Shown here one piece after another: positions 1 through 64,000 of a DNA stretch of 64,000 nt. The stretch covers positions 62,001-126,000 of the forward strand of contig DATMAB010000013.1 in NCBI GenBank assembly GCA_035573675.1, read 5' to 3'. The notes below the pieces were generated by a model. The model saw nothing but the letters and a program-made list of their open reading frames with translations. It was not told where the DNA came from and searched no databases. Positions within the stretch are counted from its first letter, which is position 1. Every line of letters begins with the position of its first letter. Origin of the DNA: Terriglobales bacterium (lineage in GTDB: Bacteria > Acidobacteriota > Terriglobia > Terriglobales > Acidobacteriaceae). Position numbers and translations under genes: made by a program.

Positions 1-976
1 TAACCGGCGGCGCGCTTCCCTGTTCGACTACGTCTTCCTCGGCGCCGGAACCGCTTTCCAACGGGAAGGCCGGGGCGGAGTCGTCCTGCTCGGGAGCCAG
101 CCGGGCGATGCGCGCGAGCAAGGACTTCACCGCCGGCTGCAGCGTGGCTTCGTCCGGCCACTGGCGATAGAGGAATTTCTTGAGGGTATCCACCGCCTCC
201 AGGCAGATATCGACGATCTCGGCGCTGGGGCCGAGTTCGCCGTCGCGCAGGCGTCCTACCAGATCTTCGGCGCGATGCGCCACACGGGCGATGCGGTGCA
301 GGCCAACCTGTGCCGCCGAACCTTTCACCGTGTGGATCGCGCGGAACAGCCGGTGGATGTCTTCCGCGTTGGGATTCGCTTCCAGGGCGAGCAGGCACTC
401 AGTCACCACCTGCAGGTGCTCTTCCGCCTCCGGAACGAAGAATTCGAGGATCTCGTCGGGCACCTCGCCATCCGGAGGCAAATCCTCGAAGCCGGCGACG
501 GCGGCCGGCGTACCGGACTCTTGCGCAGCAGGCGCCGGCTCGCCGGCTTCGCTCGCAACCGGTTCCGACCACGATTCAGCGGCGTTCGCCTGGAAGGCGA
601 AAGGAAACTTCTGCTTGAAGGCGGCGATCTCTTCTTCCGCCTCGACGGCGTCGTTGCTGATGAAGAGCAGGTCCGACTCCAGGACGGAGACGGCTTCGGA
701 GATGAACTCCACCAGCGGAGCGGCGGCCTCCGGCGTGACGGAGGCGTTCATGGCGTACTGGAAAATGTGGGCCAGCTTGCCTGCAACTTCCGAGAAGTGC
801 GGGTAGCCGTACATGGCGGAAGCGCCGGCCAAGGTGTGGGCCGCGGCATGGAGGCGCTCCATGTCGCTGGCCGACGGGTACGGGTCCTGCAGGATGCCGG
901 AGTACTCGCGCAGGAACTGCAGGTGCTCGGAGGCTTCGGTGAGGAAGACCTCGACGAATTCCTGGTTGGGGCTCAT
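1..976 (-). CDS. CheA/ChpA-like histidine kinase, N-terminal part with two Hpt domains (cut by window edge)
   Basis: The reading frame is open from the ATG at 976 to the window edge (325 codons seen), so only the N-terminus is present. Two Hpt modules are visible. The first, about residues 5-110, has AAHTLAGAS with the candidate phospho-histidine at residue 47. The second, about 172-280, has the classical IHTVKGSAA with His215. An acidic Ala/Pro linker lies between them. Several Hpt domains in one CheA is the hallmark of ChpA/PilL-type kinases of type IV pilus systems, and the gene order here (regulator, CheW, MCP, CheR, CheA) matches pilH-pilI-pilJ-pilK-chpA. The start codon overlaps the cheR stop (ATGA), so the two are translationally coupled. 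The dimerisation, ATPase, CheW-like and possible receiver domains would lie beyond the edge and cannot be confirmed. Confidence 0.85.
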   Translation of the reverse strand, partial: MSPNQEFVEVFLTEASEHLQFLREYSGILQDPYPSASDMERLHAAAHTLAGASAMYGYPHFSEVAGKLAHIFQYAMNASVTPEAAAPLVEFISEAVSVLESDLLFISNDAVEAEEEIAAFKQKFPFAFQANAAESWSEPVASEAGEPAPAAQESGTPAAVAGFEDLPPDGEVPDEILEFFVPEAEEHLQVVTECLLALEANPNAEDIHRLFRAIHTVKGSAAQVGLHRIARVAHRAEDLVGRLRDGELGPSAEIVDICLEAVDTLKKFLYRQWPDEATLQPAVKSLLARIARLAPEQDDSAPAFPLESGSGAEEDVVEQGSAPPV

Positions 977-1833
977 GCCCTGCCCTCCGTGGTCGCGGCG
1001 GAGCGCGCGGGCTCGACAGGCTTGCGGTAGATGCGGCAGTCGCGGTGGACGATGGTCTCCAGCTTCACCGTAGCGCGGGAGATGAACTCAGCGTGGCCCA
1101 GGAAGAGGTAGCCGCCGGGCTCGAGCGAATCGTGGAAGCGATGGATGAGCTCGGCGCGGCGCGCTTCGGAAAAATAGATCAGAACGTTCATGCAGAAGAT
1201 GCAGTCGAAGCGCCCCATATAGACGGGCTGCGCCAGGTTCAAGGGCGCGAAGCTGATCATGCTGCGCAGGCGCGGCTTCACCCGGAACTGCTCGCCCACC
1301 CGGGTGAAATAGTTCTCGCGGCGGCCCAGGTCCACGTTGGCCAGGCTGCGAGCGCCGTAGACGCCGCGCTCGGCGAACTCCAGCGCGCGTTTACTGATAT
1401 CCGTGGCCAGCAGTTTGATGTCCCACGCCTCCGCGAAGGGCAGCGTCTCGGCCAGGGTGAGGGCGATGGAGTAGGGCTCTTCGCCGGAAGCGCATCCCGC
1501 GCTCCAGATGCGAAGGGTGCGCGGGTTGTGCCAGAACTTGCGGTTGCGGATCTCCGGAAGCACGCGCGTGTGCAGCGCTTCGTAGACCGCGGGATAGCGG
1601 AAGAACGTCGTCTCCTGCGTGAGCAGGCCTTCGAGGAAGGCGTCGTATTCGACGTTGGAGGAGCGCAGCAGGCGCACCAGCTCCGCGGTTCCGCCGAGCT
1701 GCTTGCGCTCGATGTGCTCGCGCACGCGGGTGGAGAAGAAGCGCTCGCGGGAATCGTCGAAGAGGATTCCCGAGCGCGCCTCGATGAGGGCGCGGATTTC
1801 CGCCATTTCATGCCCGGTGAGCGCTGCGTTCAT
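973..1833 (-). CDS. cheR: CheR-type chemoreceptor glutamate methyltransferase (PilK-like)
   Basis: 286 residues. It transfers methyl groups from S-adenosylmethionine to glutamates of the receptor encoded just upstream. The N-terminal helical domain (residues 1-75) is followed by the SAM-binding Rossmann domain with IWSAGCASGEEPYSIAL (about 125-141), TETTFFRYP-like NQETTFFR region near 75 and FDCIFCMNVLIYF near 215, all standard CheR motifs. The ATG at 1833 is chosen; a GTG one codon earlier is equally possible. It sits between the MCP and the multi-Hpt CheA, overlapping the latter by 4 bp. In Pil-Chp clusters this position is held by pilK. The family assignment is firm; the link to pili is inferred from order only. 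Confidence 0.92.
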   Translation of the reverse strand: MNAALTGHEMAEIRALIEARSGILFDDSRERFFSTRVREHIERKQLGGTAELVRLLRSSNVEYDAFLEGLLTQETTFFRYPAVYEALHTRVLPEIRNRKFWHNPRTLRIWSAGCASGEEPYSIALTLAETLPFAEAWDIKLLATDISKRALEFAERGVYGARSLANVDLGRRENYFTRVGEQFRVKPRLRSMISFAPLNLAQPVYMGRFDCIFCMNVLIYFSEARRAELIHRFHDSLEPGGYLFLGHAEFISRATVKLETIVHRDCRIYRKPVEPARSAATTEGRA

Positions 1834-1877
1834 CACCTTGCTTCCTCAGGGACCGAAGCGGCCCCGCTGGTTGTCGG

Positions 1878-3344
1878 TTACCGGCGCGCGACCGCCATTT
1901 CCGCGCGCGCATTGCCGTTGCCGTGTCCGTTCCCGTTGGCGGGAGGGAGCGCCGGAGCGGAGGTGCTGATGCGGAACTGGGAAAGCGCCTCGTTCAACTG
2001 CTCGGAGAGCTTCACCATCTGCTCGACGGTGGAGGCCGTCTGGCGCGCGCCCTGCGCAGTCTGCCGGGTGATGCTGGAGATGATCTGCATGGCGTTGGCC
2101 ACGCCTTCCGTGCCCCGCACCTGCTGCTTGGAGGCCAGCGAGATCTCCTGCACCAGCTCCGCCGACTGGCGCACCACGCTGGAGATGGCTTCCAGCGCCT
2201 TGCCGGCCTGATCGGCCAGGCGGGCGCCGACTTCCACTTCCTTGGTGCCTTCCTCCATCACCACCACGGCTTCGTTGGTCTCCGCCTGGATGGCCTTGAT
2301 GAGAGCGGCAATGTCTTTAGTGGCGGCGCGGGAGTGCTCGGCCAGCTTGCGCACTTCGTCGGCGACCACGGCAAAGCCGCGCCCGGCCTCACCGGCGCGC
2401 GCCGCTTCGATGGCGGCGTTCAGCGCCAGCAGGTTGGTCTGCTCGGTAATGTCGTTGATGACGTTGATGATCTCGCTGATCTCCAGCGAGCGGTCGCCCA
2501 GCGACTTGATCTTCTTCGCCGTGGCCTGCACGGAAGCGCGGATGCGCTGCATGCCTTCCAGCGTGTCGCGCACTGAGCGGTTGCCCTGCTCGGCGGCGTC
2601 GAGCGCGCGGCGCGCCGCTTCGGCGCTGGCTTCGGCGTTGTTCGACACCTGCTTCATGGAGACGGTCAGCTCTTCGACGGCCGAGGAGGTGTTGGTGATC
2701 TCCTGGTCCTGCTGCGTGGCGCCGGAGGCCATTTCCTCCGAGGCCACCAGGATCTGGTTGGCGCTGGCGGAAACGTCGATGGCGGCCTTGCGCACGCGCT
2801 CGAGCACGCGGGCGAAGTTATCGAGCATGAAGTTCACCGAATCCACCACGTTGCCGAGAGCGTCGTTGGTCACCTTGCCGCGCAGGGTGAGGTCGCCGCG
2901 CGAGATCTGGCTGGTGATGGTGAGGAACTCGGTCACGCTGCGCTGCAGGTTTTCCTGCGCTTCCTGGTTCTGGGAAGCGCGGGCCACCTTGTCGGCCACG
3001 CGCTGCACGTTCATGGCGATGTAGCCGAAGTCGTCGTCGCTTTCCAGCGCGATGCGAGTGCGGTAGTCGCCGGAGGCCAGACGCTCGGAGAACTCCGAGA
3101 GCGTCTGCACCGGCGTCCCGATCTTGGCGGAGAGCGCTACCCACAGACCGATGCTCGCGGCGACGGCGATGGCGAACGCGGCCAGCAACTGGAACCCGGC
3201 CGTGGACTCCATGCGGGTGAAATCCGCGATGGAAAGTCCGGCGGACTTCGAGCCGGCGCCGAACGCGAACAGCAGCACCGCGAACAGCGCGGCCAGATTC
3301 AGCGCGACCACGAGGGCCAGCGTCGAACTCAAGCGACCTTTCAT
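1878..3344 (-). CDS. methyl-accepting chemotaxis protein (PilJ position)
   Basis: 488 residues. Two membrane segments (about 8-27 and 52-72) enclose only some 25 residues, so there is almost no periplasmic sensor; sensing must be through the membrane, the HAMP region (about 73-125) or a partner. The cytoplasmic hairpin carries [41 protein letters not shown], split here as [20 protein letters not shown] followed by [20 protein letters not shown], which is the invariant tip that docks CheA and CheW. The C-terminus is an Asn/Gly/His-rich tail ([10 protein letters not shown]) ending in Arg-Arg, with no NWETF-type CheR tether. The ATG at 3344 has a good GGAGG 6-7 bases upstream. It lies between cheW and cheR in the sigma-54 operon. 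A similar tail occurs on the receptor at 13586-15619. Confidence 0.93.
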
Positions 3345-3370
3345 AGCAGCCTCCGAAACAGCGAACTCTG

Positions 3371-3886
3371 TCAGATCACCGGCACAGGAAAGGCCGCCAC
3401 CAGGCGGCGCAGGTCCAGGGCCAGGGCCAAACGATCCTCATGCCGCAGCATGCCGCAGCAGTGCGGCACCTCACGCGGCGCTTCCTTCACCAGCAGCGGA
3501 TCGGTGGTGGTGAAGGTGCCGATGACTTCGTCGGCGGCAATGCCCAGGCGCAGGTCTTCGCGCTCCGCGTCGCCCGGCTGGGCCGCCACCACCACGTGCC
3601 GCGGCGGCAGATCCGCGCGCCGCCCTTCGGTGAAGGCAATGTCGATCACCGGTACGATGGCGCCGCGCAGATTGAAAATCCCCATCAGGAACGGCGGAGC
3701 CAGCGGCATGCGCGTCACCGGGCCCCACTCGACGACTTCCTCCACGTCCAGCACGGAAAGGCAGAAGCGCTCGCGCCCGGCGCGGAACACGCAGTACTGG
3801 CGCTCCGGCAGCCGCTCTTCCGGCGGCGCGGCCTCGGCGCTTTCCGCTTCCGGCGCCAGCGGTTCGAGCTGTGTCTCTTCCGGCAT
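3371..3886 (-). CDS. cheW: CheW-like coupling protein (PilI position)
   Basis: 171 residues from the ATG at 3886. A Glu/Ala/Pro-rich N-terminal extension of about 28 residues precedes a CheW SH3-like domain. Visible are [21 protein letters not shown], shortened here as [14 protein letters not shown], the core [16 protein letters not shown] (typical CheW G-xxNLRGxxxPVxDL), and [11 protein letters not shown]. It would bridge the receptor and CheA. A longer open frame to 4063 exists, but it runs through the response-regulator gene and is not protein-like. The upstream gene ends 5 bp before this ATG. CheW-only architecture is clear; coupling to this particular receptor is inferred from the operon. 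Confidence 0.9.
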
Positions 3887-3891
3887 GTTCG

Positions 3892-4257
3892 TCAAACGAA
3901 TCTCTCCACGGTCTTCAGCAGCTCTTCGCGGCTGAAGGGCTTGCCGATGAATGCATCGGCACCCTGCTGCTCCGCCCAGAAACGATCGCTGGGCGTGTTC
4001 TTCGAGGTGACCATCACCACCGGGATGCGCGCGTACTCCGCGTGGTTCTTCAGTTCCCGGCAAACCTGGAAGCCGTTGCGATGGGGCATCACGACGTCCA
4101 GAAGGATCAGCACCGGGCGCTCGACCTCGATCATCTGCTCGACGCGGCCAGGCTCATGCACAGCCACCGGCCAGTAGCCGGCATCCTTCAGGACGGCCTG
4201 GATCAGCCGGGCTTCCGCCTGCGAGTCGTCCACAATCAGAATCTTTCTCACGGCCAC
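3892..4257 (-). CDS. single-domain response regulator (PilG/PilH position)
   Basis: 121 residues, a bare CheY-like receiver. It starts KILIVDDSQAEARL, the phospho-acceptor is Asp54 in LILLDVVMP, the switch residues are in VVMVTSK, and the conserved lysine is in KPFSREEL. It is the first gene after a sigma-54 promoter at 4289-4305, which puts the predicted transcription start about 22 bases upstream. The start is GTG at 4257 (GTG GCC GTG AGA); a second GTG two codons later is possible. In Pil-Chp systems such receivers direct the pilus extension and retraction motors; that role here is an inference from gene order. Confidence 0.92.
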   Translation of the reverse strand: MAVRKILIVDDSQAEARLIQAVLKDAGYWPVAVHEPGRVEQMIEVERPVLILLDVVMPHRNGFQVCRELKNHAEYARIPVVMVTSKNTPSDRFWAEQQGADAFIGKPFSREELLKTVERFV

Positions 4258-4288
4258 ACTTCTCTCGGGGGGTTCCCGGGAAGGAAGG

Positions 4289-4305
4289 AAGCAATCGCAA
4301 CGCCA
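4289..4305 (-). promoter_or_regulatory. sigma-54 promoter for the Pil-Chp-like operon
   Basis: On the minus strand the sequence reads TGGCGTTGCGATTGCTT. It has the invariant GG and GC of sigma-54 promoters with exactly 10 bases between them (TGGC-N8-TTGCTT), about 32 bases before the response-regulator start codon. Upstream dyads at 4349-4442 are placed where an enhancer-binding activator would bind. Confidence 0.75.
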
Positions 4306-4348
4306 AGGCGGGAGGCGAGGGAGGGCGGCAGCGGGGAATTCCTCTAAG

Positions 4349-4442
4349 ACTCACTACCACAGTGAGTTAGGGGGAGGCCAATCGCCCGTCTCACTGTACT
4401 GAGACGAGCGAGGAGGTGCGGAATCTGGTCTCAGGCTGAGAC
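4349..4442. promoter_or_regulatory. cluster of three dyads, probable activator (UAS) binding region
   Basis: Three inverted repeats lie 45-140 bp upstream of the sigma-54 promoter: ACTCAC-N7-GTGAGT at 4349-4367, CGTCTCACTGTACTGAGACG at 4387-4406, and GTCTCAGGCTGAGAC at 4428-4442. The last has the same form (GTCTCA-N3-TGAGAC) as sites at 7162-7178 and 13002-13017 near two other sigma-54 promoters. Two of the three overlap the 3' end of the gene at 4391-5074. Confidence 0.6.
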
Positions 4443-5074
4443 TTTTTCTCAGCGAACTTCAGTTCCGTCTCCAGCGAGGTGAAGCGCTGCATGATCTCGT
4501 GCAGCCGCACCGCCATGGAATGGATGGTTTCGAGTTGGTCGCGTTCGTGACCGGACAGCGTGCCGGGCTCCAGCAGCATCAGTTCGGCGTGGCCCAGAAT
4601 GGAGGTTAGGGCGTTGTTCAGGCCGTGGCGCATCTCCAGCATGTAGCGGCCGAGCATGGCGTTACGTTTGGCGGCGGCGGCTTCCTGCTCGGCTTCGCGG
4701 GCGCGGGAATCGGCATCCACGCGGCGCAGGATCTCACCGCCGAGTTGGACGACGAAATCGGCCCAGCCGTCGTAGGCGCTGACGATGTGCAGGCGGCTGT
4801 GGCTGGAGCGCAGAGCGGCGGCGCGTGAACCGTCCGCAGCCACGTAGATGGTGGGGATGGGAGAAGAGTCCAGCATCCCGAGCATCACGCTGGCGCGATT
4901 GCCGCGGACCTGGCCCAGGATGCCGAGGGCATAGTCGCCGGCGTGCTTCTCGCACCAGGAATCGCTGCTCATCAGGGTGAAGGCGGGCACGTTGCGCTCC
5001 ACCTGCCAGCGGCCCATGATGGTGTGCGCGAATTCCACGTCGTCGGAGATGATCAGGACGCTCGAGTGGCTCAC
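4391..5074 (-). CDS. receiver-like plus histidine-box (DHp) protein without ATPase domain
   Basis: 227 residues. The N-terminal 120 residues resemble a degenerate receiver fold (VLIISDDVEF at 6-15), but no canonical phospho-aspartate loop or lysine is obvious. After a coiled-coil-like stretch (120-140) comes EMRHGLNNALTSILGHAEL, a good match to a HisKA dimerisation box with candidate phospho-histidine His150; compare AHEVNNPLTAILGFAEL in the kinase at 9504-12884. The protein then ends, with no N, G1 or G2 boxes of an ATPase. It could be a phosphotransfer partner of the neighbouring kinase or CheA, or a dimerising decoy. Start and stop overlap the upstream gene by ATGA. Its 3' end contains the activator sites of the next operon. 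Confidence 0.75.
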   Translation of the reverse strand: MSHSSVLIISDDVEFAHTIMGRWQVERNVPAFTLMSSDSWCEKHAGDYALGILGQVRGNRASVMLGMLDSSPIPTIYVAADGSRAAALRSSHSRLHIVSAYDGWADFVVQLGGEILRRVDADSRAREAEQEAAAAKRNAMLGRYMLEMRHGLNNALTSILGHAELMLLEPGTLSGHERDQLETIHSMAVRLHEIMQRFTSLETELKFAEKKSQPETRFRTSSLVSVQ

Positions 5075-6555
5075 TGCGCACCTCCGCCGGAAGCCAGCCG
5101 GGTGGCTTCTTCAATCAGCACTTGCAGGCGCTTGGCGGTGGCGGCGAGGTTCACGGCGGCGTCGACGTTCTTGGCCTGCCTGGCTTTTTCAGTCCAGTCG
5201 GCCAGGCTGGCGGCTTCGGCCTGCGCCGCCGTGAGGCGGCCATTCAGGTAAAGCGGCCGGCCGGTGCGCTTGGCGCGATCCATGGCCTCGAACAGCCAGG
5301 AACGCGCGGCCACGGCGCGCTGCAACGCGTCCGAGATCTCGTCGCCACCCTGGACGAAGCTGGCCACTTCCCAGGTGGAAAGCAGGACCTTCGAGCCGTT
5401 CAGCACGATTGTGGTGGCTGCGGAAGCACGCCGAGGCGACGCCAGGAGTTGCTCCGCGATGGCTTCGACACAAGCTTCCACGTCGGCGGGACCTGTGGGT
5501 TCCTCCACTTCGAGCACGGCGAGGGAGGGCTGAATCGGCTTCGGCGCATCGGCGGCGGCCTCGACAGTCTGCGGCTGTGCTGCCGTCGGCTCTTCGGCTT
5601 TGGCTGCTTCGGTCTTGGCCTCTGCCAGTTCGAGCACTTCAGCTTCGGGCTCGCAGGCCACAGGCTCGGCCGGGGCCGCCGGCTGAAGCGCCTTTTCCAG
5701 GCATTCCCGGATGGCCGTCAACTGCTCAAAGGGACGACCGGCCGCGTAGGAAGCCTGAAAGGGCTTCTTCCACTCCTGCGCCAGGCGGCGAAGATCAGCC
5801 AGAGACTGGGTGGCGGCCAGGCCGCAGACGGTGCAGTCCACACTCTCCACGCCGCGGGCCGCGAGGGCATCGGCGGCGATGCGGATGGCGTGCAACTCGG
5901 CCTGCATCAAGCGGAAGAAGGCGCCGCGCATCAGGTAGTTGAAGCGGGTGAAGGCCACGAGGGTCAAAGGCTCGTAGTAGGCTTCGCCGAGGTCGGATTT
6001 CCAGCGGCGGCCTTCGTCGAGCACGCCGGCGGCGAAGAGTTCACCGAGTCCGCCGCACTGGCGCATGCGCACAAGAAGTCCATCGAGGACGGGAGAGCAT
6101 TCGCTGGGCTCGGCCGGAACTTCGCCCAAGACCGGAGCGAGCACGGCGCGCACTTCGTCTTCGGTGACGTCGCGGTCGTGGAACTCGGAGGGTGCGGTGT
6201 GCACGAAGTACTGCACCAGCAGGAAGTCGAGCTTGTCGCGGTCGGCATCCGATCTCGTTTGTTTGTTGAGGTGGCGAAGGATGAGCGCGCGCAGGCTTTC
6301 TTCGGTAGCCAGCGGCGAGGTCTGCAGGAACTGGCGCAACTGGTAAACCTTCACGCGCTCGTCCATGTCGTCGAGCCAGCGGAGGGCGTCGCTCATGATC
6401 CTGGGGCTGACGCGCTCCGGCGCCGACTCCATCTCGGGCAGCGGCGCCAGGCCCAGCTCGAAGTAGCGGGTGAGCGCGGCGTAAATCGGATAGATGCTGC
6501 GCGCTTCACGCCACTGGGCGGCGGTCACGGCGAAAGATGTGGCAGCGGCGGTCAT
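5071..6555 (-). CDS. unrecognised 494-residue cytoplasmic protein
   Basis: I do not recognise a family. The protein has no signal peptide or membrane segment. The first 300 residues are Leu/Ala/Arg-rich and look all-helical. A Glu/Ala/Pro linker follows (about 300-365), then a second domain beginning ADVEACVEAIAEQLL and containing TTIVLNGSKVLLSTWEVASF, ending in a helical Ala-rich tail. A CTVCGLA motif near 240 has two cysteines. The ATG at 6555 overlaps the stop of the PilZ-like gene (ATGA), and its own stop overlaps the next gene the same way, so three genes are translationally coupled. Context ties it to the sigma-54-controlled signalling island; its function is unknown. Confidence 0.8.
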   Translation of the reverse strand: MTAAATSFAVTAAQWREARSIYPIYAALTRYFELGLAPLPEMESAPERVSPRIMSDALRWLDDMDERVKVYQLRQFLQTSPLATEESLRALILRHLNKQTRSDADRDKLDFLLVQYFVHTAPSEFHDRDVTEDEVRAVLAPVLGEVPAEPSECSPVLDGLLVRMRQCGGLGELFAAGVLDEGRRWKSDLGEAYYEPLTLVAFTRFNYLMRGAFFRLMQAELHAIRIAADALAARGVESVDCTVCGLAATQSLADLRRLAQEWKKPFQASYAAGRPFEQLTAIRECLEKALQPAAPAEPVACEPEAEVLELAEAKTEAAKAEEPTAAQPQTVEAAADAPKPIQPSLAVLEVEEPTGPADVEACVEAIAEQLLASPRRASAATTIVLNGSKVLLSTWEVASFVQGGDEISDALQRAVAARSWLFEAMDRAKRTGRPLYLNGRLTAAQAEAASLADWTEKARQAKNVDAAVNLAATAKRLQVLIEEATRLASGGGAQ

Positions 6556-6896
6556 TTCTTGATGATCCAAGTGGGCAGAGGTCGGGCGAAGCGGGCGGCC
6601 ACCGCGCGCTTGCCGTTGTGATACTGCACCGCCACTACCGCGGCGTCGATGGCAAGCGAGCGGTCGGAGTTCTCCAGGCGCACCAGGTCGCCGAATTCCA
6701 GCGGCAGGGCGGAGGCGAACAGGGCCTCGCGCGGAGTGCCGAACTCAATGAGGGTCTGCTCGTGGATGGTCTCGCCCGCGGGCGTGTAGCCGGTGACCTC
6801 GACCGGCAGGTGGACGCCGACGGCCTCGGGAAAGTAGCGGGCCAACTTGGCGACAAAGGGCTCGGGGGCAGACACAGCTTTGGCTTGGTTGGACAC
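6552..6896 (-). CDS. PilZ-like domain protein
   Basis: 114 residues from the GTG at 6896, which has AGGA five bases upstream; a GTG at 6908 would add four residues. The domain shows HLPVEVTGYTPAGETIHEQT, then a degenerate region in place of the usual S-x-x-G motif, LPLEFGDLVRLEN, AAVVAVQY and RAVAARF. This is the strand pattern of PilZ-fold proteins (x-G-D-x-V-x-L plus a terminal A-x-R-F). The RxxxR c-di-GMP motif is not clearly present, so binding of the nucleotide is uncertain. It is the first gene behind the sigma-54 promoter at 7059-7074 and is coupled to the 494-residue protein. A diguanylate cyclase occurs elsewhere in the window (40581-41654). Confidence 0.65.
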   Translation of the reverse strand: MSNQAKAVSAPEPFVAKLARYFPEAVGVHLPVEVTGYTPAGETIHEQTLIEFGTPREALFASALPLEFGDLVRLENSDRSLAIDAAVVAVQYHNGKRAVAARFARPLPTWIIKK

Positions 6897-7058
6897 GTGT
6901 TTCCTCACGCCTCGCGCGGCTTGAGCTGCGTGGCCGAGCCAGACAGAGACCCGGCCTGCCCGCGGTCAAGTTCCGTGATTAGTGCCTTCTTCACCCGTCC
7001 CGGCCGGACAAGGGCGCGAGACCGCTGCGATGGCGTGAAGATTCGCACTGGGGCTAAG

Positions 7059-7074
7059 AGCAACGGTGCGGCCA
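7059..7074 (-). promoter_or_regulatory. sigma-54 promoter for the PilZ-like operon
   Basis: The minus strand reads TGGCCGCACCGTTGCT, with GG and GC separated by 10 bases and a perfect TTGC -12 element. The predicted start lies near 7048, leaving a leader of about 150 bases before the GTG at 6896. Activator-type sites lie about 90-160 bp upstream (7162-7232). Confidence 0.7.
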
Positions 7075-7161
7075 AACGACCTCCGCAGGAGCTTGTGGCC
7101 GCAACTTATTGATTTCGAAGGAAGTGGAGACGTGGAGGTAAGGGAGCGTGGGTGGACGACC

Positions 7162-7232
7162 CGTCTCAGGTTGAAACGAATCTCAGGAGTAACCATTATG
7201 AACAGCGGTCTTTCTCGAAACCTAATCTCAGG
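7162..7232. promoter_or_regulatory. activator (UAS) palindrome plus two half-sites
   Basis: CGTCTCAGGTTGAAACG at 7162-7178 is the GTCTCA-N3-TGAGAC palindrome with one mismatch. Further TCTCAGG half-sites lie at 7181-7187 and 7226-7232. The distance to the sigma-54 promoter at 7059-7074 is typical for enhancer sites. Apart from these sites and the promoter, I see nothing else in the 6909-7270 gap. Confidence 0.6.
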
Positions 7233-7270
7233 CAGTCTTCATTGAGTCGAACGCAAGGTCACGATTGTGG

Positions 7271-7666
7271 TTACCGCAGGGTGGGCGTCCCGTCCGAGGT
7301 TCGTTCATATCTCTTGTCGGCTGCCTTCGCAATGAAGAACGTTGCCAGCCCAGCGACAGCGGCGATTGCGAGGCTCTCCTTGGGATGGTTATTTAGCATT
7401 ACGCCCATCAGCCCGCGCAGCGCCATGAAGCCCATGGCAGCGCCGATCATGAGGAGCTTTCTGCGCGCGAAGAGAATGCAGAGCAGTGTGACGGTCGTTG
7501 AGACAAGGCCTGCCTTGAGGTGCTGGTCAGTTGGCGGCCCGTTCCAAAGGTAGGCAATGGTGAGCATGGAGGAGAAGGTGCAGACTACGCCTAAGTAGAC
7601 ATCCAAGCGCTCCAGGGAACGGCTGTAGGTTGACGCCCGGTTCGGACGCTGGTCGTCGCCTTCCAA
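7271..7666 (-). CDS. small membrane protein of unknown function
   Basis: 131 residues with a TTG start at 7666 preceded by GAGGTGATC; later starts cannot be excluded. Three hydrophobic segments are visible: about 24-42 (YLGVVCTFSSMLTIAYL), 53-85 (LVSTTVTLLCILFARRKLLM with GAAMGFMALRGLMGVML) and 97-113 (LAIAAVAGLATFFIAK). A charged C-terminus ends in ERTSDGTPTLR. No family is recognised. It lies 38 bp downstream of the NtrC-type regulator on the same strand and could be the last gene of that operon. Confidence 0.6.
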   Translation of the reverse strand: MEGDDQRPNRASTYSRSLERLDVYLGVVCTFSSMLTIAYLWNGPPTDQHLKAGLVSTTVTLLCILFARRKLLMIGAAMGFMALRGLMGVMLNNHPKESLAIAAVAGLATFFIAKAADKRYERTSDGTPTLR

Positions 7667-7704
7667 AGATCACCTCGAAGATTCGGGCCTCTGACCGACC
7701 ACCA

Positions 7705-9087
<1,383 letters not shown>

Positions 9088-9114
9088 CGAACCTGGCTCA
9101 CCGGACCTCGCTCA

Positions 9115-9507
9115 TCAGGCCTTACCGAACACCTTCTGGACCGTTTCCAGAAGCTGGTGGACGCGAAAGGGCTTCTCCACGCAGGGAGCGCCGGTGCGCT
9201 CCAGCATGCTGGCAGTCTCTTCGCTGACGACGTCGCCGGTAATGAAAATGATGCGTGCGGCCAGGTCGGGGCGGTTGGCGGCGATCCAGGCGTGGACGTC
9301 GGCGCCAGAGACGCCCCCCGGCATCCGAATGTCGGTAATGATACCCCGGTAGACGCCGCCGGCCAGCATGCGCAGGCCGTCCACACCGGAGCTGGCTGGA
9401 ACCACGCGATAGCCGTTGCGCTCGAGCGTAGTACGGATGAGCATCATGACCGAAGGCTCATCTTCGATGACCAGCACGGGTTCCTGGGGCACCGGCGGCG
9501 CGCTCAT
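9115..9507 (-). CDS. stand-alone receiver protein
   Basis: 130 residues, a single receiver domain: VLVIEDEPS at 11-19, phospho-acceptor Asp59 in GIITDIRMP, IIFITGD switch region and CVEKPFRV with the conserved lysine. No output domain is attached. The start codon overlaps the kinase stop (ATGA at 9504-9507), so it is coupled to the kinase and probably takes phosphate from it, either as a sink or as an intermediate. The NtrC-type regulator follows. The GG insertion in IRMPGGVSG is slightly unusual for a receiver loop. Confidence 0.93.
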   Translation of the reverse strand: MSAPPVPQEPVLVIEDEPSVMMLIRTTLERNGYRVVPASSGVDGLRMLAGGVYRGIITDIRMPGGVSGADVHAWIAANRPDLAARIIFITGDVVSEETASMLERTGAPCVEKPFRVHQLLETVQKVFGKA

Positions 9508-12500
9508 GCTTCACTCCTCAGGGCGGCGGCCGCGGCTTCCGGGCTGCCGACGACCGGCAGCCGGATCTTGAACCACGCGCCGGGCTGGGTAGTGTTGTTG
9601 GCGCAAGTGATGTCCCCGCCGTGCTCGCGCACGATGCCGTAGCAGATGCTTAGGCCGAGGCCTGTACCCTTCCCGACCTCTTTTGTGGTGAAGAAAGGAT
9701 CGAAGATGCGCTCAGGGTAAGCGATGCCGCTGCCGTTGTCGCGGAAGGTGATTTCCACGAAGCCGTTCACGCAGCCGGTCTCGATCTCGATGTGGCCGCG
9801 GCGGCCGGTTTCACGCACGGCGTCGTAGGCGTTGTTGAGTATGTTAAGGAACACCTGCTGGAGCTGGTGGGAATCGCCCACGATGTCGGGGAGGTTCTCC
9901 TCGATGTGCTCCACGACATCCACGCCGTGGCTGGAGAAGTCGTAGGAGCGGAGCTGCAGGGTGCGCCGCAGGATGGTGTTCACCTGCATGGGCTTGCGCT
10001 GCGGCGGCATCTGGCGGGCGAAGCTCAGCAGGTTCTGCACGATGACCTTGGTGCGCTGCGCCTCCTGGATGATGAGCCGCAGGTCGCCGCGCGCGGAGTC
10101 GGGAACATCGGGCTGGTCGGCCAGCAGTTCCGCGAAGCCGAGGATGGCGGTGAGCGGGTTGTTCACCTCGTGGGCCACGCCGCTGACCAACTGGCCGACG
10201 GCCGCCATCTTCTCGGTATGGCGGAGCTTGGCCTGCAGCATGGCGGCGTCGGTGACGTCGGTCATGACGGCCACGATGCTGGTGGGGTTGCCCTGGTCGT
10301 CGCGCATGGGGCTGAGGTTAACGGAGAACTGGGCGGCGCCGCCGTCGCCGCGCAGGAAGGGCAGCTCGAGATTATCCACCTGCTGGCCGTTAAGCGTGGC
10401 GGCGAAGGCCTCCGCCAGGCGGGCGCGCCGCGGCGGGGCGACGAACTCCTCCAGGCGGTGGCCGAGCAGGTCGTTTTCCTTGTAGGCGCCGGCCTCGAAG
10501 CAGCGGCGGTTGGCGTAGCTGATGAGCCCGGCGGTATCCACCACCATGATCATGCTCTGGGTGTTGTTGAGGATCTTACGGTTGAAGTCGCGCTCGCGCT
10601 GCAGTTGCGACTGGAAGGTCTTGAGCTCGGTGATGTCGAGGATGACGCCGCGGTACTGCACCACGCGGCCCTGCGGATCGCGCACCGCGATGGCGTTCTG
10701 CAGGGTGTGGATGAGCGAGCCGTCCTTGCGGCGCAGCGTCTCCTCGAAGTTGCGCAGCACGCCGGCGCGATCGATGGCTTCGCTGAAGCGCTGGCGCTGG
10801 CCGGAGGAGGTGTAGAGCTGCGTGGGGATATCGACCTGCAACAGCTCCTCGCGGCTGGCGTAGCCCAGCATGCGGACCAGGGCGTCGTTGACTTCGATGA
10901 AGCGGCCCTCGGGCGTGGAGAAGAACAGGCCTTCCTGGATGTTATCGAACAGCTCGCGGTAGCGACGCTCGGCCTCGCGGCGGTCGCTGATGTCCTTGAG
11001 GATGTGGATGGTCTGCAGCGCCTCTTCATGCTCCCCGTGCAGGCGCGAGGTGGAAATCAGGTAGGTCCGCTCCAGCGCGGGATGGATGTATTCATCGCCG
11101 GCCTCGGCGCTGGAGCGGCAGAAGGGACAGGGGTGGCCGGAACCGGTCTCGGACGTGATGGAAACCAGGGCGCGCATGGTGACGCCGATGAGTTCCGCCG
11201 GGTGCACGCCGATGAAGTCCGCCAGGGTGCGATTCACGCGCAGGATGCGGTTGTTCTCGTCATGCACGACGATGAAGTCGGTGATGGCGTCGAAGATCTC
11301 CGTCCACTGCTTGCTGGAGTTCTCCATGCGGGAGAACATGAGCGCATTCTCCACCGCGACGGCGGCGTGGCCGGCCAGCGCTTCGAGCAGCGAGCGATCG
11401 GGAGCAGAAAGCGGGCGGCCGCGCTCGGCGAGGCACAGCATGCCGAGCAACTCGCCTTTCGGCCCCGCCAGGCGCGCAACGGCCAGGTCGGTCCAGCCCA
11501 GCGAGGATGCGACCGCGGGCGTAAGCAGCTCGGAAGCCGCGCCGGAAACCACCGCCTGCGGTCGCGCGGCGGCAAGGTCCGTGAGCACGGTGCCCAGACG
11601 CCGCAGCAGCGCGCGGTCATGCGTGGCCGCAGGATCGTTCAGGAAAGAGACCTCGAGGGCCTTGCCTTGGGCGAGCGCCATGGCGGCGGTGCGCGCACCC
11701 AGCATCTCGGCTGAGCGCACGGTGAAACTGCGGATGAAATCAGGCAGGCGGAACGAGGAGTTCAGCTCACGGGCCAGACCCATCAGGCTCTCGGCGCGCT
11801 GCCGGTGCTGCTCGGAAAGGCGGAGGTTGGCGGCCGAGTCCAGCGCCATGGCGAGCTGGGCGGCCAGCGCCGAGGCGCGGCGGACGTCTTCCTGCGTGAT
11901 GATGCCGCCGCTGGTGCGGTCGAGCAGGGCGAACAGGCCGTGAACCTCGCCGTCGTTCCCGGGCAGCGGAACAAGCAGATATTGCCGCGCGGAGAACGCT
12001 GGCGAAGCGGTGAGCCCGGTCTCGGGTCCCTGGCTGGCGTCGTCACACCAGAAAGGCTCGCGGGTGGCGAAGACGCGTTGCGCCAGCCGGGGCCGCAGCT
12101 CGACGTGAACCTCGCGGCCCTGGCCTTCATCGGCCAGCCAGCGCACGTGGCAGGCTTCTCCCTCGCGAACGGCAACGAAGGCGCGGGCGAAGCCGAGAAA
12201 ATCGGCGGCCCGAACCAGGAATCCGGGCAGATTGCGCTGGATGCCGCCAGCCGCGCCGAGGTCGGCAGCCATCTCCACCAGTTGACGAAGTTCGCCGGAC
12301 TGCGCGCTCACGGTGGCGCTCAACTCTGCGTTCGACAGCGCCAGCGAGGAAGTGTTGGCCAGCGCGCTGATGAGCGCCTTCTGCGCGGCATCGAAGGTCT
12401 GCCGTGGACGCGAGACCACCAGCAGGGCGCCGGAACTGCGCGGAGTGCGCAGGGGCACCGCCACCGCCTGTCCCGAAGGCAGCAGTTCTTCCAGGCCGTT

Positions 12501-12884
12501 GCTGGAGGAGAGGGAGCCCGTCACCAGCTCGCCGCTCTCGCCGGCGCGCGAGACCAGGTCCTGCGCCGCGCTCCAGTCGTGCTGCTGGAACGCAGCGGTG
12601 ATGGCTTGGGCAAGCTGGGGACTTTCAGCAGCGGAGGCCAGCGGGCGGAGGCTGTCGCCGTCACGCAGCAGCAGGACGGCAAATCGGCCACGACTCAGAT
12701 CGACGACTGCCCCAGCCAGGGCGCGCAGAGAGACGGAGATATCTACGCGGGAGTTAAGAATGCGGGCACACTCGGCCAGGACCCGGGCACGGCGAAGTTC
12801 GGCGTCATCCGCCACAGCCGGCAGCCTGCCCTCCTCTTCCAAGCCAGCCGCAGCGGTACCCAGGGTCTTGCGGGGATTGCCCAT
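9504..12884 (-). CDS. soluble multi-GAF/PAS sensor histidine kinase
   Basis: 1126 residues from the ATG at 12884. No membrane segments are seen, so it senses a cytoplasmic signal. The order appears to be three GAF-type regions (about 15-180, 195-350, 370-520), three PAS/PAC regions (about 530-640, 650-765, 770-885), a HisKA box with His905 in VAHEVNNPLTAILGF, and an ATPase domain with NILNNAYDA, DNGSGI and GKGTGLGLSI. The first PAS holds a GHPCPFCRSS cysteine cluster that could bind metal or respond to redox; that is a guess. The open frame continues to 13193, but that part crosses the activator site and the divergent sigma-54 promoter and is poor protein, so I start at 12884. No good Shine-Dalgarno is visible. 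It pairs with the receiver and NtrC-type regulator downstream. Confidence 0.9.
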   Translation of the reverse strand: MGNPRKTLGTAAAGLEEEGRLPAVADDAELRRARVLAECARILNSRVDISVSLRALAGAVVDLSRGRFAVLLLRDGDSLRPLASAAESPQLAQAITAAFQQHDWSAAQDLVSRAGESGELVTGSLSSSNGLEELLPSGQAVAVPLRTPRSSGALLVVSRPRQTFDAAQKALISALANTSSLALSNAELSATVSAQSGELRQLVEMAADLGAAGGIQRNLPGFLVRAADFLGFARAFVAVREGEACHVRWLADEGQGREVHVELRPRLAQRVFATREPFWCDDASQGPETGLTASPAFSARQYLLVPLPGNDGEVHGLFALLDRTSGGIITQEDVRRASALAAQLAMALDSAANLRLSEQHRQRAESLMGLARELNSSFRLPDFIRSFTVRSAEMLGARTAAMALAQGKALEVSFLNDPAATHDRALLRRLGTVLTDLAAARPQAVVSGAASELLTPAVASSLGWTDLAVARLAGPKGELLGMLCLAERGRPLSAPDRSLLEALAGHAAVAVENALMFSRMENSSKQWTEIFDAITDFIVVHDENNRILRVNRTLADFIGVHPAELIGVTMRALVSITSETGSGHPCPFCRSSAEAGDEYIHPALERTYLISTSRLHGEHEEALQTIHILKDISDRREAERRYRELFDNIQEGLFFSTPEGRFIEVNDALVRMLGYASREELLQVDIPTQLYTSSGQRQRFSEAIDRAGVLRNFEETLRRKDGSLIHTLQNAIAVRDPQGRVVQYRGVILDITELKTFQSQLQRERDFNRKILNNTQSMIMVVDTAGLISYANRRCFEAGAYKENDLLGHRLEEFVAPPRRARLAEAFAATLNGQQVDNLELPFLRGDGGAAQFSVNLSPMRDDQGNPTSIVAVMTDVTDAAMLQAKLRHTEKMAAVGQLVSGVAHEVNNPLTAILGFAELLADQPDVPDSARGDLRLIIQEAQRTKVIVQNLLSFARQMPPQRKPMQVNTILRRTLQLRSYDFSSHGVDVVEHIEENLPDIVGDSHQLQQVFLNILNNAYDAVRETGRRGHIEIETGCVNGFVEITFRDNGSGIAYPERIFDPFFTTKEVGKGTGLGLSICYGIVREHGGDITCANNTTQPGAWFKIRLPVVGSPEAAAAALRSEA

Positions 12885-13001
12885 AAGGTCAAGCGGATCA
12901 ACGCCAAAGCCACGGTAATCCGCTATCTCAATTTGAGTCAAGCAAAGAAACCGAGGGGTGCCGATACAGCAACATTGGGCAAAGACGGCGATGGGCAATT
13001 T

Positions 13002-13049
13002 CGTCTCAGGCTGAGATGGCAGGGGGCGGCCGGAGCCATGAATGAGACG
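13002..13049. promoter_or_regulatory. activator (UAS) palindrome between the divergent operons
   Basis: CGTCTCAGGCTGAGAT at 13002-13017 is GTCTCA-N3-TGAGAY, nearly identical to the site at 4428-4442. A TGAGACG half-site follows at 13043-13049. It lies about 145-160 bp upstream of the sigma-54 promoter at 13162 and also upstream of the kinase operon on the other strand, so it could serve both. Confidence 0.6.
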
Positions 13050-13161
13050 CGAGAGGCGACCGACAGTGCTGCTCAATCGGCCGTGCAGGACGCCGATAAG
13101 TGACTGGCGAGTCAGGATGTTATGGGCAATCGGCTGTCGCTTGTCAACAACCGTCCAACAC

Positions 13162-13178
13162 TGGCACCGCCCGTGCAT
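13162..13178 (+). promoter_or_regulatory. sigma-54 promoter for the second chemosensory operon
   Basis: TGGCACCGCCCGTGCAT matches TGGCAC-N5-TTGCA with one change in the -12 element. GG and GC are 10 bases apart. The predicted start near 13189 gives a 30-base leader carrying AGGAGG at 13205-13210 ahead of the GTG at 13219. Confidence 0.8.
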
Positions 13179-13218
13179 ACCTGGGTTCGGCATTCACTTT
13201 TTTCAGGAGGAGTCCCTC

Positions 13219-13560
13219 GTGTCCATGAACATTCTCAAGCGCGCTGCCGCGGTCGCCCTGATGGCTGTAGCTGGAATTTCCACGCTGGCCGCCGAGCCGA
13301 ACACCGAAAGCACTCGCAAGGTCAAGACGCGCGTGCAGCCGACCTACCCTGCCATGGCCCGGAAGATGAATGTCGCCGGCTCGGTAAAAGTCGAGGTGGT
13401 GGTGGCGCCCAGCGGTGAGATCAAATCCACGAAAGTGATCGGCGGCCATCCGCTGCTGGTCAACGCGGCGGTCGACGCCCTGAAACAGTGGAAGTACGAA
13501 CCGGCGGGAGAAGAGACCACCAGCATCGTCGAGTTCCGCTTCAATCCCGCAAACCAGTAG
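13219..13560 (+). CDS. secreted TonB C-terminal-domain protein
   Basis: 113 residues from a GTG at 13219 that lies 8 bases after AGGAGG; an ATG two codons later is the alternative. A signal peptide (MNILKRAAAVALMAVAGIS, cleaved after about LAAE) is followed directly by a TonB_C fold: QPTYPAMARKMNVAGSVKV, VVAPSGEIKSTKVIGGHPLL and AVDALKQWKYEPA. There is no N-terminal membrane anchor and no Pro-rich spacer, so it cannot be a classical TonB that spans the periplasm. It is the first gene after the sigma-54 promoter and stands 25 bp before the MCP gene, so it may be a periplasmic partner or sensor for that receptor; this is inference. Confidence 0.85.
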   Translation: MSMNILKRAAAVALMAVAGISTLAAEPNTESTRKVKTRVQPTYPAMARKMNVAGSVKVEVVVAPSGEIKSTKVIGGHPLLVNAAVDALKQWKYEPAGEETTSIVEFRFNPANQ

Positions 13561-13585
13561 GACGAGCCCTCACGGAGGCGCAGTC

Positions 13586-15619
13586 ATGAGTATCGGCAGA
13601 AAGATTTACCTGGGCTTCGGGGCGGTCCTCGGGATCGTCGTGTTGCTTCTGGTGGTGAACATCGCGGCGGTGCAGTGGGAACACTCGGCCCGGCGCACGG
13701 CGGCCCGGGCGGTCGAGACCATGCGGCTGGCGGAGAGCATCCAGTTCCAGATGATGCAAAACCGCCTCTACCTGGCCAACTATCTGCAGAGCGGCGACAC
13801 GCGCGAGGCCGACTCCGTGCAGAGCGGATATGCGCGGCTGACCGACCTGCTGAAGCAAGCCGAGGAGAAATCCAACTCCGACCAGCAGCGCTCCGCCTTT
13901 ACGCGATTCCGCGACGCGGAGCGCGAATGGCTGGCGAACTTCGCCACTCCCCTGATTGAAAAGCGCAAGGAAGTGGATGCCGGCAACATGACCGTGGCCG
14001 ACCTGCAGGTCTTCTACCTGCAACTGGATCCTGGGGAGTGGCTGCGCAAGTCCACCGAACCGCTGGCGGAAGCCGGGCAGGCGGCGCACAAGGCGCTGGA
14101 GGAATCGGACAAATCGAGCCGCACGGCGGCCACGTTCACCACAGTCGCCACTACAGTAGGCACGATGCTGGCGATGCTCTGCGGGCTGTGGATCGCCTAC
14201 GTGACCACGCGCTCCATCGTGCAGCCGCTGGGACAGTTGATCGCGGCGGCGCGCCAGATCGGCAACTCCGGCGACCTCGACCACAAAGTGGAGATCGAGC
14301 GTTCGGATGAGATCGGCGAACTGGCCCAGACCTTCAACAGCATGGTCGAGTACCTGCGCGAGATGGCGCAGCACTCGGAAAGCATCGCAGGCGGCGACCT
14401 GACGGTGGAGATCGAGCCACGCTCGCCCAAAGACACCCTGGCCCATGCCTTCCGTTCCATGATCGAGGGCCTGCGCTCGCTGGCGCGCGACGTGCGCGAC
14501 AGCGCCTCACAGGTCTCCAGCGGCGCCATGCAGGTGGCGCAAGCCTCGGAAGAATCCGCCAAAGTGAGCGTGCAGGCGTCATCCGCCATCGATGAAGTCT
14601 CCAGCACGATGCACGAGATGAGCATCAACGTGCAGAACATGGTGAAGAACACGCAGATGCAGGCTTCGAGCGTGAGCGAGACCTCGGCATCCATCGACCA
14701 GATGGTGGCCTCCATCCAGCGCGTGGCGGACACCGCCCGCGTGCTGCTGGACATCTCCCAGCGCTCGCGCGAGGAAGTGCAGAACGGCATCGCCACCATG
14801 GACAAAGCCACCGAGGGGCTGACCCGCATCAACGGCTCCATCCATGCCTCGGCGGAGATCATCGGCGTGCTCGGCAACCGGGCCGACGACATCGGCAAGA
14901 TCATCGAAGTCATCGACGACCTAGCCGAGCAGACCAACCTGCTGGCGCTGAACGCCGCCATCGAAGCGGCGCGCGCCGGTGAGCACGGGCTGGGCTTCGC
15001 CGTAGTCGCCGATGAAGTCCGCAAGCTGGCGGAAAAATCGGCGCAATCCACCAAGGAGATCAGCGAGCTCATCCAGAGCATCCAGAAGGAAGCCCGCAAG
15101 GCGGTGGAGAACATGGAAAAGTCCACCGTCATCGTGAACGACGGGCTGACGCTGGGCGGCGACCTGAACCAGGCGCTGAAGCGCATCTCCAGCGTGGTCA
15201 CCGAGGTCTACAAGTTCGCGCAGGAGATCGGCGCAGCCACCAACGAGCAGTCGCACGGCTCGTCGCAGATCGCCAAAGCCACCACGCGCCTGAACGAGAT
15301 CACGCACGAGATCAATTCTTCGGTGGAGGAACAGGCCTCGGGCGCGCGCGGCGTGATGAAAGCCATGGAAAAGATGCGCGAGCTGGTGGGTCAGTCCACC
15401 TCCGGTTCCACGGAACTGGCGGCCTCGGCCGAGCAGATGTCGCGCATGTCGCGCGCGCTGCTGGAGGTGATGGACCGCTTCTCGATCGACGCGCACCAGA
15501 CCGGCAACGGCAACGGGCATGGTCCCAACGGCAACGGGCGGAAGAGCATGGCGCGCAAACCGAAGGGGGAGTACCAGCCGGCGGAGGCGTCGCGCTACGC
15601 CGCGGCGTCGCGCTCCTAG
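13586..15619 (+). CDS. methyl-accepting chemotaxis protein with periplasmic helical sensor
   Basis: 677 residues. The first membrane segment is at about 8-30 and the second at about 187-210, enclosing a periplasmic region of some 155 residues that looks like a four-helix-bundle sensor. HAMP follows (about 211-263), and a second HAMP-like stretch (SIAGGDLTVEIEP) near 265-275. The signalling tip is [20 protein letters not shown] followed by [20 protein letters not shown] (about 440-480). The C-terminus is Asn/Gly/His-rich (GNGNGHGPNGNG) and basic, like the tail of the receptor at 1878-3344, and lacks an NWETF tether. A GGAGG precedes the ATG. The second gene of the sigma-54 operon, it is followed by cheW after 15 bp. 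Confidence 0.95.
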   Translation: MSIGRKIYLGFGAVLGIVVLLLVVNIAAVQWEHSARRTAARAVETMRLAESIQFQMMQNRLYLANYLQSGDTREADSVQSGYARLTDLLKQAEEKSNSDQQRSAFTRFRDAEREWLANFATPLIEKRKEVDAGNMTVADLQVFYLQLDPGEWLRKSTEPLAEAGQAAHKALEESDKSSRTAATFTTVATTVGTMLAMLCGLWIAYVTTRSIVQPLGQLIAAARQIGNSGDLDHKVEIERSDEIGELAQTFNSMVEYLREMAQHSESIAGGDLTVEIEPRSPKDTLAHAFRSMIEGLRSLARDVRDSASQVSSGAMQVAQASEESAKVSVQASSAIDEVSSTMHEMSINVQNMVKNTQMQASSVSETSASIDQMVASIQRVADTARVLLDISQRSREEVQNGIATMDKATEGLTRINGSIHASAEIIGVLGNRADDIGKIIEVIDDLAEQTNLLALNAAIEAARAGEHGLGFAVVADEVRKLAEKSAQSTKEISELIQSIQKEARKAVENMEKSTVIVNDGLTLGGDLNQALKRISSVVTEVYKFAQEIGAATNEQSHGSSQIAKATTRLNEITHEINSSVEEQASGARGVMKAMEKMRELVGQSTSGSTELAASAEQMSRMSRALLEVMDRFSIDAHQTGNGNGHGPNGNGRKSMARKPKGEYQPAEASRYAAASRS

Positions 15620-15634
15620 GCGAAGGGAAAAGTC

Positions 15635-16120
15635 ATGGCCAGGGAGATGCACATCGTCGGATTCCGGGTCGGGCGTGAGCTGTTCGGCGTGCCCATCCAC
15701 CTGGTGCACGAGATCGTGCGCGTGCCCGAGATCACCTCGGTGCCCGATGCTCCCAGTTGCGTCGAGGGCGTGATCAACCTGCGCGGACGCATCGTTCCGG
15801 TGCTGGATCTGCGGAAACGCTTTGGCGAGCGCGAGGTCCGCCCCCACAAGAAGAACCGCATCCTGGTGGCGGAACTGGACGGCCGCATGGTCGGGCTGGT
15901 GGTCGATGCCGCGAGCGAAGTCCTGAAGCTTCCCGAAACGGAGATCGAGCCGGCACCCGGTGTGTTCCAAGAAGGCGAGCGCAGCTACGTCACCGGAGTG
16001 GGCAAGCTCGATGGTCGGCTGGTGATCCTGGTGGACCTGGCGCGAGTGCTGGAACGCGGTGAACTGCGGCAACTGGCGGAGGCCGCCGAAGCGGCCACTG
16101 TCCCCGCTGGAGCCCGCTGA
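15635..16120 (+). CDS. cheW: CheW coupling protein
   Basis: 161 residues, a single CheW domain: FRVGRELFGVPIHLVHEIVR, then GVINLRGRIVPVLDLRKRFG (the core G-VINLRG-xxxPVxDL motif) and GRMVGLVVDAASEVLKL. A C-terminal Ala-rich tail is variable. It links the receptor encoded just upstream to the CheA encoded at 17067-19115. It is the only CheW of this operon and is distinct from the one at 3371-3886, so each system has its own coupler. Confidence 0.95.
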   Translation: MAREMHIVGFRVGRELFGVPIHLVHEIVRVPEITSVPDAPSCVEGVINLRGRIVPVLDLRKRFGEREVRPHKKNRILVAELDGRMVGLVVDAASEVLKLPETEIEPAPGVFQEGERSYVTGVGKLDGRLVILVDLARVLERGELRQLAEAAEAATVPAGAR

Positions 16121-16164
16121 AGGCGGAAAGCGGCGAACAACAAGATCGGTATCAGCGAGACCCT

Positions 16165-17070
16165 ATGGCAACGTCGACTCTTGCAGTCCAGCTCACCGAA
16201 GCCGAACTGAAACTGCTGCAGACCCTCATCTACCAGGAATGCGGCATGTACTTCGATGAGCGGCGCGTGCATTTCCTCCAGGACCGCCTGCAGCGCCGGC
16301 TGAAAGCCACCCAGCTCGACACCTTCTATCACTACTACCGGCTGCTCACCAGCCGCGAGGGCAAAAACGAACTGGGCGCGCTGCTGGAAAACCTGACCGT
16401 CAACGAGACCAGCTTTTTCCGCAACAAGCCCCAGCTCGATCTCTTCCACAAGACCATCCTGGAAGAGATGCTGAACCGCAAGCAGGAACGGCGCGATTTC
16501 ACGTTGCGCATCTGGAGCGCAGGCTGCTCCACCGGCCAGGAGCCCTACACGCTGGCCATCCTGGTGGCCGACGCGCTGGCCTACTACTACCTGCGCAATC
16601 CCCTGCCCTTCGAGATGCCGACGCCCAAGCCGCTGATCCCGCCGCCGTGGAAGGTGGAGATCCTGGCCTCGGACATCAGCTACAGCGTGCTGCGCGCCGG
16701 GCAGGAAGGCATCTACCCCGAGCACCAGATGGATGCCGTGGACTACTCCTACCGGCTTCGCTACTTCGACAAGGTGGGCGACCGTTACGCGGTGAAGAAG
16801 GCCGTGAAGGACCTGGTCCACTTCGACTTCCACAACCTGAAAACCGAGTTTCTGCCGCAGCGCAACGACTTCATCTTCTGCCGCAACGTGATGATCTACT
16901 TCGACGAAGCCGAGCAGAAGCGCCTGATCGACAAGTTCTACCGCTGCCTGAACCCGTACGGCTACCTGTTTGTGGGACACGCCGAGAGCCTGTTTGGCCT
17001 GACCGACAAGTTCCGCATGATCCACCAGAACAACGGCACCTGCTACCAGCGCATCGAGGTGAACGCGTGA
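16165..17070 (+). CDS. cheR: CheR chemoreceptor methyltransferase
   Basis: 301 residues. N-terminal helical domain with LIYQECGMYFDERRVHFLQD, then LTVNETSFFRNKPQLD, and the SAM-binding IWSAGCSTGQEPYTLAIL, followed by EILASDIS and FIFCRNVMIYFD. These are the standard CheR motifs in order. The insertion LRNPLPFEMPTPKPLIPPP between the SAM loop and the next strand is longer than in E. coli CheR. The stop overlaps the GTG start of cheA by 4 bp (GTGA), so both are coupled. It would methylate the receptor at 13586-15619. Confidence 0.95.
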   Translation: MATSTLAVQLTEAELKLLQTLIYQECGMYFDERRVHFLQDRLQRRLKATQLDTFYHYYRLLTSREGKNELGALLENLTVNETSFFRNKPQLDLFHKTILEEMLNRKQERRDFTLRIWSAGCSTGQEPYTLAILVADALAYYYLRNPLPFEMPTPKPLIPPPWKVEILASDISYSVLRAGQEGIYPEHQMDAVDYSYRLRYFDKVGDRYAVKKAVKDLVHFDFHNLKTEFLPQRNDFIFCRNVMIYFDEAEQKRLIDKFYRCLNPYGYLFVGHAESLFGLTDKFRMIHQNNGTCYQRIEVNA

Positions 17071-19115
17071 AGCTGTTCGACGAAGAACGCGCCGGCGAAC
17101 TCCGCGAACTCTTCTTCGAGAGCGCTCTCGAACTGCTGCAGGTGCTCAACGAGCAGGGTCTCGAGCTGGAGAAGAATCCGGGCGACGCCGAAACCGTGCG
17201 CGCGGTGCGCCGCACCGTGCACACGCTCAAGGGCGACTCCGCCGCCTGCGGCTACCGCGAGCTGAGCGAGCTGGCCCACGAACTGGAAGACGCTCTTACG
17301 CCGGAAATGGCAGCGCGCGCCGGGCGCGCCCTGGCGGAAGTGGTGCTGGGCGCCGCCGACGTCTTCGAGGCCATGCTGCGTGCCTTCCGCAGCGGCCAGC
17401 CCGTGCCCTCCGGCGAGCCGGTGCGCGTCGCCGTGCGCGCGCTCATCGAAGGCAAGCCGGAGCCCTCCCCCAAGGCATCTTCCGCTCCCAGCTTTTCCTG
17501 GTCGGAGTACGAACTGGTGGTGATAGCGGACGCAGCCCGTCAAGGCGCCGTGGTTCACAACGTGCTGGTGACTCTAGACCCACAATGCGCCATGCGCGGC
17601 GCGGCGGTACAACTGGTCCGCAACGTGCTGGACGAACTGGGCACGGTGCTGGCCATGCGGCCGGAAGAGGTGGCTCCGGAAACGCAGGTCGCAGCGGTCG
17701 AGGCCGCGCTGGCGTCGGAGCGCTCCCCGGAAACCATTGCGCAGAAGTGCCGCATCCCGGCCGTGGTGGCCGGTGTGCGCATTGAGCGCTGGACCCCGGC
17801 GGCCGAGACGGAACAAGTCGAAGCTGACTTCCCTGCCGCCGGCACGGCAGCCAGCCAGGCCACAGCCGCCACCGCGCCCGCAGAGAAACCCGGGGCGCCC
17901 CGCACTACTCTCGCCGAGAACGTGCTGCGCGTGGACGCCGAGCGCATCGACCAGGTGCTGAACCTGGTGGGCGAACTGATCATCGGCAAGTCCATGCTGC
18001 ACCAAGTGGTGCTCGACTTCGAGCGCCGCTTCCCCAAGGACCCGCTGCGCGCCCGCCTAGCGGACACGCTGGCCTTTCAGGCCCGGGTGCTGAACGACCT
18101 GCAGAAGGGCGTCATGAAAGTGCGCATGGTGCCGGCCGAGCAGCTCTTCCGCCGCTTCCCGCGCATCGTGCGCGACGTGGCCCACACGCAAGGCAAACAG
18201 GTCACAACCGTCCTCTCCGGGCAGGACACCGAACTCGACAAGAGCATCCTCGATACGCTGGCCGAGCCGCTCACGCACCTGGTACGCAACGCGGTGGACC
18301 ACGGCATCGGAACGCCGGAGGATCGAGCCGCCGCAGGCAAGCCCCGCGAGGGCACGGTGCGGCTTGACGCCTATCACCAGGGCAACCAGGTGGTCATCGA
18401 AGTAGCCGATGACGGCCGCGGCATCGACCGCAACAAGGTGATGGCCAAGGCCATCGAGCGCGGCTTAATCAGCGCCGAGGACGCCGCCCGCTTGAGCGAT
18501 TCCGAGGCCCTGGCGCTGATCTTCCATCCCGGATTGAGCACGGCCGAGCAGGTGACGGCGATTTCCGGACGCGGCGTGGGCATGGACGTAGTGAAGACCG
18601 TCGTGGACGGAATGAAGGGCACCATCAGCATCGAGAGCGAGCCCGGCCGCGGAACACGTTTCTTCCTGCGCGTGCCGCTGACGCTGGCCATCATCAAGGC
18701 GCTGCTGTTCCGCGTGGAAGAGCGCATGTACGCCGTGCCCTTGGCCTCGGTGGTAGAGATCGCACGCGCCCCGCAGTCAGAGATCCGGCGCGTGGGCGAA
18801 CACGAAGTCATCCGCCTGCGCAATGAAGTGCTGACCGTGGTGCGGCTCGACCGCCTGGCCGGACGTCCGGCCGGCATAGCGCCCAAGGTATTCGTCATCG
18901 TGGTGGCGCTGGGCGAACGCAAGTTCGGACTCATCGTGGATCGGCTGGTCGGCGAAGAAGAACTGGTCATCAAGGCGCTCGAAGACCGGCTGGTCTCGAC
19001 CGAATTCGTGAGCGGAGCTTCCATCCTGGGCGACGGTACCGTAGTGCTGATCCTGAATCTGGCTGTAGTGGTGGAGCGGCTGAGCTGCGCCGTCGAGGAG
19101 GAGGTGCCGGCATGA
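17067..19115 (+). CDS. cheA: CheA chemotaxis histidine kinase
   Basis: 682 residues from the GTG at 17067, chosen because it overlaps the cheR stop and starts the Hpt domain directly; the frame is open much further upstream only by chance. The Hpt domain (1-110) has VHTLKGDSAA with His52. An Ala/Pro-rich middle (about 130-285) takes the place of P2. Dimerisation starts at VLRVDAERIDQVLNLVGELI (about 287). The ATPase domain has HLVRNAVDHGIG, VADDGRGID and GRGVGMDVVK. A CheW-like domain ends the protein. There is one Hpt and no receiver, unlike the multi-Hpt kinase at the left edge. It phosphorylates CheB and the response regulator that follow. Confidence 0.96.
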   Translation: MKLFDEERAGELRELFFESALELLQVLNEQGLELEKNPGDAETVRAVRRTVHTLKGDSAACGYRELSELAHELEDALTPEMAARAGRALAEVVLGAADVFEAMLRAFRSGQPVPSGEPVRVAVRALIEGKPEPSPKASSAPSFSWSEYELVVIADAARQGAVVHNVLVTLDPQCAMRGAAVQLVRNVLDELGTVLAMRPEEVAPETQVAAVEAALASERSPETIAQKCRIPAVVAGVRIERWTPAAETEQVEADFPAAGTAASQATAATAPAEKPGAPRTTLAENVLRVDAERIDQVLNLVGELIIGKSMLHQVVLDFERRFPKDPLRARLADTLAFQARVLNDLQKGVMKVRMVPAEQLFRRFPRIVRDVAHTQGKQVTTVLSGQDTELDKSILDTLAEPLTHLVRNAVDHGIGTPEDRAAAGKPREGTVRLDAYHQGNQVVIEVADDGRGIDRNKVMAKAIERGLISAEDAARLSDSEALALIFHPGLSTAEQVTAISGRGVGMDVVKTVVDGMKGTISIESEPGRGTRFFLRVPLTLAIIKALLFRVEERMYAVPLASVVEIARAPQSEIRRVGEHEVIRLRNEVLTVVRLDRLAGRPAGIAPKVFVIVVALGERKFGLIVDRLVGEEELVIKALEDRLVSTEFVSGASILGDGTVVLILNLAVVVERLSCAVEEEVPA

Positions 19116-20203
19116 GCGATCCAGTTCGCGTGCTGGTGGTGGACGACTCCGCCCTGATGCGCAAGCTCATCCCTCAGATCCTGGAGCGCGACTCTTCGCT
19201 CCAGGTCGTAGGTACGGCCATGGACGGCGCCTTCGGGCTCAAGAAAATCGAGGAACTGCAGCCGCACGTGGTCACGCTCGACCTGGAGATGCCGCGCATG
19301 GATGGCATTGAGACGCTGCGTGAAGTCACTCGGCGCTGCCGGGTGCCGGTGATCGTGGTGAGCGCGCACACAACCCAGGGGGCTTCCGCGACCTTCAAGG
19401 CGCTGGCCATGGGCGCGTTCGACTTCGTGGCCAAGCCGCGCGACGCCGCCCAGGCCCGCATGGATCAGATCGCCGCCGAACTGATCGGCAAGATCAAGGT
19501 GGCGGCGCAGAACGGCGTGCCGCAACGCCCTCCGCAGATGCCGATGGAAACCCGCCGGGTGAACAAACCGGCGGTTCGCTTCCGGCGGCGGCCGACGCGC
19601 GTGGTCGCGATCGGAATCTCGACCGGCGGGCCCAATGCGCTGCAATACATGCTTTCGCAGCTCCCCGGCGACTTCCCCGGCAGCATCGTGGTAGTCCAGC
19701 ACATGCCCGAGGGCTTCACGGAGATGTTCGCGCGGCGGCTGGACGAGTGCTGCGCCATCGACGTGAAGGAGGCCCAGTCCGGCGATCTGCTGCTGGCGGG
19801 AAGGGCGCTCATCTGTCCGGGCAACCGCCACATCCGCGTCCGTCAGATGCCGCTTGGAGACCTGGTGGTGCTCTCGGACGAGGACAAGGTAAACGGCCAC
19901 CGCCCGTCGGTCGATGTGCTGTTCCGTTCCGCGGCGCAACAGTTCGGCGACCGGGCTGTGGCGGTGATCATGACCGGCATGGGTGAGGACGGCGCCGAGG
20001 CCATGGGCCAGGTACGCGCGCTGGGCGGCGTCACCGTCGCGCAGAGCGAAGAGTCGTGCGTGGTGTACGGCATGCCGCGCGCCGCCATCGAACGCGGCCA
20101 CGTGCAGCGCGTCGTCCCGCTGGACGCCTTGGCCAACACACTTCAGGCGATGTGCGCCGCCGAGCGCGCCCACGCCGGCAAGGTTTTGCTCGGAACTCAC
20201 TGA
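19112..20203 (+). CDS. cheB: CheB methylesterase/deamidase response regulator
   Basis: 363 residues. The receiver domain (1-125) carries VVDDSALMR and Asp57 in VTLDLEMP. A basic linker leads to the catalytic domain (about 163-360): serine in AIGISTGGPNAL near 169, histidine in VVVQHMPEGF near 195 and aspartate in TGMGEDGAEAM near 291, the CheB triad. It removes methyl groups from the receptor and opposes CheR. The start overlaps the cheA stop by ATGA. The order cheR-cheA-cheB with couplings at each junction points to one co-translated adaptation module. Confidence 0.96.
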   Translation: MSDPVRVLVVDDSALMRKLIPQILERDSSLQVVGTAMDGAFGLKKIEELQPHVVTLDLEMPRMDGIETLREVTRRCRVPVIVVSAHTTQGASATFKALAMGAFDFVAKPRDAAQARMDQIAAELIGKIKVAAQNGVPQRPPQMPMETRRVNKPAVRFRRRPTRVVAIGISTGGPNALQYMLSQLPGDFPGSIVVVQHMPEGFTEMFARRLDECCAIDVKEAQSGDLLLAGRALICPGNRHIRVRQMPLGDLVVLSDEDKVNGHRPSVDVLFRSAAQQFGDRAVAVIMTGMGEDGAEAMGQVRALGGVTVAQSEESCVVYGMPRAAIERGHVQRVVPLDALANTLQAMCAAERAHAGKVLLGTH

Positions 20204-20213
20204 GAGGTGCTTT

Positions 20214-20660
20214 ATGGAACACTTCGCGGCTCTACTGCGCAGCAGTGACAGGCAGCCGGTCCGCTACCTGATCGTGGACGACTCGGTCTTCGCGCGCCGC
20301 AACCTGGCGCGCCTGGTGGAGTCCTTCGGGGGCACCGTGGTGGGCGAGGCCGGCGATGGTTGCACAGCCATCACCGAGTACGAGCGCACCCGGCCCGACA
20401 TCGTGCTCATGGATATCACCATGCCGCAGATGGAAGGCATCGAGGCCTCCGAGCGCATCGTGCGCCAGTTTCCGGACGCGCGCATCGTCATGGTCTCCTC
20501 CGTCGGCTATCAGGAGAACATCGTGGCCGCCCTGCAGAAGGGCGCCCGCCATTTCGTCCAGAAGCCGGTGAAGGCCGAGGTGCTCTACGACGTGGTCCGC
20601 TACGTGATGGGCGAGGAAGGCGTCACCACCCAAATTACCACCGCGGAGGTGCAGGGATGA
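20214..20660 (+). CDS. CheY-like response regulator
   Basis: 148 residues from the ATG at 20214. A 17-residue N-terminal extension precedes a receiver: YLIVDDSVFARRNLARL, phospho-acceptor Asp67 in IVLMDITMPQMEG, VMVSSVGY switch region and FVQKPVKAE with the lysine. The short C-terminal tail has no output domain. It is probably the output of this pathway, acting by binding a motor or effector not present in the window. The stop overlaps the next start (ATGA). A CheX phosphatase encoded directly after it is the likely terminator of its signal. Confidence 0.93.
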   Translation: MEHFAALLRSSDRQPVRYLIVDDSVFARRNLARLVESFGGTVVGEAGDGCTAITEYERTRPDIVLMDITMPQMEGIEASERIVRQFPDARIVMVSSVGYQENIVAALQKGARHFVQKPVKAEVLYDVVRYVMGEEGVTTQITTAEVQG

Positions 20661-21151
20661 GGATGGAGCTGATCCAGCCGTTCATCAATGCCGCCGACGC
20701 CGTGCTGGCCGAGACCCTGCAGTGCACTACGCAAATCGGCGGGGTCAGCATGGAGGAGGCGGCCTACCGGCGCCGCGGTGTCGCCGCCGTGGTCAACATC
20801 CAGGGTGACATCGAAGGCCGCATCATCCTCGACCTCGACCCGCAGACGGCCACCAACGTGGCCACCAAGCTCCTGGGCGAACCGGTGGGTTCGGACGCCA
20901 TGGTCCAGGAAACCGTGTTCGAGCTGGCCAACCAGATCATCGGGAACGCGGTGACCATGCTCAACGACGGGGGTTTCCGCTTCAAGATCCACCCGCCGGA
21001 GCCACCGGCCGACCAGGGTCCCCGCAGCAGCGAGGACACCGAAGCCCTGGTCATGTGCTTCGACACGCCCAGCGGCAGCATGTTCATGAACATCGCCATG
21101 CGCTACAACCGTCGCCGCAAGAGCGAGCGGGAAGCCGTGGTGGTGGGATAG
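20657..21151 (+). CDS. cheX: CheX-type CheY-P phosphatase
   Basis: 164 residues from the ATG at 20657, which overlaps the response-regulator stop. CheX/CheC family features are VAAVVNIQGDIEGRIILDLD, and the phosphatase signature QETVFELANQIIGNAVTMLN with the conserved Glu and Asn pair in ExxN. CheX dephosphorylates CheY-P in bacteria lacking CheZ; no CheZ or CheD is seen here. The last gene of the operon, it is followed by two strong hairpins. Assignment as CheX rather than CheC rests on one ExxN motif and length. Confidence 0.85.
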   Translation: MRMELIQPFINAADAVLAETLQCTTQIGGVSMEEAAYRRRGVAAVVNIQGDIEGRIILDLDPQTATNVATKLLGEPVGSDAMVQETVFELANQIIGNAVTMLNDGGFRFKIHPPEPPADQGPRSSEDTEALVMCFDTPSGSMFMNIAMRYNRRRKSEREAVVVG

Positions 21152-21162
21152 CCGAAGCGACG

Positions 21163-21188
21163 GTTGCGCGGCGTGCCGGCCGCGCAAC
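21163..21188 (+). terminator. hairpin after the chemosensory operon
   Basis: A perfect 10-bp stem (GTTGCGCGGC / GCCGCGCAAC) with loop GTGCCG starts 12 bp after the cheX stop. There is no T-run directly after it; it may act with the next hairpin. Confidence 0.5.
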
Positions 21189-21217
21189 GACTTTCGCAGC
21201 CATGCGGACGATCGGAC

Positions 21218-21239
21218 GGGCGGGAGCGTGCTCCCGCCC
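21218..21239 (+). terminator. second hairpin, likely operon terminator
   Basis: GGGCGGGAGC and GCTCCCGCCC form a long stem (8 bp plus a 6-base loop in practice), followed by GCTCTTGTTTAT, a weak T-rich tail. It lies between the convergent cheX and YVTN genes and could stop transcription from both sides. Confidence 0.6.
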
Positions 21240-21276
21240 GCTCTTGTTTATCGGCGAACCGCGAAAGGAATGACCC

Positions 21277-22521
21277 CTACGGCGTAGTGAGCACGAAGAC
21301 CGGTGTTTGCCGCGGGCAGGTCACGCTGCTCGTATCGGTGCAGAGCGGATCGACCTTGGGCGCCATAAACGTCTGCACCACCGTGTCGTTCGAGGTCTGG
21401 ATGTCGCTGATGGTCTGCGAGCCCTGGTTGGCCACGAACACCTTGGTGCTGTCGGAAGCGGCGTCGAGCGAAACGGGCCGGGTCCCCACGGCTACTGTGC
21501 GGGCCACAGTGTTGCTGCTGGCGTTGATCACCGTAACGTTGTTGCTGTCGCGGTTGGCCACGTAAACCCGCGTGCCGTCGGGCAGCGGCGCGATGGAAAC
21601 CGGAGCCAGTCCTGTGGCCGCGCCAGCAGGCAGGTTCGTGTCCAGGGGCACTACGGTTACGGTCAAAAAATTCGGAGAAGCCGCGTCGGCATTGATGATG
21701 CTCACGCTGTTGCTCCCGGTGTTGGCCACATAGACGCGGAGCAGACGCGGATCAAAGCGCAGGAAACTGGGCGTGGCGCCCACCGGGATGGTGGCCGCGA
21801 CCGTGTCCGTCGACGTCAGGATGACGCTCACCGTCTGGTCGGCCTGGTTCAGAACGTAGAGCCGGGCGCCATCGGAACTCATGGCCCCTGCGATCGGCGC
21901 ATTCCCGACCGTGATCGTGCCCAGGATGGAGTTGTCGACATTGGCGATCACGGTGACGGTGCCGTTGGCGTTGACGGAGTACAGCTTGGCGCCGTTCGGC
22001 GTTCCCGCCAGGGCTACGGGCGTGCTCCCCGCCGGCAGGGCGATCTCGGCCACCAGAACGTCGGTGGTGACGTCGATCACCCCGACGCGGTCGGTGCCGG
22101 ACTCCGCCACGTACATGCGGTTGTTCACGTTGCTGTGGGCGTACACCGGAGCCGAACCCGGCGGCAAACTGAGGGTCCGTACCGTGGCGCCGGCGAGGAA
22201 CGTCAGATAGGTGCTGACGCTGTCGCTGTCTCGGTTGACCACGTAGGCGCGTGCGCCGCTGGGCGGAAGCAACGCGGCATGTACCGGGCCGGTACCTACG
22301 TCCCGCTGGGCGCTGGCGGTGTCACCCGCGGCGTTGTAGTGGCTCACGCTGCCCACGGCCGCGCCGTTCTGGTTGACCACCAGGGCCAAGCGAGTTGCGG
22401 AAGGGTCACCCCCCGGCTGCGGAATGGGCGTGGCGATGGGGCGGAAGGTCTCTCCGCATCCGGTCACCAGCAGGATAAGAAGGACTGTGGCCGCCTGGCC
22501 AGCCCCGCGATATGAGTTCAT
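21277..22521 (-). CDS. YVTN-type beta-propeller lipoprotein
   Basis: 414 residues from the ATG at 22521 (MNSYRGAG). The N-terminus is a lipoprotein signal with lipobox LVTGC, so it is probably anchored to a membrane. The rest is a chain of about eight repeats of the type RVYVANRDSNNVTVINASSN, each with a Y/F-VAN/VNR core and a T-V-x-V-G-x-P step, as in YVTN/lactonase-like seven-bladed propellers. The Asp/Asn and Thr richness is typical of secreted proteins. No catalytic residues of a lactonase are evident; a binding or scaffold role is likely but unproven. Convergent with cheX and divergent from the DUF92 gene. Confidence 0.85.
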   Translation of the reverse strand: MNSYRGAGQAATVLLILLVTGCGETFRPIATPIPQPGGDPSATRLALVVNQNGAAVGSVSHYNAAGDTASAQRDVGTGPVHAALLPPSGARAYVVNRDSDSVSTYLTFLAGATVRTLSLPPGSAPVYAHSNVNNRMYVAESGTDRVGVIDVTTDVLVAEIALPAGSTPVALAGTPNGAKLYSVNANGTVTVIANVDNSILGTITVGNAPIAGAMSSDGARLYVLNQADQTVSVILTSTDTVAATIPVGATPSFLRFDPRLLRVYVANTGSNSVSIINADAASPNFLTVTVVPLDTNLPAGAATGLAPVSIAPLPDGTRVYVANRDSNNVTVINASSNTVARTVAVGTRPVSLDAASDSTKVFVANQGSQTISDIQTSNDTVVQTFMAPKVDPLCTDTSSVTCPRQTPVFVLTTP

Positions 22522-22622
22522 CCAGACTCCCGCTGCCGGTCGTAGCGAAAACTGACTGTCATCACGATGCAAACGCGTTATTGTAATGGCTCCGTCAGTA
22601 TTCAGTCCAACACGCCGCTGCC

Positions 22623-23456
22623 ATGCAAAGCCTTTCCGCTCCTGGTCGCATCGGGTCCACGGTCCGCGTGGCGTGGCCGCTGGCTGCGCTCACTGTGCTG
22701 CTGATGGCGGCTGCCGTCCGGTTAATCCTGCTGGCCGACCGCGAACCCGGCTTGGCGCAGCGCTTGTTCGTGGCTTTGACGCTCACCGCGGCGCTGGCGT
22801 TGGCCGCTCGGTGGTTGCGCGCAGTGACCAATGGCGGAGCGCTGGCCGGCTCGGCCGCCGCTCTGCTGCTGTTTGTGGGCGGCGGATGGGCGCTCTTCGC
22901 CGGTCTGGTCGCGCTGTTCGTCCTCACCGCTCTGGGGACTCGCATGGGCCGCGCGCGCAAGGAGCAACTGGGAACCGCAGAAAGCCGTGCCGGCCGGTCG
23001 GCTGCGCAGATTCTGGCGAACACCGGAGCGGCCGGCCTGCTGGCAGCGTTTTCGCCGGGTAGCGAGAACCCGGTGCCCCTGATGGCGGCTGCAACGGCTG
23101 CGCTGGCGGAAGCCGCGGCGGACACGGTCTCCAGCGAATACGGGCAGGCCGCCCCTCGCCCCACCTTTCTTGTCACCACCGGTGAGCCGGTTCCGCCCGG
23201 CACCGACGGTGGCGTCAGCTTGGCCGGCACTGTCGCTGGAATGCTGGCCGCCGCCCTGGTGGTGGCCACCTGCGTGGTGGCCGGCGCGGTACCCATGACC
23301 TTTGCCGTCCCCCTGGCGCTCGCGGGCAGCGTCGGCATGCTGGTGGACAGCACCCTGGGCGCGATATGGGAGCGTCGCGGCCGGCTTTCCAATGACACTG
23401 TGAATCTGTTCGGCACACTCAGCGCTGCCCTTCTGGCGTGGCTCTGGCTCCGCTGA
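22623..23456 (+). CDS. DUF92 family integral membrane protein
   Basis: 277 residues, strongly hydrophobic with about seven membrane segments. Family features of DUF92 (TMEM19 / plant VTE6 relatives) are visible: ALGTRMGRARKEQLGTAES, GRSAAQILANTGAAGLLA, EAAADTVSSEYGQ, GTDGGVSLAGTVAGML, and DSTLGAIWERRG followed by LSNDTVNLFGT. Plant VTE6 is a phytyl-phosphate kinase and some prokaryotic members are proposed isoprenoid-phosphate kinases; whether this applies here is unknown. It is transcribed away from the beta-propeller gene and precedes the amidohydrolase by 54 bp. Confidence 0.85.
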   Translation: MQSLSAPGRIGSTVRVAWPLAALTVLLMAAAVRLILLADREPGLAQRLFVALTLTAALALAARWLRAVTNGGALAGSAAALLLFVGGGWALFAGLVALFVLTALGTRMGRARKEQLGTAESRAGRSAAQILANTGAAGLLAAFSPGSENPVPLMAAATAALAEAAADTVSSEYGQAAPRPTFLVTTGEPVPPGTDGGVSLAGTVAGMLAAALVVATCVVAGAVPMTFAVPLALAGSVGMLVDSTLGAIWERRGRLSNDTVNLFGTLSAALLAWLWLR

Positions 23457-23510
23457 CTTGGCGGGCGAAACGGATTCATGTAAGGTTTCCGGCTGCTTCC
23501 AGTTGATCTC

Positions 23511-25496
23511 ATGCGACGCGCTCGCTGCCTGTGGCTGCTGATCTTCGCTGTCTCCTGCGTGGCGGCGCAGGACTATGACGTGCTCATCCGTAACGGCCGG
23601 GTGGTGGACGGCTCCGGCAACCCCTGGGTGGATGCGGATGTAGGCATCATCGGCGACCGCATCGCGTTCGTGGGGCACGCCGCCGACAGCGTGACCGCAC
23701 GGCAGACGATTGACGCCAGGGGGAAAGTCGTCGCGCCCGGCTTTATCGACATGCTGGGGCAGAGCGAGTACTCGCTTCTGATCGACCGGCAGGCCGTCAG
23801 CAAGCTGACCCAGGGGATCACGACTGAGATCACCGGAGAAGGCAATTCCGTGGCGCCGGTGAATGCTACATCGCTGGCGGAACTCCAGGACTTCCTGCGC
23901 ACCTACGGAATCGCCGTGGACTGGCAGTCGCTCGATGAATACTTCCGGCGGCTCGAGCAGCAGGGCATGGCCATCAACCTGGGTACGTTCGTGGGCGCGG
24001 CCCAGGTTCGCCAGATGGTGCTGGGGAACGAGGACCGCGCGCCTACGGCCGGTGAGCTTGCCCGCATGCAGACTCTGGTGGAAGACGCCATGTACGACGG
24101 CGCAATGGGTCTTTCCACCTCCCTCATCTATCCGCCCGGCTCGTTCGCCACGACGGACGAGCTGTTAACGCTGGCGCGGATGGCCGCACGCCACGGCGGC
24201 ATTTATGCCTCGCACATCCGCGATGAAGGGGCGCACATCCAGCCGGCACTGGAAGAAGCGTTCCGTATTGGAAGAGAGGCCGGCCTGCCGGTCGAGATTT
24301 GGCATCTGAAGGTCGCCGGCCGTCCCAACTGGGGAAAGATGGGCGAGGTCATCGCCGCCATCGAGCGGGCGCGAGCCGCGGGGCTCGACGTCACTGCCGA
24401 CCTGTATCCGTATGTGGCTTCGGCCACCACCCTTTCGGCCATCGTTCCTCCGAAGTACCAGGAGGGAGGCACGGAAGCCTACCTCGCGCGGCTTCGCGAC
24501 CCGGCCCAGCGCGCTGCCATCCGCCGCGACTTGGAAACCGGCCTCCCAGGCTTCGAGAACATGTGGCAAGGCCTCACAGGACCGGAGGGCATCCTGGTCG
24601 TCTCCGTCCTCTCGCCGGAACTAAAGAGGTACGAAGGCCGCAACCTGGCCGAGATCGCGGCCGAGCAGAAGAAAGATCCGCTGGATGCGGCGCTCGATCT
24701 GATCATTGCGGACCACAACAACGTCGGCGCGGTGTACTTCGAGATGAACGAAGAGGACGTGCTTTTGGCGCTGCGGCAGCCCTGGGTCGCCGTGGATACG
24801 GACGCCGGGGCCACCAATCCGCAGGGACCGCTGGGCGCGACCAAGACCCACCCGCGCGCCTACGGATCTTTCACCCGCATCCTGGGCAAGTACGTGCGGG
24901 AGGAGAAGCTGTTGCGCCTGGAGGCCGCCATCCGCAAGTTCACGTCCCTGCCCGCACAGCGCATGAAGCTCGCGGACCGCGGCCTGCTGCGTCCCGGGTA
25001 TTTCGCCGATATCACCATCTTCGACCCGGCAACCGTCCGCGACCTGGCCACGTTCGCGGATCCGCACCAGCCGTCAGCGGGCATCGAGTATGTATTCGTC
25101 AACGGCGTTCTCGCGTTGGAGCACGGCAAGGTCACCGGCCGGATGGGCGGGCGCCCGCTGCGTGGCCCCGGCTGGCTGGCGCGTGATTACTCGCCCGACG
25201 GTCTCCCGCCCCGCGGCCAACTGCAAGGCGTAGTCACCGACGAGGAAGGCTGGCCTCTGCCGCGCACCAGCGTCACACTATTCGACGCTGCCGGGAAGGC
25301 GCTGGGCAACTTCACCACGCGCAAGGACGGGCGCTACCAGATTCCGCACCAGACCGAGTGCCGCGCCTGCCGCCTGCGGGCCGAGCGCGCCGGTTTCGCT
25401 ACCGCCGAAGCAAAGGTAGACTACAACGGCGCCAATTCCCTGTGGTTCAGCTTCGCCCTGCACCGTCTGGAGCCGCCTGCTGAAACCGGGCCCTGA
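23511..25496 (+). CDS. D-aminoacylase / N-acyl-D-amino-acid deacylase family amidohydrolase with C-terminal Ig-like domain
   Basis: 661 residues. A signal peptide (MRRARCLWLLIFAVSCVAAQ) indicates export. The amidohydrolase body has DYDVLIRNGRVVDGSGNPWV, GKVVAPGFIDMLGQSEYS (normally GFIDxHxH in metal-binding members; here the HxH is replaced by LGQ), EITGEGNS, GIYASHIRDEG, VEIWHLKVAG, and TDAGATNPQGPLG near the end. After about 545 residues a carboxypeptidase-regulatory-like beta-sandwich follows (GQLQGVVTDEEGWPLPRTSV). The family deacylates N-acyl-D-amino acids or dipeptides. The loss of the first metal-binding histidine pair is a real oddity of this copy or subfamily. Next to a cyclase-family gene 33 bp downstream. 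Confidence 0.85.
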   Translation: MRRARCLWLLIFAVSCVAAQDYDVLIRNGRVVDGSGNPWVDADVGIIGDRIAFVGHAADSVTARQTIDARGKVVAPGFIDMLGQSEYSLLIDRQAVSKLTQGITTEITGEGNSVAPVNATSLAELQDFLRTYGIAVDWQSLDEYFRRLEQQGMAINLGTFVGAAQVRQMVLGNEDRAPTAGELARMQTLVEDAMYDGAMGLSTSLIYPPGSFATTDELLTLARMAARHGGIYASHIRDEGAHIQPALEEAFRIGREAGLPVEIWHLKVAGRPNWGKMGEVIAAIERARAAGLDVTADLYPYVASATTLSAIVPPKYQEGGTEAYLARLRDPAQRAAIRRDLETGLPGFENMWQGLTGPEGILVVSVLSPELKRYEGRNLAEIAAEQKKDPLDAALDLIIADHNNVGAVYFEMNEEDVLLALRQPWVAVDTDAGATNPQGPLGATKTHPRAYGSFTRILGKYVREEKLLRLEAAIRKFTSLPAQRMKLADRGLLRPGYFADITIFDPATVRDLATFADPHQPSAGIEYVFVNGVLALEHGKVTGRMGGRPLRGPGWLARDYSPDGLPPRGQLQGVVTDEEGWPLPRTSVTLFDAAGKALGNFTTRKDGRYQIPHQTECRACRLRAERAGFATAEAKVDYNGANSLWFSFALHRLEPPAETGP

Positions 25497-25529
25497 GCGG
25501 CGAACCTTTCGCCTTCCGGGAGGCATCTG

Positions 25530-26333
25530 ATGGTCAAGTCAACCATGAACCTGCGCACTTTCCTGATCGCCGGCGCCCTCGCCGTGACCCTGTTTCTGTT
25601 CGCCCAGCGCAAGGCCGAGATTCCCGCTGCGCCCGGCTTCAGCGCCGTCATCGACCTGACCCAGCCGTTGAGTGAAAAGTTTCCCAACTGGGAAGGCACG
25701 GAAAAATCGCCGTTCGAGGCGCGACCCCTCGGCCGGATGGAGAGAGACGGATACTTCACCCGCACCATTTCGCTTCCCGAACACTTCGCCACTCATGTGG
25801 ATGCCCCCGCCCACTTCGCCGCCGGACGCTGGACCGTGGATCAGATTCCGCCGGAGCGCCTCGTTGCACCGTTGGTGCTGCTGGATGTGCGTCATCACGT
25901 GCGCGGCAACGCCGACTACCAGATCACCATCGAGGACGTGGCCCACTGGGAGCAGGCCAACGGGCAGATCCCGGCTGGAGCAATCGTTGTGGCCTACACC
26001 GCCTGGGCCGCGCGCGCGGCCTCCATGAAGGACTATCGCAACCCCGATGCCGCCGGCGTCATGCACTTCCCCGGCTTCCTGCCGGAGACAGCGCGCTTTC
26101 TGGTGGAGTCACGCAACGTCGTCGCGCTGGGCATCGACACCATGAGCGTGGATTACGGCGCGTCCACGAATTGGCCGGTGCACAAATACACTGCGGCCCG
26201 CAGCGTCTACCACATCGAGAACCTGGGCGACCTCAGCCGCGTTCCGGAGGTCGGCGCTCTCATCGTGGTCGCGCCCGCCAAGCTGGCCGGCGGCTCAGGC
26301 GGTCCCGCCCGAGTGCTGGCACTTGTAAAGTAA
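25530..26333 (+). CDS. cyclase family protein (kynurenine-formamidase-like metal hydrolase)
   Basis: 267 residues with an N-terminal hydrophobic segment (LRTFLIAGALAVTLFLFAQR) that is either a signal peptide or anchor. The body has FSAVIDLTQPLSEKFPNWEG, and the family metal motif HFATHVDAPAHFAAG (HxGTHxDxPxH form), followed by LVLLDVRHHV, VVAYTAWAAR and NVVALGIDTMSVDYG with the substrate-side residues. Members hydrolyse formamides or cyclic compounds such as isatin or N-formylkynurenine. Substrate is unknown. It probably forms a unit with the amidohydrolase upstream. Confidence 0.85.
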   Translation: MVKSTMNLRTFLIAGALAVTLFLFAQRKAEIPAAPGFSAVIDLTQPLSEKFPNWEGTEKSPFEARPLGRMERDGYFTRTISLPEHFATHVDAPAHFAAGRWTVDQIPPERLVAPLVLLDVRHHVRGNADYQITIEDVAHWEQANGQIPAGAIVVAYTAWAARAASMKDYRNPDAAGVMHFPGFLPETARFLVESRNVVALGIDTMSVDYGASTNWPVHKYTAARSVYHIENLGDLSRVPEVGALIVVAPAKLAGGSGGPARVLALVK

Positions 26334-26337
26334 TGGA

Positions 26338-26369
26338 CTTGGTGATTGTTTCGATTTTCAATCACCAAG
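26338..26369. terminator. 10-bp inverted repeat between convergent genes
   Basis: CTTGGTGATT and AATCACCAAG form a perfect 10-bp stem around a 12-base loop, directly after the cyclase gene and overlapping the stop of the minus-strand gene. It can terminate from both sides but belongs to the same TTGGTGATT repeat theme as 28644-28757, so it may simply be an intergenic repeat. Confidence 0.45.
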
Positions 26370-26970
26370 TCGCCAATTCGCCGAATCGCCAGATCACATA
26401 GCTGACCACCTCTCGCAGGACCAGTCTGCTTCTCTCCCAGCCTGACGCTCCTTGCGGCCGTGGCGAGCCATGCACTTCCAGGCCTTTGCTTTCCAGCATG
26501 CGCCGGATGCGGAACATGTGGTAGTCATCGCTGACCGTCACACAACTGTGCAAGCCGTTGGCGCGCATGATTACGGCCACGCGCCGGGCCGCTTCTTCCG
26601 TGTCGCTGCTCTGCGTCTCGGCGATGATGGAGGGCTCCGGAACGCCGCGGGCCACCAGGTAATCACGTCCCACGCTGCCTTCATTGAACGTCGGGTCGCC
26701 GCCGGCGCCGCCGGTGGTGATGACGAAGGGCGCCAGGCCGCGCTGGAACAGATCGTAGGCATGGTCGAGCCGCGCCCGGTACACGGGGGAGGGTCGCCCG
26801 CTGTACTGTGCCGCGCCAAAGACCACAATGGCGTCCGCAGGTTGCGCGTCATCCACGGTGGACTCTCGCAAGATGTGCCTGTAAAGCACTGCGCCATAGA
26901 CGACCGCCGCGAGGGGGAAGAAAAACAGCAGCCGGCGCGGCCAGCGGCGCGGCCATCGACCGGCGTTCAT
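26362..26970 (-). CDS. YdcF/SanA/ElyC-type DUF218 membrane protein
   Basis: 202 residues from the ATG at 26970, which overlaps the Sua5 stop (ATGA). One N-terminal membrane segment (RLLFFFPLAAVVYGAVLY) is followed by the DUF218 fold: ADAIVVFGAAQYSGRPSPVY, RARLDHAYDLFQRGLAPFVI, TTGGAG, EAQSSDTEEAA-like ETQSSDTEEAARRVA and VTVSDDYHMFRIRRMLESKG. The D-A-I-V-V-x-G and S-x-x-T-x-E-x-A motifs are diagnostic. Members are linked to envelope and peptidoglycan-precursor homeostasis and vancomycin resistance, but the biochemical role is not established. Confidence 0.88.
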   Translation of the reverse strand: MNAGRWPRRWPRRLLFFFPLAAVVYGAVLYRHILRESTVDDAQPADAIVVFGAAQYSGRPSPVYRARLDHAYDLFQRGLAPFVITTGGAGGDPTFNEGSVGRDYLVARGVPEPSIIAETQSSDTEEAARRVAVIMRANGLHSCVTVSDDYHMFRIRRMLESKGLEVHGSPRPQGASGWERSRLVLREVVSYVIWRFGELATW

Positions 26971-27614
26971 GCCTGCTCGAGGAACGCCGCGATCTCCTTG
27001 GCGGGAATGGCTCCCTCGCGCAGCAGCCGCCAGCCGCCGCTTTCGTCCGACAGGTCCACGATGGTGGAGGCGACACTGCGGGTCGAAGGCCCTCCGTCCA
27101 CGATGGTGGGCAGGCGATTTCCCAGCTGTTCGCGCACGCCTTCCGCCGTCGTGCACTCGGGAGCGCCGCTCAGGTTGGCCGAGGTCGCGGTGATGGGCAC
27201 GCCGGCGGCGCGGATGACGGCCACTGGCACGGTCGCCGCCGGCACCCGCAGGGCCACGTTGCCGCTGTTGGCCGTCACCTTGAGCGGCAGCCGCGAGGCC
27301 GCTTTCACGATGATGGTGAGCGGACCCGGCCAGAACTTCGCCGCCAGCTCGAAGAACTGCGCGGGCAGCGGGCGCGCCAGCTCGATCGCCTGGTCTTCCG
27401 ACTCGATGAGCAGCGAGAGCGGTTTGTGCCGCGATCGTCCCTTGATGTCGTAAATATGCTCGACGGCGCGCAGGTTGAAGGGATCGGCGGCCAGCCCGTA
27501 AAACGTGTCGGTGGGCATGCCGATCACTTCTCCGCGGCGGATCTGTTCGGCGACGTAGCCCACCAGCGAGGGCTCCGGCTTCTCGCAGTTGATGCGGATG
27601 ACTTCGGCGGGCAA
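26967..27614 (-). CDS. L-threonylcarbamoyladenylate synthase (Sua5/YwlC/TsaC)
   Basis: 215 residues, the short form without the C-terminal Sua5 domain. It makes threonylcarbamoyl-AMP from threonine, bicarbonate and ATP for the t6A37 modification of ANN-decoding tRNAs. Motifs are VIGMPTDTFYGLAADP, IYDIKGRSRHKPLSLLI, FWPGPLTII, VALRVPA, TATSANLSGAPE and STIVDLS, in the family order. It is followed by, and coupled to, the DUF218 gene. The ATG at 27614 gives the usual length. Confidence 0.95.
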   Translation of the reverse strand: MPAEVIRINCEKPEPSLVGYVAEQIRRGEVIGMPTDTFYGLAADPFNLRAVEHIYDIKGRSRHKPLSLLIESEDQAIELARPLPAQFFELAAKFWPGPLTIIVKAASRLPLKVTANSGNVALRVPAATVPVAVIRAAGVPITATSANLSGAPECTTAEGVREQLGNRLPTIVDGGPSTRSVASTIVDLSDESGGWRLLREGAIPAKEIAAFLEQA

Positions 27615-27795
27615 AGCGCGTCCTTCCCTGAGGACGGGGCGAAACTAACACATCCCCCGGCGGCCCGCAAGAAAACCTCCACGCAGCCGCCGTAACTTAC
27701 AGTTTGCGGCTTTCGCCCACCGGCTTGCAAGCGCTGGGCGGTTGACACCGCCGGCTCGCTGGGGTGCCTCAACCTCGGCTCCGACCCAAGGCAGT

Positions 27796-28647
27796 ATGAT
27801 GGCAGTCGTGCCCAACGGCGTTCAGGAACGCATGGGGCGCGTGGCCGGACGGCACAGCGCCCTGCTCAAGGAGTTGCGGCGGGCCTTTGCCCGTTCCGAG
27901 CGCACGCGCCAAGGCTGCCTGGCCATCGAGAGCGTGCGCCTCGTGGAAGAGGCCATTCGCAGTGGATTGCGTTTTCGCGCCGTGTTCTTCGCCGAGTCTG
28001 CAGAACCCACGGCCAGGCGCCTCTTGCCCCAGCTCGGCAGCCATGTGGAGACTCTGCTCGTGCCGGACCGCTTGTTCGCGGACGTCGTAGCTACGGAGTC
28101 GCCGCAGGGCGTGGCCGCACTCGTCCATCTCAAGGACTTCCACCTCGACGACGCATTGCGCGCATCCCAGCCGCTCGTTCTCCTGGCGGCCGGCATACAA
28201 GACCCGGGCAATCTGGGAACCATGATGCGCTCCGCCGAAGCCTTCGGCGCTACCGGCGTGCTGCTGGGCGAGAAGACCGTTAGTCCGTTCAACGCCAAGG
28301 TGGTGCGTGCCGCTTCGGGCTCGCTGTTCCGGCTTCCGGTCATCCCGGTCGCCCTGGCGGAAGCGATAGGCACGCTTCGCGGCCGCAGCCTGCGCGTGCT
28401 CGCAGCCTCCTCCCACAAAGGCACGCGGCTCGACCAGGCCAGGCTCGATGGCCCTCTGGCCCTGGTGGTCGGCAACGAAGCCACGGGCGTTCCGCGAGAC
28501 GTCCTGAAGCTGGCCGACGAACTGGTGATGATTCCGCACACGCCCCGCGTGGAGTCCCTCAACGCCGCCGTCGCCGCGTCCATCGTGCTGTACGAGGCCG
28601 CAAGGCTAAGGCGAGGCAGCGATGCTGGCCACCGAGGGGTACAGTGA
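27796..28647 (+). CDS. TrmH/SpoU-family RNA 2'-O-methyltransferase
   Basis: 283 residues from the ATG at 27796; the next codon is also ATG and a longer frame to 27742 looks unlikely. The N-terminal substrate domain (about 10-110) has LLKELRRAFARSERTRQGCL and AIESVRLVEEAI. The knotted SPOUT domain has GIQDPGNLGTMMRSAEAFGA (motif 1), LALVVGNEATGVPRDVL (motif 2) and MIPHTPRVESLNAAVAASIV (motif 3), all strongly conserved. It methylates ribose in rRNA or tRNA; the exact site cannot be told. The stop lies inside the first copy of a GTGATTTG tandem repeat. Confidence 0.93.
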   Translation: MMAVVPNGVQERMGRVAGRHSALLKELRRAFARSERTRQGCLAIESVRLVEEAIRSGLRFRAVFFAESAEPTARRLLPQLGSHVETLLVPDRLFADVVATESPQGVAALVHLKDFHLDDALRASQPLVLLAAGIQDPGNLGTMMRSAEAFGATGVLLGEKTVSPFNAKVVRAASGSLFRLPVIPVALAEAIGTLRGRSLRVLAASSHKGTRLDQARLDGPLALVVGNEATGVPRDVLKLADELVMIPHTPRVESLNAAVAASIVLYEAARLRRGSDAGHRGVQ

Positions 28648-28757
28648 TTTGGTGATTTGGTGATTTGGTGATTTGGTGATTTGGTCCTTGATGATTCTGG
28701 CCTTTCCAATTCGACGATTTCAAGTCACCAAATTACCGGATTACCCAATTACCAAAT
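28644..28757. repeat. GTGATTTG tandem repeat and inverted relatives
   Basis: Five perfect tandem copies of GTGATTTG occupy 28644-28683. About 40 bp later comes the opposite orientation (AAGTCACCAAATTACC, then TTACCCAATTACCAAATT), so the island can fold back on itself. No reading frame is present apart from the stop codon of the methyltransferase gene. Confidence 0.85.
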
Positions 28758-28789
28758 TCCTCCGTGTCTCTGTGCCTCAGTGGTGAGAA

Positions 28790-30136
28790 ATGAGCCTGTT
28801 CCAGCCCATCCCGTCGAGTGAGCCGCTTCCGGGCCGCCCCCTCGCCGACCGCATGCGTCCGCAGTCGCTCGAGGAGTTCGTCGGGCAGGAGCACATTCTC
28901 GCTCCGGGCAAGCCGCTGCGCGCGCAGATGGAGCGCGACGACATCCGCTCCGTCCTCTTCTGGGGGCCTCCGGGCTCGGGCAAAACCACGCTGGCGAAGA
29001 TCATCGCCCGCCTCACCCGCTCGGAGTTCGTCGAGTTCTCGGCGGTCCTGGCGGGCATTGCCGAGATCAAGCGTGTCATGGCGGAAGCCGAAAAGGCGCG
29101 GCAATACGGCACTCGCACCATCGTCTTCATCGACGAGATCCACCGCTTCAACAAGGCCCAGCAGGACGCCTTCCTGCCTTACGTCGAGCGCGGCACCATC
29201 ACGCTCATCGGCGCCACCACCGAGAATCCCTCGTTCGAGATCATCTCGGCGCTGCTCTCCCGCTGTCGCGTGTACACGCTGAACCAGCTTACCGAAGAGC
29301 AGATCGTGCGGCTGCTCCGCCGTGCGCTGGCCGACCGTCAGCGCGGCCTGGGCGACCTGAACCTCAAAGTCTCGGACGAGGTCCTGGCGCGCATCGCGGC
29401 CTACTCCAGCGGCGACGCCCGTTCCGCCTACAACGTGCTGGAGGTCGCCGCAGCCACCGCGCGCGCAGGTGTTGCGCCCGCTGCTCCGGCTGAAATCACC
29501 ACGGAAATCGTGCAGGACGCGCTGCAGAAGCGCGTGCTGCTCTATGACAAGCAGGGCGAGGAGCACTACAACCTGATCTCCGCGCTGCATAAATCGGTGC
29601 GCAACAGCGATCCCGACGCCGCGCTCTACTGGCTGGCGCGCATGCTCGAGGCCGGCGAAGATCCCCTCTACATCGCCCGGCGCGTAGTGCGCATGGCGGT
29701 GGAGGATATCGGCATGGCCGACCCGCAGGCGCTCGGCGTCACCATGGCGGCGCGCGACGCTGTGGACTTCATCGGCATGCCGGAGGGCAATCTGGCCCTG
29801 GCCGAAGCGGTGGTGTACCTGGCCCTCGCGCCCAAGTCCAACGCTCTGTACACCGCCTACGGCGCCGTGCTGCAGGACGTGGAGCAGACCGCCGCCGCAC
29901 CCGTCCCGCTGCATCTGCGCAACGCTCCCACCGGCCTGATGAAAGCGCTCGGCTACGGCAAGGGATACCAGTACGCCCACGACGTCGAGGGCAAGATCGC
30001 CGACATGGAGTGCCTGCCGGAGAGCCTGCGCGGCCGCACCTACTACCGACCGACAGGCGAAGGCCTCGAAGCCGAACTGCGGAAGAAGATCGAGGAAATC
30101 CGGAAGCGCCGATCCCGCGACAACCACGAACGCTAA
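28790..30136 (+). CDS. rarA: replication-associated recombination protein RarA (MgsA)
   Basis: 448 residues, a clamp-loader-like AAA+ ATPase acting at stalled replication forks. The N-terminus has [20 protein letters not shown], Walker [19 protein letters not shown], Walker [21 protein letters not shown], sensor 1 [12 protein letters not shown] and arginine finger LLSRCRVY. The C-terminal tetramerisation domain has [39 protein letters not shown] and [12 protein letters not shown], plus [20 protein letters not shown]. Length and motifs match RarA. A stand-alone gene with repeat islands upstream. Confidence 0.97.
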
Positions 30137-30148
30137 ACGGGAGAACGC

Positions 30149-30562
30149 TCAGGCGAAGCGCGCCCGATGTTCCTTCAGGATGCAGCGGTCCATCACTACG
30201 AAGATGCCGGCCTTGCGCGCCTTGGCTGCCGCTTCCTCGTGAATCACACCTTCCTGCATCCAGATGGCGGGCACCTTGAGTTCGATGGCGAGGTCCACGA
30301 CCTCGGGCACGAACTGCGGACGGCGGAAGATGTCCACGATGTCGATCTTCTCCGGCACATCGCGCAGCGACGGCCAGGCCTTCTCCCCCAGCGCACCGCG
30401 GATATTGGGATTCACCGGGATGATGCGGTAGCCGGCGGTTTGCAGGTATGCGGCCACGCCGTAGCTGGGGCGCAGCGGGCTCGAACTCAGGCCCACGACC
30501 GCGATGTTCTGCGCGCGCTGCAGCAGGTCGTGAATCTCGTCCTGGACCTTGGCCTCGGGCAA
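30149..30562 (-). CDS. CoA-binding protein (YccU family)
   Basis: 137 residues if started at the TTG at 30562, which follows GAGGAACCG and gives the usual family length; no ATG is available. A single Rossmann CoA-binding domain: NIAVVGLSSSPLRPSYGVAA, GYRIIPVNPNIRGALGEKAW, VDIVDIFRRPQFVPEVVDLA, PAIWMQEGVIHEEAAAKARK and FVVMDRCILKEHRARF. This is the stand-alone form of the CoA-ligase domain fold and its role is unknown. Convergent with rarA (12 bp apart), and divergent from the lipoprotein gene. Confidence 0.87.
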   Translation of the reverse strand: MPEAKVQDEIHDLLQRAQNIAVVGLSSSPLRPSYGVAAYLQTAGYRIIPVNPNIRGALGEKAWPSLRDVPEKIDIVDIFRRPQFVPEVVDLAIELKVPAIWMQEGVIHEEAAAKARKAGIFVVMDRCILKEHRARFA

Positions 30563-30646
30563 CGGTTCCTCGCCGAACCGAAGGCGACATTGTACGGGAA
30601 GCGAGCCTCGCCTTCCCAGTCCGGCCCGTCGTATAGTGAACACAAC

Positions 30647-31222
30647 ATGCGGCGCTGGAAGCGAGCGGCGACCTGGGCGGCTCTGGCTTGCGCAGCGGGA
30701 GCGCTTTTCTCGGGATGCTTCGTGCGCTCGCTGCATCCGTTTCTGGCCATCGGCGACGCCGTGTTCGAGCCCGCGCTGGTCGGAACCTGGGAGTCGCAGG
30801 ACCAGAACGGCAAGGGCAAGGCTTCGCTCACCTTCACGCGTGCCGGCGAAACCGGCTATGAGCTGGAGTACCGTGACCCGGAGATCGCGCGCGTCGCCCG
30901 CTACAAGGTGAATCTCGGCCTCATCGGCAACCAGCGCTACTTCGACATCACGCCGGTCCCCGAGAAGGACCTCGACGACCACTACATCGCGGGCCACAGC
31001 CTCTGGCGGGTCACGCTGCAAGGCGGCACGCTGACTCTAGAGCAATTGGATTACGACTGGCTCAAGGTGCTGCTCACCAAACAACGAACGGCGTTGGATC
31101 ACGAAGTCGTGGAGGGCGACATCGTGCTCACCGCTTCGACCGAGGAGCTGCAGCGCTTCGTGCTCCGCTACGCCGGCGACCCCAAGGCGTATTCGAACAA
31201 GTCCGCCTGGAAGAAGAAATAA
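30647..31222 (+). CDS. putative lipoprotein of unknown function
   Basis: 191 residues. A basic start (MRRWKRAATWAALACAAGA) leads to a lipobox LFSGC, so it is likely lipid-anchored. The body is a beta-rich domain: VGTWESQDQNGKGKASLTFT, YELEYRDPEIARVARYKVNL, GNQRYFDITP and SLWRVTLQGGTLTLEQLDYD. The pattern (GTWE start, measured 'output value' strands) recalls lipocalin-like or DUF-type acidobacterial lipoproteins, but no family is certain. It ends 2 bp before the stop of the convergent gene. Confidence 0.8.
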   Translation: MRRWKRAATWAALACAAGALFSGCFVRSLHPFLAIGDAVFEPALVGTWESQDQNGKGKASLTFTRAGETGYELEYRDPEIARVARYKVNLGLIGNQRYFDITPVPEKDLDDHYIAGHSLWRVTLQGGTLTLEQLDYDWLKVLLTKQRTALDHEVVEGDIVLTASTEELQRFVLRYAGDPKAYSNKSAWKKK

Positions 31223-31224
31223 CC

Positions 31225-32349
31225 CTATTCGGATTTCTTGCCGCCCGGCGGCGCGCTCTTCATCTTGAACTGCTTCAGCGCCAGCTTGCGCAGCGTCTCG
31301 GGGACGTTCTTGTTGCCGGAGAGGCTTTTGAGGTCGGCCAGATTCAGGTGGTTCATCAGGTTGAGAGAGAGGTCCAGCGGGCAGCGCGGATTGTTGACCA
31401 GATTCTTGATGACCACCGAACTCTTCATGAACTTGCGGTTGCGCGCGATGTCGCGCAGCACGCTCTCCTGCACGTTCTTCATGGCGGCGAAGGTTTCGAC
31501 CTCGGCGTCGGAGAGCTTGGGCGACTGCAGCACGGCGCTGGAGACGACTTTGGAACCGTCGCGGATGAGGATGAAGCGCTCGTCCTTGTTGCCCTTCATG
31601 GCCAGTTGCACGCGCTGGCCCACGGTGAGGCGGGAGATTTTTTGCAGCGTGGAGATGCGCTCCCGCTGCTCGCCCTCGGGCTTCGCCGCCTGAGCCGTCG
31701 CGGCCGTGGCGGCCGCCGCAACGGGTGCTTCGTCTTCGTCGGCCTCGGCGCCGCCCACCAGCTCGAAGGGCTTGCCTTCCTCGGCAGCAATCTCGGCGGC
31801 GTGCTCGACCTCGTACTCCGTTTTCGCCGTGTCGGCTTCGGCATTGCCCAGATCCGCAGCCAGCTCGGCGGCGGTTTCTCCCAGTGCTGCCAGCGCCTGC
31901 TTGATCTTTTCCATTTCCTCCGGCTTGACCGCAGGATTGGAAGCCAGAGCGTGGAGCACATCCACCGACTTGCGGGCGCGCTCGCTGGCCAGCAGCATCT
32001 CAACCGCCTCGCGCGAGGGCGTCGCGGCCAGCTCCACCACGCGCGATTCGCGCAGCGCGGGGTTCTCGATGAGCGCCGGCAAGAGACGGGGCCGCCGGTT
32101 CTGCGGCGCGATGAAGTACTCCAGCACCTGCCAGGGTGTGGCCGGATCGCTGACTGCCTCCAAGCAGCACTTTTCGTCCCAGCCCGCGAGCGTCATTCGT
32201 GCCTGCTCGCCGAAGATGGCGTGCGCAGAGAGGTAGACGAGGATCTCGATCATCTCCCCCGGAGGAACTGTGAGCGCGCCCTTGGCGGCGGTGCGCATCA
32301 CGGCCGCCGGCACCGCCGACTCGCGGATGAGATCGATCATGCGCGCCAT
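31225..32349 (-). CDS. conserved hypothetical protein with helical repeats
   Basis: 374 residues from the ATG at 32349 (MARMIDLIRES); other starts at 32379 and 32340 are possible. No signal peptide. The N-terminal 160 residues and C-terminal 110 residues are helical with HEAT/TPR-like spacing (PSREAVEMLLASERARKSVD; LRDIARNRKFMKSSVVIKNL), joined by an acidic Ala/Glu linker (about 175-250). It resembles the DUF2336-like helical proteins seen in several soil bacteria, but I cannot name the family with confidence. No obvious operon partner. Confidence 0.75.
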   Translation of the reverse strand: MARMIDLIRESAVPAAVMRTAAKGALTVPPGEMIEILVYLSAHAIFGEQARMTLAGWDEKCCLEAVSDPATPWQVLEYFIAPQNRRPRLLPALIENPALRESRVVELAATPSREAVEMLLASERARKSVDVLHALASNPAVKPEEMEKIKQALAALGETAAELAADLGNAEADTAKTEYEVEHAAEIAAEEGKPFELVGGAEADEDEAPVAAAATAATAQAAKPEGEQRERISTLQKISRLTVGQRVQLAMKGNKDERFILIRDGSKVVSSAVLQSPKLSDAEVETFAAMKNVQESVLRDIARNRKFMKSSVVIKNLVNNPRCPLDLSLNLMNHLNLADLKSLSGNKNVPETLRKLALKQFKMKSAPPGGKKSE

Positions 32350-32379
32350 GGCGAAAACGGGTCGGGCACAAGGTACCAC

Positions 32380-32878
32380 AGCTTTCTGGCGAGCCGAGTA
32401 GTAACTCCGAAGTCAGCCCGGAATGCCTACCCCCACCCCCTCTCGTCGCTAATGGAATCATAGAGTTACGGGGCGAGATCCCGCCCGGTCCCGGCATCTA
32501 AAGGAGTTAGAGGTAAAGTCCCGTGGTGAAAGGACTTAGCCGACAAGCTCTAGCTTCGTCCAGGATTTCAGCCTGCGGACCTGGCTCCACTCACACCCGC
32601 AAACACGTCGATTTTTCAAAGAACCCAGGGGCGATTCCGAGGAGAACCCGGGATGTTGTCCCATCGGCACTTAGCCGAATGAGAATCTAACCTGGGCTAT
32701 CTTAGCAACTCTGCAGTGCCGTTGTCAAGGGGAAAAAGCGAACAAGGAGCGAAGGCGGCTCTTGTTCCGGTTTCGGAACGGGATTGAACTTTTCGCTTGA
32801 CTCCGCCTGATGTGTGGTAAGAAGGCGTCTTTGCAGGAATTTATGACAGCAGTCCAACGCAAGAGGAGGCGCTGAGAC
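32380..32878. ncRNA. gene-free stretch with nested inverted repeats, possible structured RNA
   Basis: No credible coding frame. The part from about 32450 to 32720 has many short complementary arms. On the minus strand CCCAGG and CCTGGG enclose GATTC/GAATC, a CGGC-TAAGT-GCCG hairpin and a GGGA-CAACA-TCCC hairpin; further along are AAGTCC/GGACTT and GGGCG/CGCCC stems. The string TCGGCTAAGT occurs twice. This looks more like a folded RNA than random spacer, but neither strand nor family can be decided. Motifs of tmRNA, SRP RNA and RNase P were looked for and not found. The last 140 bp is less structured and may hold the promoter of the next gene. Confidence 0.3.
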
Positions 32879-34008
32879 ATGAATCGTGCGCTGGCAGGAA
32901 TCTTGGCGGGGATGGCACTGTCCATAGCGGGAGCAGTGCCGTTGGAAGCTGCGAGACCACCTTTTCGGCAGTGTTCTCCGTCGGGTTACAACTGCACTCT
33001 TCTCATTACGTTGGACAAGCAGGGAAAGCTGACCGTCGACGGAGACCCCAACCTACCCTACTAACCCTGTACCCGCCTAATCCGGTTACGATGACTCTGA
33101 ATCTGGCGCCAACCAACGGAACTGGATCGGCTGTATTCACCTCCACGAACTCGTCAACAACAACAATCACGCAATCGGGACCGGTATCGGTGAGGGGAGT
33201 AGACGCGAGCAGCGTGAAGAGGAACCTTGAATTGAGCGCTTCCGTGGGCGGAAGCATCAAAGGCAGAGCAACTTTCACCGTCATCGACACAAACATAAGC
33301 GGACGCGACACGGTGTGGTGGTTCAACGGAGCGACTCCAGCCGGCTACGACACAGCGGTAACCCTTACGTCTTCTCCGGGCAGTACCATCAGTTGGAGCA
33401 TCGTATCGGGTTCCGACAAGGTGAGTCTTTCAGGCAACGGGAACCAAGCAGCGATTAGGAGCACCAGCAGTCATTTCAGCGGTGCGCCCGGAGATATCTC
33501 GATCAAGGTCACCGTTGACGGCATCGTGTCCAATCCGTTCGCCATGACGGCGAGAGTACCTTGGAAACTGCAATCGCTGGGTGAACCCGAGACGACGTGC
33601 TTCTTCTCTCCAACCAATTACATCTCTGTCGCGAGGTATGAGCTGCGTGACAATTTGAATTCTGTAATGTCGACCGACGCCGAATGGAATGAAGTCCTGG
33701 GGACCCCTGCGTCAGAAAACGGAAGCAACTGGGGGAGTTTTGGTGGGCCTAATCCCATGGGCGCTGCAACGAACCCTCTCGAAGACATGATAGGGGCACC
33801 CGATCCAAGCGTGAATCCGACCATGAACCCATTGCCTACGTGTGATGGCCAGAATACTGGTACAACTCGCTATATGGCAGTTCCGCAAACGATTCGTGTT
33901 GGCACCAATACTGGGGGAGGCGGTGTCCAGGTGCAACAAGACACGCTCGGCTACTACATCGACCACGGACAGCATGATGGCGTGCAGGTTCCACCGCCGC
34001 CGCAGTAA
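32879..34008 (+). pseudogene. secreted protein gene broken by a single-base frameshift
   Basis: The frame starts with a signal peptide (MNRALAGILAGMALSIAGAV, cut after about PLEA) and stops at 33064. A second frame, open until 34008, continues the protein without an own start. Adding one C to the CCCC run at 33046-33049 joins both frames into about 376 residues (...DGDPQPTLLTLYPPNPVTM...). The mature part is Ser/Thr/Gly-rich and Ig- or bacterial-surface-like (GSTISWSIVSGSDKVSLSGN), ending with a Pro-rich tail. The role is unknown. Either a real frameshift mutation or a sequencing error in a homopolymer. It precedes the HEAT-like genes by 17 bp and may belong to the same unit. Confidence 0.7.
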
Positions 34009-34025
34009 AGAAATTGGGGGAGCTC

Positions 34026-35051
34026 ATGACTCGTATCAGTGTAGTCGCAGCATTTATTCTGGGTGTTGCAGCGACTGTGCCGCTGTTCGGGGTGGGGCGT
34101 CCGCATCTGAACCTTTCTGACCTGGTTGGCGACGCCGACGTCATTGTCATTGCGGATGTTTCCCCATCTACGCCACTAAAGACGCCTGCGCTGGTGAGGA
34201 GCGGGACGGACATCTTTGCGGGACACGAGTATGCATCGGAACTGCGAGTAAGGAGCGTGATTAAAGGTCGTTGTCCAGACCGCCTCACGGTCAAATATGC
34301 GCTGCCAGAGTCGTTCATGGGATACCGGCCGTTGCAGTCGGGCCTCAAGATGGTGTTCCTGCGGCTGGGCGGCAATGGGTACGAAATCGTGAATCAGTAC
34401 TATCCTGACCTGCCCGCAAGCGACGAAGCTGTCTCCGTAACAGATCCACTGAGCGACGACCAACTGGTTGAAGTTGTGCTCCGCCAGTTCGCGAATGTGA
34501 TCGCGTCGAGTACTGCATCCGAATCGGACAAGATTTGGGTCCTGATGTATGACTATGCTATCCCAGCGTCAGAGCTTTTCAAAGAGGCGCTGAAGAAAGG
34601 CGTCGCGAATGCGGCAACACAGCGGATGCGAGAGAAGCTTCAGGCGGAATTGCTGATTCGCGGGGACTTGAGTGAGCTGTCAAGTGTTGTTCAGCTTCTC
34701 CTGCGCAACAATGCCTCGCCTCACACGACGTCGCGCCTGCAGTATGCGATCAGTACATTGAAAGATCGGCGAGCTGTGCCGTCATTGATACCTCTCTTGT
34801 CATCAAGTGACCGCCAAACGAGGGCTGCCGCATCTGAGGCACTTTGGCACATTGCTGATCCCAACACCGCGGAGATCTTGCTGAAAGCCTTGGAAGACCC
34901 TTACCACGAGGTGCGCTATTGCGCCGTCCGGGCTCTTGCAGATATTACCGGTGAGAGAGAATGGGGGCCGAGCATTCCTGAGTTTAAGGAGAACGAAGAT
35001 CGATACCTGCATCACTGGAAACAATGGGCCCGAAGCTACCGGGCTAGATAG
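34026..35051 (+). CDS. secreted HEAT-repeat-like protein (paralogue 1 of 3)
   Basis: 341 residues from the ATG at 34026, preceded by GGGGGAG. A signal peptide (TRISVVAAFILGVAATVPLF) is followed by a beta-rich N-terminal domain (ADVIVIADVSPSTPLKTPAL; SFMGYRPLQSGLKMVFLRLG) and, from about 200, PBS/HEAT-like helices (AVPSLIPLLSSSDRQTRAAA; EALWHIADP; HEVRYCAVRALADITGE). It ends in HWKQWARSYRAR. Close paralogues are at 35164-36150 and 37485-38561. Function unknown; HEAT domains mediate protein contacts. The N-terminal pattern fits a periplasmic or surface sensor or protease-associated factor. Confidence 0.8.
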   Translation: MTRISVVAAFILGVAATVPLFGVGRPHLNLSDLVGDADVIVIADVSPSTPLKTPALVRSGTDIFAGHEYASELRVRSVIKGRCPDRLTVKYALPESFMGYRPLQSGLKMVFLRLGGNGYEIVNQYYPDLPASDEAVSVTDPLSDDQLVEVVLRQFANVIASSTASESDKIWVLMYDYAIPASELFKEALKKGVANAATQRMREKLQAELLIRGDLSELSSVVQLLLRNNASPHTTSRLQYAISTLKDRRAVPSLIPLLSSSDRQTRAAASEALWHIADPNTAEILLKALEDPYHEVRYCAVRALADITGEREWGPSIPEFKENEDRYLHHWKQWARSYRAR

Positions 35052-35163
35052 CCGATCGGTCGAGGCCTGCCCGCTCCTCGACGTTCCTAGCTGCTGCTTC
35101 CTTACTGCTAGTGGGGTGTTAGCGATGCACCCAATGATCGGGTATCGGCCGCTGGAGGGCTGT

Positions 35164-36150
35164 ATGCGCTCGTTGAAGATGCTGGTCACCATCGCATCTT
35201 TCATGGCAGCGACTGCTGTCGTTCACGCCACACCCGTACCGCCGTTGAATCTGGCCGAGCTGTGCGAGCGTTCGGACCTGATTGTGGTTGGCCGAATCGA
35301 GGTCGTACAGCAACTGGGCGAATCGCAGATGGAAGTGCGCGGCTCCTATGTGCAGGTCACTCGGATGCAAGCAGAGATGATGGTGGACTACGTACTCAAG
35401 GGGCAGATGAATCCCGGGAGAGTCTCATTCCAGTTCGTGTTGCCACAGCCTGAGTCGTTGGGCTATCGAGGAGTGCCGTCCTCCTATCGGATTGTTTTCC
35501 TGAGATCGACAGGCGCCGATTGGCAGGTGGCGGACCCGTTCTATCCGTCGTTTCCCGCAACGCCGCACGCCGCAACCAAGGACGCGGGCGTCTTCGCCAA
35601 TGTCGTAGGCGAATTGGCCGCGGCTTTGGGAGCCGTCGATGCGTCCAAGGACGACCAAGTTACTCTCATCTGGGTCCTGGGCACGGTTCAGACCCCCGCT
35701 GCGACACGGGCATTGCGTGCCGCATCGAGGAGCACGAATCAGACAGTTCGAATTCAGTCGATCGCCACCTTGCTGGAGCAAAATGAGACGAGCATGATGC
35801 CTGTTGCGGTAGAACTGCTATCCAAGTCGAGGGATATTCCCGGATACCTTGTCCAGAATGTCGCTTCTGGTATTGCTCGAGGGGTGCGGGAGCCGAGTGC
35901 GATCCCATACCTTGCGAAGCTTCTCCGAAATGCCGATGTCAGGGTACGGCGCAGCGCAGCCACCGCACTCCGACAAGTAGGTACCGATGCGGCCGCGCGG
36001 GAACTTGGCTTGGCATTACAGGACTCCGATTTTGAGGTCCGTTACAACGCGGTGATTGGGATTGCCGACATTACAGGACAAACCCAATGGCGACCGTTAC
36101 TGGAGGAGTTTCGGGACCGCGAAGATGAGTATTTGAGTCATTGGAAGTGA
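35164..36150 (+). CDS. secreted HEAT-like protein (paralogue 2), 3' end replaced by an IS element
   Basis: 328 residues from the ATG at 35164, with GGAGGG 4 bases upstream. Signal peptide RSLKMLVTIASFMAATAVVH, then LAELCERSDLIVVGRIEVVQ, YRGVPSSYRIVFLRSTGADW and C-terminal HEAT-like helices (NADVRVRRSAATALRQVGTD; DFEVRYNAVIGIADITGQTQ). It is more distant from the other two paralogues. The last residues are EDEYLSHWK and the TGA stop is the first three bases of the IS inverted repeat. Joining both sides of the IS restores the ending HWKAWARANLH, the counterpart of HWKQWARSYRAR. The clipped protein loses 8 residues and may still work. Confidence 0.8.
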   Translation: MRSLKMLVTIASFMAATAVVHATPVPPLNLAELCERSDLIVVGRIEVVQQLGESQMEVRGSYVQVTRMQAEMMVDYVLKGQMNPGRVSFQFVLPQPESLGYRGVPSSYRIVFLRSTGADWQVADPFYPSFPATPHAATKDAGVFANVVGELAAALGAVDASKDDQVTLIWVLGTVQTPAATRALRAASRSTNQTVRIQSIATLLEQNETSMMPVAVELLSKSRDIPGYLVQNVASGIARGVREPSAIPYLAKLLRNADVRVRRSAATALRQVGTDAAARELGLALQDSDFEVRYNAVIGIADITGQTQWRPLLEEFRDREDEYLSHWK

Positions 36151-36173
36151 CCTGACCCCTGTTTCTGGTCCAG

Positions 36174-37119
36174 TCATAATGACACTTTCTCCGCGTTTTG
36201 TTCGCCCCGCAGCGTAGCGGGGATGGGGGTGTGGGGCAAGGGGCCGGCGTTTGAGGTCCCTTGCCCCACTCCATCCGCGTAGAAGCTCTTGGTTTCGGCT
36301 GCGAACTCCTCCGGGGTTCGGTAGCCGAGCGCCGAGTGTGGCCGCTCGCGGTTGTAGTGCCGCCGCCACTGTTCGATGGTGTGCCGGGCGTCGCTGAGCG
36401 AGAGGAACCAGCTCTCGTTCAGGCACTCGTCGCGGAACTTACCGTTGAAGCTCTCGATGTAGCCGTTCTCGATCGGTTTCCCCGGCGCGATGAAGTGCTG
36501 CTCGACGCCCTGGGCGAAGCACCACTGGTCCAGCGCGCGCCCGGTGAACTCGGGGCCGTTGTCGGTGCGGATCTGCCGCGGCTTCCCGCGCTCGGCCGCG
36601 AGCTGCTCCAGCACCTCGACCACGCGCACGCCCGGCAACGACGTATCGACCTCGATGGCCAGGCACTCCCGCGTGTAGTCGTCCACCACGTTCAGTGTGC
36701 GCAGCACCCGGCCGCTGGCCAGGGTGTCGCGCATGAAGTCCATCGACCACACCTGGTTCGGCCCCGTGGGCGCCGGCAGGGGCGCACGCCGTGCTCCCGC
36801 GCAGCGCTTGCGCCGCCGCTTCCGCACCTGCAACCCTTCCAGCCGGTACAGCCGCTCCACGCGTTTGTGGTTCACTCGCCACCCCTCGCGTTGGGTCAGC
36901 CGCTCGTCAGGCGGCGGTAGCCCCACCGCCGGTAGCGATGCGCCAACTCGCGCAGCCGCTGCCGTAGCTGCTCGTCCTCCTCCGCCGCGCGCCGCTGCCG
37001 GTAGCGGCAGGTCGAACGATGACTCGCCATCAGCCCGCAGGCGCGTCGCTGGCTCACCGCTACCGCGGCGCACGTCAGCGCCACTGCCTGCCGCCGCATC
37101 TGCGGGCTCACCACTTTTT
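36174..37119 (-). pseudogene. IS3-family transposase OrfB (DDE integrase), frameshifted
   Basis: The DDE catalytic core is intact: [20 protein letters not shown] (first Asp), [17 protein letters not shown] (second Asp) and [20 protein letters not shown] (Glu), followed by [12 protein letters not shown]. The N-terminal part, [20 protein letters not shown] to [13 protein letters not shown], is in another frame and ends in a stop at 36896-36898. Adding one base near 36901-36907 joins the frames as [20 protein letters not shown], the expected IS3 sequence. So one base has been lost relative to a functional copy, unless it is a sequencing error. It would be produced as an OrfAB fusion by -1 frameshifting at 37114-37120. 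Confidence 0.85.
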
Positions 37120-37374
37120 TGCCAGCACCGCCTGCAGCGCCTGCTTGTCCAGCGTCAGATCTGCCACCAGGTGCTTCAGCCGCCGGTTCTCTTCCTCCAA
37201 GGCCCGCAGCCGCCGCGCCTCGCTCACTTCCATCCCGCCGTACTTCGCCTTCCAGCGGTAGTAGCTCTCCTTGCTCACCCCGTGCTTGCGGCACAGCTCG
37301 CCCACGTTGCCGCCTGCCTCCCCTTCCCGCAGGATCGCGATGATCTGCTCTTCCGTGAACCGGCTCTTGCGCAT
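37108..37374 (-). CDS. IS3-family transposase OrfA
   Basis: 88 residues. A helix-turn-helix ([40 protein letters not shown]) is followed by a leucine-zipper stretch ([20 protein letters not shown]). This is the standard OrfA that binds the IS ends. Near the stop the sequence GCAAAAAAGTGG contains the A-AAA-AAG heptamer (37114-37120) used for programmed -1 frameshifting into orfB. Intact. Confidence 0.93.
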
Positions 37375-37484
37375 ACACTTCTCCTCTCTCGATTGAAAGG
37401 AAAACGTGTCATTCTACGTGGACCAGTTTTCGGGGGTCAGGTCAGAAGGCGTGGGCAAGGGCGAACCTGCATTGACGTAAAACC

Positions 37485-38561
37485 GTGGAGATACTTAAGA
37501 AGGCCTCGGGGGAACAGGGACTTGGGTTGAGGCGGCCCTTGGAGCCCGTAGGTGGGTTGGCCCTCGTGATCACAGTGACGCTCCCGTTGTTCGCCGTCGG
37601 GCGTCCGCACATAAGCTTCTCTGAACTCATCGGTGAGGCGGACGTCATCGTCATTGCCGATGTTTCCCCATCTACACCGCTAGGAACGGCTGCGCTTGTG
37701 AGGCGCGGAACAGATGTCTTTCCAGGGCACGAGTATGCAGCGGAACTGCGGGTAAGAAGGGTGATTAAGGGCAGTTGCTCAGATCAACTGACGGTGAAGT
37801 ATGGCTTACCTGACTCTTTCATGGGCTACCGGCCGTTGCAGGCGGGGCTCAAAATGGTGTTCCTGCGGGCAGGCGGCCATGGATACGAGATCGTGAATCA
37901 GTACTATCCAGATTTGCCGGCAACCGACGAGTCAGTTCCGATGGAGAATGCGCACACAACGGAACAAGTAGTTGAAGTTGTACTCCGCCAGCTTGCGAAT
38001 GTTGTCGCGTCGAGCGCGGCATCGGAATCGGACAAATCCTGGGTACTGGAGGTCGATTATGCGATTCCAGCGGCTGCAGATTACTTCGATGCCGCCCTGA
38101 AAAGGGGCATTGCTAATGCGCGCACGCAGCAGGTGAGAGAGGCTCTTCAAGCGGAATTGCTGGTTCGTGGAGACCTCAGTGAGCTGTCGAGTGTGGTTCA
38201 GCTACTGCTGCGCGGCGAGGCGTCGACTCAACAGAGACCCGGGCTGCTGTATGCGATCGGGAGCTGGGTAAAAGATCGTCGTGCTGTACCTGCAATGGTG
38301 CGGCTGCTCTCATCAAAAGACCCGGCCACAAGGGTTGCTGCGTCGCAGGCCCTTTGGCATATCGCTGATCCCAGCTCCACTACTGCGCTACTGCGACTCC
38401 TGCAGGATCCGAGCCGTGACGTGCGTTACTACGCCGTCCGGGCGCTTGCGGAAATCACGGGTCAGAAGCAATGGGGGCCGAGCATTCCTGAGTTCGCAGA
38501 GAACGAAGGTCGGTACCTGCAGCACTGGAAACAATGGGCGAACACAGACTCGGCTAGATAA
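37485..38561 (+). CDS. secreted HEAT-repeat-like protein (paralogue 3 of 3)
   Basis: 358 residues if started at the GTG at 37485; the real start may be later (for example the TTG in GGGTTGGCCCTC), because the first 20 residues do not match the paralogue while LALVITVTLPLFAVGRPH matches its signal peptide end PLFGVGRPH. From there it is highly similar to the protein at 34026-35051 along its whole length: EADVIVIADVSPSTPLGTAA, SFMGYRPLQAGLKMVFLRAG, YEIVNQYYPDLPATDES and C-terminal HEAT-like helices, ending HWKQWANTDSAR. A tandem duplication with the degenerate middle paralogue and the IS in between. The 37445-37484 gap holds only the displaced tail of paralogue 2. Confidence 0.8.
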   Translation: MEILKKASGEQGLGLRRPLEPVGGLALVITVTLPLFAVGRPHISFSELIGEADVIVIADVSPSTPLGTAALVRRGTDVFPGHEYAAELRVRRVIKGSCSDQLTVKYGLPDSFMGYRPLQAGLKMVFLRAGGHGYEIVNQYYPDLPATDESVPMENAHTTEQVVEVVLRQLANVVASSAASESDKSWVLEVDYAIPAAADYFDAALKRGIANARTQQVREALQAELLVRGDLSELSSVVQLLLRGEASTQQRPGLLYAIGSWVKDRRAVPAMVRLLSSKDPATRVAASQALWHIADPSSTTALLRLLQDPSRDVRYYAVRALAEITGQKQWGPSIPEFAENEGRYLQHWKQWANTDSAR

Positions 38562-38631
38562 CCCCTGGCGCTGGAACCGTCATCCTGCGGGCGCCTATCG
38601 AGTATCATGTCCGCCGGCCCCCCAGCCGACC

Positions 38632-39306
38632 GTGCCTGCGCGCGCCCAAGCCGGCCCTCCCATCCTGCCGACCAGCTTTTCCATCGGCGGAGAGAAACCG
38701 CTGCAGTACGCCTACGCCACCAAGCGCGATGAGCGCGCTTTCCGGGCGTGGCTGCGCTCGGCCGAGCCCAGCTCCAACCCCAACGTGCAGGACGCGCTGG
38801 AGCTGTGCACGCAGGCCTTCCGCCGCTGGCGGGAGGAAAAGGCCAAGGGAAAGGTCACGGAGAGCATCGAGGACATCAAGGACTTCATCCAGGACAATCC
38901 CTATGCCGAGGTGGGCCAACTGGTGCTGGCACGCGCCCCGTGGCTGAAGAACGGCACGCTGGTCGGGCTGTGCCACTTCCACCGCACCTGGAGCAACAAC
39001 GTGTATATCGACTTTCTGGCCATGCATCCCCGGCTGGTGCGCAAGCGGAACATGCCTTTGCGCGGGGTGGGGACGGCGCTGCTGTACTACGTGGCCTGCG
39101 TGGCCGCGGAGATTGACGCCGACGCCATCTGGGGCGAGACCACCCAGAACTCGGCGCCCTTCTACCGCCGGGCGTTCGGCCGCCAGGACATCCGCGACAT
39201 GCTCTACCTGAAGCGCGAAGAGTACAAGGAATTCAAAGCTCGCATCGAGGAGAAGCTGAAACCCGCGCCCGCACCGGAAGCTGAAGCGGCGAAGAAGGAA
39301 GCGTAG
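38632..39306 (+). CDS. GNAT-like acetyltransferase-fold protein
   Basis: 224 residues from a GTG at 38632; the start is uncertain because the frame is open through the preceding gene. The C-terminal half has a GNAT-like ending: VYIDFLAMHPRLVRKRNMPL, RGVGTALLYYVACVAAEIDA (helix after the acetyl-CoA loop, R-G-V-G-T-A), IWGETTQNSAPFYRRAFG. The N-terminal part YAYATKRDERAFRAWLRSAE is helical. A C-terminal Lys/Glu tail follows. The acetyl-CoA loop is only a partial match to the Q/R-x-x-G-x-A consensus, so the substrate and even activity are open. Confidence 0.65.
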   Translation: MPARAQAGPPILPTSFSIGGEKPLQYAYATKRDERAFRAWLRSAEPSSNPNVQDALELCTQAFRRWREEKAKGKVTESIEDIKDFIQDNPYAEVGQLVLARAPWLKNGTLVGLCHFHRTWSNNVYIDFLAMHPRLVRKRNMPLRGVGTALLYYVACVAAEIDADAIWGETTQNSAPFYRRAFGRQDIRDMLYLKREEYKEFKARIEEKLKPAPAPEAEAAKKEA

Positions 39307-39311
39307 TACTG

Positions 39312-39350
39312 CAGTGGTCAGTGGTCAGTGGTCAGTTGCCAGTGGTCAGA
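39312..39350. repeat. CAGTGGT tandem repeat
   Basis: CAGTGGT recurs four times with small changes (CAGTGGTCAGTGGTCAGTGG, then TCAGTTGCCAGTGGTCAG). The reverse complement type is found at 44750-44775 upstream of kdsA. Nothing else is seen in the gap 39307-39451. Confidence 0.8.
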
Positions 39351-39451
39351 AAAAAAAACGTGATGCAGCTGACCCTCGGGCTTCGGAGTGCTCTCGTACC
39401 CACGTCTCCGCGAAACGGCATCGCGTAGGTGTGGGGCCCTTTCAGGCTTGC

Positions 39452-40252
39452 TCACGGCTGTAGTTCTGGAGGTTCCGGCGGCGTGGCTCGCATCCCTTGG
39501 GGCGTGAATGTCACCGTGCGTGTCTGGTTTTCCTCTCCCAGCGGATCGAGCGCCTGTTCGTTGAATGAAACCTCCACTCCTCCGGCGTTGCCCAGCTTGA
39601 GCACGATGCTCTCACGCGCCTGGACGACGCGCTCGCTGCCGGCGGGCAGCGTCCACTCCTCGCGCCGGCCGTCGGCGACGGCCAGCACCCAGCAGTCGCG
39701 CAGCGCGCGGACGCGCAGCGTGAACGGTTCTGCCTCGGCCGCAGTCGTTGCCGCGGGCGTCGTCGTGGCGGAGGCAGGTGAGCCGGTAACGGCCGTCGCG
39801 CTGGTTGCGGGCGCTGAGGCGGATTGTGGGCGCGCCACCGATGCGCCACTCGGAAGCGAGCCACCGATCGGCTCAGTCGCCCGTGCGCCATACCATTTCC
39901 AGGCGCCGAACGCAGCCAGCGCCAGCACGAGGACCGCGGCGGCGATGAGCCCGCGCGACACGCCGGCGGGCGTCCGTTGCGCCTCCGGCTCCTGTTCCGC
40001 GGCTCCCGGCGCGGGCGCTTCGCCGGTGGCCACCAGGAAATCCGCTACCGCCTGCTCCTCGTCGATGCCCACGTGCTTGGCGTAGGCGCGCACGAATCCC
40101 TTGTTGAAGATGCCGCCCGGCAGCAGATCGAAGCGCTCGTCCTCCAGGGCGCGCAGCAGGCGGATGCCGATCTTGGTGGCGGAGGAAATCTCCTCCAGGC
40201 CGATGCCGCGCATTTCGCGCTCGCGCTTCAGACGCTGCCCGAAAGTGCCCAT
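39452..40252 (-). CDS. RodZ-like transmembrane helix-turn-helix protein
   Basis: 266 residues from the ATG at 40252 (MGTFGQRLKRER); nine residues further upstream would be possible. The N-terminal domain (1-80) is the RodZ-type HTH: GTFGQRLKREREMRGIGLEE, ISSATKIGIRLLRALEDERF, DLLPGGIFNKGFVRAYAKHVG. A single membrane segment is at about 102-119 (GLIAAAVLVLALAAFGAWKW), then a Ser/Ala/Pro/Thr-rich periplasmic linker and a C-terminal DUF4115-like beta domain (LRVRALRDCWVLAVADGRRE). RodZ links MreB to the membrane and supports rod shape. No other shape genes are in the window. Confidence 0.85.
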   Translation of the reverse strand: MGTFGQRLKREREMRGIGLEEISSATKIGIRLLRALEDERFDLLPGGIFNKGFVRAYAKHVGIDEEQAVADFLVATGEAPAPGAAEQEPEAQRTPAGVSRGLIAAAVLVLALAAFGAWKWYGARATEPIGGSLPSGASVARPQSASAPATSATAVTGSPASATTTPAATTAAEAEPFTLRVRALRDCWVLAVADGRREEWTLPAGSERVVQARESIVLKLGNAGGVEVSFNEQALDPLGEENQTRTVTFTPQGMRATPPEPPELQP

Positions 40253-40505
40253 GGAGGGAATCCGCCGGAGGAGCCGCACGGCGGCAGGTCGCGGCCATCA
40301 TAGGTTCGGACATGGGCAGTGTCAATTGCGCGTCGTTCCCCATGGATGCGCCGAAGGGCGGGGCGCGAACCTGGGCGCCATCAGGGAATTTCCCTTCGCG
40401 AGCGACGGCGCTCCACGTCTGCGCCGTGCTCTTCTGCGGCCAGACGCGGCAGTTTCGCGTCCAGAGACGAGTTTCCCAGGCTGATTCCTGAGGGCGGCGG
40501 GCGCG

Positions 40506-40535
40506 TTGCCCGGCTCAAAAAAGAGCGCATATAAT
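40506..40535 (+). promoter_or_regulatory. probable housekeeping promoter of the diguanylate cyclase gene
   Basis: TTGCCC at 40506-40511 and a perfect TATAAT at 40530-40535 are 18 bases apart. Start would be near 40542, leaving a leader of about 40 bases to the ATG at 40581. This lies in the 328-bp gap 40253-40580 between two divergent genes; the rest of that gap shows nothing else. Confidence 0.55.
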
Positions 40536-40580
40536 ACGCGCCAGCCTAGGCACCGGCTCGCGGGTGTCGAGGGCCTCTCT

Positions 40581-41654
40581 ATGACCGAGGGCGCAGCCGA
40601 GAATACGGCCCGTTTGGCAGCCGAGAATGCGGGCCAGATGGCAGAACTGGCCATCTTCCACGACGTCGCCCGCGCCCTGACTTCCTCCCTGAACCTGGAC
40701 CAGGTGCTGGAAACCATCATGAAGAAGATGGCCGAGTACTTCCGGCCCGAGACCTGGTCCCTGCTGATGGTGGATGAGGTCAAGGACGAGCTCTACTTCG
40801 CCATCGCCGTAGGTGAAGTGGCGGAGACGTTGAAAACCGTCCGCCTGAAGGTGGGCGAAGGGCTGGCCGGCTGGGTGGCCAAGCACGGCGAATCGCTCAT
40901 CGTTCCCGACGTCTACAAGGACCCGCGCTTCGCCAAGCGCATTGACGAGATGACCAAATGGAAGACCCGCTCCATCATCTCCGTGCCGCTGAAGTCCAAG
41001 CAGAAGGTGCTGGGCGTCATCCAGCTCATCAACTGCGACATGGCCGCGTTCGGCGACCGCCAGCTCTTCTGCCTGCAAGCGCTCAGCGACTACGCCGCCA
41101 TCGCCATCGACAACGCCCGCGCGGTGGAAAAAATCCAGGAACTCACCATCACCGACGACGTCACCGGGCTGTACAACGCCCGCCACCTGTACAAGGTGCT
41201 GGAAGCCGAGGTCTATCGCTCGGCGCGTTTCGGATACGAGTTTAGCGTCATCTTCATCGACCTCGACCACTTCAAGATGGTCAATGACACCCACGGCCAC
41301 CTGGCCGGCTCCAAGCTGCTGGGTGAGGTCGGCTTTAAGGTGAAGATCCACCTGCGCCTGATCGATTTCGCCTTCCGCTACGGCGGCGACGAGTTCGTCA
41401 TCGTGCTGCCGCAGACCGGCAAGGAAGCCGCCCTGAACGTGGCCCGGCGCCTGCAGGACGTCTTCCGCCAGAGTCTCTTCCTGCAGGAGGACAACCTGAA
41501 CCTGAAGGTGCGCGCTTCCATGGGCATCGCCTCCTACCCGGATGACGCCAAGAGCGCCCATGAGATCATCCGCCAGGCCGACGAGATGATGTACATGGTG
41601 AAGAACACCACCCGCGACAACATCGCGGTGACGCAATTGGGATTGCTGAAGTAG
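40581..41654 (+). CDS. GAF-GGDEF diguanylate cyclase
   Basis: 357 residues from the ATG at 40581. A GAF sensor (about 22-185) with SLLMVDEVKDELYFAIAVGE and SIISVPLKSKQKVLGVIQLI leads to a GGDEF domain: TDDVTGLYNARHLYKVLE, FIDLDHFKMVNDTHGHLAGS, and the intact YGGDEFVIVLP with GGDEF at 268-272. The inhibitory RxxD motif (RLID at 259-262) lies at the right distance before it. Active-site residues are all present, so synthesis of c-di-GMP from two GTP with product inhibition is expected. A PilZ-like protein is encoded at 6552-6896; a functional link is conceivable but far. Confidence 0.95.
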   Translation: MTEGAAENTARLAAENAGQMAELAIFHDVARALTSSLNLDQVLETIMKKMAEYFRPETWSLLMVDEVKDELYFAIAVGEVAETLKTVRLKVGEGLAGWVAKHGESLIVPDVYKDPRFAKRIDEMTKWKTRSIISVPLKSKQKVLGVIQLINCDMAAFGDRQLFCLQALSDYAAIAIDNARAVEKIQELTITDDVTGLYNARHLYKVLEAEVYRSARFGYEFSVIFIDLDHFKMVNDTHGHLAGSKLLGEVGFKVKIHLRLIDFAFRYGGDEFVIVLPQTGKEAALNVARRLQDVFRQSLFLQEDNLNLKVRASMGIASYPDDAKSAHEIIRQADEMMYMVKNTTRDNIAVTQLGLLK

Positions 41655-41659
41655 GGGAA

Positions 41660-41741
41660 AGCGATAAGCAGTAAGCCAAGAGCCAAGAGCTTATTGCTTA
41701 TTGCTTATCGCTTATTGCTTATCGCTTACTGCTTATTGCTT
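41660..41741. repeat. GCTTATCGCTTATTG tandem and inverted repeat island
   Basis: AAGCGATAAGCAGTAAGC at the start and many copies of GCTTATTGCTTATCGC in the opposite sense after it can form a long stem. Related copies occur at about 53025-53040, 56553-56575, 61085-61110 and 63500-63530. Confidence 0.8.
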
Positions 41742-42740
41742 GTCCTTTCGCCTCTCCTGCAGTGCCGGCTCTTTGTCCTTCGTTTGCGCCTCCGCGTCTA
41801 CCGGCTTCCAGGCCCGTGTGCTCTGCGGCGCATTGGGATCGACGCCGAAGTCCCACACATACAGATTGATCTCGTTCTCGCCCAGCATCTCCACCAGGGC
41901 GTATTCACCGGGCTGCAACGGCTCGAGCGGGATGACTTTCGTCCATCCGCCGCCCATGGACTCCGAGGTCACCGGCACCTGGCGCTGTTCCTGCGACGCC
42001 TTGCCGTAGAACGTCACTTTCAGATTGGCCACCACACGCGACTGCTTCTTGCGCTGCGCGCGCACGATGCGGAAGCGGTTGGTGAGCAGGCGCGCTTCCG
42101 CGGGAGAGTACCTGAGCTCATTCTTGTTCGAGTCGCCCCCGACGGCCACCGCTGCATCGCCATCAGAATCTTCGATGTTCACGTAGAAGGTGGGACGCAA
42201 GGCGTGCGCCTGCACCGCCGCCCGCGCACCCGCCAACTCGATCGTCTGCTTCACGCTGGCCAGCGGATTGATGGCCGCCCGCAGGATGTTCTTGCCCATC
42301 TGCCGGTTGATCTCGCCTCCCGACTGCTCCAGCGGGATCAACTGCGGCTCGCCTTGAAACACGTCCGCGAGGAACACGCCGCCTGTCGCGGGCAGCCGCA
42401 GCCCGGGAGCGACCTCGGGCGACCGCGCTGCCTCGGCCGCGCGCTCCGCTTCTTCCTCGGCCAGCGCCTGCTGCGTCTCCGGCCGAAGCTTGCCCTCGCG
42501 GCGATCTTTCTCATAGCGCTCGGTCGCCGGCCAATCCACCAGGTCGGCCGGCACTTCCTCCCACTCGAAGCGCTCGGCGCTGTAGTAGCGCACGCGGCCG
42601 TCCTTCACTTCATATTGCGTGATGCGCTGGAACGTGCCGTCCTTGAGAATCAACCGCTGGGGATGTTGCTGGGCAACCGCCGTTACGGCCAGCAGGAGAA
42701 GGCCGAGGACCGTCTTCACCACAAATCTCTGAAGAATCAA
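41733..42740 (-). CDS. secreted protein of unknown function
   Basis: 335 residues. Signal peptide VVKTVLGLLLLAVTAVAQQ, cut after AVA. The mature part begins with a beta-hairpin-like module (RLILKDGTFQRITQYEVKDG RVRYYSAERFEW, split here for length), then a charged helical stretch (EEEAERAAEAARSPEV), and a larger beta-rich C-terminal domain (HALRPTFYVNIEDSDGDAAV; VVANLKVTFYGKASQEQRQV; PLQPGEYALVEMLGENEINL; YVWDFGVDP). Similar domain order occurs in exported acidobacterial proteins, but I cannot name a family. The last codons overlap the GCTTATTG repeat island. Confidence 0.8.
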   Translation of the reverse strand: MILQRFVVKTVLGLLLLAVTAVAQQHPQRLILKDGTFQRITQYEVKDGRVRYYSAERFEWEEVPADLVDWPATERYEKDRREGKLRPETQQALAEEEAERAAEAARSPEVAPGLRLPATGGVFLADVFQGEPQLIPLEQSGGEINRQMGKNILRAAINPLASVKQTIELAGARAAVQAHALRPTFYVNIEDSDGDAAVAVGGDSNKNELRYSPAEARLLTNRFRIVRAQRKKQSRVVANLKVTFYGKASQEQRQVPVTSESMGGGWTKVIPLEPLQPGEYALVEMLGENEINLYVWDFGVDPNAPQSTRAWKPVDAEAQTKDKEPALQERRKDKQ

Positions 42741-42747
42741 CCCCTAA

Positions 42748-44634
<1,887 letters not shown>

Positions 44635-44749
44635 ACTTCATCGCCGGGCCCGCAGAGTTCGCCGAGACAACGAAAAAGCCGCTAGACTATGTTTTGTGGG
44701 CGCCCGAATTGGCTCTGCGATCTCGGCGTCCTCGGCGGTGAATGTTTTT

Positions 44750-44775
44750 CTGACCACTGGCCACTGACCACTGAC
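44750..44775. repeat. CCACTGACCACTGAC repeat abutting kdsA
   Basis: CTGACCACTGGCCACTGACC and ACTGAC follow in tandem. This is the reverse complement of the CAGTGGT repeat at 39312-39350. It ends exactly where the recognisable kdsA reading frame begins. Confidence 0.75.
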
Positions 44776-45643
44776 TACTTCTTTCCAAGTCGGCAACGTC
44801 ACCATCGGCGGCGACAGGCTCTTTCTCATCGCCGGCCCGTGCGTGATCGAAGGCGAGGAGCACGCCATCAAGATGGCGGAGTGCATCGCCGGCGTCGCCA
44901 GGGCGATGGATCTGCCCTACATCTTCAAGGCCTCCTACGACAAGGCCAACCGCACGTCCCTTTCCAGCTTCCGCGGGCTGGGCGTGACCGAAGGCCTGCG
45001 TATCCTGCGCCAGGTAGCGGAGACGGTCAAAATCCCTGTTCTCACGGACGTGCACGAAGCCAGCGATGTTCCCCGCGTCGCCGAGGCCGTCGACGTGCTC
45101 CAAATCCCCGCCTTCCTCTGCCGCCAGACCGACCTGCTGCTGGCCGCGGGGCACAGCGGCCGCGCCGTCAACGTCAAGAAAGGGCAGTTCGTCGCCCCCT
45201 GGGACATGCGCCACGCCGTGGAGAAAGTCCAGTCCACCGGCAACCAGAAGGTCTTCGTGACCGAGCGCGGCAGTTCCTTCGGCTACAACAACCTCGTCGT
45301 GGACATGCGCTCGCTGCCCATCATGCGCAGCTTCGCTCCCGTGGTTTTCGACGCCACGCACTCCGTGCAACTACCCTCGGCCGGTAGCGCCGGCGTCTCG
45401 CCGGCTGGATCGCGGGCGTCCTCGCCCGCGACCGATGTCGCTGTTTCCGGCGGCCAACCCGAGTACATCCCCGTCCTGGCACGCGCCGCCGTGGCCGCCG
45501 GCTGCGACGGCGTTTTCATGGAAGTCCACGACAACCCCGCCCTGGCCAAATCCGACGGCCCCAACGCGCTCGACCTGCTCAAGCTGCGGGACGTGCTCAA
45601 GGAACTGCTGGCCGTGCGGAGGGCGGTTGAGAGGAGCGCCTAG
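44771..45643 (+). CDS. kdsA: 3-deoxy-8-phosphooctulonate synthase, with in-frame repeat insertion and no normal start
   Basis: About 290 residues, joining phosphoenolpyruvate and arabinose-5-phosphate into KDO-8-P. Motifs: [49 protein letters not shown]-like [56 protein letters not shown] and [19 protein letters not shown]. Between the in-frame stop at 44765 and GPCVIE there is no ATG, GTG or TTG; CTG at 44771 is the only start-like codon and sits in a repeat. A stretch of about 22 residues ([20 protein letters not shown] and neighbours) between HSVQLP and GGQPEYIP is encoded by two perfect palindromes and is not part of usual KdsA. kdsD follows. Confidence 0.88.
45389..45430. repeat. double palindrome inserted in frame in kdsA
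   Basis: GCCGGC-GTCTC-GCCGGC at 45389-45405 and CGCGGGCG-TCCT-CGCCCGCG at 45411-45430. The reading frame passes through without a stop and adds a low-complexity Ser/Ala/Gly loop to the protein. Confidence 0.85.
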
Positions 45644-45681
45644 ATGTTCGTCCTTAGGATCCTCGATACAACGAGTCCCCA

Positions 45682-45730
45682 GCCCGCCTCCGGCGGGCGC
45701 CATTTGAGTGAGCCCAGCGCGTAAGCGCTG
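45682..45730. repeat. two small palindromes between kdsA and kdsD
   Basis: GCCCGCC-TCC-GGCGGGC at 45682-45698 and CAGCGC-GTAA-GCGCTG at 45715-45730. They resemble the insertions in kdsA in size and GC content. There is no T-run, so they are not typical terminators. Confidence 0.65.
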
Positions 45731-45817
45731 CGTACCCGTACGCCCAAGAAACTCCCGAGCCCCGGAAGGGCCGCACCCGGCCCCGCCCTTGCCCTTTTTG
45801 CTACCATCTCATTCTCC

Positions 45818-46813
45818 ATGAAACACGTGGGCGAAGAGGTGGTTCGGGTCGAGGCGGAAGCGCTGCGCGCGCTCGCCGACCGCATTGCCGGTCCCATGGC
45901 CCAGGCCTTCGAGGGCGCCGTCGACCTGCTCTACTCCTGCGCCGGGCGCGCCGTCGTGACCGGCATGGGCAAGAGCGGCATCGTGGCGCGCAAGATCGCG
46001 GCCACGCTCAGCTCCACCGGCACCCCGGCGCTCTTTCTGCACCCGGCCGAGGCCGTGCACGGCGACCTGGGCATGCTGGCGCGCGGCGACGTGGTCCTTG
46101 CCCTTTCCTCGAGCGGCGAGACCGAAGAGATCCTTAATCTCCTGGCCAGCATCAAACGTCTCGGACTGAAGCTCATCTCCATGACGGGCGATCGCATGTA
46201 CGCAGCCGCCGATACCCCCGCACCCGCCTCCACTCTGGCCCGTGCCGCCGATGTCGCCCTCGACTGCTCCATCGACCGCGAAGCCTGTTCGCTTGGCCTG
46301 GCGCCCACGACTTCCACTACGACCATGCTGGCGCTGGGCGACGCCCTGGCCGTGGCTCTGGCCCAGCGTCGCGGCTTCAAGGAAGAGGACTTCGCCGACC
46401 TGCATCCCGGCGGCAAGCTGGGCAAGCGCCTGTCGCGCGTGGGTTCGCTCATGCACACCGGCGAGGCGGTCCCCGTAGTAGCGCCCTCGGCCAGGATGCC
46501 CGATGTCATCTACGAGATGTCGCGCAAGGGTTTGGGCGTGACCACGGTGGCCGAGGACGGCCGCCTGGTGGGCATCATCTCCGATGGCGACCTGCGCCGC
46601 CTGCTGGAGAAGCGCGGCAAGCAGGTGCTGGACCTCACCGCCGCCGACTGCATGACCCGTTCGCCCAAGACCATCGGCCCGGAAGAGTTCGCCACCGCCG
46701 CCCTGGCCGTGATGGAGCAGAAGAAGATCACTTCGCTGGTGGTCGTAGACGGCAACGGCCGCCTGCAAGGCATCCTGCATCTGCACGACCTGTGGGGAAC
46801 GGAGATGGTCTAG
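45818..46813 (+). CDS. kdsD: arabinose-5-phosphate isomerase (KdsD/KpsF family)
   Basis: 331 residues. SIS domain (about 30-180) with VVTGMGKSGIVARKIAATLS, TPALFLHPAEAVHGDLGML, LALSSSGETEEILNLLASIK and APTTSTTTMLALGDALAVAL, then two CBS domains (about 210-325: VVAPSARMPDVIYEMSRKGL; EEFATAALAVMEQKKITSLV). It converts ribulose-5-phosphate to arabinose-5-phosphate, the substrate of KdsA. The pairing with kdsA supports KDO synthesis and so an LPS-type outer membrane. KdsC and KdsB are not in the window. Confidence 0.96.
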   Translation: MKHVGEEVVRVEAEALRALADRIAGPMAQAFEGAVDLLYSCAGRAVVTGMGKSGIVARKIAATLSSTGTPALFLHPAEAVHGDLGMLARGDVVLALSSSGETEEILNLLASIKRLGLKLISMTGDRMYAAADTPAPASTLARAADVALDCSIDREACSLGLAPTTSTTTMLALGDALAVALAQRRGFKEEDFADLHPGGKLGKRLSRVGSLMHTGEAVPVVAPSARMPDVIYEMSRKGLGVTTVAEDGRLVGIISDGDLRRLLEKRGKQVLDLTAADCMTRSPKTIGPEEFATAALAVMEQKKITSLVVVDGNGRLQGILHLHDLWGTEMV

Positions 46814-46942
46814 CCCATTGATTCATTGAATCATTTGCTCATTGAATCATTGAAAACCGCCGGCCCGGCGAGTAGTTGATACATCCAACGGGTGAGTGCT
46901 TCTCAATGATTCAATGAAAAAATGAATCAATGATTCAATCCC
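46814..46942. repeat. TCATTGAATCATTG-type inverted repeat island
   Basis: ATTGATTCATTGAATCATTT and further ATTGAATCATTG copies at 46817-46855 are mirrored by AATGATTCAATGAAAAAATG and AATCAATGATTCAATC at 46905-46940. It fills the gap between kdsD and the next small gene. Confidence 0.8.
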
Positions 46943-46943
46943 T

Positions 46944-47162
46944 ATGTATCACTACGATCCCAAAGCGGCGCTGGAAGAAGTGAGCGAAGAGGCTCTGCTG
47001 CCCAACCCGGTGCACGTGCGCGACATGATCCTGCGCGGTAGGTTCGGCCCCGACCGTTCGCTCGAACTCAACCGCCAGTTCCTCGAGTACCAGAAGCTGT
47101 TCGGCGAGGCGCAGAAAGTCGTGACCGGGCTGCTCGAGCAGTTGGCGGAAAAAAAGAAGTAG
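46944..47162 (+). CDS. small conserved-looking protein of unknown function
   Basis: 72 residues: MYHYDPKAALEEVSEEALLP, VHVRDMILRGRFGPDRSLEL and a helical C-terminus NRQFLEYQKLFGEAQKVVTG with a Lys-rich end. Charged, helical, soluble. The ATG at 46944 directly follows the repeat island. No family known to me; real coding status is supported by balanced composition and a compact position ahead of the YjbQ gene. Confidence 0.6.
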   Translation: MYHYDPKAALEEVSEEALLPNPVHVRDMILRGRFGPDRSLELNRQFLEYQKLFGEAQKVVTGLLEQLAEKKK

Positions 47163-47181
47163 GCGCGATCCCTCCCGCCAT

Positions 47182-47254
47182 GCCGTCATCCTGAGTGAGG
47201 GAGGGCTCCCGCGCGCCTGCTCAAGCGCGGGAAACCCCGAGCGAAGGACCTCGG
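47182..47254. repeat. dispersed GTCATCCTGAG element, copy 1
   Basis: GCCGTCATCCTGAGTGAGGG followed by a TCCCGCGC/GCGCGGGA hairpin, then GAGCGAAGGACCTCGG. The same layout recurs at 52915-52986. It lies between two genes and has no frame of its own. Confidence 0.8.
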
Positions 47255-47296
47255 TTTTCAGCGTGCGGCTACAATCGCTGCGCCACGGGAGGCCCT

Positions 47297-47710
47297 ATGA
47301 AATTCCACACCGAATACCTGACCTTCAACACCCGCAAGCACCGCGAGTACATCCACATCACTCCGCAGGTGGAAGCGGCCGTCGGCAAGAGCGGCGTGAA
47401 GGAGGGCATGGTCCTGGTCTCGGCCATGCACATCACCGCCTCGGTCTATGTGAACGACCACGAATCCGGCTTGATCGCCGATATCGACGAATGGCTGGAG
47501 AAGCTGGCGCCCTTCCGCAAGGATTACCGCCACCACCACACCGGCGAAACCAACGGCGACTCCCACCTGAAGAGCCTGCTCATGCACCACGAGGTCACGC
47601 TGCCTATCACCAACGGCCGGCTCGACCTCGGCCCCTGGCAGCGGGTCTTCTACGCCGAATTCGACGGCCGCCGTCCCAAGCGTGTGATCATCAAGGTGAT
47701 GGGCGAGTAA
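47297..47710 (+). CDS. YjbQ family (UPF0047) protein
   Basis: 137 residues from the ATG at 47297 with GGGAGG upstream. Family core is complete: [80 protein letters not shown] and [20 protein letters not shown]. Conserved histidines ([18 protein letters not shown]) fit a metal-binding site. E. coli YjbQ has weak thiamine-phosphate-synthase activity; the physiological role is unsettled. Confidence 0.93.
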
Positions 47711-47761
47711 GCGCATCTCCGCGCCGGGCTGCGCCTCGCCCACAACCCACGAAGGCTCGGG

Positions 47762-48208
47762 TTACACCGCCACCGTCTCGGCCACCCGCACCAACGCCTG
47801 CATCCGCACCGGCGTGGAGAGCGAGCGCGTCACCAGGCATGAGCGCTCGGCCTTCTCCAGCAGGCGCATCCCGCGGTCGCGGTCGTGCTCATGGGCGACG
47901 GTCAGCACCGGACGCAGTTCGAGGTCCGTGAAGCGGAAGCCTCCCTCGCTTTTGGCGAGCGTGCCCACGGCGCTCACTTCCAGATCCAGCGCCTCGAACT
48001 TCGACATCTCGGCGATGGCCGCGAACGTGGCCACGAAGCAACTGCTCACCGCCGCCACGAAGAAATGCTCCGGTGTCCAGAACCCGATCTCGCCCTGGAA
48101 CTCCGGCGGCGCGGAAAAATCCAGGTCCTGCGTCACTCCTTCGCCCAGTACCCGGCCGCGGCGGCCCTCGGTCCAGTGCGCATCCACCTTGTAGCGGTAA
48201 TCGGTCAT
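47762..48208 (-). CDS. OsmC/Ohr family protein
   Basis: 148 residues. Family features: MTDYRYKVDAHWTEGRRGRV, FSAPPEFQGEIGFWTPEHFF, VAAVSSCFVATFAAIAEMSK with the first redox cysteine, and RLLEKAERSCLVTRSLSTPV with the second. Two reactive cysteines at these positions are the thiol-peroxidase pair of OsmC/Ohr proteins acting on organic hydroperoxides. More like the YhfA/OsmC-like branch than Ohr by sequence feel. Monocistronic, convergent with YjbQ, and 38 bp after a periplasmic-protein gene on the same strand. Confidence 0.9.
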   Translation of the reverse strand: MTDYRYKVDAHWTEGRRGRVLGEGVTQDLDFSAPPEFQGEIGFWTPEHFFVAAVSSCFVATFAAIAEMSKFEALDLEVSAVGTLAKSEGGFRFTDLELRPVLTVAHEHDRDRGMRLLEKAERSCLVTRSLSTPVRMQALVRVAETVAV

Positions 48209-48246
48209 TTCTTCCTCCTTTACCCGGCCGCTCGGCGGCCTTCACG

Positions 48247-48909
48247 TCATGATTCCTTCCGCATACCCAGTTCTTCGCCCAGTTCCCGATGCTGCTTGCG
48301 CCAGCGCTCAGTCGCTTTCTCCACGTCGCGGGCATGTTGCCGGATGCGCGCGCGATCCATTTGCGGCTTCTCGAGCTCGACGTCGAGCTCTTGCAGCGCT
48401 TCGTGCATGCGGCTGCGTTCACGGTCCATCTTGCGGATGTGATCGCGCAACGCATCCTTCTGCTCCGGGCTCATTTCCTTTATCAGCCGCACATGCGCTT
48501 GCTCCATCTCCTGGTAGCGCTCCCGCAGTTGGTCGCGAAGTCTCTGCGCCTGCTCAGCACTGAAACCGCCTCCGCGCGCTGCCTGTTGCAGCTCGCGCGC
48601 CTGCGTCCGCACACGGTCCTGCGCCTGTGTGCAGGCCCGGTACTGGTCGCGTTGCTCGTCGCTAGCCCGGATGCGATCCCGATCCCGGTCGCGATCCCGG
48701 TCCATATCGCCCGGCCCCTGGCCCTGCATGCCGGGCTGCTGCTGACCTTGCTGGCCCATCTGGCCCTGCTGACCTTGCTGCCCCATTTGGCCCATGCTGG
48801 AACCTTGCTTCTGTCCTCCCTGCATACCCCCGCCGCCGCGCATCTGCGCAAACGCGGTCGGAGTTGCCAACGCCAACGCGACCATGAGTGCTAATGCTTT
48901 AGGGTTCAT
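48247..48909 (-). CDS. periplasmic Gln/Gly- and Asp/Arg-rich helical protein
   Basis: 220 residues with GGAGGCAAGAG ahead of the ATG. Signal peptide PKALALMVALALATPTAFAQ. A Gln/Gly/Met-rich low-complexity segment (about 23-70) is followed by a DR repeat (MDRDRDRDRDRIRASDEQRD), then a long amphipathic coiled-coil (about 95-215: QRLRDQLRERYQEMEQAHVR; LIKEMSPEQKDALRDHIRKM). The MSPEQKDALRDHI run resembles periplasmic LTXXQ/CpxP-Spy-like metal or chaperone proteins only loosely. Function unknown. Confidence 0.75.
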   Translation of the reverse strand: MNPKALALMVALALATPTAFAQMRGGGGMQGGQKQGSSMGQMGQQGQQGQMGQQGQQQPGMQGQGPGDMDRDRDRDRDRIRASDEQRDQYRACTQAQDRVRTQARELQQAARGGGFSAEQAQRLRDQLRERYQEMEQAHVRLIKEMSPEQKDALRDHIRKMDRERSRMHEALQELDVELEKPQMDRARIRQHARDVEKATERWRKQHRELGEELGMRKES

Positions 48910-49054
48910 CTCTTGCCTCCATCAAGAATCGGGAGACATCTGGCTTAGGTGCATTCCAGGTGCTTCCTCTTGTATCTTCGATGCTCCCGCGAAACTCGCC
49001 TATGATGCGCGTCACACGCAGCTGTGAGCCTTGTGCCCTCATCCCGATGGGTAG

Positions 49055-49074
49055 AGACGTTGCTTGCAACGTCT
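49055..49074. repeat. AGACGTTGC palindrome
   Basis: AGACGTTGC-TT-GCAACGTCT, a perfect 9-bp dyad preceded by GTAG. Same type as 42783-42802. The gap 48910-49126 contains nothing else that I can support. Confidence 0.75.
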
Positions 49075-49126
49075 AGGAACAGGCGTTCTCTAGCCCCAGC
49101 GCAGATACGCGCTTGGAACGTCTTCC

Positions 49127-49160
49127 AAAACAAAACGGCCGCCGCTTTCCGCGACGGCCG
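49127..49160 (-). terminator. intrinsic terminator of the small membrane-protein gene
   Basis: On the minus strand CGGCCGTCGC-GGAAA-GCGGCGGCCG (one mismatch) is followed by TTTTGTTTT, 21 bp after the stop of the gene at 49181-49333. Confidence 0.8.
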
Positions 49161-49180
49161 CTCTCGAGAGGCGGAGAAAG

Positions 49181-49333
49181 TTAGAAGGTCACAATGAACT
49201 TTACGATGGCGTCCTGGTAACGCCCGATAAACTGCCACGACGCCGCCAGCAACACCAGGGCCGGGGCTAGGAGCAGCGTGATCTCCGCTGTTCTTGCTAA
49301 CGCCGACCTGGTAGCTTCCCTTACCCTATCCAT
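49181..49333 (-). CDS. 50-residue single-span membrane protein
   Basis: The frame from the ATG at 49333 encodes 50 residues: a charged start (MDRVREATRSALARTAE), one membrane helix (ITLLLAPALVLLAASWQFIG) and RYQDAIVKFIVTF. GAGGAGTGGAG precedes the ATG and an intrinsic terminator follows the stop, so this is a well-framed transcription unit. The shape recalls Flp-type pilin fragments, or small stress membrane proteins, but I cannot assign it. Confidence 0.7.
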   Translation of the reverse strand: MDRVREATRSALARTAEITLLLAPALVLLAASWQFIGRYQDAIVKFIVTF

Positions 49334-49416
49334 GATTACTCCACTCCTCGATGGAATGCCGCCATCGTAGCCGGGTCCTCGAACCCTGAAAATGGCCCGT
49401 TGGTAGGATTACAAAG

Positions 49417-49448
49417 GTTACGTTACCCCTCGAGACAGGTAACGTAAC
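49417..49448. promoter_or_regulatory. perfect 11-bp dyad between divergent genes, candidate operator
   Basis: GTTACGTTACC and GGTAACGTAAC flank a 10-base spacer. A further half (GGTTACGGTT) lies at about 49466. It sits between the small membrane-protein gene and the spermidine-synthase-like gene, a usual place for a regulator site; no regulator is encoded next to it. Confidence 0.5.
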
Positions 49449-49513
49449 TCTATTTCTTTCATCAGGTTACGGTTGACGTTGCGAAGAGCGGAGGCCTTCC
49501 TGAGACCGCCCCG

Positions 49514-51622
49514 GTGTACACTTGCCGCTCTTCGCCCTTGACCCGACGCACCCTCTACGGCCTGACCATCTTCCTCAGTGCCTTCCTGCTCTTCCAGGTC
49601 CAGCCCATCCTCGGCAAGTACATCCTGCCCTGGTTCGGAGGCACGCCCGCCGTCTGGACCGCCTGCCTGCTCTTCTTTCAGACCATGCTGCTCGTCGGAT
49701 ATCTCTACAGCCACACGCTTGCGGTCCGCTTCAGCCCGAGCAGCCAGGTTGCGATCCACACGGCCCTTCTGGCGTCTTCCCTGGCCTGGATCTTCTACCA
49801 GGCCCAACGCTGGGGAACGCCCGTCCTGCCTCCCTCCGCAGAGAGACTCGTCAGTGCCACGCACCCGACGCTGGACGTCCTGTTCCTGCTGCTCGCCGCC
49901 GTCGGTGTACCCTACTTCCTGCTCTCAAGCACCGGCCCGCTCCTGCAGGCCTGGTTCGCTCGCGCGCAGCAGGCTTCGCCCTACCGCCTCTACGCGCTTT
50001 CCAATGCCGGCTCGCTTCTCGGGCTCTTGAGCTATCCCTTCGCCGTCGAACCGGCCCTCTCTCTGCGGACACAAGGCCGTATGTGGACCTGGGGATACGT
50101 CGCCTTCGTCGTGGGCTGCGCCGCTTGCGCATGGAGCGCCGGCCGCAGCGCCGCGCCGTCCGATCCGGCGCCCATCGCGAACGATTCCCCGCCCGCGCGC
50201 GGCGCCCTCCTGTTGTGGGCCGCGCTGGCCGCTTGCGCTTCCGCCATGCTGCTGGCCACTACCAACCAGATCTCGCAGGAAGTGGCCGTGGTTCCTTTCC
50301 TGTGGGTGCTGCCGCTGAGCGTCTATCTCGCCACGCTCATCGTCTGCTTCGACGCCCCGCGCTGGTACGCCCGGCGCTGGATGAAGTTCCTGATGGTCGC
50401 AGCCCTGGTCGCCCCGGTTCTGCTGTTCATCGGGCCCTACGCCGGCTTTCTGGTTCAGCTTGCCGGCTTCTCGCTCATCCTGCTGGTGGTGTGCATGGTC
50501 TGCCACGGCGAGCTGGTCCGCCTGAAGCCCGCCGCGCAACATCTCACCTTCTTCTATCTCGCGCTTTCCGGCGGCGCTGCTGCAGGCTCAGCGTTCGTGG
50601 CATTGCTCGCGCCGCGCCTCTTCCCAGCCTACTGGGAGTTCCACATCTCGCTCTGGACCTGCTGCCTGCTCGCCGTAATCGTGCTGGTGCGCGACCGGCA
50701 GCGTCTTTTCTATCGCGACGGATTCGGCCCGGGGTTTTACCTTGCCCTGGTGGGGCTTGCGGTCCTGGCCTCCGAACTCGGACTGCATGCCTGGTGGCAG
50801 ACGCGCAACACGCTCGAAGTCGCCCGCAATTTCTTTGGCGTGGTGGCTGTGCGCGAAGACTTCGACTACGACAACACCTACTTGCGCATCCGGGTCCTCC
50901 GCCACGGTGGCATCACCCACGGCCTGCAGTACCAGGACGAGCGCCTGCGCACTCAGCCTACTGCCTACTTCGTCCCGGAAAGCGGCGTAGGCCTCGCCTT
51001 TGCATCGTTGCGAAGCCGCGCGTCATCCGGCTTGCGCATCGGCGTGGTCGGCCTCGGCATCGGCACGCTGGCCGCCTACGGCCGCGAAGGGGACTCCATC
51101 CGCTTCTACGAGATCAACCCGGAAGTGACGCGCATCGCCCGAGGCCCGCTCTTCTCTTATCTTCGGGATGCGCAGGCGCGTGTCGAGATCGTCGCCGGCG
51201 ACGGGCGTCTCTCGCTCGAGCACGAACTCACGCAGGGCTCGCAGCAGTTCGATCTGCTCGTGCTCGACGCCTTCACCAGCGGCGCGCCGCCCGTCCATCT
51301 GCTTACGCGTGAAGCGTTCGACCTGTACCTTGCGCATCTCGCGCCGCAGGGCATCCTGGCTGTGAACGTGTCCAACCGCGCTCTCGATCTGCGGCCCGTC
51401 GTCCAGCGCGCCGCTGCGCACTCCGGCCTTGCGCTCACCTGGACGTATCTCCCGCCCGCCGGCCCGTTCCATCCCGGCGGCAGTTGGATGTTGCTCGCCC
51501 GCGACCCGCAGCTCCTCCGGGAACCTCCCCTCACCACCGCCGCCAGCCCGCTTCCCCCTCCACCTGCCAACTTCCGCCAGTGGACGGACGACTACAGCAA
51601 CCTGTTCCAGGTCTTGAAATAG
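49514..51622 (+). CDS. membrane-fused spermidine synthase-like protein
   Basis: 702 residues from the GTG at 49514 (a TTG at 49538 would also fit). The N-terminal half has about ten membrane segments (LTIFLSAFLLFQVQPILGKY; LLFFQTMLLVGYLYSHTLAV; YFLLSSTGPLLQAWFARAQQ). The C-terminal third (about 430-650) is a polyamine-synthase/methyltransferase fold: RIGVVGLGIGTLAAYGREGD, IRFYEINPEVTRIARGPLFS, VEIVAGDGRLSLEHEL, LLVLDAFTSGAPPVHLL. The FQVQPILGKYILPWFGGTPA start is typical of the fused family of bacteria. The catalytic Asp/Glu set and substrate are not proven, so polyamine synthesis is only one possibility. Confidence 0.88.
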   Translation: MYTCRSSPLTRRTLYGLTIFLSAFLLFQVQPILGKYILPWFGGTPAVWTACLLFFQTMLLVGYLYSHTLAVRFSPSSQVAIHTALLASSLAWIFYQAQRWGTPVLPPSAERLVSATHPTLDVLFLLLAAVGVPYFLLSSTGPLLQAWFARAQQASPYRLYALSNAGSLLGLLSYPFAVEPALSLRTQGRMWTWGYVAFVVGCAACAWSAGRSAAPSDPAPIANDSPPARGALLLWAALAACASAMLLATTNQISQEVAVVPFLWVLPLSVYLATLIVCFDAPRWYARRWMKFLMVAALVAPVLLFIGPYAGFLVQLAGFSLILLVVCMVCHGELVRLKPAAQHLTFFYLALSGGAAAGSAFVALLAPRLFPAYWEFHISLWTCCLLAVIVLVRDRQRLFYRDGFGPGFYLALVGLAVLASELGLHAWWQTRNTLEVARNFFGVVAVREDFDYDNTYLRIRVLRHGGITHGLQYQDERLRTQPTAYFVPESGVGLAFASLRSRASSGLRIGVVGLGIGTLAAYGREGDSIRFYEINPEVTRIARGPLFSYLRDAQARVEIVAGDGRLSLEHELTQGSQQFDLLVLDAFTSGAPPVHLLTREAFDLYLAHLAPQGILAVNVSNRALDLRPVVQRAAAHSGLALTWTYLPPAGPFHPGGSWMLLARDPQLLREPPLTTAASPLPPPPANFRQWTDDYSNLFQVLK

Positions 51623-51640
51623 CGGGGATTGGGGGGACTT

Positions 51641-51766
51641 TTACGGCAGCGGCTTCAGCAGCGCCGCCGTCGAAGCCAGCTTCTCGGCCACCGGCCGGAT
51701 GATGGCCGCCAGGCCCCAGAACAGCAGCACAGTGGACACGATGGTCGTCAGGACGTTGTCCCTCAC
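51641..51766 (-). CDS. possible 41-residue small membrane protein
   Basis: A GTG-started frame on the minus strand encodes VRDNVLTTIVSTVLLFWGLA, then AIIRPVAEKLASTAALLKPL. One clear membrane helix. No strong Shine-Dalgarno. It is convergent with the spermidine-synthase-like gene. The gap 51767-51986 has nothing else evident. May be non-coding. Confidence 0.35.
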   Translation of the reverse strand: MRDNVLTTIVSTVLLFWGLAAIIRPVAEKLASTAALLKPLP

Positions 51767-51986
51767 TGCAACTTCGGGAAGATTCGCCCAGAGCAGGCTT
51801 CTGTCGCAGGTAGAGACATTACGCGCTCATCGTTGTCTTTTGTCTATTAACGAATCGGGTTCTCCCCGCCCGCGAACGGCCCGGGAGGCGATTCCGTGGC
51901 CAAATCAGCCCCGAAACGGCGGTTTTCGCAGCCTTCCATGTCCCGCCTTCCTCGCCGCAGTTAACTCCGTTGTAAACTCCTGCCCC

Positions 51987-52904
51987 ATGCGGGCTCTTAC
52001 CGAGCAGGACCTTCACCGCCTTCTCGACCCCGTGGCGGTCGTCGAGGTCATCGAGCAGGCCTTCCGCCGCGACTATCGCTCGACGGCGGTCCTGCCCGCC
52101 CGCACCCACATGCCCATCCCCGGCGGCATCCTGCTGATGATGCCCTGCTACGACTCCGCCCTGCCCGCTCTGGGCGTCAAGCTGGTTACGGTCACGAGGA
52201 CCGGCATCCAGGCGCACTACTCCCTGCTCGATCCCGCTACCGGCACGCTGCTCGCGGCCATGGAAGCCAACTGGCTCACTGATCTGCGCACCGCGGCCAC
52301 GTCGGCGGTCGCCACGAGGCACTTGATGCGTTCCGGCGCTTCCACCCTGGGCATCTTCGGCACAGGACGCCAGGCTTGGGCGCATCTCCTGGTATTTCAG
52401 AAGCTGTGGAGCTTTCGCCGCGTGTTGGTCTGCGGCTCGACTCCGGTAGCCACCCTCGACTTCTGTCGCCGTGTCGCCGGCGAACTCGGACTCCACGCCG
52501 AACCCGCCGACCACGCTGCGTGCGCCGCACACGCCGACGTCATCTGCTGCTGTACCACCGCGACCGAACCGCTCTTCGATGGCAGCGGGTTGCGTCCGGG
52601 CACGCACCTGAATCTGGTCGGCGCTTTCCGCCCCGACACGCGCGAGGTGGATGACCTCACCATCCAGCGCGCCCGTGTCGTGGTGGACACCTGCGAAGGC
52701 GCTCTGGCCGAAGCCGGCGACCTGCTCATCCCGCTCGCCGGCGGCGCCATCTCACGCAGCCACTTCCTCGCCGACCTGCATGAACTCATCTCCGGCAAGA
52801 CGCGCGTGCGCACCGCCGACGACGACATCACCTTGTTCAAGAGCGTGGGCTGCGCGCTGGAGGACCTGGTGGTCGCGCAGCTTGCGTTTCAAGAAGGATG
52901 TTAA
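51987..52904 (+). CDS. ornithine cyclodeaminase / mu-crystallin family protein
   Basis: 305 residues from the ATG at 51987. Motifs: LTEQDLHRLLDPVAVVEVIE, PARTHMPIPGGILLMMPCYD, ALGVKLVTV, GTLLAAMEANWLTDLRTAAT and SAVATRHLMRSGASTLGIFG (NAD-binding G-x-G-x-Q in FGTGRQAWAHL), VICCCTTATEPLFDGSGLRP and LNLVGAFRPDTREVDD. The substrate-side lysine/arginine (VKLVTV) and Asp (GAFRPD) are kept. The family includes ornithine cyclodeaminase, ketimine reductase, and alanine or lysine dehydrogenases, so substrate is open. Confidence 0.9.
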   Translation: MRALTEQDLHRLLDPVAVVEVIEQAFRRDYRSTAVLPARTHMPIPGGILLMMPCYDSALPALGVKLVTVTRTGIQAHYSLLDPATGTLLAAMEANWLTDLRTAATSAVATRHLMRSGASTLGIFGTGRQAWAHLLVFQKLWSFRRVLVCGSTPVATLDFCRRVAGELGLHAEPADHAACAAHADVICCCTTATEPLFDGSGLRPGTHLNLVGAFRPDTREVDDLTIQRARVVVDTCEGALAEAGDLLIPLAGGAISRSHFLADLHELISGKTRVRTADDDITLFKSVGCALEDLVVAQLAFQEGC

Positions 52905-52914
52905 AACCTGGCTG

Positions 52915-52986
52915 GCCGTCATCCTGAGCGAGGGAGGCTTCCCGCCCGCTCTTTCCAGGGCGGGAAACCCGAGCGAAGGATCTCGG
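52915..52986. repeat. dispersed GTCATCCTGAG element, copy 2
   Basis: GCCGTCATCCTGAGCGAGGG, a hairpin of TTCCCGCCC / GGGCGGGAA, then GAGCGAAGGATCTCGG. It matches copy 1 at 47182-47254 in both ends, with different hairpin arms. It starts 11 bp after the stop of the preceding gene. Confidence 0.85.
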
Positions 52987-53035
52987 GTTTGTTTTCCTGA
53001 CGACTGGCGACTCCCAACTGCTAACCGCTTATCGC

Positions 53036-55042
53036 TTATCGCCTCACTGCCTCGACCTGAACCCGCGCATCGTTGTAGCACGCCTGCCCCGCCACCTCGC
53101 TCACCGTGGCCGGACACAACGCGGTGGCAGTGAACCCGTTCAGCGAAGCCCTGCGCCACGCGCCCTTGGGCATCGAGACCACGCCCGGGCGCACGCGCCC
53201 GCTCACCTTGGCGCGGCACACCACTTCGCCCAGGCGGTTGAATACGCGCACGCGGTCGCCCTCGCCGATGCCGCGCGCCGCGGCGTCGTCGGGATGGAGC
53301 GTCAGGCGCAACTCCGCCAGGTTGAACTCGCCCAGCGTGCTCGAGATCAATCTCGACGTCGACGGGCTGATCATCGCCAGCGGATGCTCGGCGTCTTCCA
53401 CGGGCGCGTATCGGTACGGCGCCGCACCCAGGCACGCCGGCGCCAAGTGAATCTTCTTGTCCGCGGTCAGAGGATAGATGTCCTGGAACAGCACCGGCCC
53501 TTTGCCGGGGAAGTCATAAGTCTCGCAGCCGCCCGCCGCCAGCTTCTCCGCCGCCGGATGTTTCCCGCTCATGTGCGTGGCCGCCGCCAGGTTCCGCACC
53601 CAGGTCGCATCGTCCCAGGCAAACGGAGCGTCGGTGAACCCCAGGGCGCGCCCCAGGGCGCCGAACACTTCGATGTTCGAGCGCGCCTCGCCGCGCGCCG
53701 CGATCACCGGACGCACGCCGCCTACCACGTAGCTGCCGTAGGCTTTGCGCACGTCGTAGTGTTCCAGGAAGGTGGTCGCCGGCAGCAGGATGTCGGCGTA
53801 CGCAGCCGTATCCGTCATCACCTGCTCGTGCAATACCGTAAACAGGTCTTCACGACTCAAGCCGCGCAGCACTGCCTTCTGGTCGGGCACCGTCGCGGCC
53901 GGATTGCAGTTGTAAATGAACAGCGCCTTCACCGGCGGATCGAGCCGGTCGTTCAGAAGCTCGCCCAACTGCGTCATGTTCAGCTCACGCGTCTGCCACT
54001 TCAGCTCGCCCAGCAGCCGCGTATTGTCGAGCTTTCCGGCGCCGCCGTTGCTCAGCGTGTATCCGCCGCCGCGCACCCCGAACTTGCCCAGCAGCGCCGG
54101 CATGGCCAGCACCGCCGCCATCGCCTGCCCCGCGTTGCGATTGCGCTCCACGCCCCAGCCCAGGCGCAGCAGCGCGGGCGAAGTCTCCGCCCACTTGTCC
54201 GCCAGCTTGCGGATACCATCCGCCGCAACGCGCGCCGTCTGTGCCGCACGTTCCAGCGGCCACTCCCGTGCCGCGGCCAACAGGGTATCAAGGCCTGTTG
54301 CATGCTTCGCCAGGAACTCGCGGTCGAAGCGGCCCCGCTCCTCCCAATAGTGGATCATCCCCAGCGCCAGCGGCAGGTCGGCGCCGGGATACACCGGCAG
54401 ATGCAGGTCCGTTTCGGCATCGGAGAAATTCTGGGCCGGATCCACCGTGGCGATGAACGCGCCCCGCCGCTTGGCCTCGCGCAGGAACGGCACCAGGTGG
54501 ATGTTGCTGGCCTTGGGGTTCGCGCCCCAGATCACGATGAAGCGCGCGTGCACGAAATCTTCGAAGGCCACGCCCGGCATCTTGCCGTACATCCCCAGGG
54601 CGACCTCCGTGGCGTGCGCGGCGCATAGCGTGCGCCCCAGCCGCGACGCACCCAGCCGCGCGAACAGCAGGTCGTCGAGCGTGCCGTCCGTCATCCAGCC
54701 GTTCGACCCTCCGTAGTGATACGGCAGGATGGCTTCCCCGCCCCACTTCTTCTGCACCTCGCGGAACCGCGCCACGATTTCCGCTATCGCCTCATCCCAG
54801 GAGATGCGCTCGAACTTCCCCGCGCCTTTCGGCCCGGTGCGCCGCATGGGATAAAGCAGCCGCTCGCCGCTGTACACCCGCTCGCCGAAGCGGCGGACTT
54901 TGGAACAGATGAACCCGCCCGTCACCGGATGGCCGTTTTCGGCCGCGCCGATGGAAGTGATTTTGCCGTCCTCCACCGTCACGCCCAGCGCGCACGTATC
55001 CGGACAATCCAGCGGACAGGTCGTTTTCAGAGTCTCGGGCAT
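53036..55042 (-). CDS. molybdopterin-dependent oxidoreductase (DMSO reductase superfamily)
   Basis: 668 residues from the ATG at 55042 (MPETLKTTC). The N-terminal 4Fe-4S motif is TTCPLDCPDTCALGV with the fourth Cys in GGFICSK. The body shows YPMRRTGPKGAGKFERISWD, ISWDEAIAEIVARFREVQ, YGGSNGWMTDGTLDDLLFAR, VIWGANPKASNIHLV, LRLGWGVERNRNAGQAM, LFIYNCNPAATVPDQ and, near the end, the molydopterin-binding C-terminal domain (RLTLHPDDAAARGIGEGDRV). No Tat signal is evident, so it is probably cytoplasmic. Similar to formate dehydrogenase-like or thiosulfate/polysulfide-type FdhF-like proteins; substrate unknown. No electron-transfer partner is adjacent. Confidence 0.9.
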   Translation of the reverse strand: MPETLKTTCPLDCPDTCALGVTVEDGKITSIGAAENGHPVTGGFICSKVRRFGERVYSGERLLYPMRRTGPKGAGKFERISWDEAIAEIVARFREVQKKWGGEAILPYHYGGSNGWMTDGTLDDLLFARLGASRLGRTLCAAHATEVALGMYGKMPGVAFEDFVHARFIVIWGANPKASNIHLVPFLREAKRRGAFIATVDPAQNFSDAETDLHLPVYPGADLPLALGMIHYWEERGRFDREFLAKHATGLDTLLAAAREWPLERAAQTARVAADGIRKLADKWAETSPALLRLGWGVERNRNAGQAMAAVLAMPALLGKFGVRGGGYTLSNGGAGKLDNTRLLGELKWQTRELNMTQLGELLNDRLDPPVKALFIYNCNPAATVPDQKAVLRGLSREDLFTVLHEQVMTDTAAYADILLPATTFLEHYDVRKAYGSYVVGGVRPVIAARGEARSNIEVFGALGRALGFTDAPFAWDDATWVRNLAAATHMSGKHPAAEKLAAGGCETYDFPGKGPVLFQDIYPLTADKKIHLAPACLGAAPYRYAPVEDAEHPLAMISPSTSRLISSTLGEFNLAELRLTLHPDDAAARGIGEGDRVRVFNRLGEVVCRAKVSGRVRPGVVSMPKGAWRRASLNGFTATALCPATVSEVAGQACYNDARVQVEAVRR

Positions 55043-55267
55043 CGTCGTTAAGGCTAGCGCAAGTTGGCTGCCGGCTGAAAGGGCCATGTCGCTCGTGGCT
55101 ATTGGCTCCTGACTTCTAGCTTCTAGCTCCTAGCTTCTGGCTAAAGACTTACCCACATCGTCGGCAGAAGCTTCCGCTAAACGGCACGATGGAAGTCGTG
55201 CCCCTCCGAAAGCATGTCGTTTACCCACGGAGGGAATCTAGCCAACACGACCCCGCCAGGTCCTAGA

Positions 55268-55693
55268 ATGCCGCAGGTCACAGCCATGTCTCGTTTGCAA
55301 TCTGCGTTCGGCGCGCTCGTCCTCACGCAGGCGGCTCACTCTGCTGAAGAGTACGTGGGGCGGCTCTGGGAAACCTTCCCGCCGGCCCGCTTCCTGTCCG
55401 GATTGGTATCGCCGGATCGAGAACTGGGGTTCATCGTTATCAACGTAGCCCTCATAGCGTTCGGCGTCTGGTGCTTCTTCTGGCCCGTACGCCGCCGCTG
55501 GCCATCCGCGACGCCGCTAGGCTGGGTTTGGGTGGCGGTGGAGGTGATGAATGGTGTCGGCCATCCGCTTTGGTCGGTTCGGGTTGGCGGATACACGCCC
55601 GGCGTCGCCACGGCCCCGGTGCTGCTGATCTTGGCCATCTGCCTGGCCTGGCAGCTGCGAGACCTGGAACGGCGCTCGTCCGCGCCCGGTTGA
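55268..55693 (+). CDS. HXXEE-type membrane protein
   Basis: 141 residues from the ATG at 55268 (another at 55286). The N-terminal TQAAHSAEEYVGRLWETFPP holds the H-x-x-E-E motif, and NGVGHPLWSVRVGGYTPGVA the second conserved His region; four membrane helices are visible (ELGFIVINVALIAFGVWCFF; ATAPVLLILAICLAW). Motifs suggest a small di-metal or hydrolase-like membrane family, function unknown. Its stop lies inside the -35 element of the antitoxin promoter. Confidence 0.75.
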   Translation: MPQVTAMSRLQSAFGALVLTQAAHSAEEYVGRLWETFPPARFLSGLVSPDRELGFIVINVALIAFGVWCFFWPVRRRWPSATPLGWVWVAVEVMNGVGHPLWSVRVGGYTPGVATAPVLLILAICLAWQLRDLERRSSAPG

Positions 55694-55728
55694 CAGATTG
55701 CCGTACCTAATGATATGGTTAGCCATAT
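55690..55728 (+). promoter_or_regulatory. antitoxin promoter with overlapping palindromic operator
   Basis: TTGACA at 55690-55695 and TATGGT at 55714-55719 are 18 bases apart. The palindrome ATATGG-TTAG-CCATAT (55713-55728) covers the -10 element and reaches into the ATG at 55727. Transcription would start within a few bases of that ATG, so the mRNA would be leaderless or nearly so. This is an autoregulated toxin-antitoxin arrangement. Confidence 0.65.
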
Positions 55729-55975
55729 GAAGACGACCATTCAGATTCCCGACAGTCTGTTCGAGGAGATCCGTCGGCTGGCGCAGCGTGAGCACACCAC
55801 GCTGAAAGCCCTGGTTGAACAAGGGCTGCGCCGCATCCTCACGGAGCGCAAGCGGCGCGGCGGCGGGTTCCGTCTGCGAAGAGCTACCTTCAAAGGCCAA
55901 GGGCTGCAACCTCCCGTCGCCGGGGCCTCCTGGGAGCAAATTCGCGACCTGAGCTACGAAGGGCGCGGCGCATGA
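55727..55975 (+). CDS. VapB-type ribbon-helix-helix antitoxin
   Basis: 82 residues from the ATG at 55727 (a longer frame starts at 55715). N-terminus MKTTIQIPDSLFEEIRRLAQ is the ribbon-helix-helix DNA-binding signature; ALVEQGLRRILTERKRRGGG continues the helix. The C-terminal RATFKGQGLQPPVAGASWEQ and YEGRG tail is the part that would wrap the toxin. It binds the palindrome over its own start codon, in analogy to other VapB proteins. Its stop overlaps the toxin start (ATGA), the standard coupled order. Confidence 0.88.
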   Translation: MKTTIQIPDSLFEEIRRLAQREHTTLKALVEQGLRRILTERKRRGGGFRLRRATFKGQGLQPPVAGASWEQIRDLSYEGRGA

Positions 55976-56406
55976 TCGCGGTGGACAGCAACCTTCTGGT
56001 GTACGCGCACCGCGAAGACTCTCCCTGGCACGATGCTGCCTACGCTTGCCTGGTGGGACTGGCGGAAGGACGAGCAGCTTGGGCCATCCCGTGGCCGTGC
56101 CTGCATGAGTTTCTGGCCATCGTCACCCATTCTCGCATTTATGCTCCGCCGACACCGCTGGAGGCAGCGCTCGACCAGGTCCAAGCCTGGCTCGAATCCC
56201 CAAGCCTGGTCCTGATTTCTGAGACCGAAGACTACTGGCCGCAACTCCAAAGTCTGCTTCGCTCGGGTCGTGCTTCCGGGGCGCAAGTCCACGACGCCCG
56301 CGTGGCCGCCCTTTGCCTTCGTCACGGAATCCACGAGTTGTGGACCGCGGACCGAGACTTTTCGCGGTTCCCGGCAGTAAAGGTTCGCAATCCCCTCGTC
56401 GCCTAG
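55972..56406 (+). CDS. VapC-type PIN-domain toxin (ribonuclease)
   Basis: 144 residues. PIN fold with the acidic metal-binding set: Asp in MIAVDSNLLVYAHRED, Glu in WPCLHEFLAIVTH, Asp in GAQVHDARVAALCLRHG and Asp in ELWTADRDFSRFP, followed by VRNPL. All four positions are kept, so RNase activity is expected and the gene looks functional. The antitoxin gene overlaps by 4 bp. Confidence 0.92.
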   Translation: MIAVDSNLLVYAHREDSPWHDAAYACLVGLAEGRAAWAIPWPCLHEFLAIVTHSRIYAPPTPLEAALDQVQAWLESPSLVLISETEDYWPQLQSLLRSGRASGAQVHDARVAALCLRHGIHELWTADRDFSRFPAVKVRNPLVA

Positions 56407-56442
56407 AAGCTGTCTGTCACATCCTGTTTTGCCCGACGGTGC

Positions 56443-56479
56443 CCCATGTCTGCGCCATGCCTTTCGGCGCAGACGTGGG
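56443..56479. repeat. 14-bp arm palindromic element
   Basis: CCCATGTCTGCGCC, a 9-base loop and GGCGCAGACGTGGG pair with one mismatch (G-T). It follows the toxin gene and is not followed by T-run. One more of the GC-rich repeat elements of this genome. Confidence 0.75.
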
Positions 56480-56553
56480 AAGACCACGTCCGCTTCCTCG
56501 CGACCCAAGCGCAGCGAGGGAGCAAGCGCCCGTAGGGCCGCAACGCTCATCGC

Positions 56554-58500
56554 TTACTGCTTATCGCCGCCTTCCCGCAACGCGATCTCCGGCACATACA
56601 CGCCTCGTAGGTCCCGGCTCCACCACGCGCCGGTTTGCCGGCGCTCCTCACGCGTCGTGAACCGATACTCATAGAACCGCGCCCGCACGAACCTGGGCGG
56701 CTTCTCGGGAAACGGATTCTTCTCCAGCAGAGCCAGCACTTCCGGCCGCCCCTCGAGCAGCCGCACCATCAGGCGGATGACCCAGGGATGGTTGCGCGGG
56801 CTGCCCAGCGCGGCGAACCACATCTGCCAGTCGAGGCGCGGCTGGTGCGGCGCCACCCAACGCGGCCGCCGCATCACGTCGCCCGGCTTGTACTTGAATT
56901 CGTACTCCTGCCAGGTGACGCCGTCGTTCGAGCCTTCGAGCACGATCTCCCCGCGCGACGTGGTCATCACCGCGAACAACCCGTAGGTGTTCACCAACCG
57001 GAACGGATACACGCGCACCAGCACGGCATACCCCGTCTGCGACTCGACGTGAAAGAACATCTCCGCCATCTGGTATCCGCTCACCAGCAGGACGAACGAG
57101 GCCAGGAGCGACCCCACGACCATTCTCCACCGCGATACACCACTCTTTCGAAGCGCCGGGGCGGGAGTTGTGTGAGGGGGCACCACCGCGGTTTCTCTTT
57201 GAAAGGGCGCGGCTTCGGCCGCGCCGATAGAAGCCACAAGAGTCAGGGGCTTTAGCCCCTGAGGCAACACCCACCGGGACACACACCGCGCAAGCAGCTT
57301 GTCATCCAAAAGAAAAAAGCACAGCGCCACCGTCAACAGGTTGAAGAACGTGTAGTTCCCGGTCACGAAGATCAAACCCTGCAGCCCGATGCTCGCCAGC
57401 GCGGCGAAGTGCCGCACCCGCCGTGGCGCAAAGAACAGGAACGGAACCGCCAGTTCCGCCGCGAACATCATCACCGCCTCCAGCTTGTGGAACTCGAGCG
57501 GCAACTGGTGCATGTACCACGCCGGGGGCGTGGGCAGCGGCTGCGTCTCGTAGTGATAGCGCAGCGCGGCCAGCGCTCGCCACGCCGGGTCGCCGCTCAG
57601 CAGCTTTACCGCCCCGGACGTGAAGATGAGCCGGAAGAGCAGCCAGCGAAACAGCCAGCGCGTGACCCTTCCCGCGTCCAGAAAGATAGCCAGGAAGCCT
57701 GCTTCGAGCAGCAGCGCGTCCCACTGGAAGCTCATGAAGTCCTGGCCCGCATTCGCGAGCGACAGGTAGAGAGCGAACAGCGCCAGGCACACCACGGCGC
57801 GCGCCGCTGCGCTGATCCTCCCCGTTCCCGCAAGGAAGAAGAGCGCGAGCGCCAGCACGACGCCGGCGATGCACACGGCGGTGAGCGCGCGGTCGTTCGC
57901 GTCCAGCCAGAAGACGGTGGGCAGCGCCCAGTACGCCTGCGCCCCCAGCGCTTCCTTCGCCCGCGGCAGCAGTTCTGCGACCGGCAGCACGCCGTGCTCG
58001 CCGATCAGCCCGGTCACCTGCAGGCCGAAGGAGGCGAAGGCGATGGCGTAGATCGCCGCCAGCGCGCGCATGAAAAGCCACGGACCCAGCACGAACGTCT
58101 GCGGACCGAGCGGCAGCCCCCACAGCAGTTTCGTCGCGCGCATCGCCAGCCCACGATGCCTCGCTACCCATCCGTAGAAGGCTTCCGTCAGCGGCTCGGC
58201 CAGCGGCACGTGCTGGTACGCCCAGAGCATCCATCCCTTGCCGCGCACCGGTGCAAGCAGCGTGAACACCGCTTCGGCGCCGCGCAGCACCCGTCCGTGC
58301 GGCTCGATGAGCGTCACCGCGGCGGCAAAGTCCTCCCGCGGGACCTGCGGAAACCGCTCCCCGACCTCCTGGAACGCCACGTACTCGACGCTCTCCCCGG
58401 TGAGCTGCTTCCAGGATTCGACCCAGGCGCGGCAGAATCCGCAACCGCCGTCGAACACCAGCACCCGCCGTCCTTCGCCCTCTTGCAAGTACAGGCTCAT
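56554..58500 (-). CDS. fusion of DCC-type thiol oxidoreductase domain and lipase maturation factor
   Basis: 648 residues. Residues about 10-120 are a DCC/DUF393 domain with FDGGCGFC (Cys20 and Cys23 as redox pair) and YVAFQEVGE. From about 150 on it is a lipase maturation factor (LMF1/2-like) membrane protein with HTTM-type features: VLPVAELLPRAKEALG, SFQWDALLLEAGFLAIFL, LKLLSGDPAW-like VKLLSGDPAWRALAALRYHY, ETQPLPTPPAWYMHQLPLEF and VFFHVESQTG..., then FKYKPGDVMRRPRWVAPHQP, PRLDWQMWFAALGSPRNHPW. In the middle a stretch of about 45 residues (RWVLPQGLKPLTLVASIGAA and following) is encoded by a palindromic repeat element and is not native. Likely an exported-lipase folding factor; the fusion pairs thiol chemistry with the LMF. 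Confidence 0.88.
   Translation of the reverse strand: MSLYLQEGEGRRVLVFDGGCGFCRAWVESWKQLTGESVEYVAFQEVGERFPQVPREDFAAAVTLIEPHGRVLRGAEAVFTLLAPVRGKGWMLWAYQHVPLAEPLTEAFYGWVARHRGLAMRATKLLWGLPLGPQTFVLGPWLFMRALAAIYAIAFASFGLQVTGLIGEHGVLPVAELLPRAKEALGAQAYWALPTVFWLDANDRALTAVCIAGVVLALALFFLAGTGRISAAARAVVCLALFALYLSLANAGQDFMSFQWDALLLEAGFLAIFLDAGRVTRWLFRWLLFRLIFTSGAVKLLSGDPAWRALAALRYHYETQPLPTPPAWYMHQLPLEFHKLEAVMMFAAELAVPFLFFAPRRVRHFAALASIGLQGLIFVTGNYTFFNLLTVALCFFLLDDKLLARCVSRWVLPQGLKPLTLVASIGAAEAAPFQRETAVVPPHTTPAPALRKSGVSRWRMVVGSLLASFVLLVSGYQMAEMFFHVESQTGYAVLVRVYPFRLVNTYGLFAVMTTSRGEIVLEGSNDGVTWQEYEFKYKPGDVMRRPRWVAPHQPRLDWQMWFAALGSPRNHPWVIRLMVRLLEGRPEVLALLEKNPFPEKPPRFVRARFYEYRFTTREERRQTGAWWSRDLRGVYVPEIALREGGDKQ
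57206..57260. repeat. double palindrome inserted in frame in the lipase maturation factor gene
   Basis: GGCGCGGC-TTCG-GCCGCGCC at 57206-57225 and AGGGGC-TTTA-GCCCCT at 57245-57260. On the coding strand they translate to a low-complexity insert without stop codons. Confidence 0.85.
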
Positions 58501-58550
58501 GGCCGCTCAGCATACCCCGAACCCGCCTACACCCTCCCCCGCCGCCCTGC

Positions 58551-58642
58551 GAAAAAATAAAAAAGAAAAGAGAAGAGGGAAGAAGGAAAAAAGGAAAGCT
58601 AAGAAAGAAAAAGAGGAAAGAAGAGAAACAAGACAAAAAAGA
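58551..58642. repeat. purine-rich tract between tRNA-Asn and the fusion gene
   Basis: Some 90 bases are almost only A and G on the plus strand (AAAAAGAAAAGAGAAGAGGG, GGAAAGAAGAGAAACAAGAC and similar), interrupted by only a handful of pyrimidines. The minus strand is thus a pyrimidine tract downstream of the tRNA and upstream of the gene at 58500. Confidence 0.85.
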
Positions 58643-58643
58643 C

Positions 58644-58719
<76 letters not shown>

Positions 58720-58867
58720 GTGCGGAGGCCGCGTTGCGCGGCCTCTTCTTTTATAGCATGGGGCGGCGGGACTGGGTAGGCCCGAGTCTGGTAGGCTGGA
58801 GACCTGCAAGCCGAGTCCTGAGCGCCCCGAGGAGCATCCGTCCATGCTTACAACCGAGGATCCAGCC

Positions 58868-61087
58868 ATGCGGAAAGCCATGTTCTTGACAGTCGTATTG
58901 CTGCTGTTGCTGCCGTTGGTGCTGATGTCGGGTGCGGTGGCCGCACAGACCAGTGTGGCTACGAACACGGCACAGACGAGCGCCGCGGCGGCCGGGAGCG
59001 CAACGGGCGCGAGCGCCACCACGAGCGCGCCTGCGCCGACGCCGCCCAAGACCAAGATCGCCATCGTGGAGGACACCCTGCACGGACACAAGATCGTTGA
59101 TCCCTATCGCTACCTCGAGAACGGCGACGACCCTGCGACGCAGGAGTTCGGCCGCGACCAGTACGCTTACACGCGCGCGGTGCTGGATCCGCTGCCGGGG
59201 CGCGACCGGATGCGGGCGCGGCTGACCGAGCTGCTCTCCATCGGGACACTGGGCGTCTCGCCGCAAATCGCGGGCGGATGGTATTTCTACACGCGGCGCG
59301 ACGCCGGGCAGAACCAGCCGGTGCTGTACGCGCGCAAGGGTGTGGACGGCCGGGACCGCGTGCTGGTGGACGTGAACAAGATGGCCGCCGATGCAACCAT
59401 CGCGCTCGACTACTGGACGGTTTCCGACGACGGCAAGTACGTGGTCTCGTTTACCTCGCCGAGCGGCACCGAGCACTGCGTGATCCGCATCCTGGAGACG
59501 GCCACCGGCCAGCAGCTTCCGGAAGAGATCTACGTAGGGCGCGGGCGCAGCCTGGCCTTTCTGCCGGACAATTCGGGCTTCTACTACACGCGCTTCCCGA
59601 AGAAAGGAACGGTGCCGGCAGGCGAGGAGATGTACAACCCGCGCATCTTCTATCACAAGCTGGGCACGGCGCCGGACGGCAGCGAGGACAAGCTGGTGTT
59701 CGGCGAGGGCCTGCACCCGCAGCACTGGCCGAGCGTTTCGCTTTCCGAAGACGGCCGCTGGATGCTGATCCAGATCTTCCAGGGGTGGACGAAGACGGAG
59801 CTGAAGATCAAGGACCTGAAGTCGGACGGCCCGTTCGTCGACGTCACCAGCGGCAAGGACTTCCTGTACACGGGCTTCGTTTACAAGGGTGACGTCTACA
59901 TCCACACCAATGAGGATGCGCCGAAGTATCGCGTCTTCCGCGTGGCGGCAGAGAATCCGGCACGCACCGCCTGGAAGGAAATCATCCCGGAAACCGAGAA
60001 CGTGCTGCAGACAGTGGCGCTGGTCGGAGGCAAGCTGGTCACGGAATACCAGAAGAACGCGGCCTCGCTGGTAAAGGTGTTCACGCTCGAAGGCAAGCCG
60101 GCGGGCGAGGTGCCGTTGCCCACGCTGGGCACCGTGGGCGGCATCGGCGGGCAGCACGACAGCCCGCAGGCGCTGATCAACTTCCATTCCTACACGGTGC
60201 CGCCGGTGTTGATTCGCTACGACATCGCCGACGGGAAGACGGGCGTGTTCGCGAAGATCGAGGCGCCGATTGATCCGTCACCCTACGAGGTCAAGCAGGT
60301 CTGGTACACCTCGAAGGACGGGACCAAGGTGCCGATGTTCATCGTGAGTCGCAAGGGGCTGAAGCTCGACGGCAACAATCCCACGCTACTCTACGGCTAC
60401 GGCGGCTTCCAGCAAAGCATGACGCCGCAGTTCCGGCGGTCGTTGTTCCTGTGGCTGGACGCGGGCGGCGTGTACGCCGAGGCCAACCTGCGCGGCGGCT
60501 CCGAGTTCGGCGAAGAGTGGCATCGCGCGGGGATGCTGGAGAAGAAACAGAACGTCTTCGACGACTTCATCGCCGCGGCCGAGTACCTGATCCAGGAGAA
60601 GTACACGAACAAGGACCGGCTGGCGATCCAGGGCGGGTCGAACGGGGGCCTGCTGGTGGGGGCGGCGCTGACGCAGCGTCCGGAACTGTTCCGCGCCGTG
60701 GTGTGTCAGGTGCCGCTGCTCGACATGCTGCGCTACCAGAACTTCCAAATCGCCAAACTCTGGATTCCCGAATACGGCTCGGCGGAAGACCCCAAGCAGT
60801 TCGATTTCCTGTATGCGTACTCGCCCTACCATCGCGTGAAGGAGGGCACGGAGTATCCGGCAATCCTGATCACGACGGCGGAGAGCGATACGCGCGTCGA
60901 TCCCATGCACTCACGCAAGATGACGGCGCGGCTGCAAGCGGTGGCAAAAAACGGCGCCGACCGGCCCATCCTGCTGCGCATCGAGCCCAAGGCCGGGCAC
61001 GGACAGGGCAAGCCGGTGAGCAAGCAGATCGAGGAAGGGATTGATGTGTGGTCGTTCCTGTTCTGGCAGTTGGGTGTGAAGCAGTAA
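58868..61087 (+). CDS. prolyl oligopeptidase (S9A family), exported
   Basis: 739 residues from the ATG at 58868, chosen because [20 protein letters not shown] gives a good signal peptide; an ATG eight codons earlier exists. An Ala/Ser/Thr-rich spacer (about 25-60) leads to the propeller domain ([52 protein letters not shown]). The alpha/beta-hydrolase domain has [20 protein letters not shown] (Ser about 588), [16 protein letters not shown] (Asp about 672) and [12 protein letters not shown] (His about 710), the full triad. It cleaves after proline in short peptides. A terminator follows after 26 bp. Confidence 0.95.
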
Positions 61088-61113
61088 GCGATAAGCGATA
61101 AGCAATAAGCGAG

Positions 61114-61138
61114 GGGCGCCGGGAGGCGCCCTTTTTTT
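61114..61138 (+). terminator. intrinsic terminator after the prolyl oligopeptidase gene
   Basis: GGGCGCC-GGGA-GGCGCCC followed by TTTTTTT. The preceding bases 61085-61110 are a copy of the AAGCGATAAGC repeat. Confidence 0.88.
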
Positions 61139-61431
61139 GCTGCCCTCCCTCGCTCGCCCTCATTCCACACAGTTCGGTCGGGCGAACTCGGGAGGGCAGC
61201 GGGGTGTTTCCCTGGCCGCCACAACCTAGTCGAGAGTCCGGTTACCGGCGATTCACTTGTCCGTCTGTTGGGCACGATTCTGCCGGATCTTCCGTCGCCC
61301 CTCAGGTCAAGGGCTCCTCGTTTCTGGCGCTGGCCGCCGCTGCAGCAGTGGTTGACGGGCGCGACGATTGCAGATTGCCGGTTGCTGATTGATGATGGAC
61401 ACCTGCGATGCCTGGCCCACGCCTATCTCCG

Positions 61432-62187
61432 ATGATCCGGCTGATGGCGGTTATCGTGTGCCTGGGGCTGGCGGCGTGCCGGCGGGTACCGAGCGAATAC
61501 TCGGCGGAGATGGTGCTGCGCACGGTGTCGCGGCATCCCGTGTTCGAAGAAATCGCGTACGAGAAGCTGGAAGCGAAGGTGGCGGCGACGGACGGAAGAG
61601 TCCGGCTGGAGACGCCGGATTTCGTGCTGATTCTTTCCTTAGAGAACGGCAGGGAGGTCTGGACACCTTCCAGCGGAGCAAGCGGGCGCTCGGGCGGCGG
61701 CGCGCAGGATTCGCAAGGCCGGGGCTGGCTGCTGCTGAAGCGCGGGCGGCTGGAGGTGGAGGACCCGGGCAAGCCGGGCGGCCCGCCGCCGAAGATACGC
61801 CAGCCGATGATGCGCAAGTACATCGCGCTGACGCCGCAGAACCTGTCGGCATGGCCGCGACTGGGAGCGCTGGTGGTGCTGGCGTCGCAACTTGCGCCGC
61901 CGCCCGACGGCAAGGCGCACGTGTGCGTGGAGCGGGCGAAAGACTGCCGCAAGGTGGCGACGGAGGCCATCGGCGGACGCGCCGCCGAGAAATGGGAGTA
62001 CGTCGAGGGCGACCGCCCTGTGCGCGTGTGGACAGACGCCAAGCTGGGGATCCCGGTGCGCAGCGACCTGTTCGAAGTGAAGAGCATCTTCGTGGGGCCG
62101 CAGGAGCGGGAATTGTTTGAGAGGCCGAGCGAGTATGAGGAGTACGGCGCGGCTGAGACGCCGCGCAAACGCCTCAACCTTCCTTGA
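61432..62187 (+). CDS. putative lipoprotein of unknown function
   Basis: 251 residues from the ATG at 61432 (MIRLMAV); the ATG at 61408 adds eight residues. Lipobox LAAC in VIVCLGLAACRRVPS. The mature part begins with a helix (EYSAEMVLRTVSRHPVFEEI), then beta-rich segments (RGWLLLKRGRLEVEDPGKPG; HVCVERAKDCRKVATEAIGG; KWEYVEGDRPVRVWTDAKLG) and ends SEYEEYGAAETPRKRLNLP. The last part resembles the LolA/outer-membrane carrier 'DUF-type lipoprotein' end (W-x-D-x-x-L-G-I-P-V-R), but I cannot name a family. Upstream 61139-61431 has no gene. Confidence 0.75.
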   Translation: MIRLMAVIVCLGLAACRRVPSEYSAEMVLRTVSRHPVFEEIAYEKLEAKVAATDGRVRLETPDFVLILSLENGREVWTPSSGASGRSGGGAQDSQGRGWLLLKRGRLEVEDPGKPGGPPPKIRQPMMRKYIALTPQNLSAWPRLGALVVLASQLAPPPDGKAHVCVERAKDCRKVATEAIGGRAAEKWEYVEGDRPVRVWTDAKLGIPVRSDLFEVKSIFVGPQERELFERPSEYEEYGAAETPRKRLNLP

Positions 62188-62263
62188 CAGCGGGCGCGAT
62201 GGCGCGATAACTTCCGAGGGCTTTCCCGGCGGTCTAATTTTCGCCCGCAGGAGCGCAGCGTCC

Positions 62264-63082
62264 GTGCCCCAACGCCTGATCACGTTCACCACCGACTTCG
62301 GCACCAGCGACCACTACGTGGGCACGATGAAGGGCGTGATCCTGATGATCAATCCGCAGGCGCAGATCGTGGACATTTCCAACCACCTGCACTCCTATGA
62401 CGTGCTGGACGGCGCGCTGACCATCGCCCAGGCCTACCGCTACTTTCCGTCCAACACGCTGCACATCGTGCTGGTGGATCCGGGCGTGGGGACGTCGCGG
62501 CGTCCGCTGCTGGCGGTGACCGAGAAGCACGTCTTCCTGGCGCCGGATAACGGGGTGCTCTCGCTGGTGTACGAGATGGAAGAGCGGCTGCAGGTCTTCC
62601 ACATCACCGCGGACCACTACTTTCTGCAGCCCATGAGCCAGACCTTCCACGGACGCGACCTGTTCGCGGCCGTGGCCGGATGGCTGAGCAAGGGCGTGGA
62701 GGTGACGAAGTTCGGCGACGAGATCACCGACTTCGTGCGCTTCGCGGCTCCCAAGCCCAAGCCCATCAGCGAGAAGCTGATGAAAGGCGTGGTGCTGAAA
62801 GTGGACAAGTTCGGCAACCTGATCACCAACTTCACACCCAAGGACGTGCCGCAATTGTTCGAACCCGAGCCGCCGCCGTTCAAGATCCTGATCGGCAAGA
62901 ACGAAGTGCTGCGCATGCGCAAGGCCTACGCGGAAGGCGCGGCCGGCGAGGTGTTCGGCATCCTGGGGTCGATGGGATATCTCGAGATCGCGACGCACCG
63001 TGGCGCCGCGGCGCGCGCGCTGGGCGCGGACAAGGGCAGCGATGTCGGCGTGCTGTTCGGCGAAGCGCCGGCAGGGGGATGA
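62264..63082 (+). CDS. SAM hydroxide adenosyltransferase / SAM hydrolase (DUF62)
   Basis: 272 residues from a GTG at 62264 with GGAGCG upstream; no ATG is near. N-terminal domain: LITFTTDFGTSDHYVGTMKG with the D-F-G-x-x-D-x-Y motif, VDISNHLHSYDVLDGALTIA, YFPSNTLHIVLVDPGVGTSR and FLAPDNGVLSLVY. C-terminal domain: KGVVLKVDKFGNLITNFTPK, FKILIGKNEVLRMRK and GYLEIATHRGAAARALG. This family, related to fluorinase, cleaves SAM to adenosine and methionine with water. The catalytic D-x-x-G and R-H-like residues look intact. Probably a SAM-level control or salvage enzyme. Confidence 0.93.
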   Translation: MPQRLITFTTDFGTSDHYVGTMKGVILMINPQAQIVDISNHLHSYDVLDGALTIAQAYRYFPSNTLHIVLVDPGVGTSRRPLLAVTEKHVFLAPDNGVLSLVYEMEERLQVFHITADHYFLQPMSQTFHGRDLFAAVAGWLSKGVEVTKFGDEITDFVRFAAPKPKPISEKLMKGVVLKVDKFGNLITNFTPKDVPQLFEPEPPPFKILIGKNEVLRMRKAYAEGAAGEVFGILGSMGYLEIATHRGAAARALGADKGSDVGVLFGEAPAGG

Positions 63083-63095
63083 AAAGCCGGCCACG

Positions 63096-63232
63096 GATGC
63101 ACACGGATTAACACGGATTCCTTCATTTTCCTTTCAACCGCAACACCTGCCTTCGAAGTGCTTTCCCAAGACTCTGTGCCAACCGCAGGCCACAAGCGGA
63201 CTTCCGTGTTGATCCGTGAAATCCGTAGCTAG
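63096..63232. repeat. CACGGATTAACACGG inverted repeat pair
   Basis: CACGGATGCACACGGATTAA and CACGGATT near 63096-63120 face CCGTGTTGATCCGTGAAATC at 63205-63230. Between them is AT-rich spacer without a gene. A frequent form of intergenic repeat in this kind of genome. Confidence 0.7.
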
Positions 63233-63462
63233 GGATTCTTGGGTTTAGGGCGGGCGTAGCGATCCATCTCGGCGGTCCATTCAAGGAAGCGGGTCAGGTT
63301 GTGGCGCTCGCGCCAGAAGAATCCCCAGAACTCGAGAAAACCGACCTGGTTCATCTTCAAGCCGCAATAGGTTTCGATGCGCCACTTGAGATAAGGACTG
63401 CGCCAGGGCGCCAGACGATGCCCGCGCGTGGCGTTCCAGAGGAAGCGGAGGATGTAGCGCAT
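63229..63462 (-). CDS. small conserved-looking protein of unknown function
   Basis: 77 residues: MRYILRFLWNATRGHRLAPW, RSPYLKWRIETYCGLKMNQV, GFLEFWGFFWRERHNLTRFL and EWTAEMDRYARPKPKNP. Aromatic, basic, with no clear membrane helix. Trp/Phe/Arg-rich sequence with a G-x-K-M-x-Q-V middle. Such a short protein with tidy aromatic spacing is typically real, but I do not know the family. Confidence 0.65.
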   Translation of the reverse strand: MRYILRFLWNATRGHRLAPWRSPYLKWRIETYCGLKMNQVGFLEFWGFFWRERHNLTRFLEWTAEMDRYARPKPKNP

Positions 63463-63566
63463 TTGCGTGTCGCTTCGAGTATAGCGGGGAAGAGGGCGCA
63501 GTGAGCAGTAAGGAGTAAGCAGTAGGCGATAGGCGACAAAGAGCTGCGTGCTAGAATCCGGCGAGG

Positions 63567-63929
63567 ATGAGCGATTCCAGCAACCGACACACGGCGGAAG
63601 ACCACTACTACGCGGCGCTGGACCTGTTCGCCGAGGGCCGGCACGAAGAGGCGGTGGCGGAGTATCAGCGGTCGCTGGAGATCGACCCCGCGTTCGCTGA
63701 CGCGCTGCACGGGTTGGCGCGCGCCTATCAGGACCTGGAGCGCTACGACGAAGCCATCGAGGTGGCGAAGCGAGCCGCCGAACTCGATCCCAACGACGTG
63801 CTGGCCCACACCAGCCTCTCCATCCTGTATCAAAAGAAGGGCATGATCGCGGAAGCCGAAGCGGAAGGAAACAAGGCGCGGATCCTGGGGTGGAAGCAGG
63901 AGTTGAAAAAGAAAGCGACTAGCGAGTAG
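63567..63929 (+). CDS. tetratricopeptide repeat protein
   Basis: 120 residues. Two full TPRs and a part of a third: AEDHYYAALDLFAEGRHEEA, VAEYQRSLEIDPAFADALHG, LARAYQDLERYDEAIEVAKR and AAELDPNDVLAHTSLSILYQ, then KKGMIAEAEAEGNKARILGW and a Lys-rich end. Typical TPR consensus (W/L-x-x-x-G/A-Y-A-x-P) is clear. No signal peptide, soluble adaptor-type protein. Confidence 0.9.
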   Translation: MSDSSNRHTAEDHYYAALDLFAEGRHEEAVAEYQRSLEIDPAFADALHGLARAYQDLERYDEAIEVAKRAAELDPNDVLAHTSLSILYQKKGMIAEAEAEGNKARILGWKQELKKKATSE

Positions 63930-63976
63930 CTGCTAGCCGCTAGCTTTTGGCTTTTTGGCTCTTGGCTCTTGGCTTT
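63930..63976. repeat. CTAGC / TTGGCT simple repeat at the right end
   Basis: TAGCTGCTAGCCGCTAGC and TTGGCTTTTTGGCTCTTGGC with one more copy. Similar CTAGCTTCTAGCTCCTAGCT runs occur at about 55115-55142. No gene is visible in the last 70 bases. Confidence 0.7.
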
Positions 63977-64000
63977 GACGTGCCCCGCAAACACCCAGGT

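Follow-up and report, generated by a model that had tools for sequence, protein, structure and literature searches.

The 64,000-nt window analyzed here (the whole stretch of DNA under study) carries a kdsA gene with two palindromes inside its coding sequence. The question raised by this locus is how palindromic DNA came to lie in frame in an essential gene and what it means for the encoded enzyme. Very probably, a non-autonomous and dispersed GTAG-tagged REP of about 48 nt has inserted into the loop L7 coding region of kdsA and is tolerated there.

The kdsA gene and its palindromic element

The kdsA gene (3-deoxy-8-phosphooctulonate synthase) is located at 44771..45643 on the plus strand, and the ORF reading of the window gave an uninterrupted frame for it between CTG 44771 and the stop codon ending at 45643. 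No in-frame ATG, GTG or TTG was found between TGA 44765 and the conserved N-terminus of KdsA (codons from 44765 to 44780 read), and the start was therefore placed at CTG 44771, which is likely the sole plausible one. The missing ATG, GTG or TTG start is a mild argument for decay of the gene and thus against the explanation given above. The CTG codon lies within a CTGACCACTGGCCACTGACCACTGACTACT repeat (44745-44782), of which an inverted copy is present at 39320-39354. At the same place, the kdsA gene of the sister genome (G001) has a different tandem repeat, CTGGAAACTGGAAACTTGAAACTGGAAACT.

Apart from the insert, the protein had been described as intact in the initial annotation, which agrees with the results obtained here. 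KdsA scored above both equivalog cut-offs of NCBIfam (NF003543, 386.5 bits; TIGR01362, 371.6 bits). The AlphaFold2 model, built from 34 sequences, has a normal KdsA fold around the insert with a mean pLDDT of 89.3, and only residues 200-218, at the insert, are below 50. The best Foldseek match of the model was the KDO8P synthase 2nxg (E 6.5e-35), and the Aquifex aeolicus structure 1lrq was found at rank 6. The residues C20, H193, E247 and D258 are invariant in 34 of 34 sequences. We take these four to be the metal ligands, and C20 to be the cysteine of the metal-dependent type.

Outside the loop, the comparison of the window and sister kdsA genes resulted in a dN of 0.047, a dS of 0.521 and a dN/dS of 0.09, a ratio that averages both lineages and is no proof of selection after the insertion. 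This low value indicates that purifying selection has acted on the gene. A second KdsA was not found in the window genome; the other match (36% identity over residues 6-194, E 8.5e-21) is taken to be a DAHP synthase. Among the named genomes, the best match to the sister KdsA was Candidatus Sulfotelmatobacter with 74% identity, and judged by these named relatives the window genome probably belongs to the class Terriglobia of the Acidobacteriota.

The element itself is 49 nt in length (45384..45432, plus strand), as delimited by its dispersed copies and its fold, with a 3′ boundary that is accurate to a few bases. It starts with the tetranucleotide GTAG (45384..45387), which is unpaired at the base of hairpin 1 in the MFE structure. 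Hairpin 1 (45389..45405) consists of the 7-bp stem GCCGGCG/CGCCGGC and the 3-nt loop TCT, and hairpin 2 (45410..45431) of the 9-bp stem TCGCGGGCG/CGCCCGCGA and the 4-nt loop TCCT. Both palindromes had been recognized before and are indeed present, each once in the 64-kb window. An unpaired GTAG ahead of a 7-bp stem is the arrangement of a GTAG-tagged REP, for which GTAG or a close variant of it and stems of 5-13 bp are described.

When 53 nt with the element were folded as DNA, a free energy of −24.3 kcal/mol was obtained compared to −14.05 ± 2.14 kcal/mol for shuffled sequences (z −4.79), and none of 200 shuffles folded as well. For the stem of 9 bp, an equally good palindrome was found in a fraction of 0.01 of 500 shuffles. 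The consensus of the element is free of stop codons in five of six frames, and the peptide encoded by the kdsA copy reads as rich in Ala, Gly, Pro and Ser. Within the window, no second copy of either palindrome core could be identified at fewer than 3 mismatches, and the window alone could therefore not reveal that the element is a repeat. In addition, cmscan of the region 44500-46000 (E up to 1) yielded no Rfam family for the element, its one match lying elsewhere.

That match, to the Acido-Lenti-1 RNA at 45681-45732 on the minus strand, is sub-threshold (17.1 bits with a gathering value of 37, E 0.55). In the same segment, 3′ of kdsA, two more palindromes were seen by eye. Further downstream, an ORF at 45818..46813 (plus strand) provides context only; by its sequence it looks like kdsD/kpsF (arabinose-5-phosphate isomerase), whose product presumably acts one step earlier in the Kdo pathway. 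It is directly followed by a 51-nt A+T-rich inverted repeat (46817-46939) that is 80% complementary, with arms 21 nt apart. Other repeats in the window are short tandem 7-mers resembling GCTTATCGCTTATTGC, which are present in both direct and inverted orientation (41659-41741, 53019-53047, 56545-56567 and 61079-61117) and a 56-nt direct repeat at 47182-47237 and 52915-52970, which is 82% identical and starts with GCCGTCATCCTGAG.

The loop between VQLP and GGQPEY (45377..45448, plus strand) comprises 24 residues. The KdsA of the sister genome is 91% identical to that of the window, and its loop SASADGKPVS has 10 residues, which is 14 fewer. The insert had been said to be in frame and to add about 22 residues; the frame holds, and the count has to be corrected to a net gain of 14 residues. 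This corresponds to 42 nt, a multiple of three, and when the DNA was aligned with that of the sister and of genome G114, it appeared as one 42-nt gap across the element. The gain is slightly shorter than the element of 47-49 nt. A target-site duplication was not seen in the window sequence or in the alignments of the relatives.

In 156 scanned kdsA loci (L020-L049 and L057-L182), the core of the element, with up to 3 mismatches, was found inside kdsA in the window genome only. Outside kdsA and within the kdsA locus, two close copies were found in G051 and one each in G002 and in one named genome. In G051 (L034), the two GTAG cores (0 and 3 mismatches) are on opposite strands and, judged by position, just upstream of kdsA.

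The dispersed family and its copy in mutS

The window genome (G000) is a draft of 3.16 Mb in 28 contigs. Copies of the element were counted with the 22-nt core, allowing up to 3 mismatches, and the reversed pattern served as control. In total, 22 copies including the one in kdsA were found compared to 2 for the control, and a unique palindrome that arose by chance was therefore rejected. A BLAST search with an 82-nt query resulted in 19 places at an E of 0.01 or better, the query included. For 19 of the 22 genome matches, the sequence starts with GTAG.

Among the relatives, 40 copies were counted in G004 (control 3), 26 in G100 (1) and 17 in G118 (0), which represent three other genera of the family, so that these genomes and the window genome contain the tens of copies described for REPs; but the sister G001 has only 4 (1) and G026 none (1). 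The family is therefore uneven across the relatives. In a plasmid collection, four records gave weak partial matches to the element, none of them covering 80% of the query.

The copies have the general structure GTAGCGCCGGCG-n-CTCGCCGGC-TGTC-, followed in some by a second hairpin. A perfect hairpin-2 stem of at least 7 bp was identified in 11 of 25 distinct matches of the window genome, a set that allows up to 4 mismatches and in which some matches are offset or due to chance. The stems of hairpin 2 vary yet pair with themselves (GCGCGGGCA, CGGCGGCA, GCGGCGGCA and TGCGGGCG). In hairpin 1, the pair 7-19 is C-G in 43 of 50 copies and G-C in 4 of 50; swaps at other positions are fewer, and several copies break single pairs. 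Stem variants thus keep their complementarity, as is described for REPs. Within the window genome, 18 of the 22 matches have no other match inside 100 nt, and one locus (L006) contains an inverted pair of copies with GTAG on the outside.

Ten longer ORFs spanning copies in the window genome were searched against Pfam. Domain sequence on both sides of the copy was found only in MutS; in the kinase and HAD/NAD frames the element is located ahead of the domains, and seven frames are free of domains. The search for further copies thus brought the demonstrated intragenic copies in this genome to two, namely kdsA and mutS.

The copy in mutS (L017, contig C15) is in frame and is read from the opposite strand. 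The MutS domains I to V were identified by Pfam, with domain V ending at the edge of the locus. Domain II (132 of 133 positions) is stretched across 164 residues, and the element corresponds approximately to residues 210-223 (...GARGQDARGESPALPSG...). Between the aligned parts on both sides of the element there are 49 residues in this MutS compared to 15 in E. coli MutS. At the same place, the sister MutS reads QHSAISDQPHPAAEGSAADAVADV and lacks the element. The core was not found in the other MutS loci fetched; for G100 and G114, two of the eight genomes searched, MutS was not matched within the limit used.

Both strands of the element are used, since kdsA reads SAGVSPA and mutS its complement, RGESPAL. 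The mutS copy is about 9 nt shorter than the consensus between the hairpins. So either kdsA and mutS acquired members of one family, oppositely oriented, once the two species had separated, or both copies were lost in the sister. Because the sister is without either of them, both are probably recent insertions.

The stretch of MutS around the element is also variable in length in other genera. Beside the REP, the MutS of the window genome (L017/L223) contains SAISNQ from a TCAGCAATCAGCAATCAG tandem repeat, and the version of the sister (L224) is SAISDQ. This variable part of mutS thus seems to have taken up a second kind of repeat.

By analogy with published REP work, a RAYT-like HUH (Y1) transposase that acts on hairpins in single-stranded DNA may have moved the element into the L7 region of kdsA. 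In the seven Y1_Tnp loci of the window genome (3.2-3.3 kb each, up to 5 mismatches), other palindromes were present, but the GTAG hairpin was not found, and neither was the arrangement known as REPtron, in which such a hairpin flanks a RAYT gene.

Six pieces of the Y1 domain were compared to NCBIfam, without L054, which has a stop in its stretch. Three were above the IS200/IS605 cut-off, one (L055, 76.9 bits) was below the REP_Tyr_transpos cut-off of 80, and two gave nothing. On contig C7, the adjacent genes L050 and L053 code for Y1 transposases and closely resemble each other, and a GAGTCCCGAAGGGACGGCAC palindrome immediately precedes each ATG.

Loop L7 in the relatives and in the enzyme

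In the model, the insert loop is located between the strand 187-190, the seventh of eight main strands, and the helix 226-238. From this barrel order, the loop was assigned as putative L7 (β7-α7). According to the accessible part of a previous study, L7 is tied to the binding of A5P, and its truncation compromises catalysis, while the study is inconsistent over which enzyme type relies more on L7 (PMC6650799). The proximity of the insert to the active site, as suggested in the initial annotation, is consistent with this assignment.

Loop lengths in the relatives were determined from match coordinates in 240 family genomes (150 + 90) among the matches listed. In 6 of these 240 (G000, G055, G148, G159, G103 and G175), the query stretch is exceeded by at least 9 residues, and in each of the six the excess residues were found in L7 when the sequence was read. 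A further 26 genomes had weak, broken or missing matches; 16 of their loops were readable, one of which is long (G101). Long L7 loops are thus present in 7 of 256 family genomes measured, among the matches listed.

For 70 loops parsed by direct reading, 62 have a length of 6 to 14 residues compared to 24 in the window, and eight from seven genomes (G055 twice) have at least 19. The relatives therefore do not share a loop of this length that is free of palindromic DNA. In this reading, six loci out of 76 could not be parsed (L170, L171, L172, L174, L178 and L181), and G055, G014 and G010 are present twice. In the named genomes, 73 of 80 loci were parsed (7 unparsed), and none exceeds 25 residues over the measured stretch; 55 have exactly 20, and 16 loops of 14-16 residues were probably clipped by the looser search word.

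In five of the seven long-loop genomes, which five represent four genera, the loop contains a palindrome, and four kinds unrelated to each other can be distinguished. G055 and G148 share CCCACCC...GGGTGGG in L7 (shuffle fraction 0.004 each). In G159, the palindrome is GGACAGCCG-CCCT-CGGCTGTCC (shuffle fraction 0.004). In G103, ATCGCGC...GCGCGAT was found within a longer imperfect inverted repeat, and its shuffle fraction of 0.062 is unexceptional if taken alone.

These palindromes also differ in their dispersal. The G159 palindrome occurs 15 times in its own genome, kdsA included, and 35 times in the congener G115, with zero control matches. For the G103 insert, 15 places were found in G103 (E of 1 or better, kdsA included) and 22 in the congener G154, many of them explained by a 44-nt core. 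The pattern of G055 and G148 was found 7 times compared to 5 for the control in G055, which is weakly above the control, and 13 times compared to 4 in G148. The exact word was found in kdsA of these two genomes only, and the related GGTGGCCCACCCTTTCGCC is common to several genomes. In each case, a congener has a kdsA gene without the respective insert (G115 for G159, G154 for G103, and G194 for G055 and G148).

As unrelated palindromes have entered the same loop in three other genera, L7 appears from these sequences to be a permissive landing site for palindromes. A more far-reaching idea is that L7 acts as a natural landing pad in Terriglobia, and that mobile palindromes, in addition to point mutations and small indels, drive the evolution of lid length, so that A5P binding would be measurably altered in some lineages; this is doubtful and is put forward only tentatively.

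The insert could be adaptive or regulatory, in that a longer active-site lid would tune A5P binding or the hairpins would act in the kdsA transcript. The described role of L7 in A5P binding and the loss of catalysis on its truncation (PMC6650799) fit this idea, as do the repeated hits at the same site and an RPE in the guanylate kinase of Rickettsia, which altered substrate affinity according to the part of the report available (PMC2229807). Against this, the inserts differ between lineages in sequence, length and peptide, 62 of the 70 loops read are without an insert, the frame and strand in which the element is read differ between kdsA and mutS, and the insert is modelled with a pLDDT below 50. 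Taken together, an adaptive or regulatory role is improbable. A functional benefit is possible but unsupported, since frames, strands and peptides differ between the cases, and judged by sequence the insert most likely has a nearly neutral effect on the enzyme.

L7 could also have been extended by slippage or duplication, the GC-rich coding DNA being palindromic by chance. Such ordinary variation does occur, given that 62 of the 70 loops parsed range from 6 to 14 residues, and given the long loops of G101 (L169, 38 residues) and G175 (L139, 22 residues), which have no palindrome beyond that of shuffled sequences. For the kdsA of the window it is nevertheless highly improbable, because the insert matches hairpin 1 of a 22-copy family exactly, the family extends into hairpin 2 and none of 200 shuffles folds as well.

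The loops of G101 and G175 were not counted as mobile palindromes and were taken as ordinary length change. No dispersed copies of the G101 insert were found; the only other match at an E below 0.01 is one place in G152, which is aligned with sequence flanking the insert. The G175 loop has an apparent internal duplication (AGSDN/AGSDD).

A local assembly or binning artefact that spliced a repeat from elsewhere into kdsA would be conceivable in a draft of 28 contigs, as short repeats can mislead assemblers, and is extremely unlikely given an element of about 48 nt that is shorter than ordinary reads, the frame kept in both kdsA and mutS, and unrelated palindromes in the same loop of other genomes, one of them shared by G055 and G148.

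The insertion of a non-autonomous GTAG-tagged REP that is tolerated in L7 thus remains the preferred explanation. Its survival may be due to the five stop-free frames out of six, the net length that is a multiple of three, the Ala/Gly/Pro/Ser-rich peptide and the variable length of L7. The gene would have remained functional after the insertion, and the insert would have stayed for this reason.

Comparison with known systems

The element had been regarded as an analogue of the Rickettsia palindromic elements (RPE) in another phylum. The sequences support this view of an in-frame mobile palindrome in an essential gene. In common with the RPE of Rickettsia and the WPE of Wolbachia, as far as these are described in the accessible parts of the sources (PMC3767692; PMC2229807), small palindromes have inserted in frame into essential genes and have left a working protein, here in the conserved genes kdsA and mutS. 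The view is refined here with respect to the type, the element being a GTAG-tagged REP and not an RPE. In these sources, RPE are 100-150 bp (PMC3767692) or 105-146 bp (PMC2229807) in length compared to about 48 nt here, and PMC3733652, in the part available, treats RPE-4 and RPE-6, which are short, as CGTC-tagged REPs. With its length of about 48 nt and the tag GTAG, the window element is set apart from the RPE by these descriptions.

REPIN or BIME elements with their RAYT (PMC3116915; PMC8266576, both as partly available) share the form of the REP dimer with the inverted GTAG pair at L006. Unlike these, 18 of 22 matches in the window genome are solitary within 100 nt, and no RAYT gene flanked by the element was found in this genome.

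The closest description is that of the GTAG REPs (Di Nocera, De Gregorio and Rocco 2013, PMC3733652). In the accessible text, GTAG REPs are reported from several phyla, with some copies in frame inside genes, and the number of such in-frame GTAG copies is highest in Opitutus terrae. In-frame REPs outside Rickettsia are named for Opitutus terrae, Thauera, Thioalkalivibrio and others, repair genes are prominent among the REP-bearing genes, and recB of two Xanthomonas species carries different REPs at about one site (PMC3733652). The main text names Acidobacteria once, for TIRYT transposases. The sections of its text considered here do not name kdsA or mutS. Among the papers listed from the open-licence PMC literature, from which subscription journals are largely absent, none was found that deals with palindromic elements of kdsA or with REPs lying in frame in genes of Acidobacteria.

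The results add the Acidobacteriota and a lipopolysaccharide enzyme to the known range of REPs inserted in frame. Since four palindromes have entered one loop, with an insert-free congener each time, a natural series is available for testing change versus tolerance, and matched orthologue pairs with and without the insert exist in four genera. For annotators, it follows that genuine coding sequences do contain REPs and that mobile DNA can be part of the loops when such proteins are aligned.

As far as the available text of PMC3733652 allows the comparison, the window element has in common with the GTAG REPs a short GC-rich hairpin with an unpaired GTAG at its base, the dispersal, the complementary stem variants, the inverted pairs and the in-frame copies in conserved genes including repair genes. 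The inverted pair at L006 resembles the head-head dimers described there. In contrast to these REPs, the window element has a second, untagged hairpin in 11 of 25 matches of its genome, the host is acidobacterial, and one loop has been entered by several unrelated families. In-frame REPs in conserved genes outside Rickettsia have thus already been published (PMC3733652, in the part available), and the repeated use of one loop is the most interesting side of the kdsA locus.
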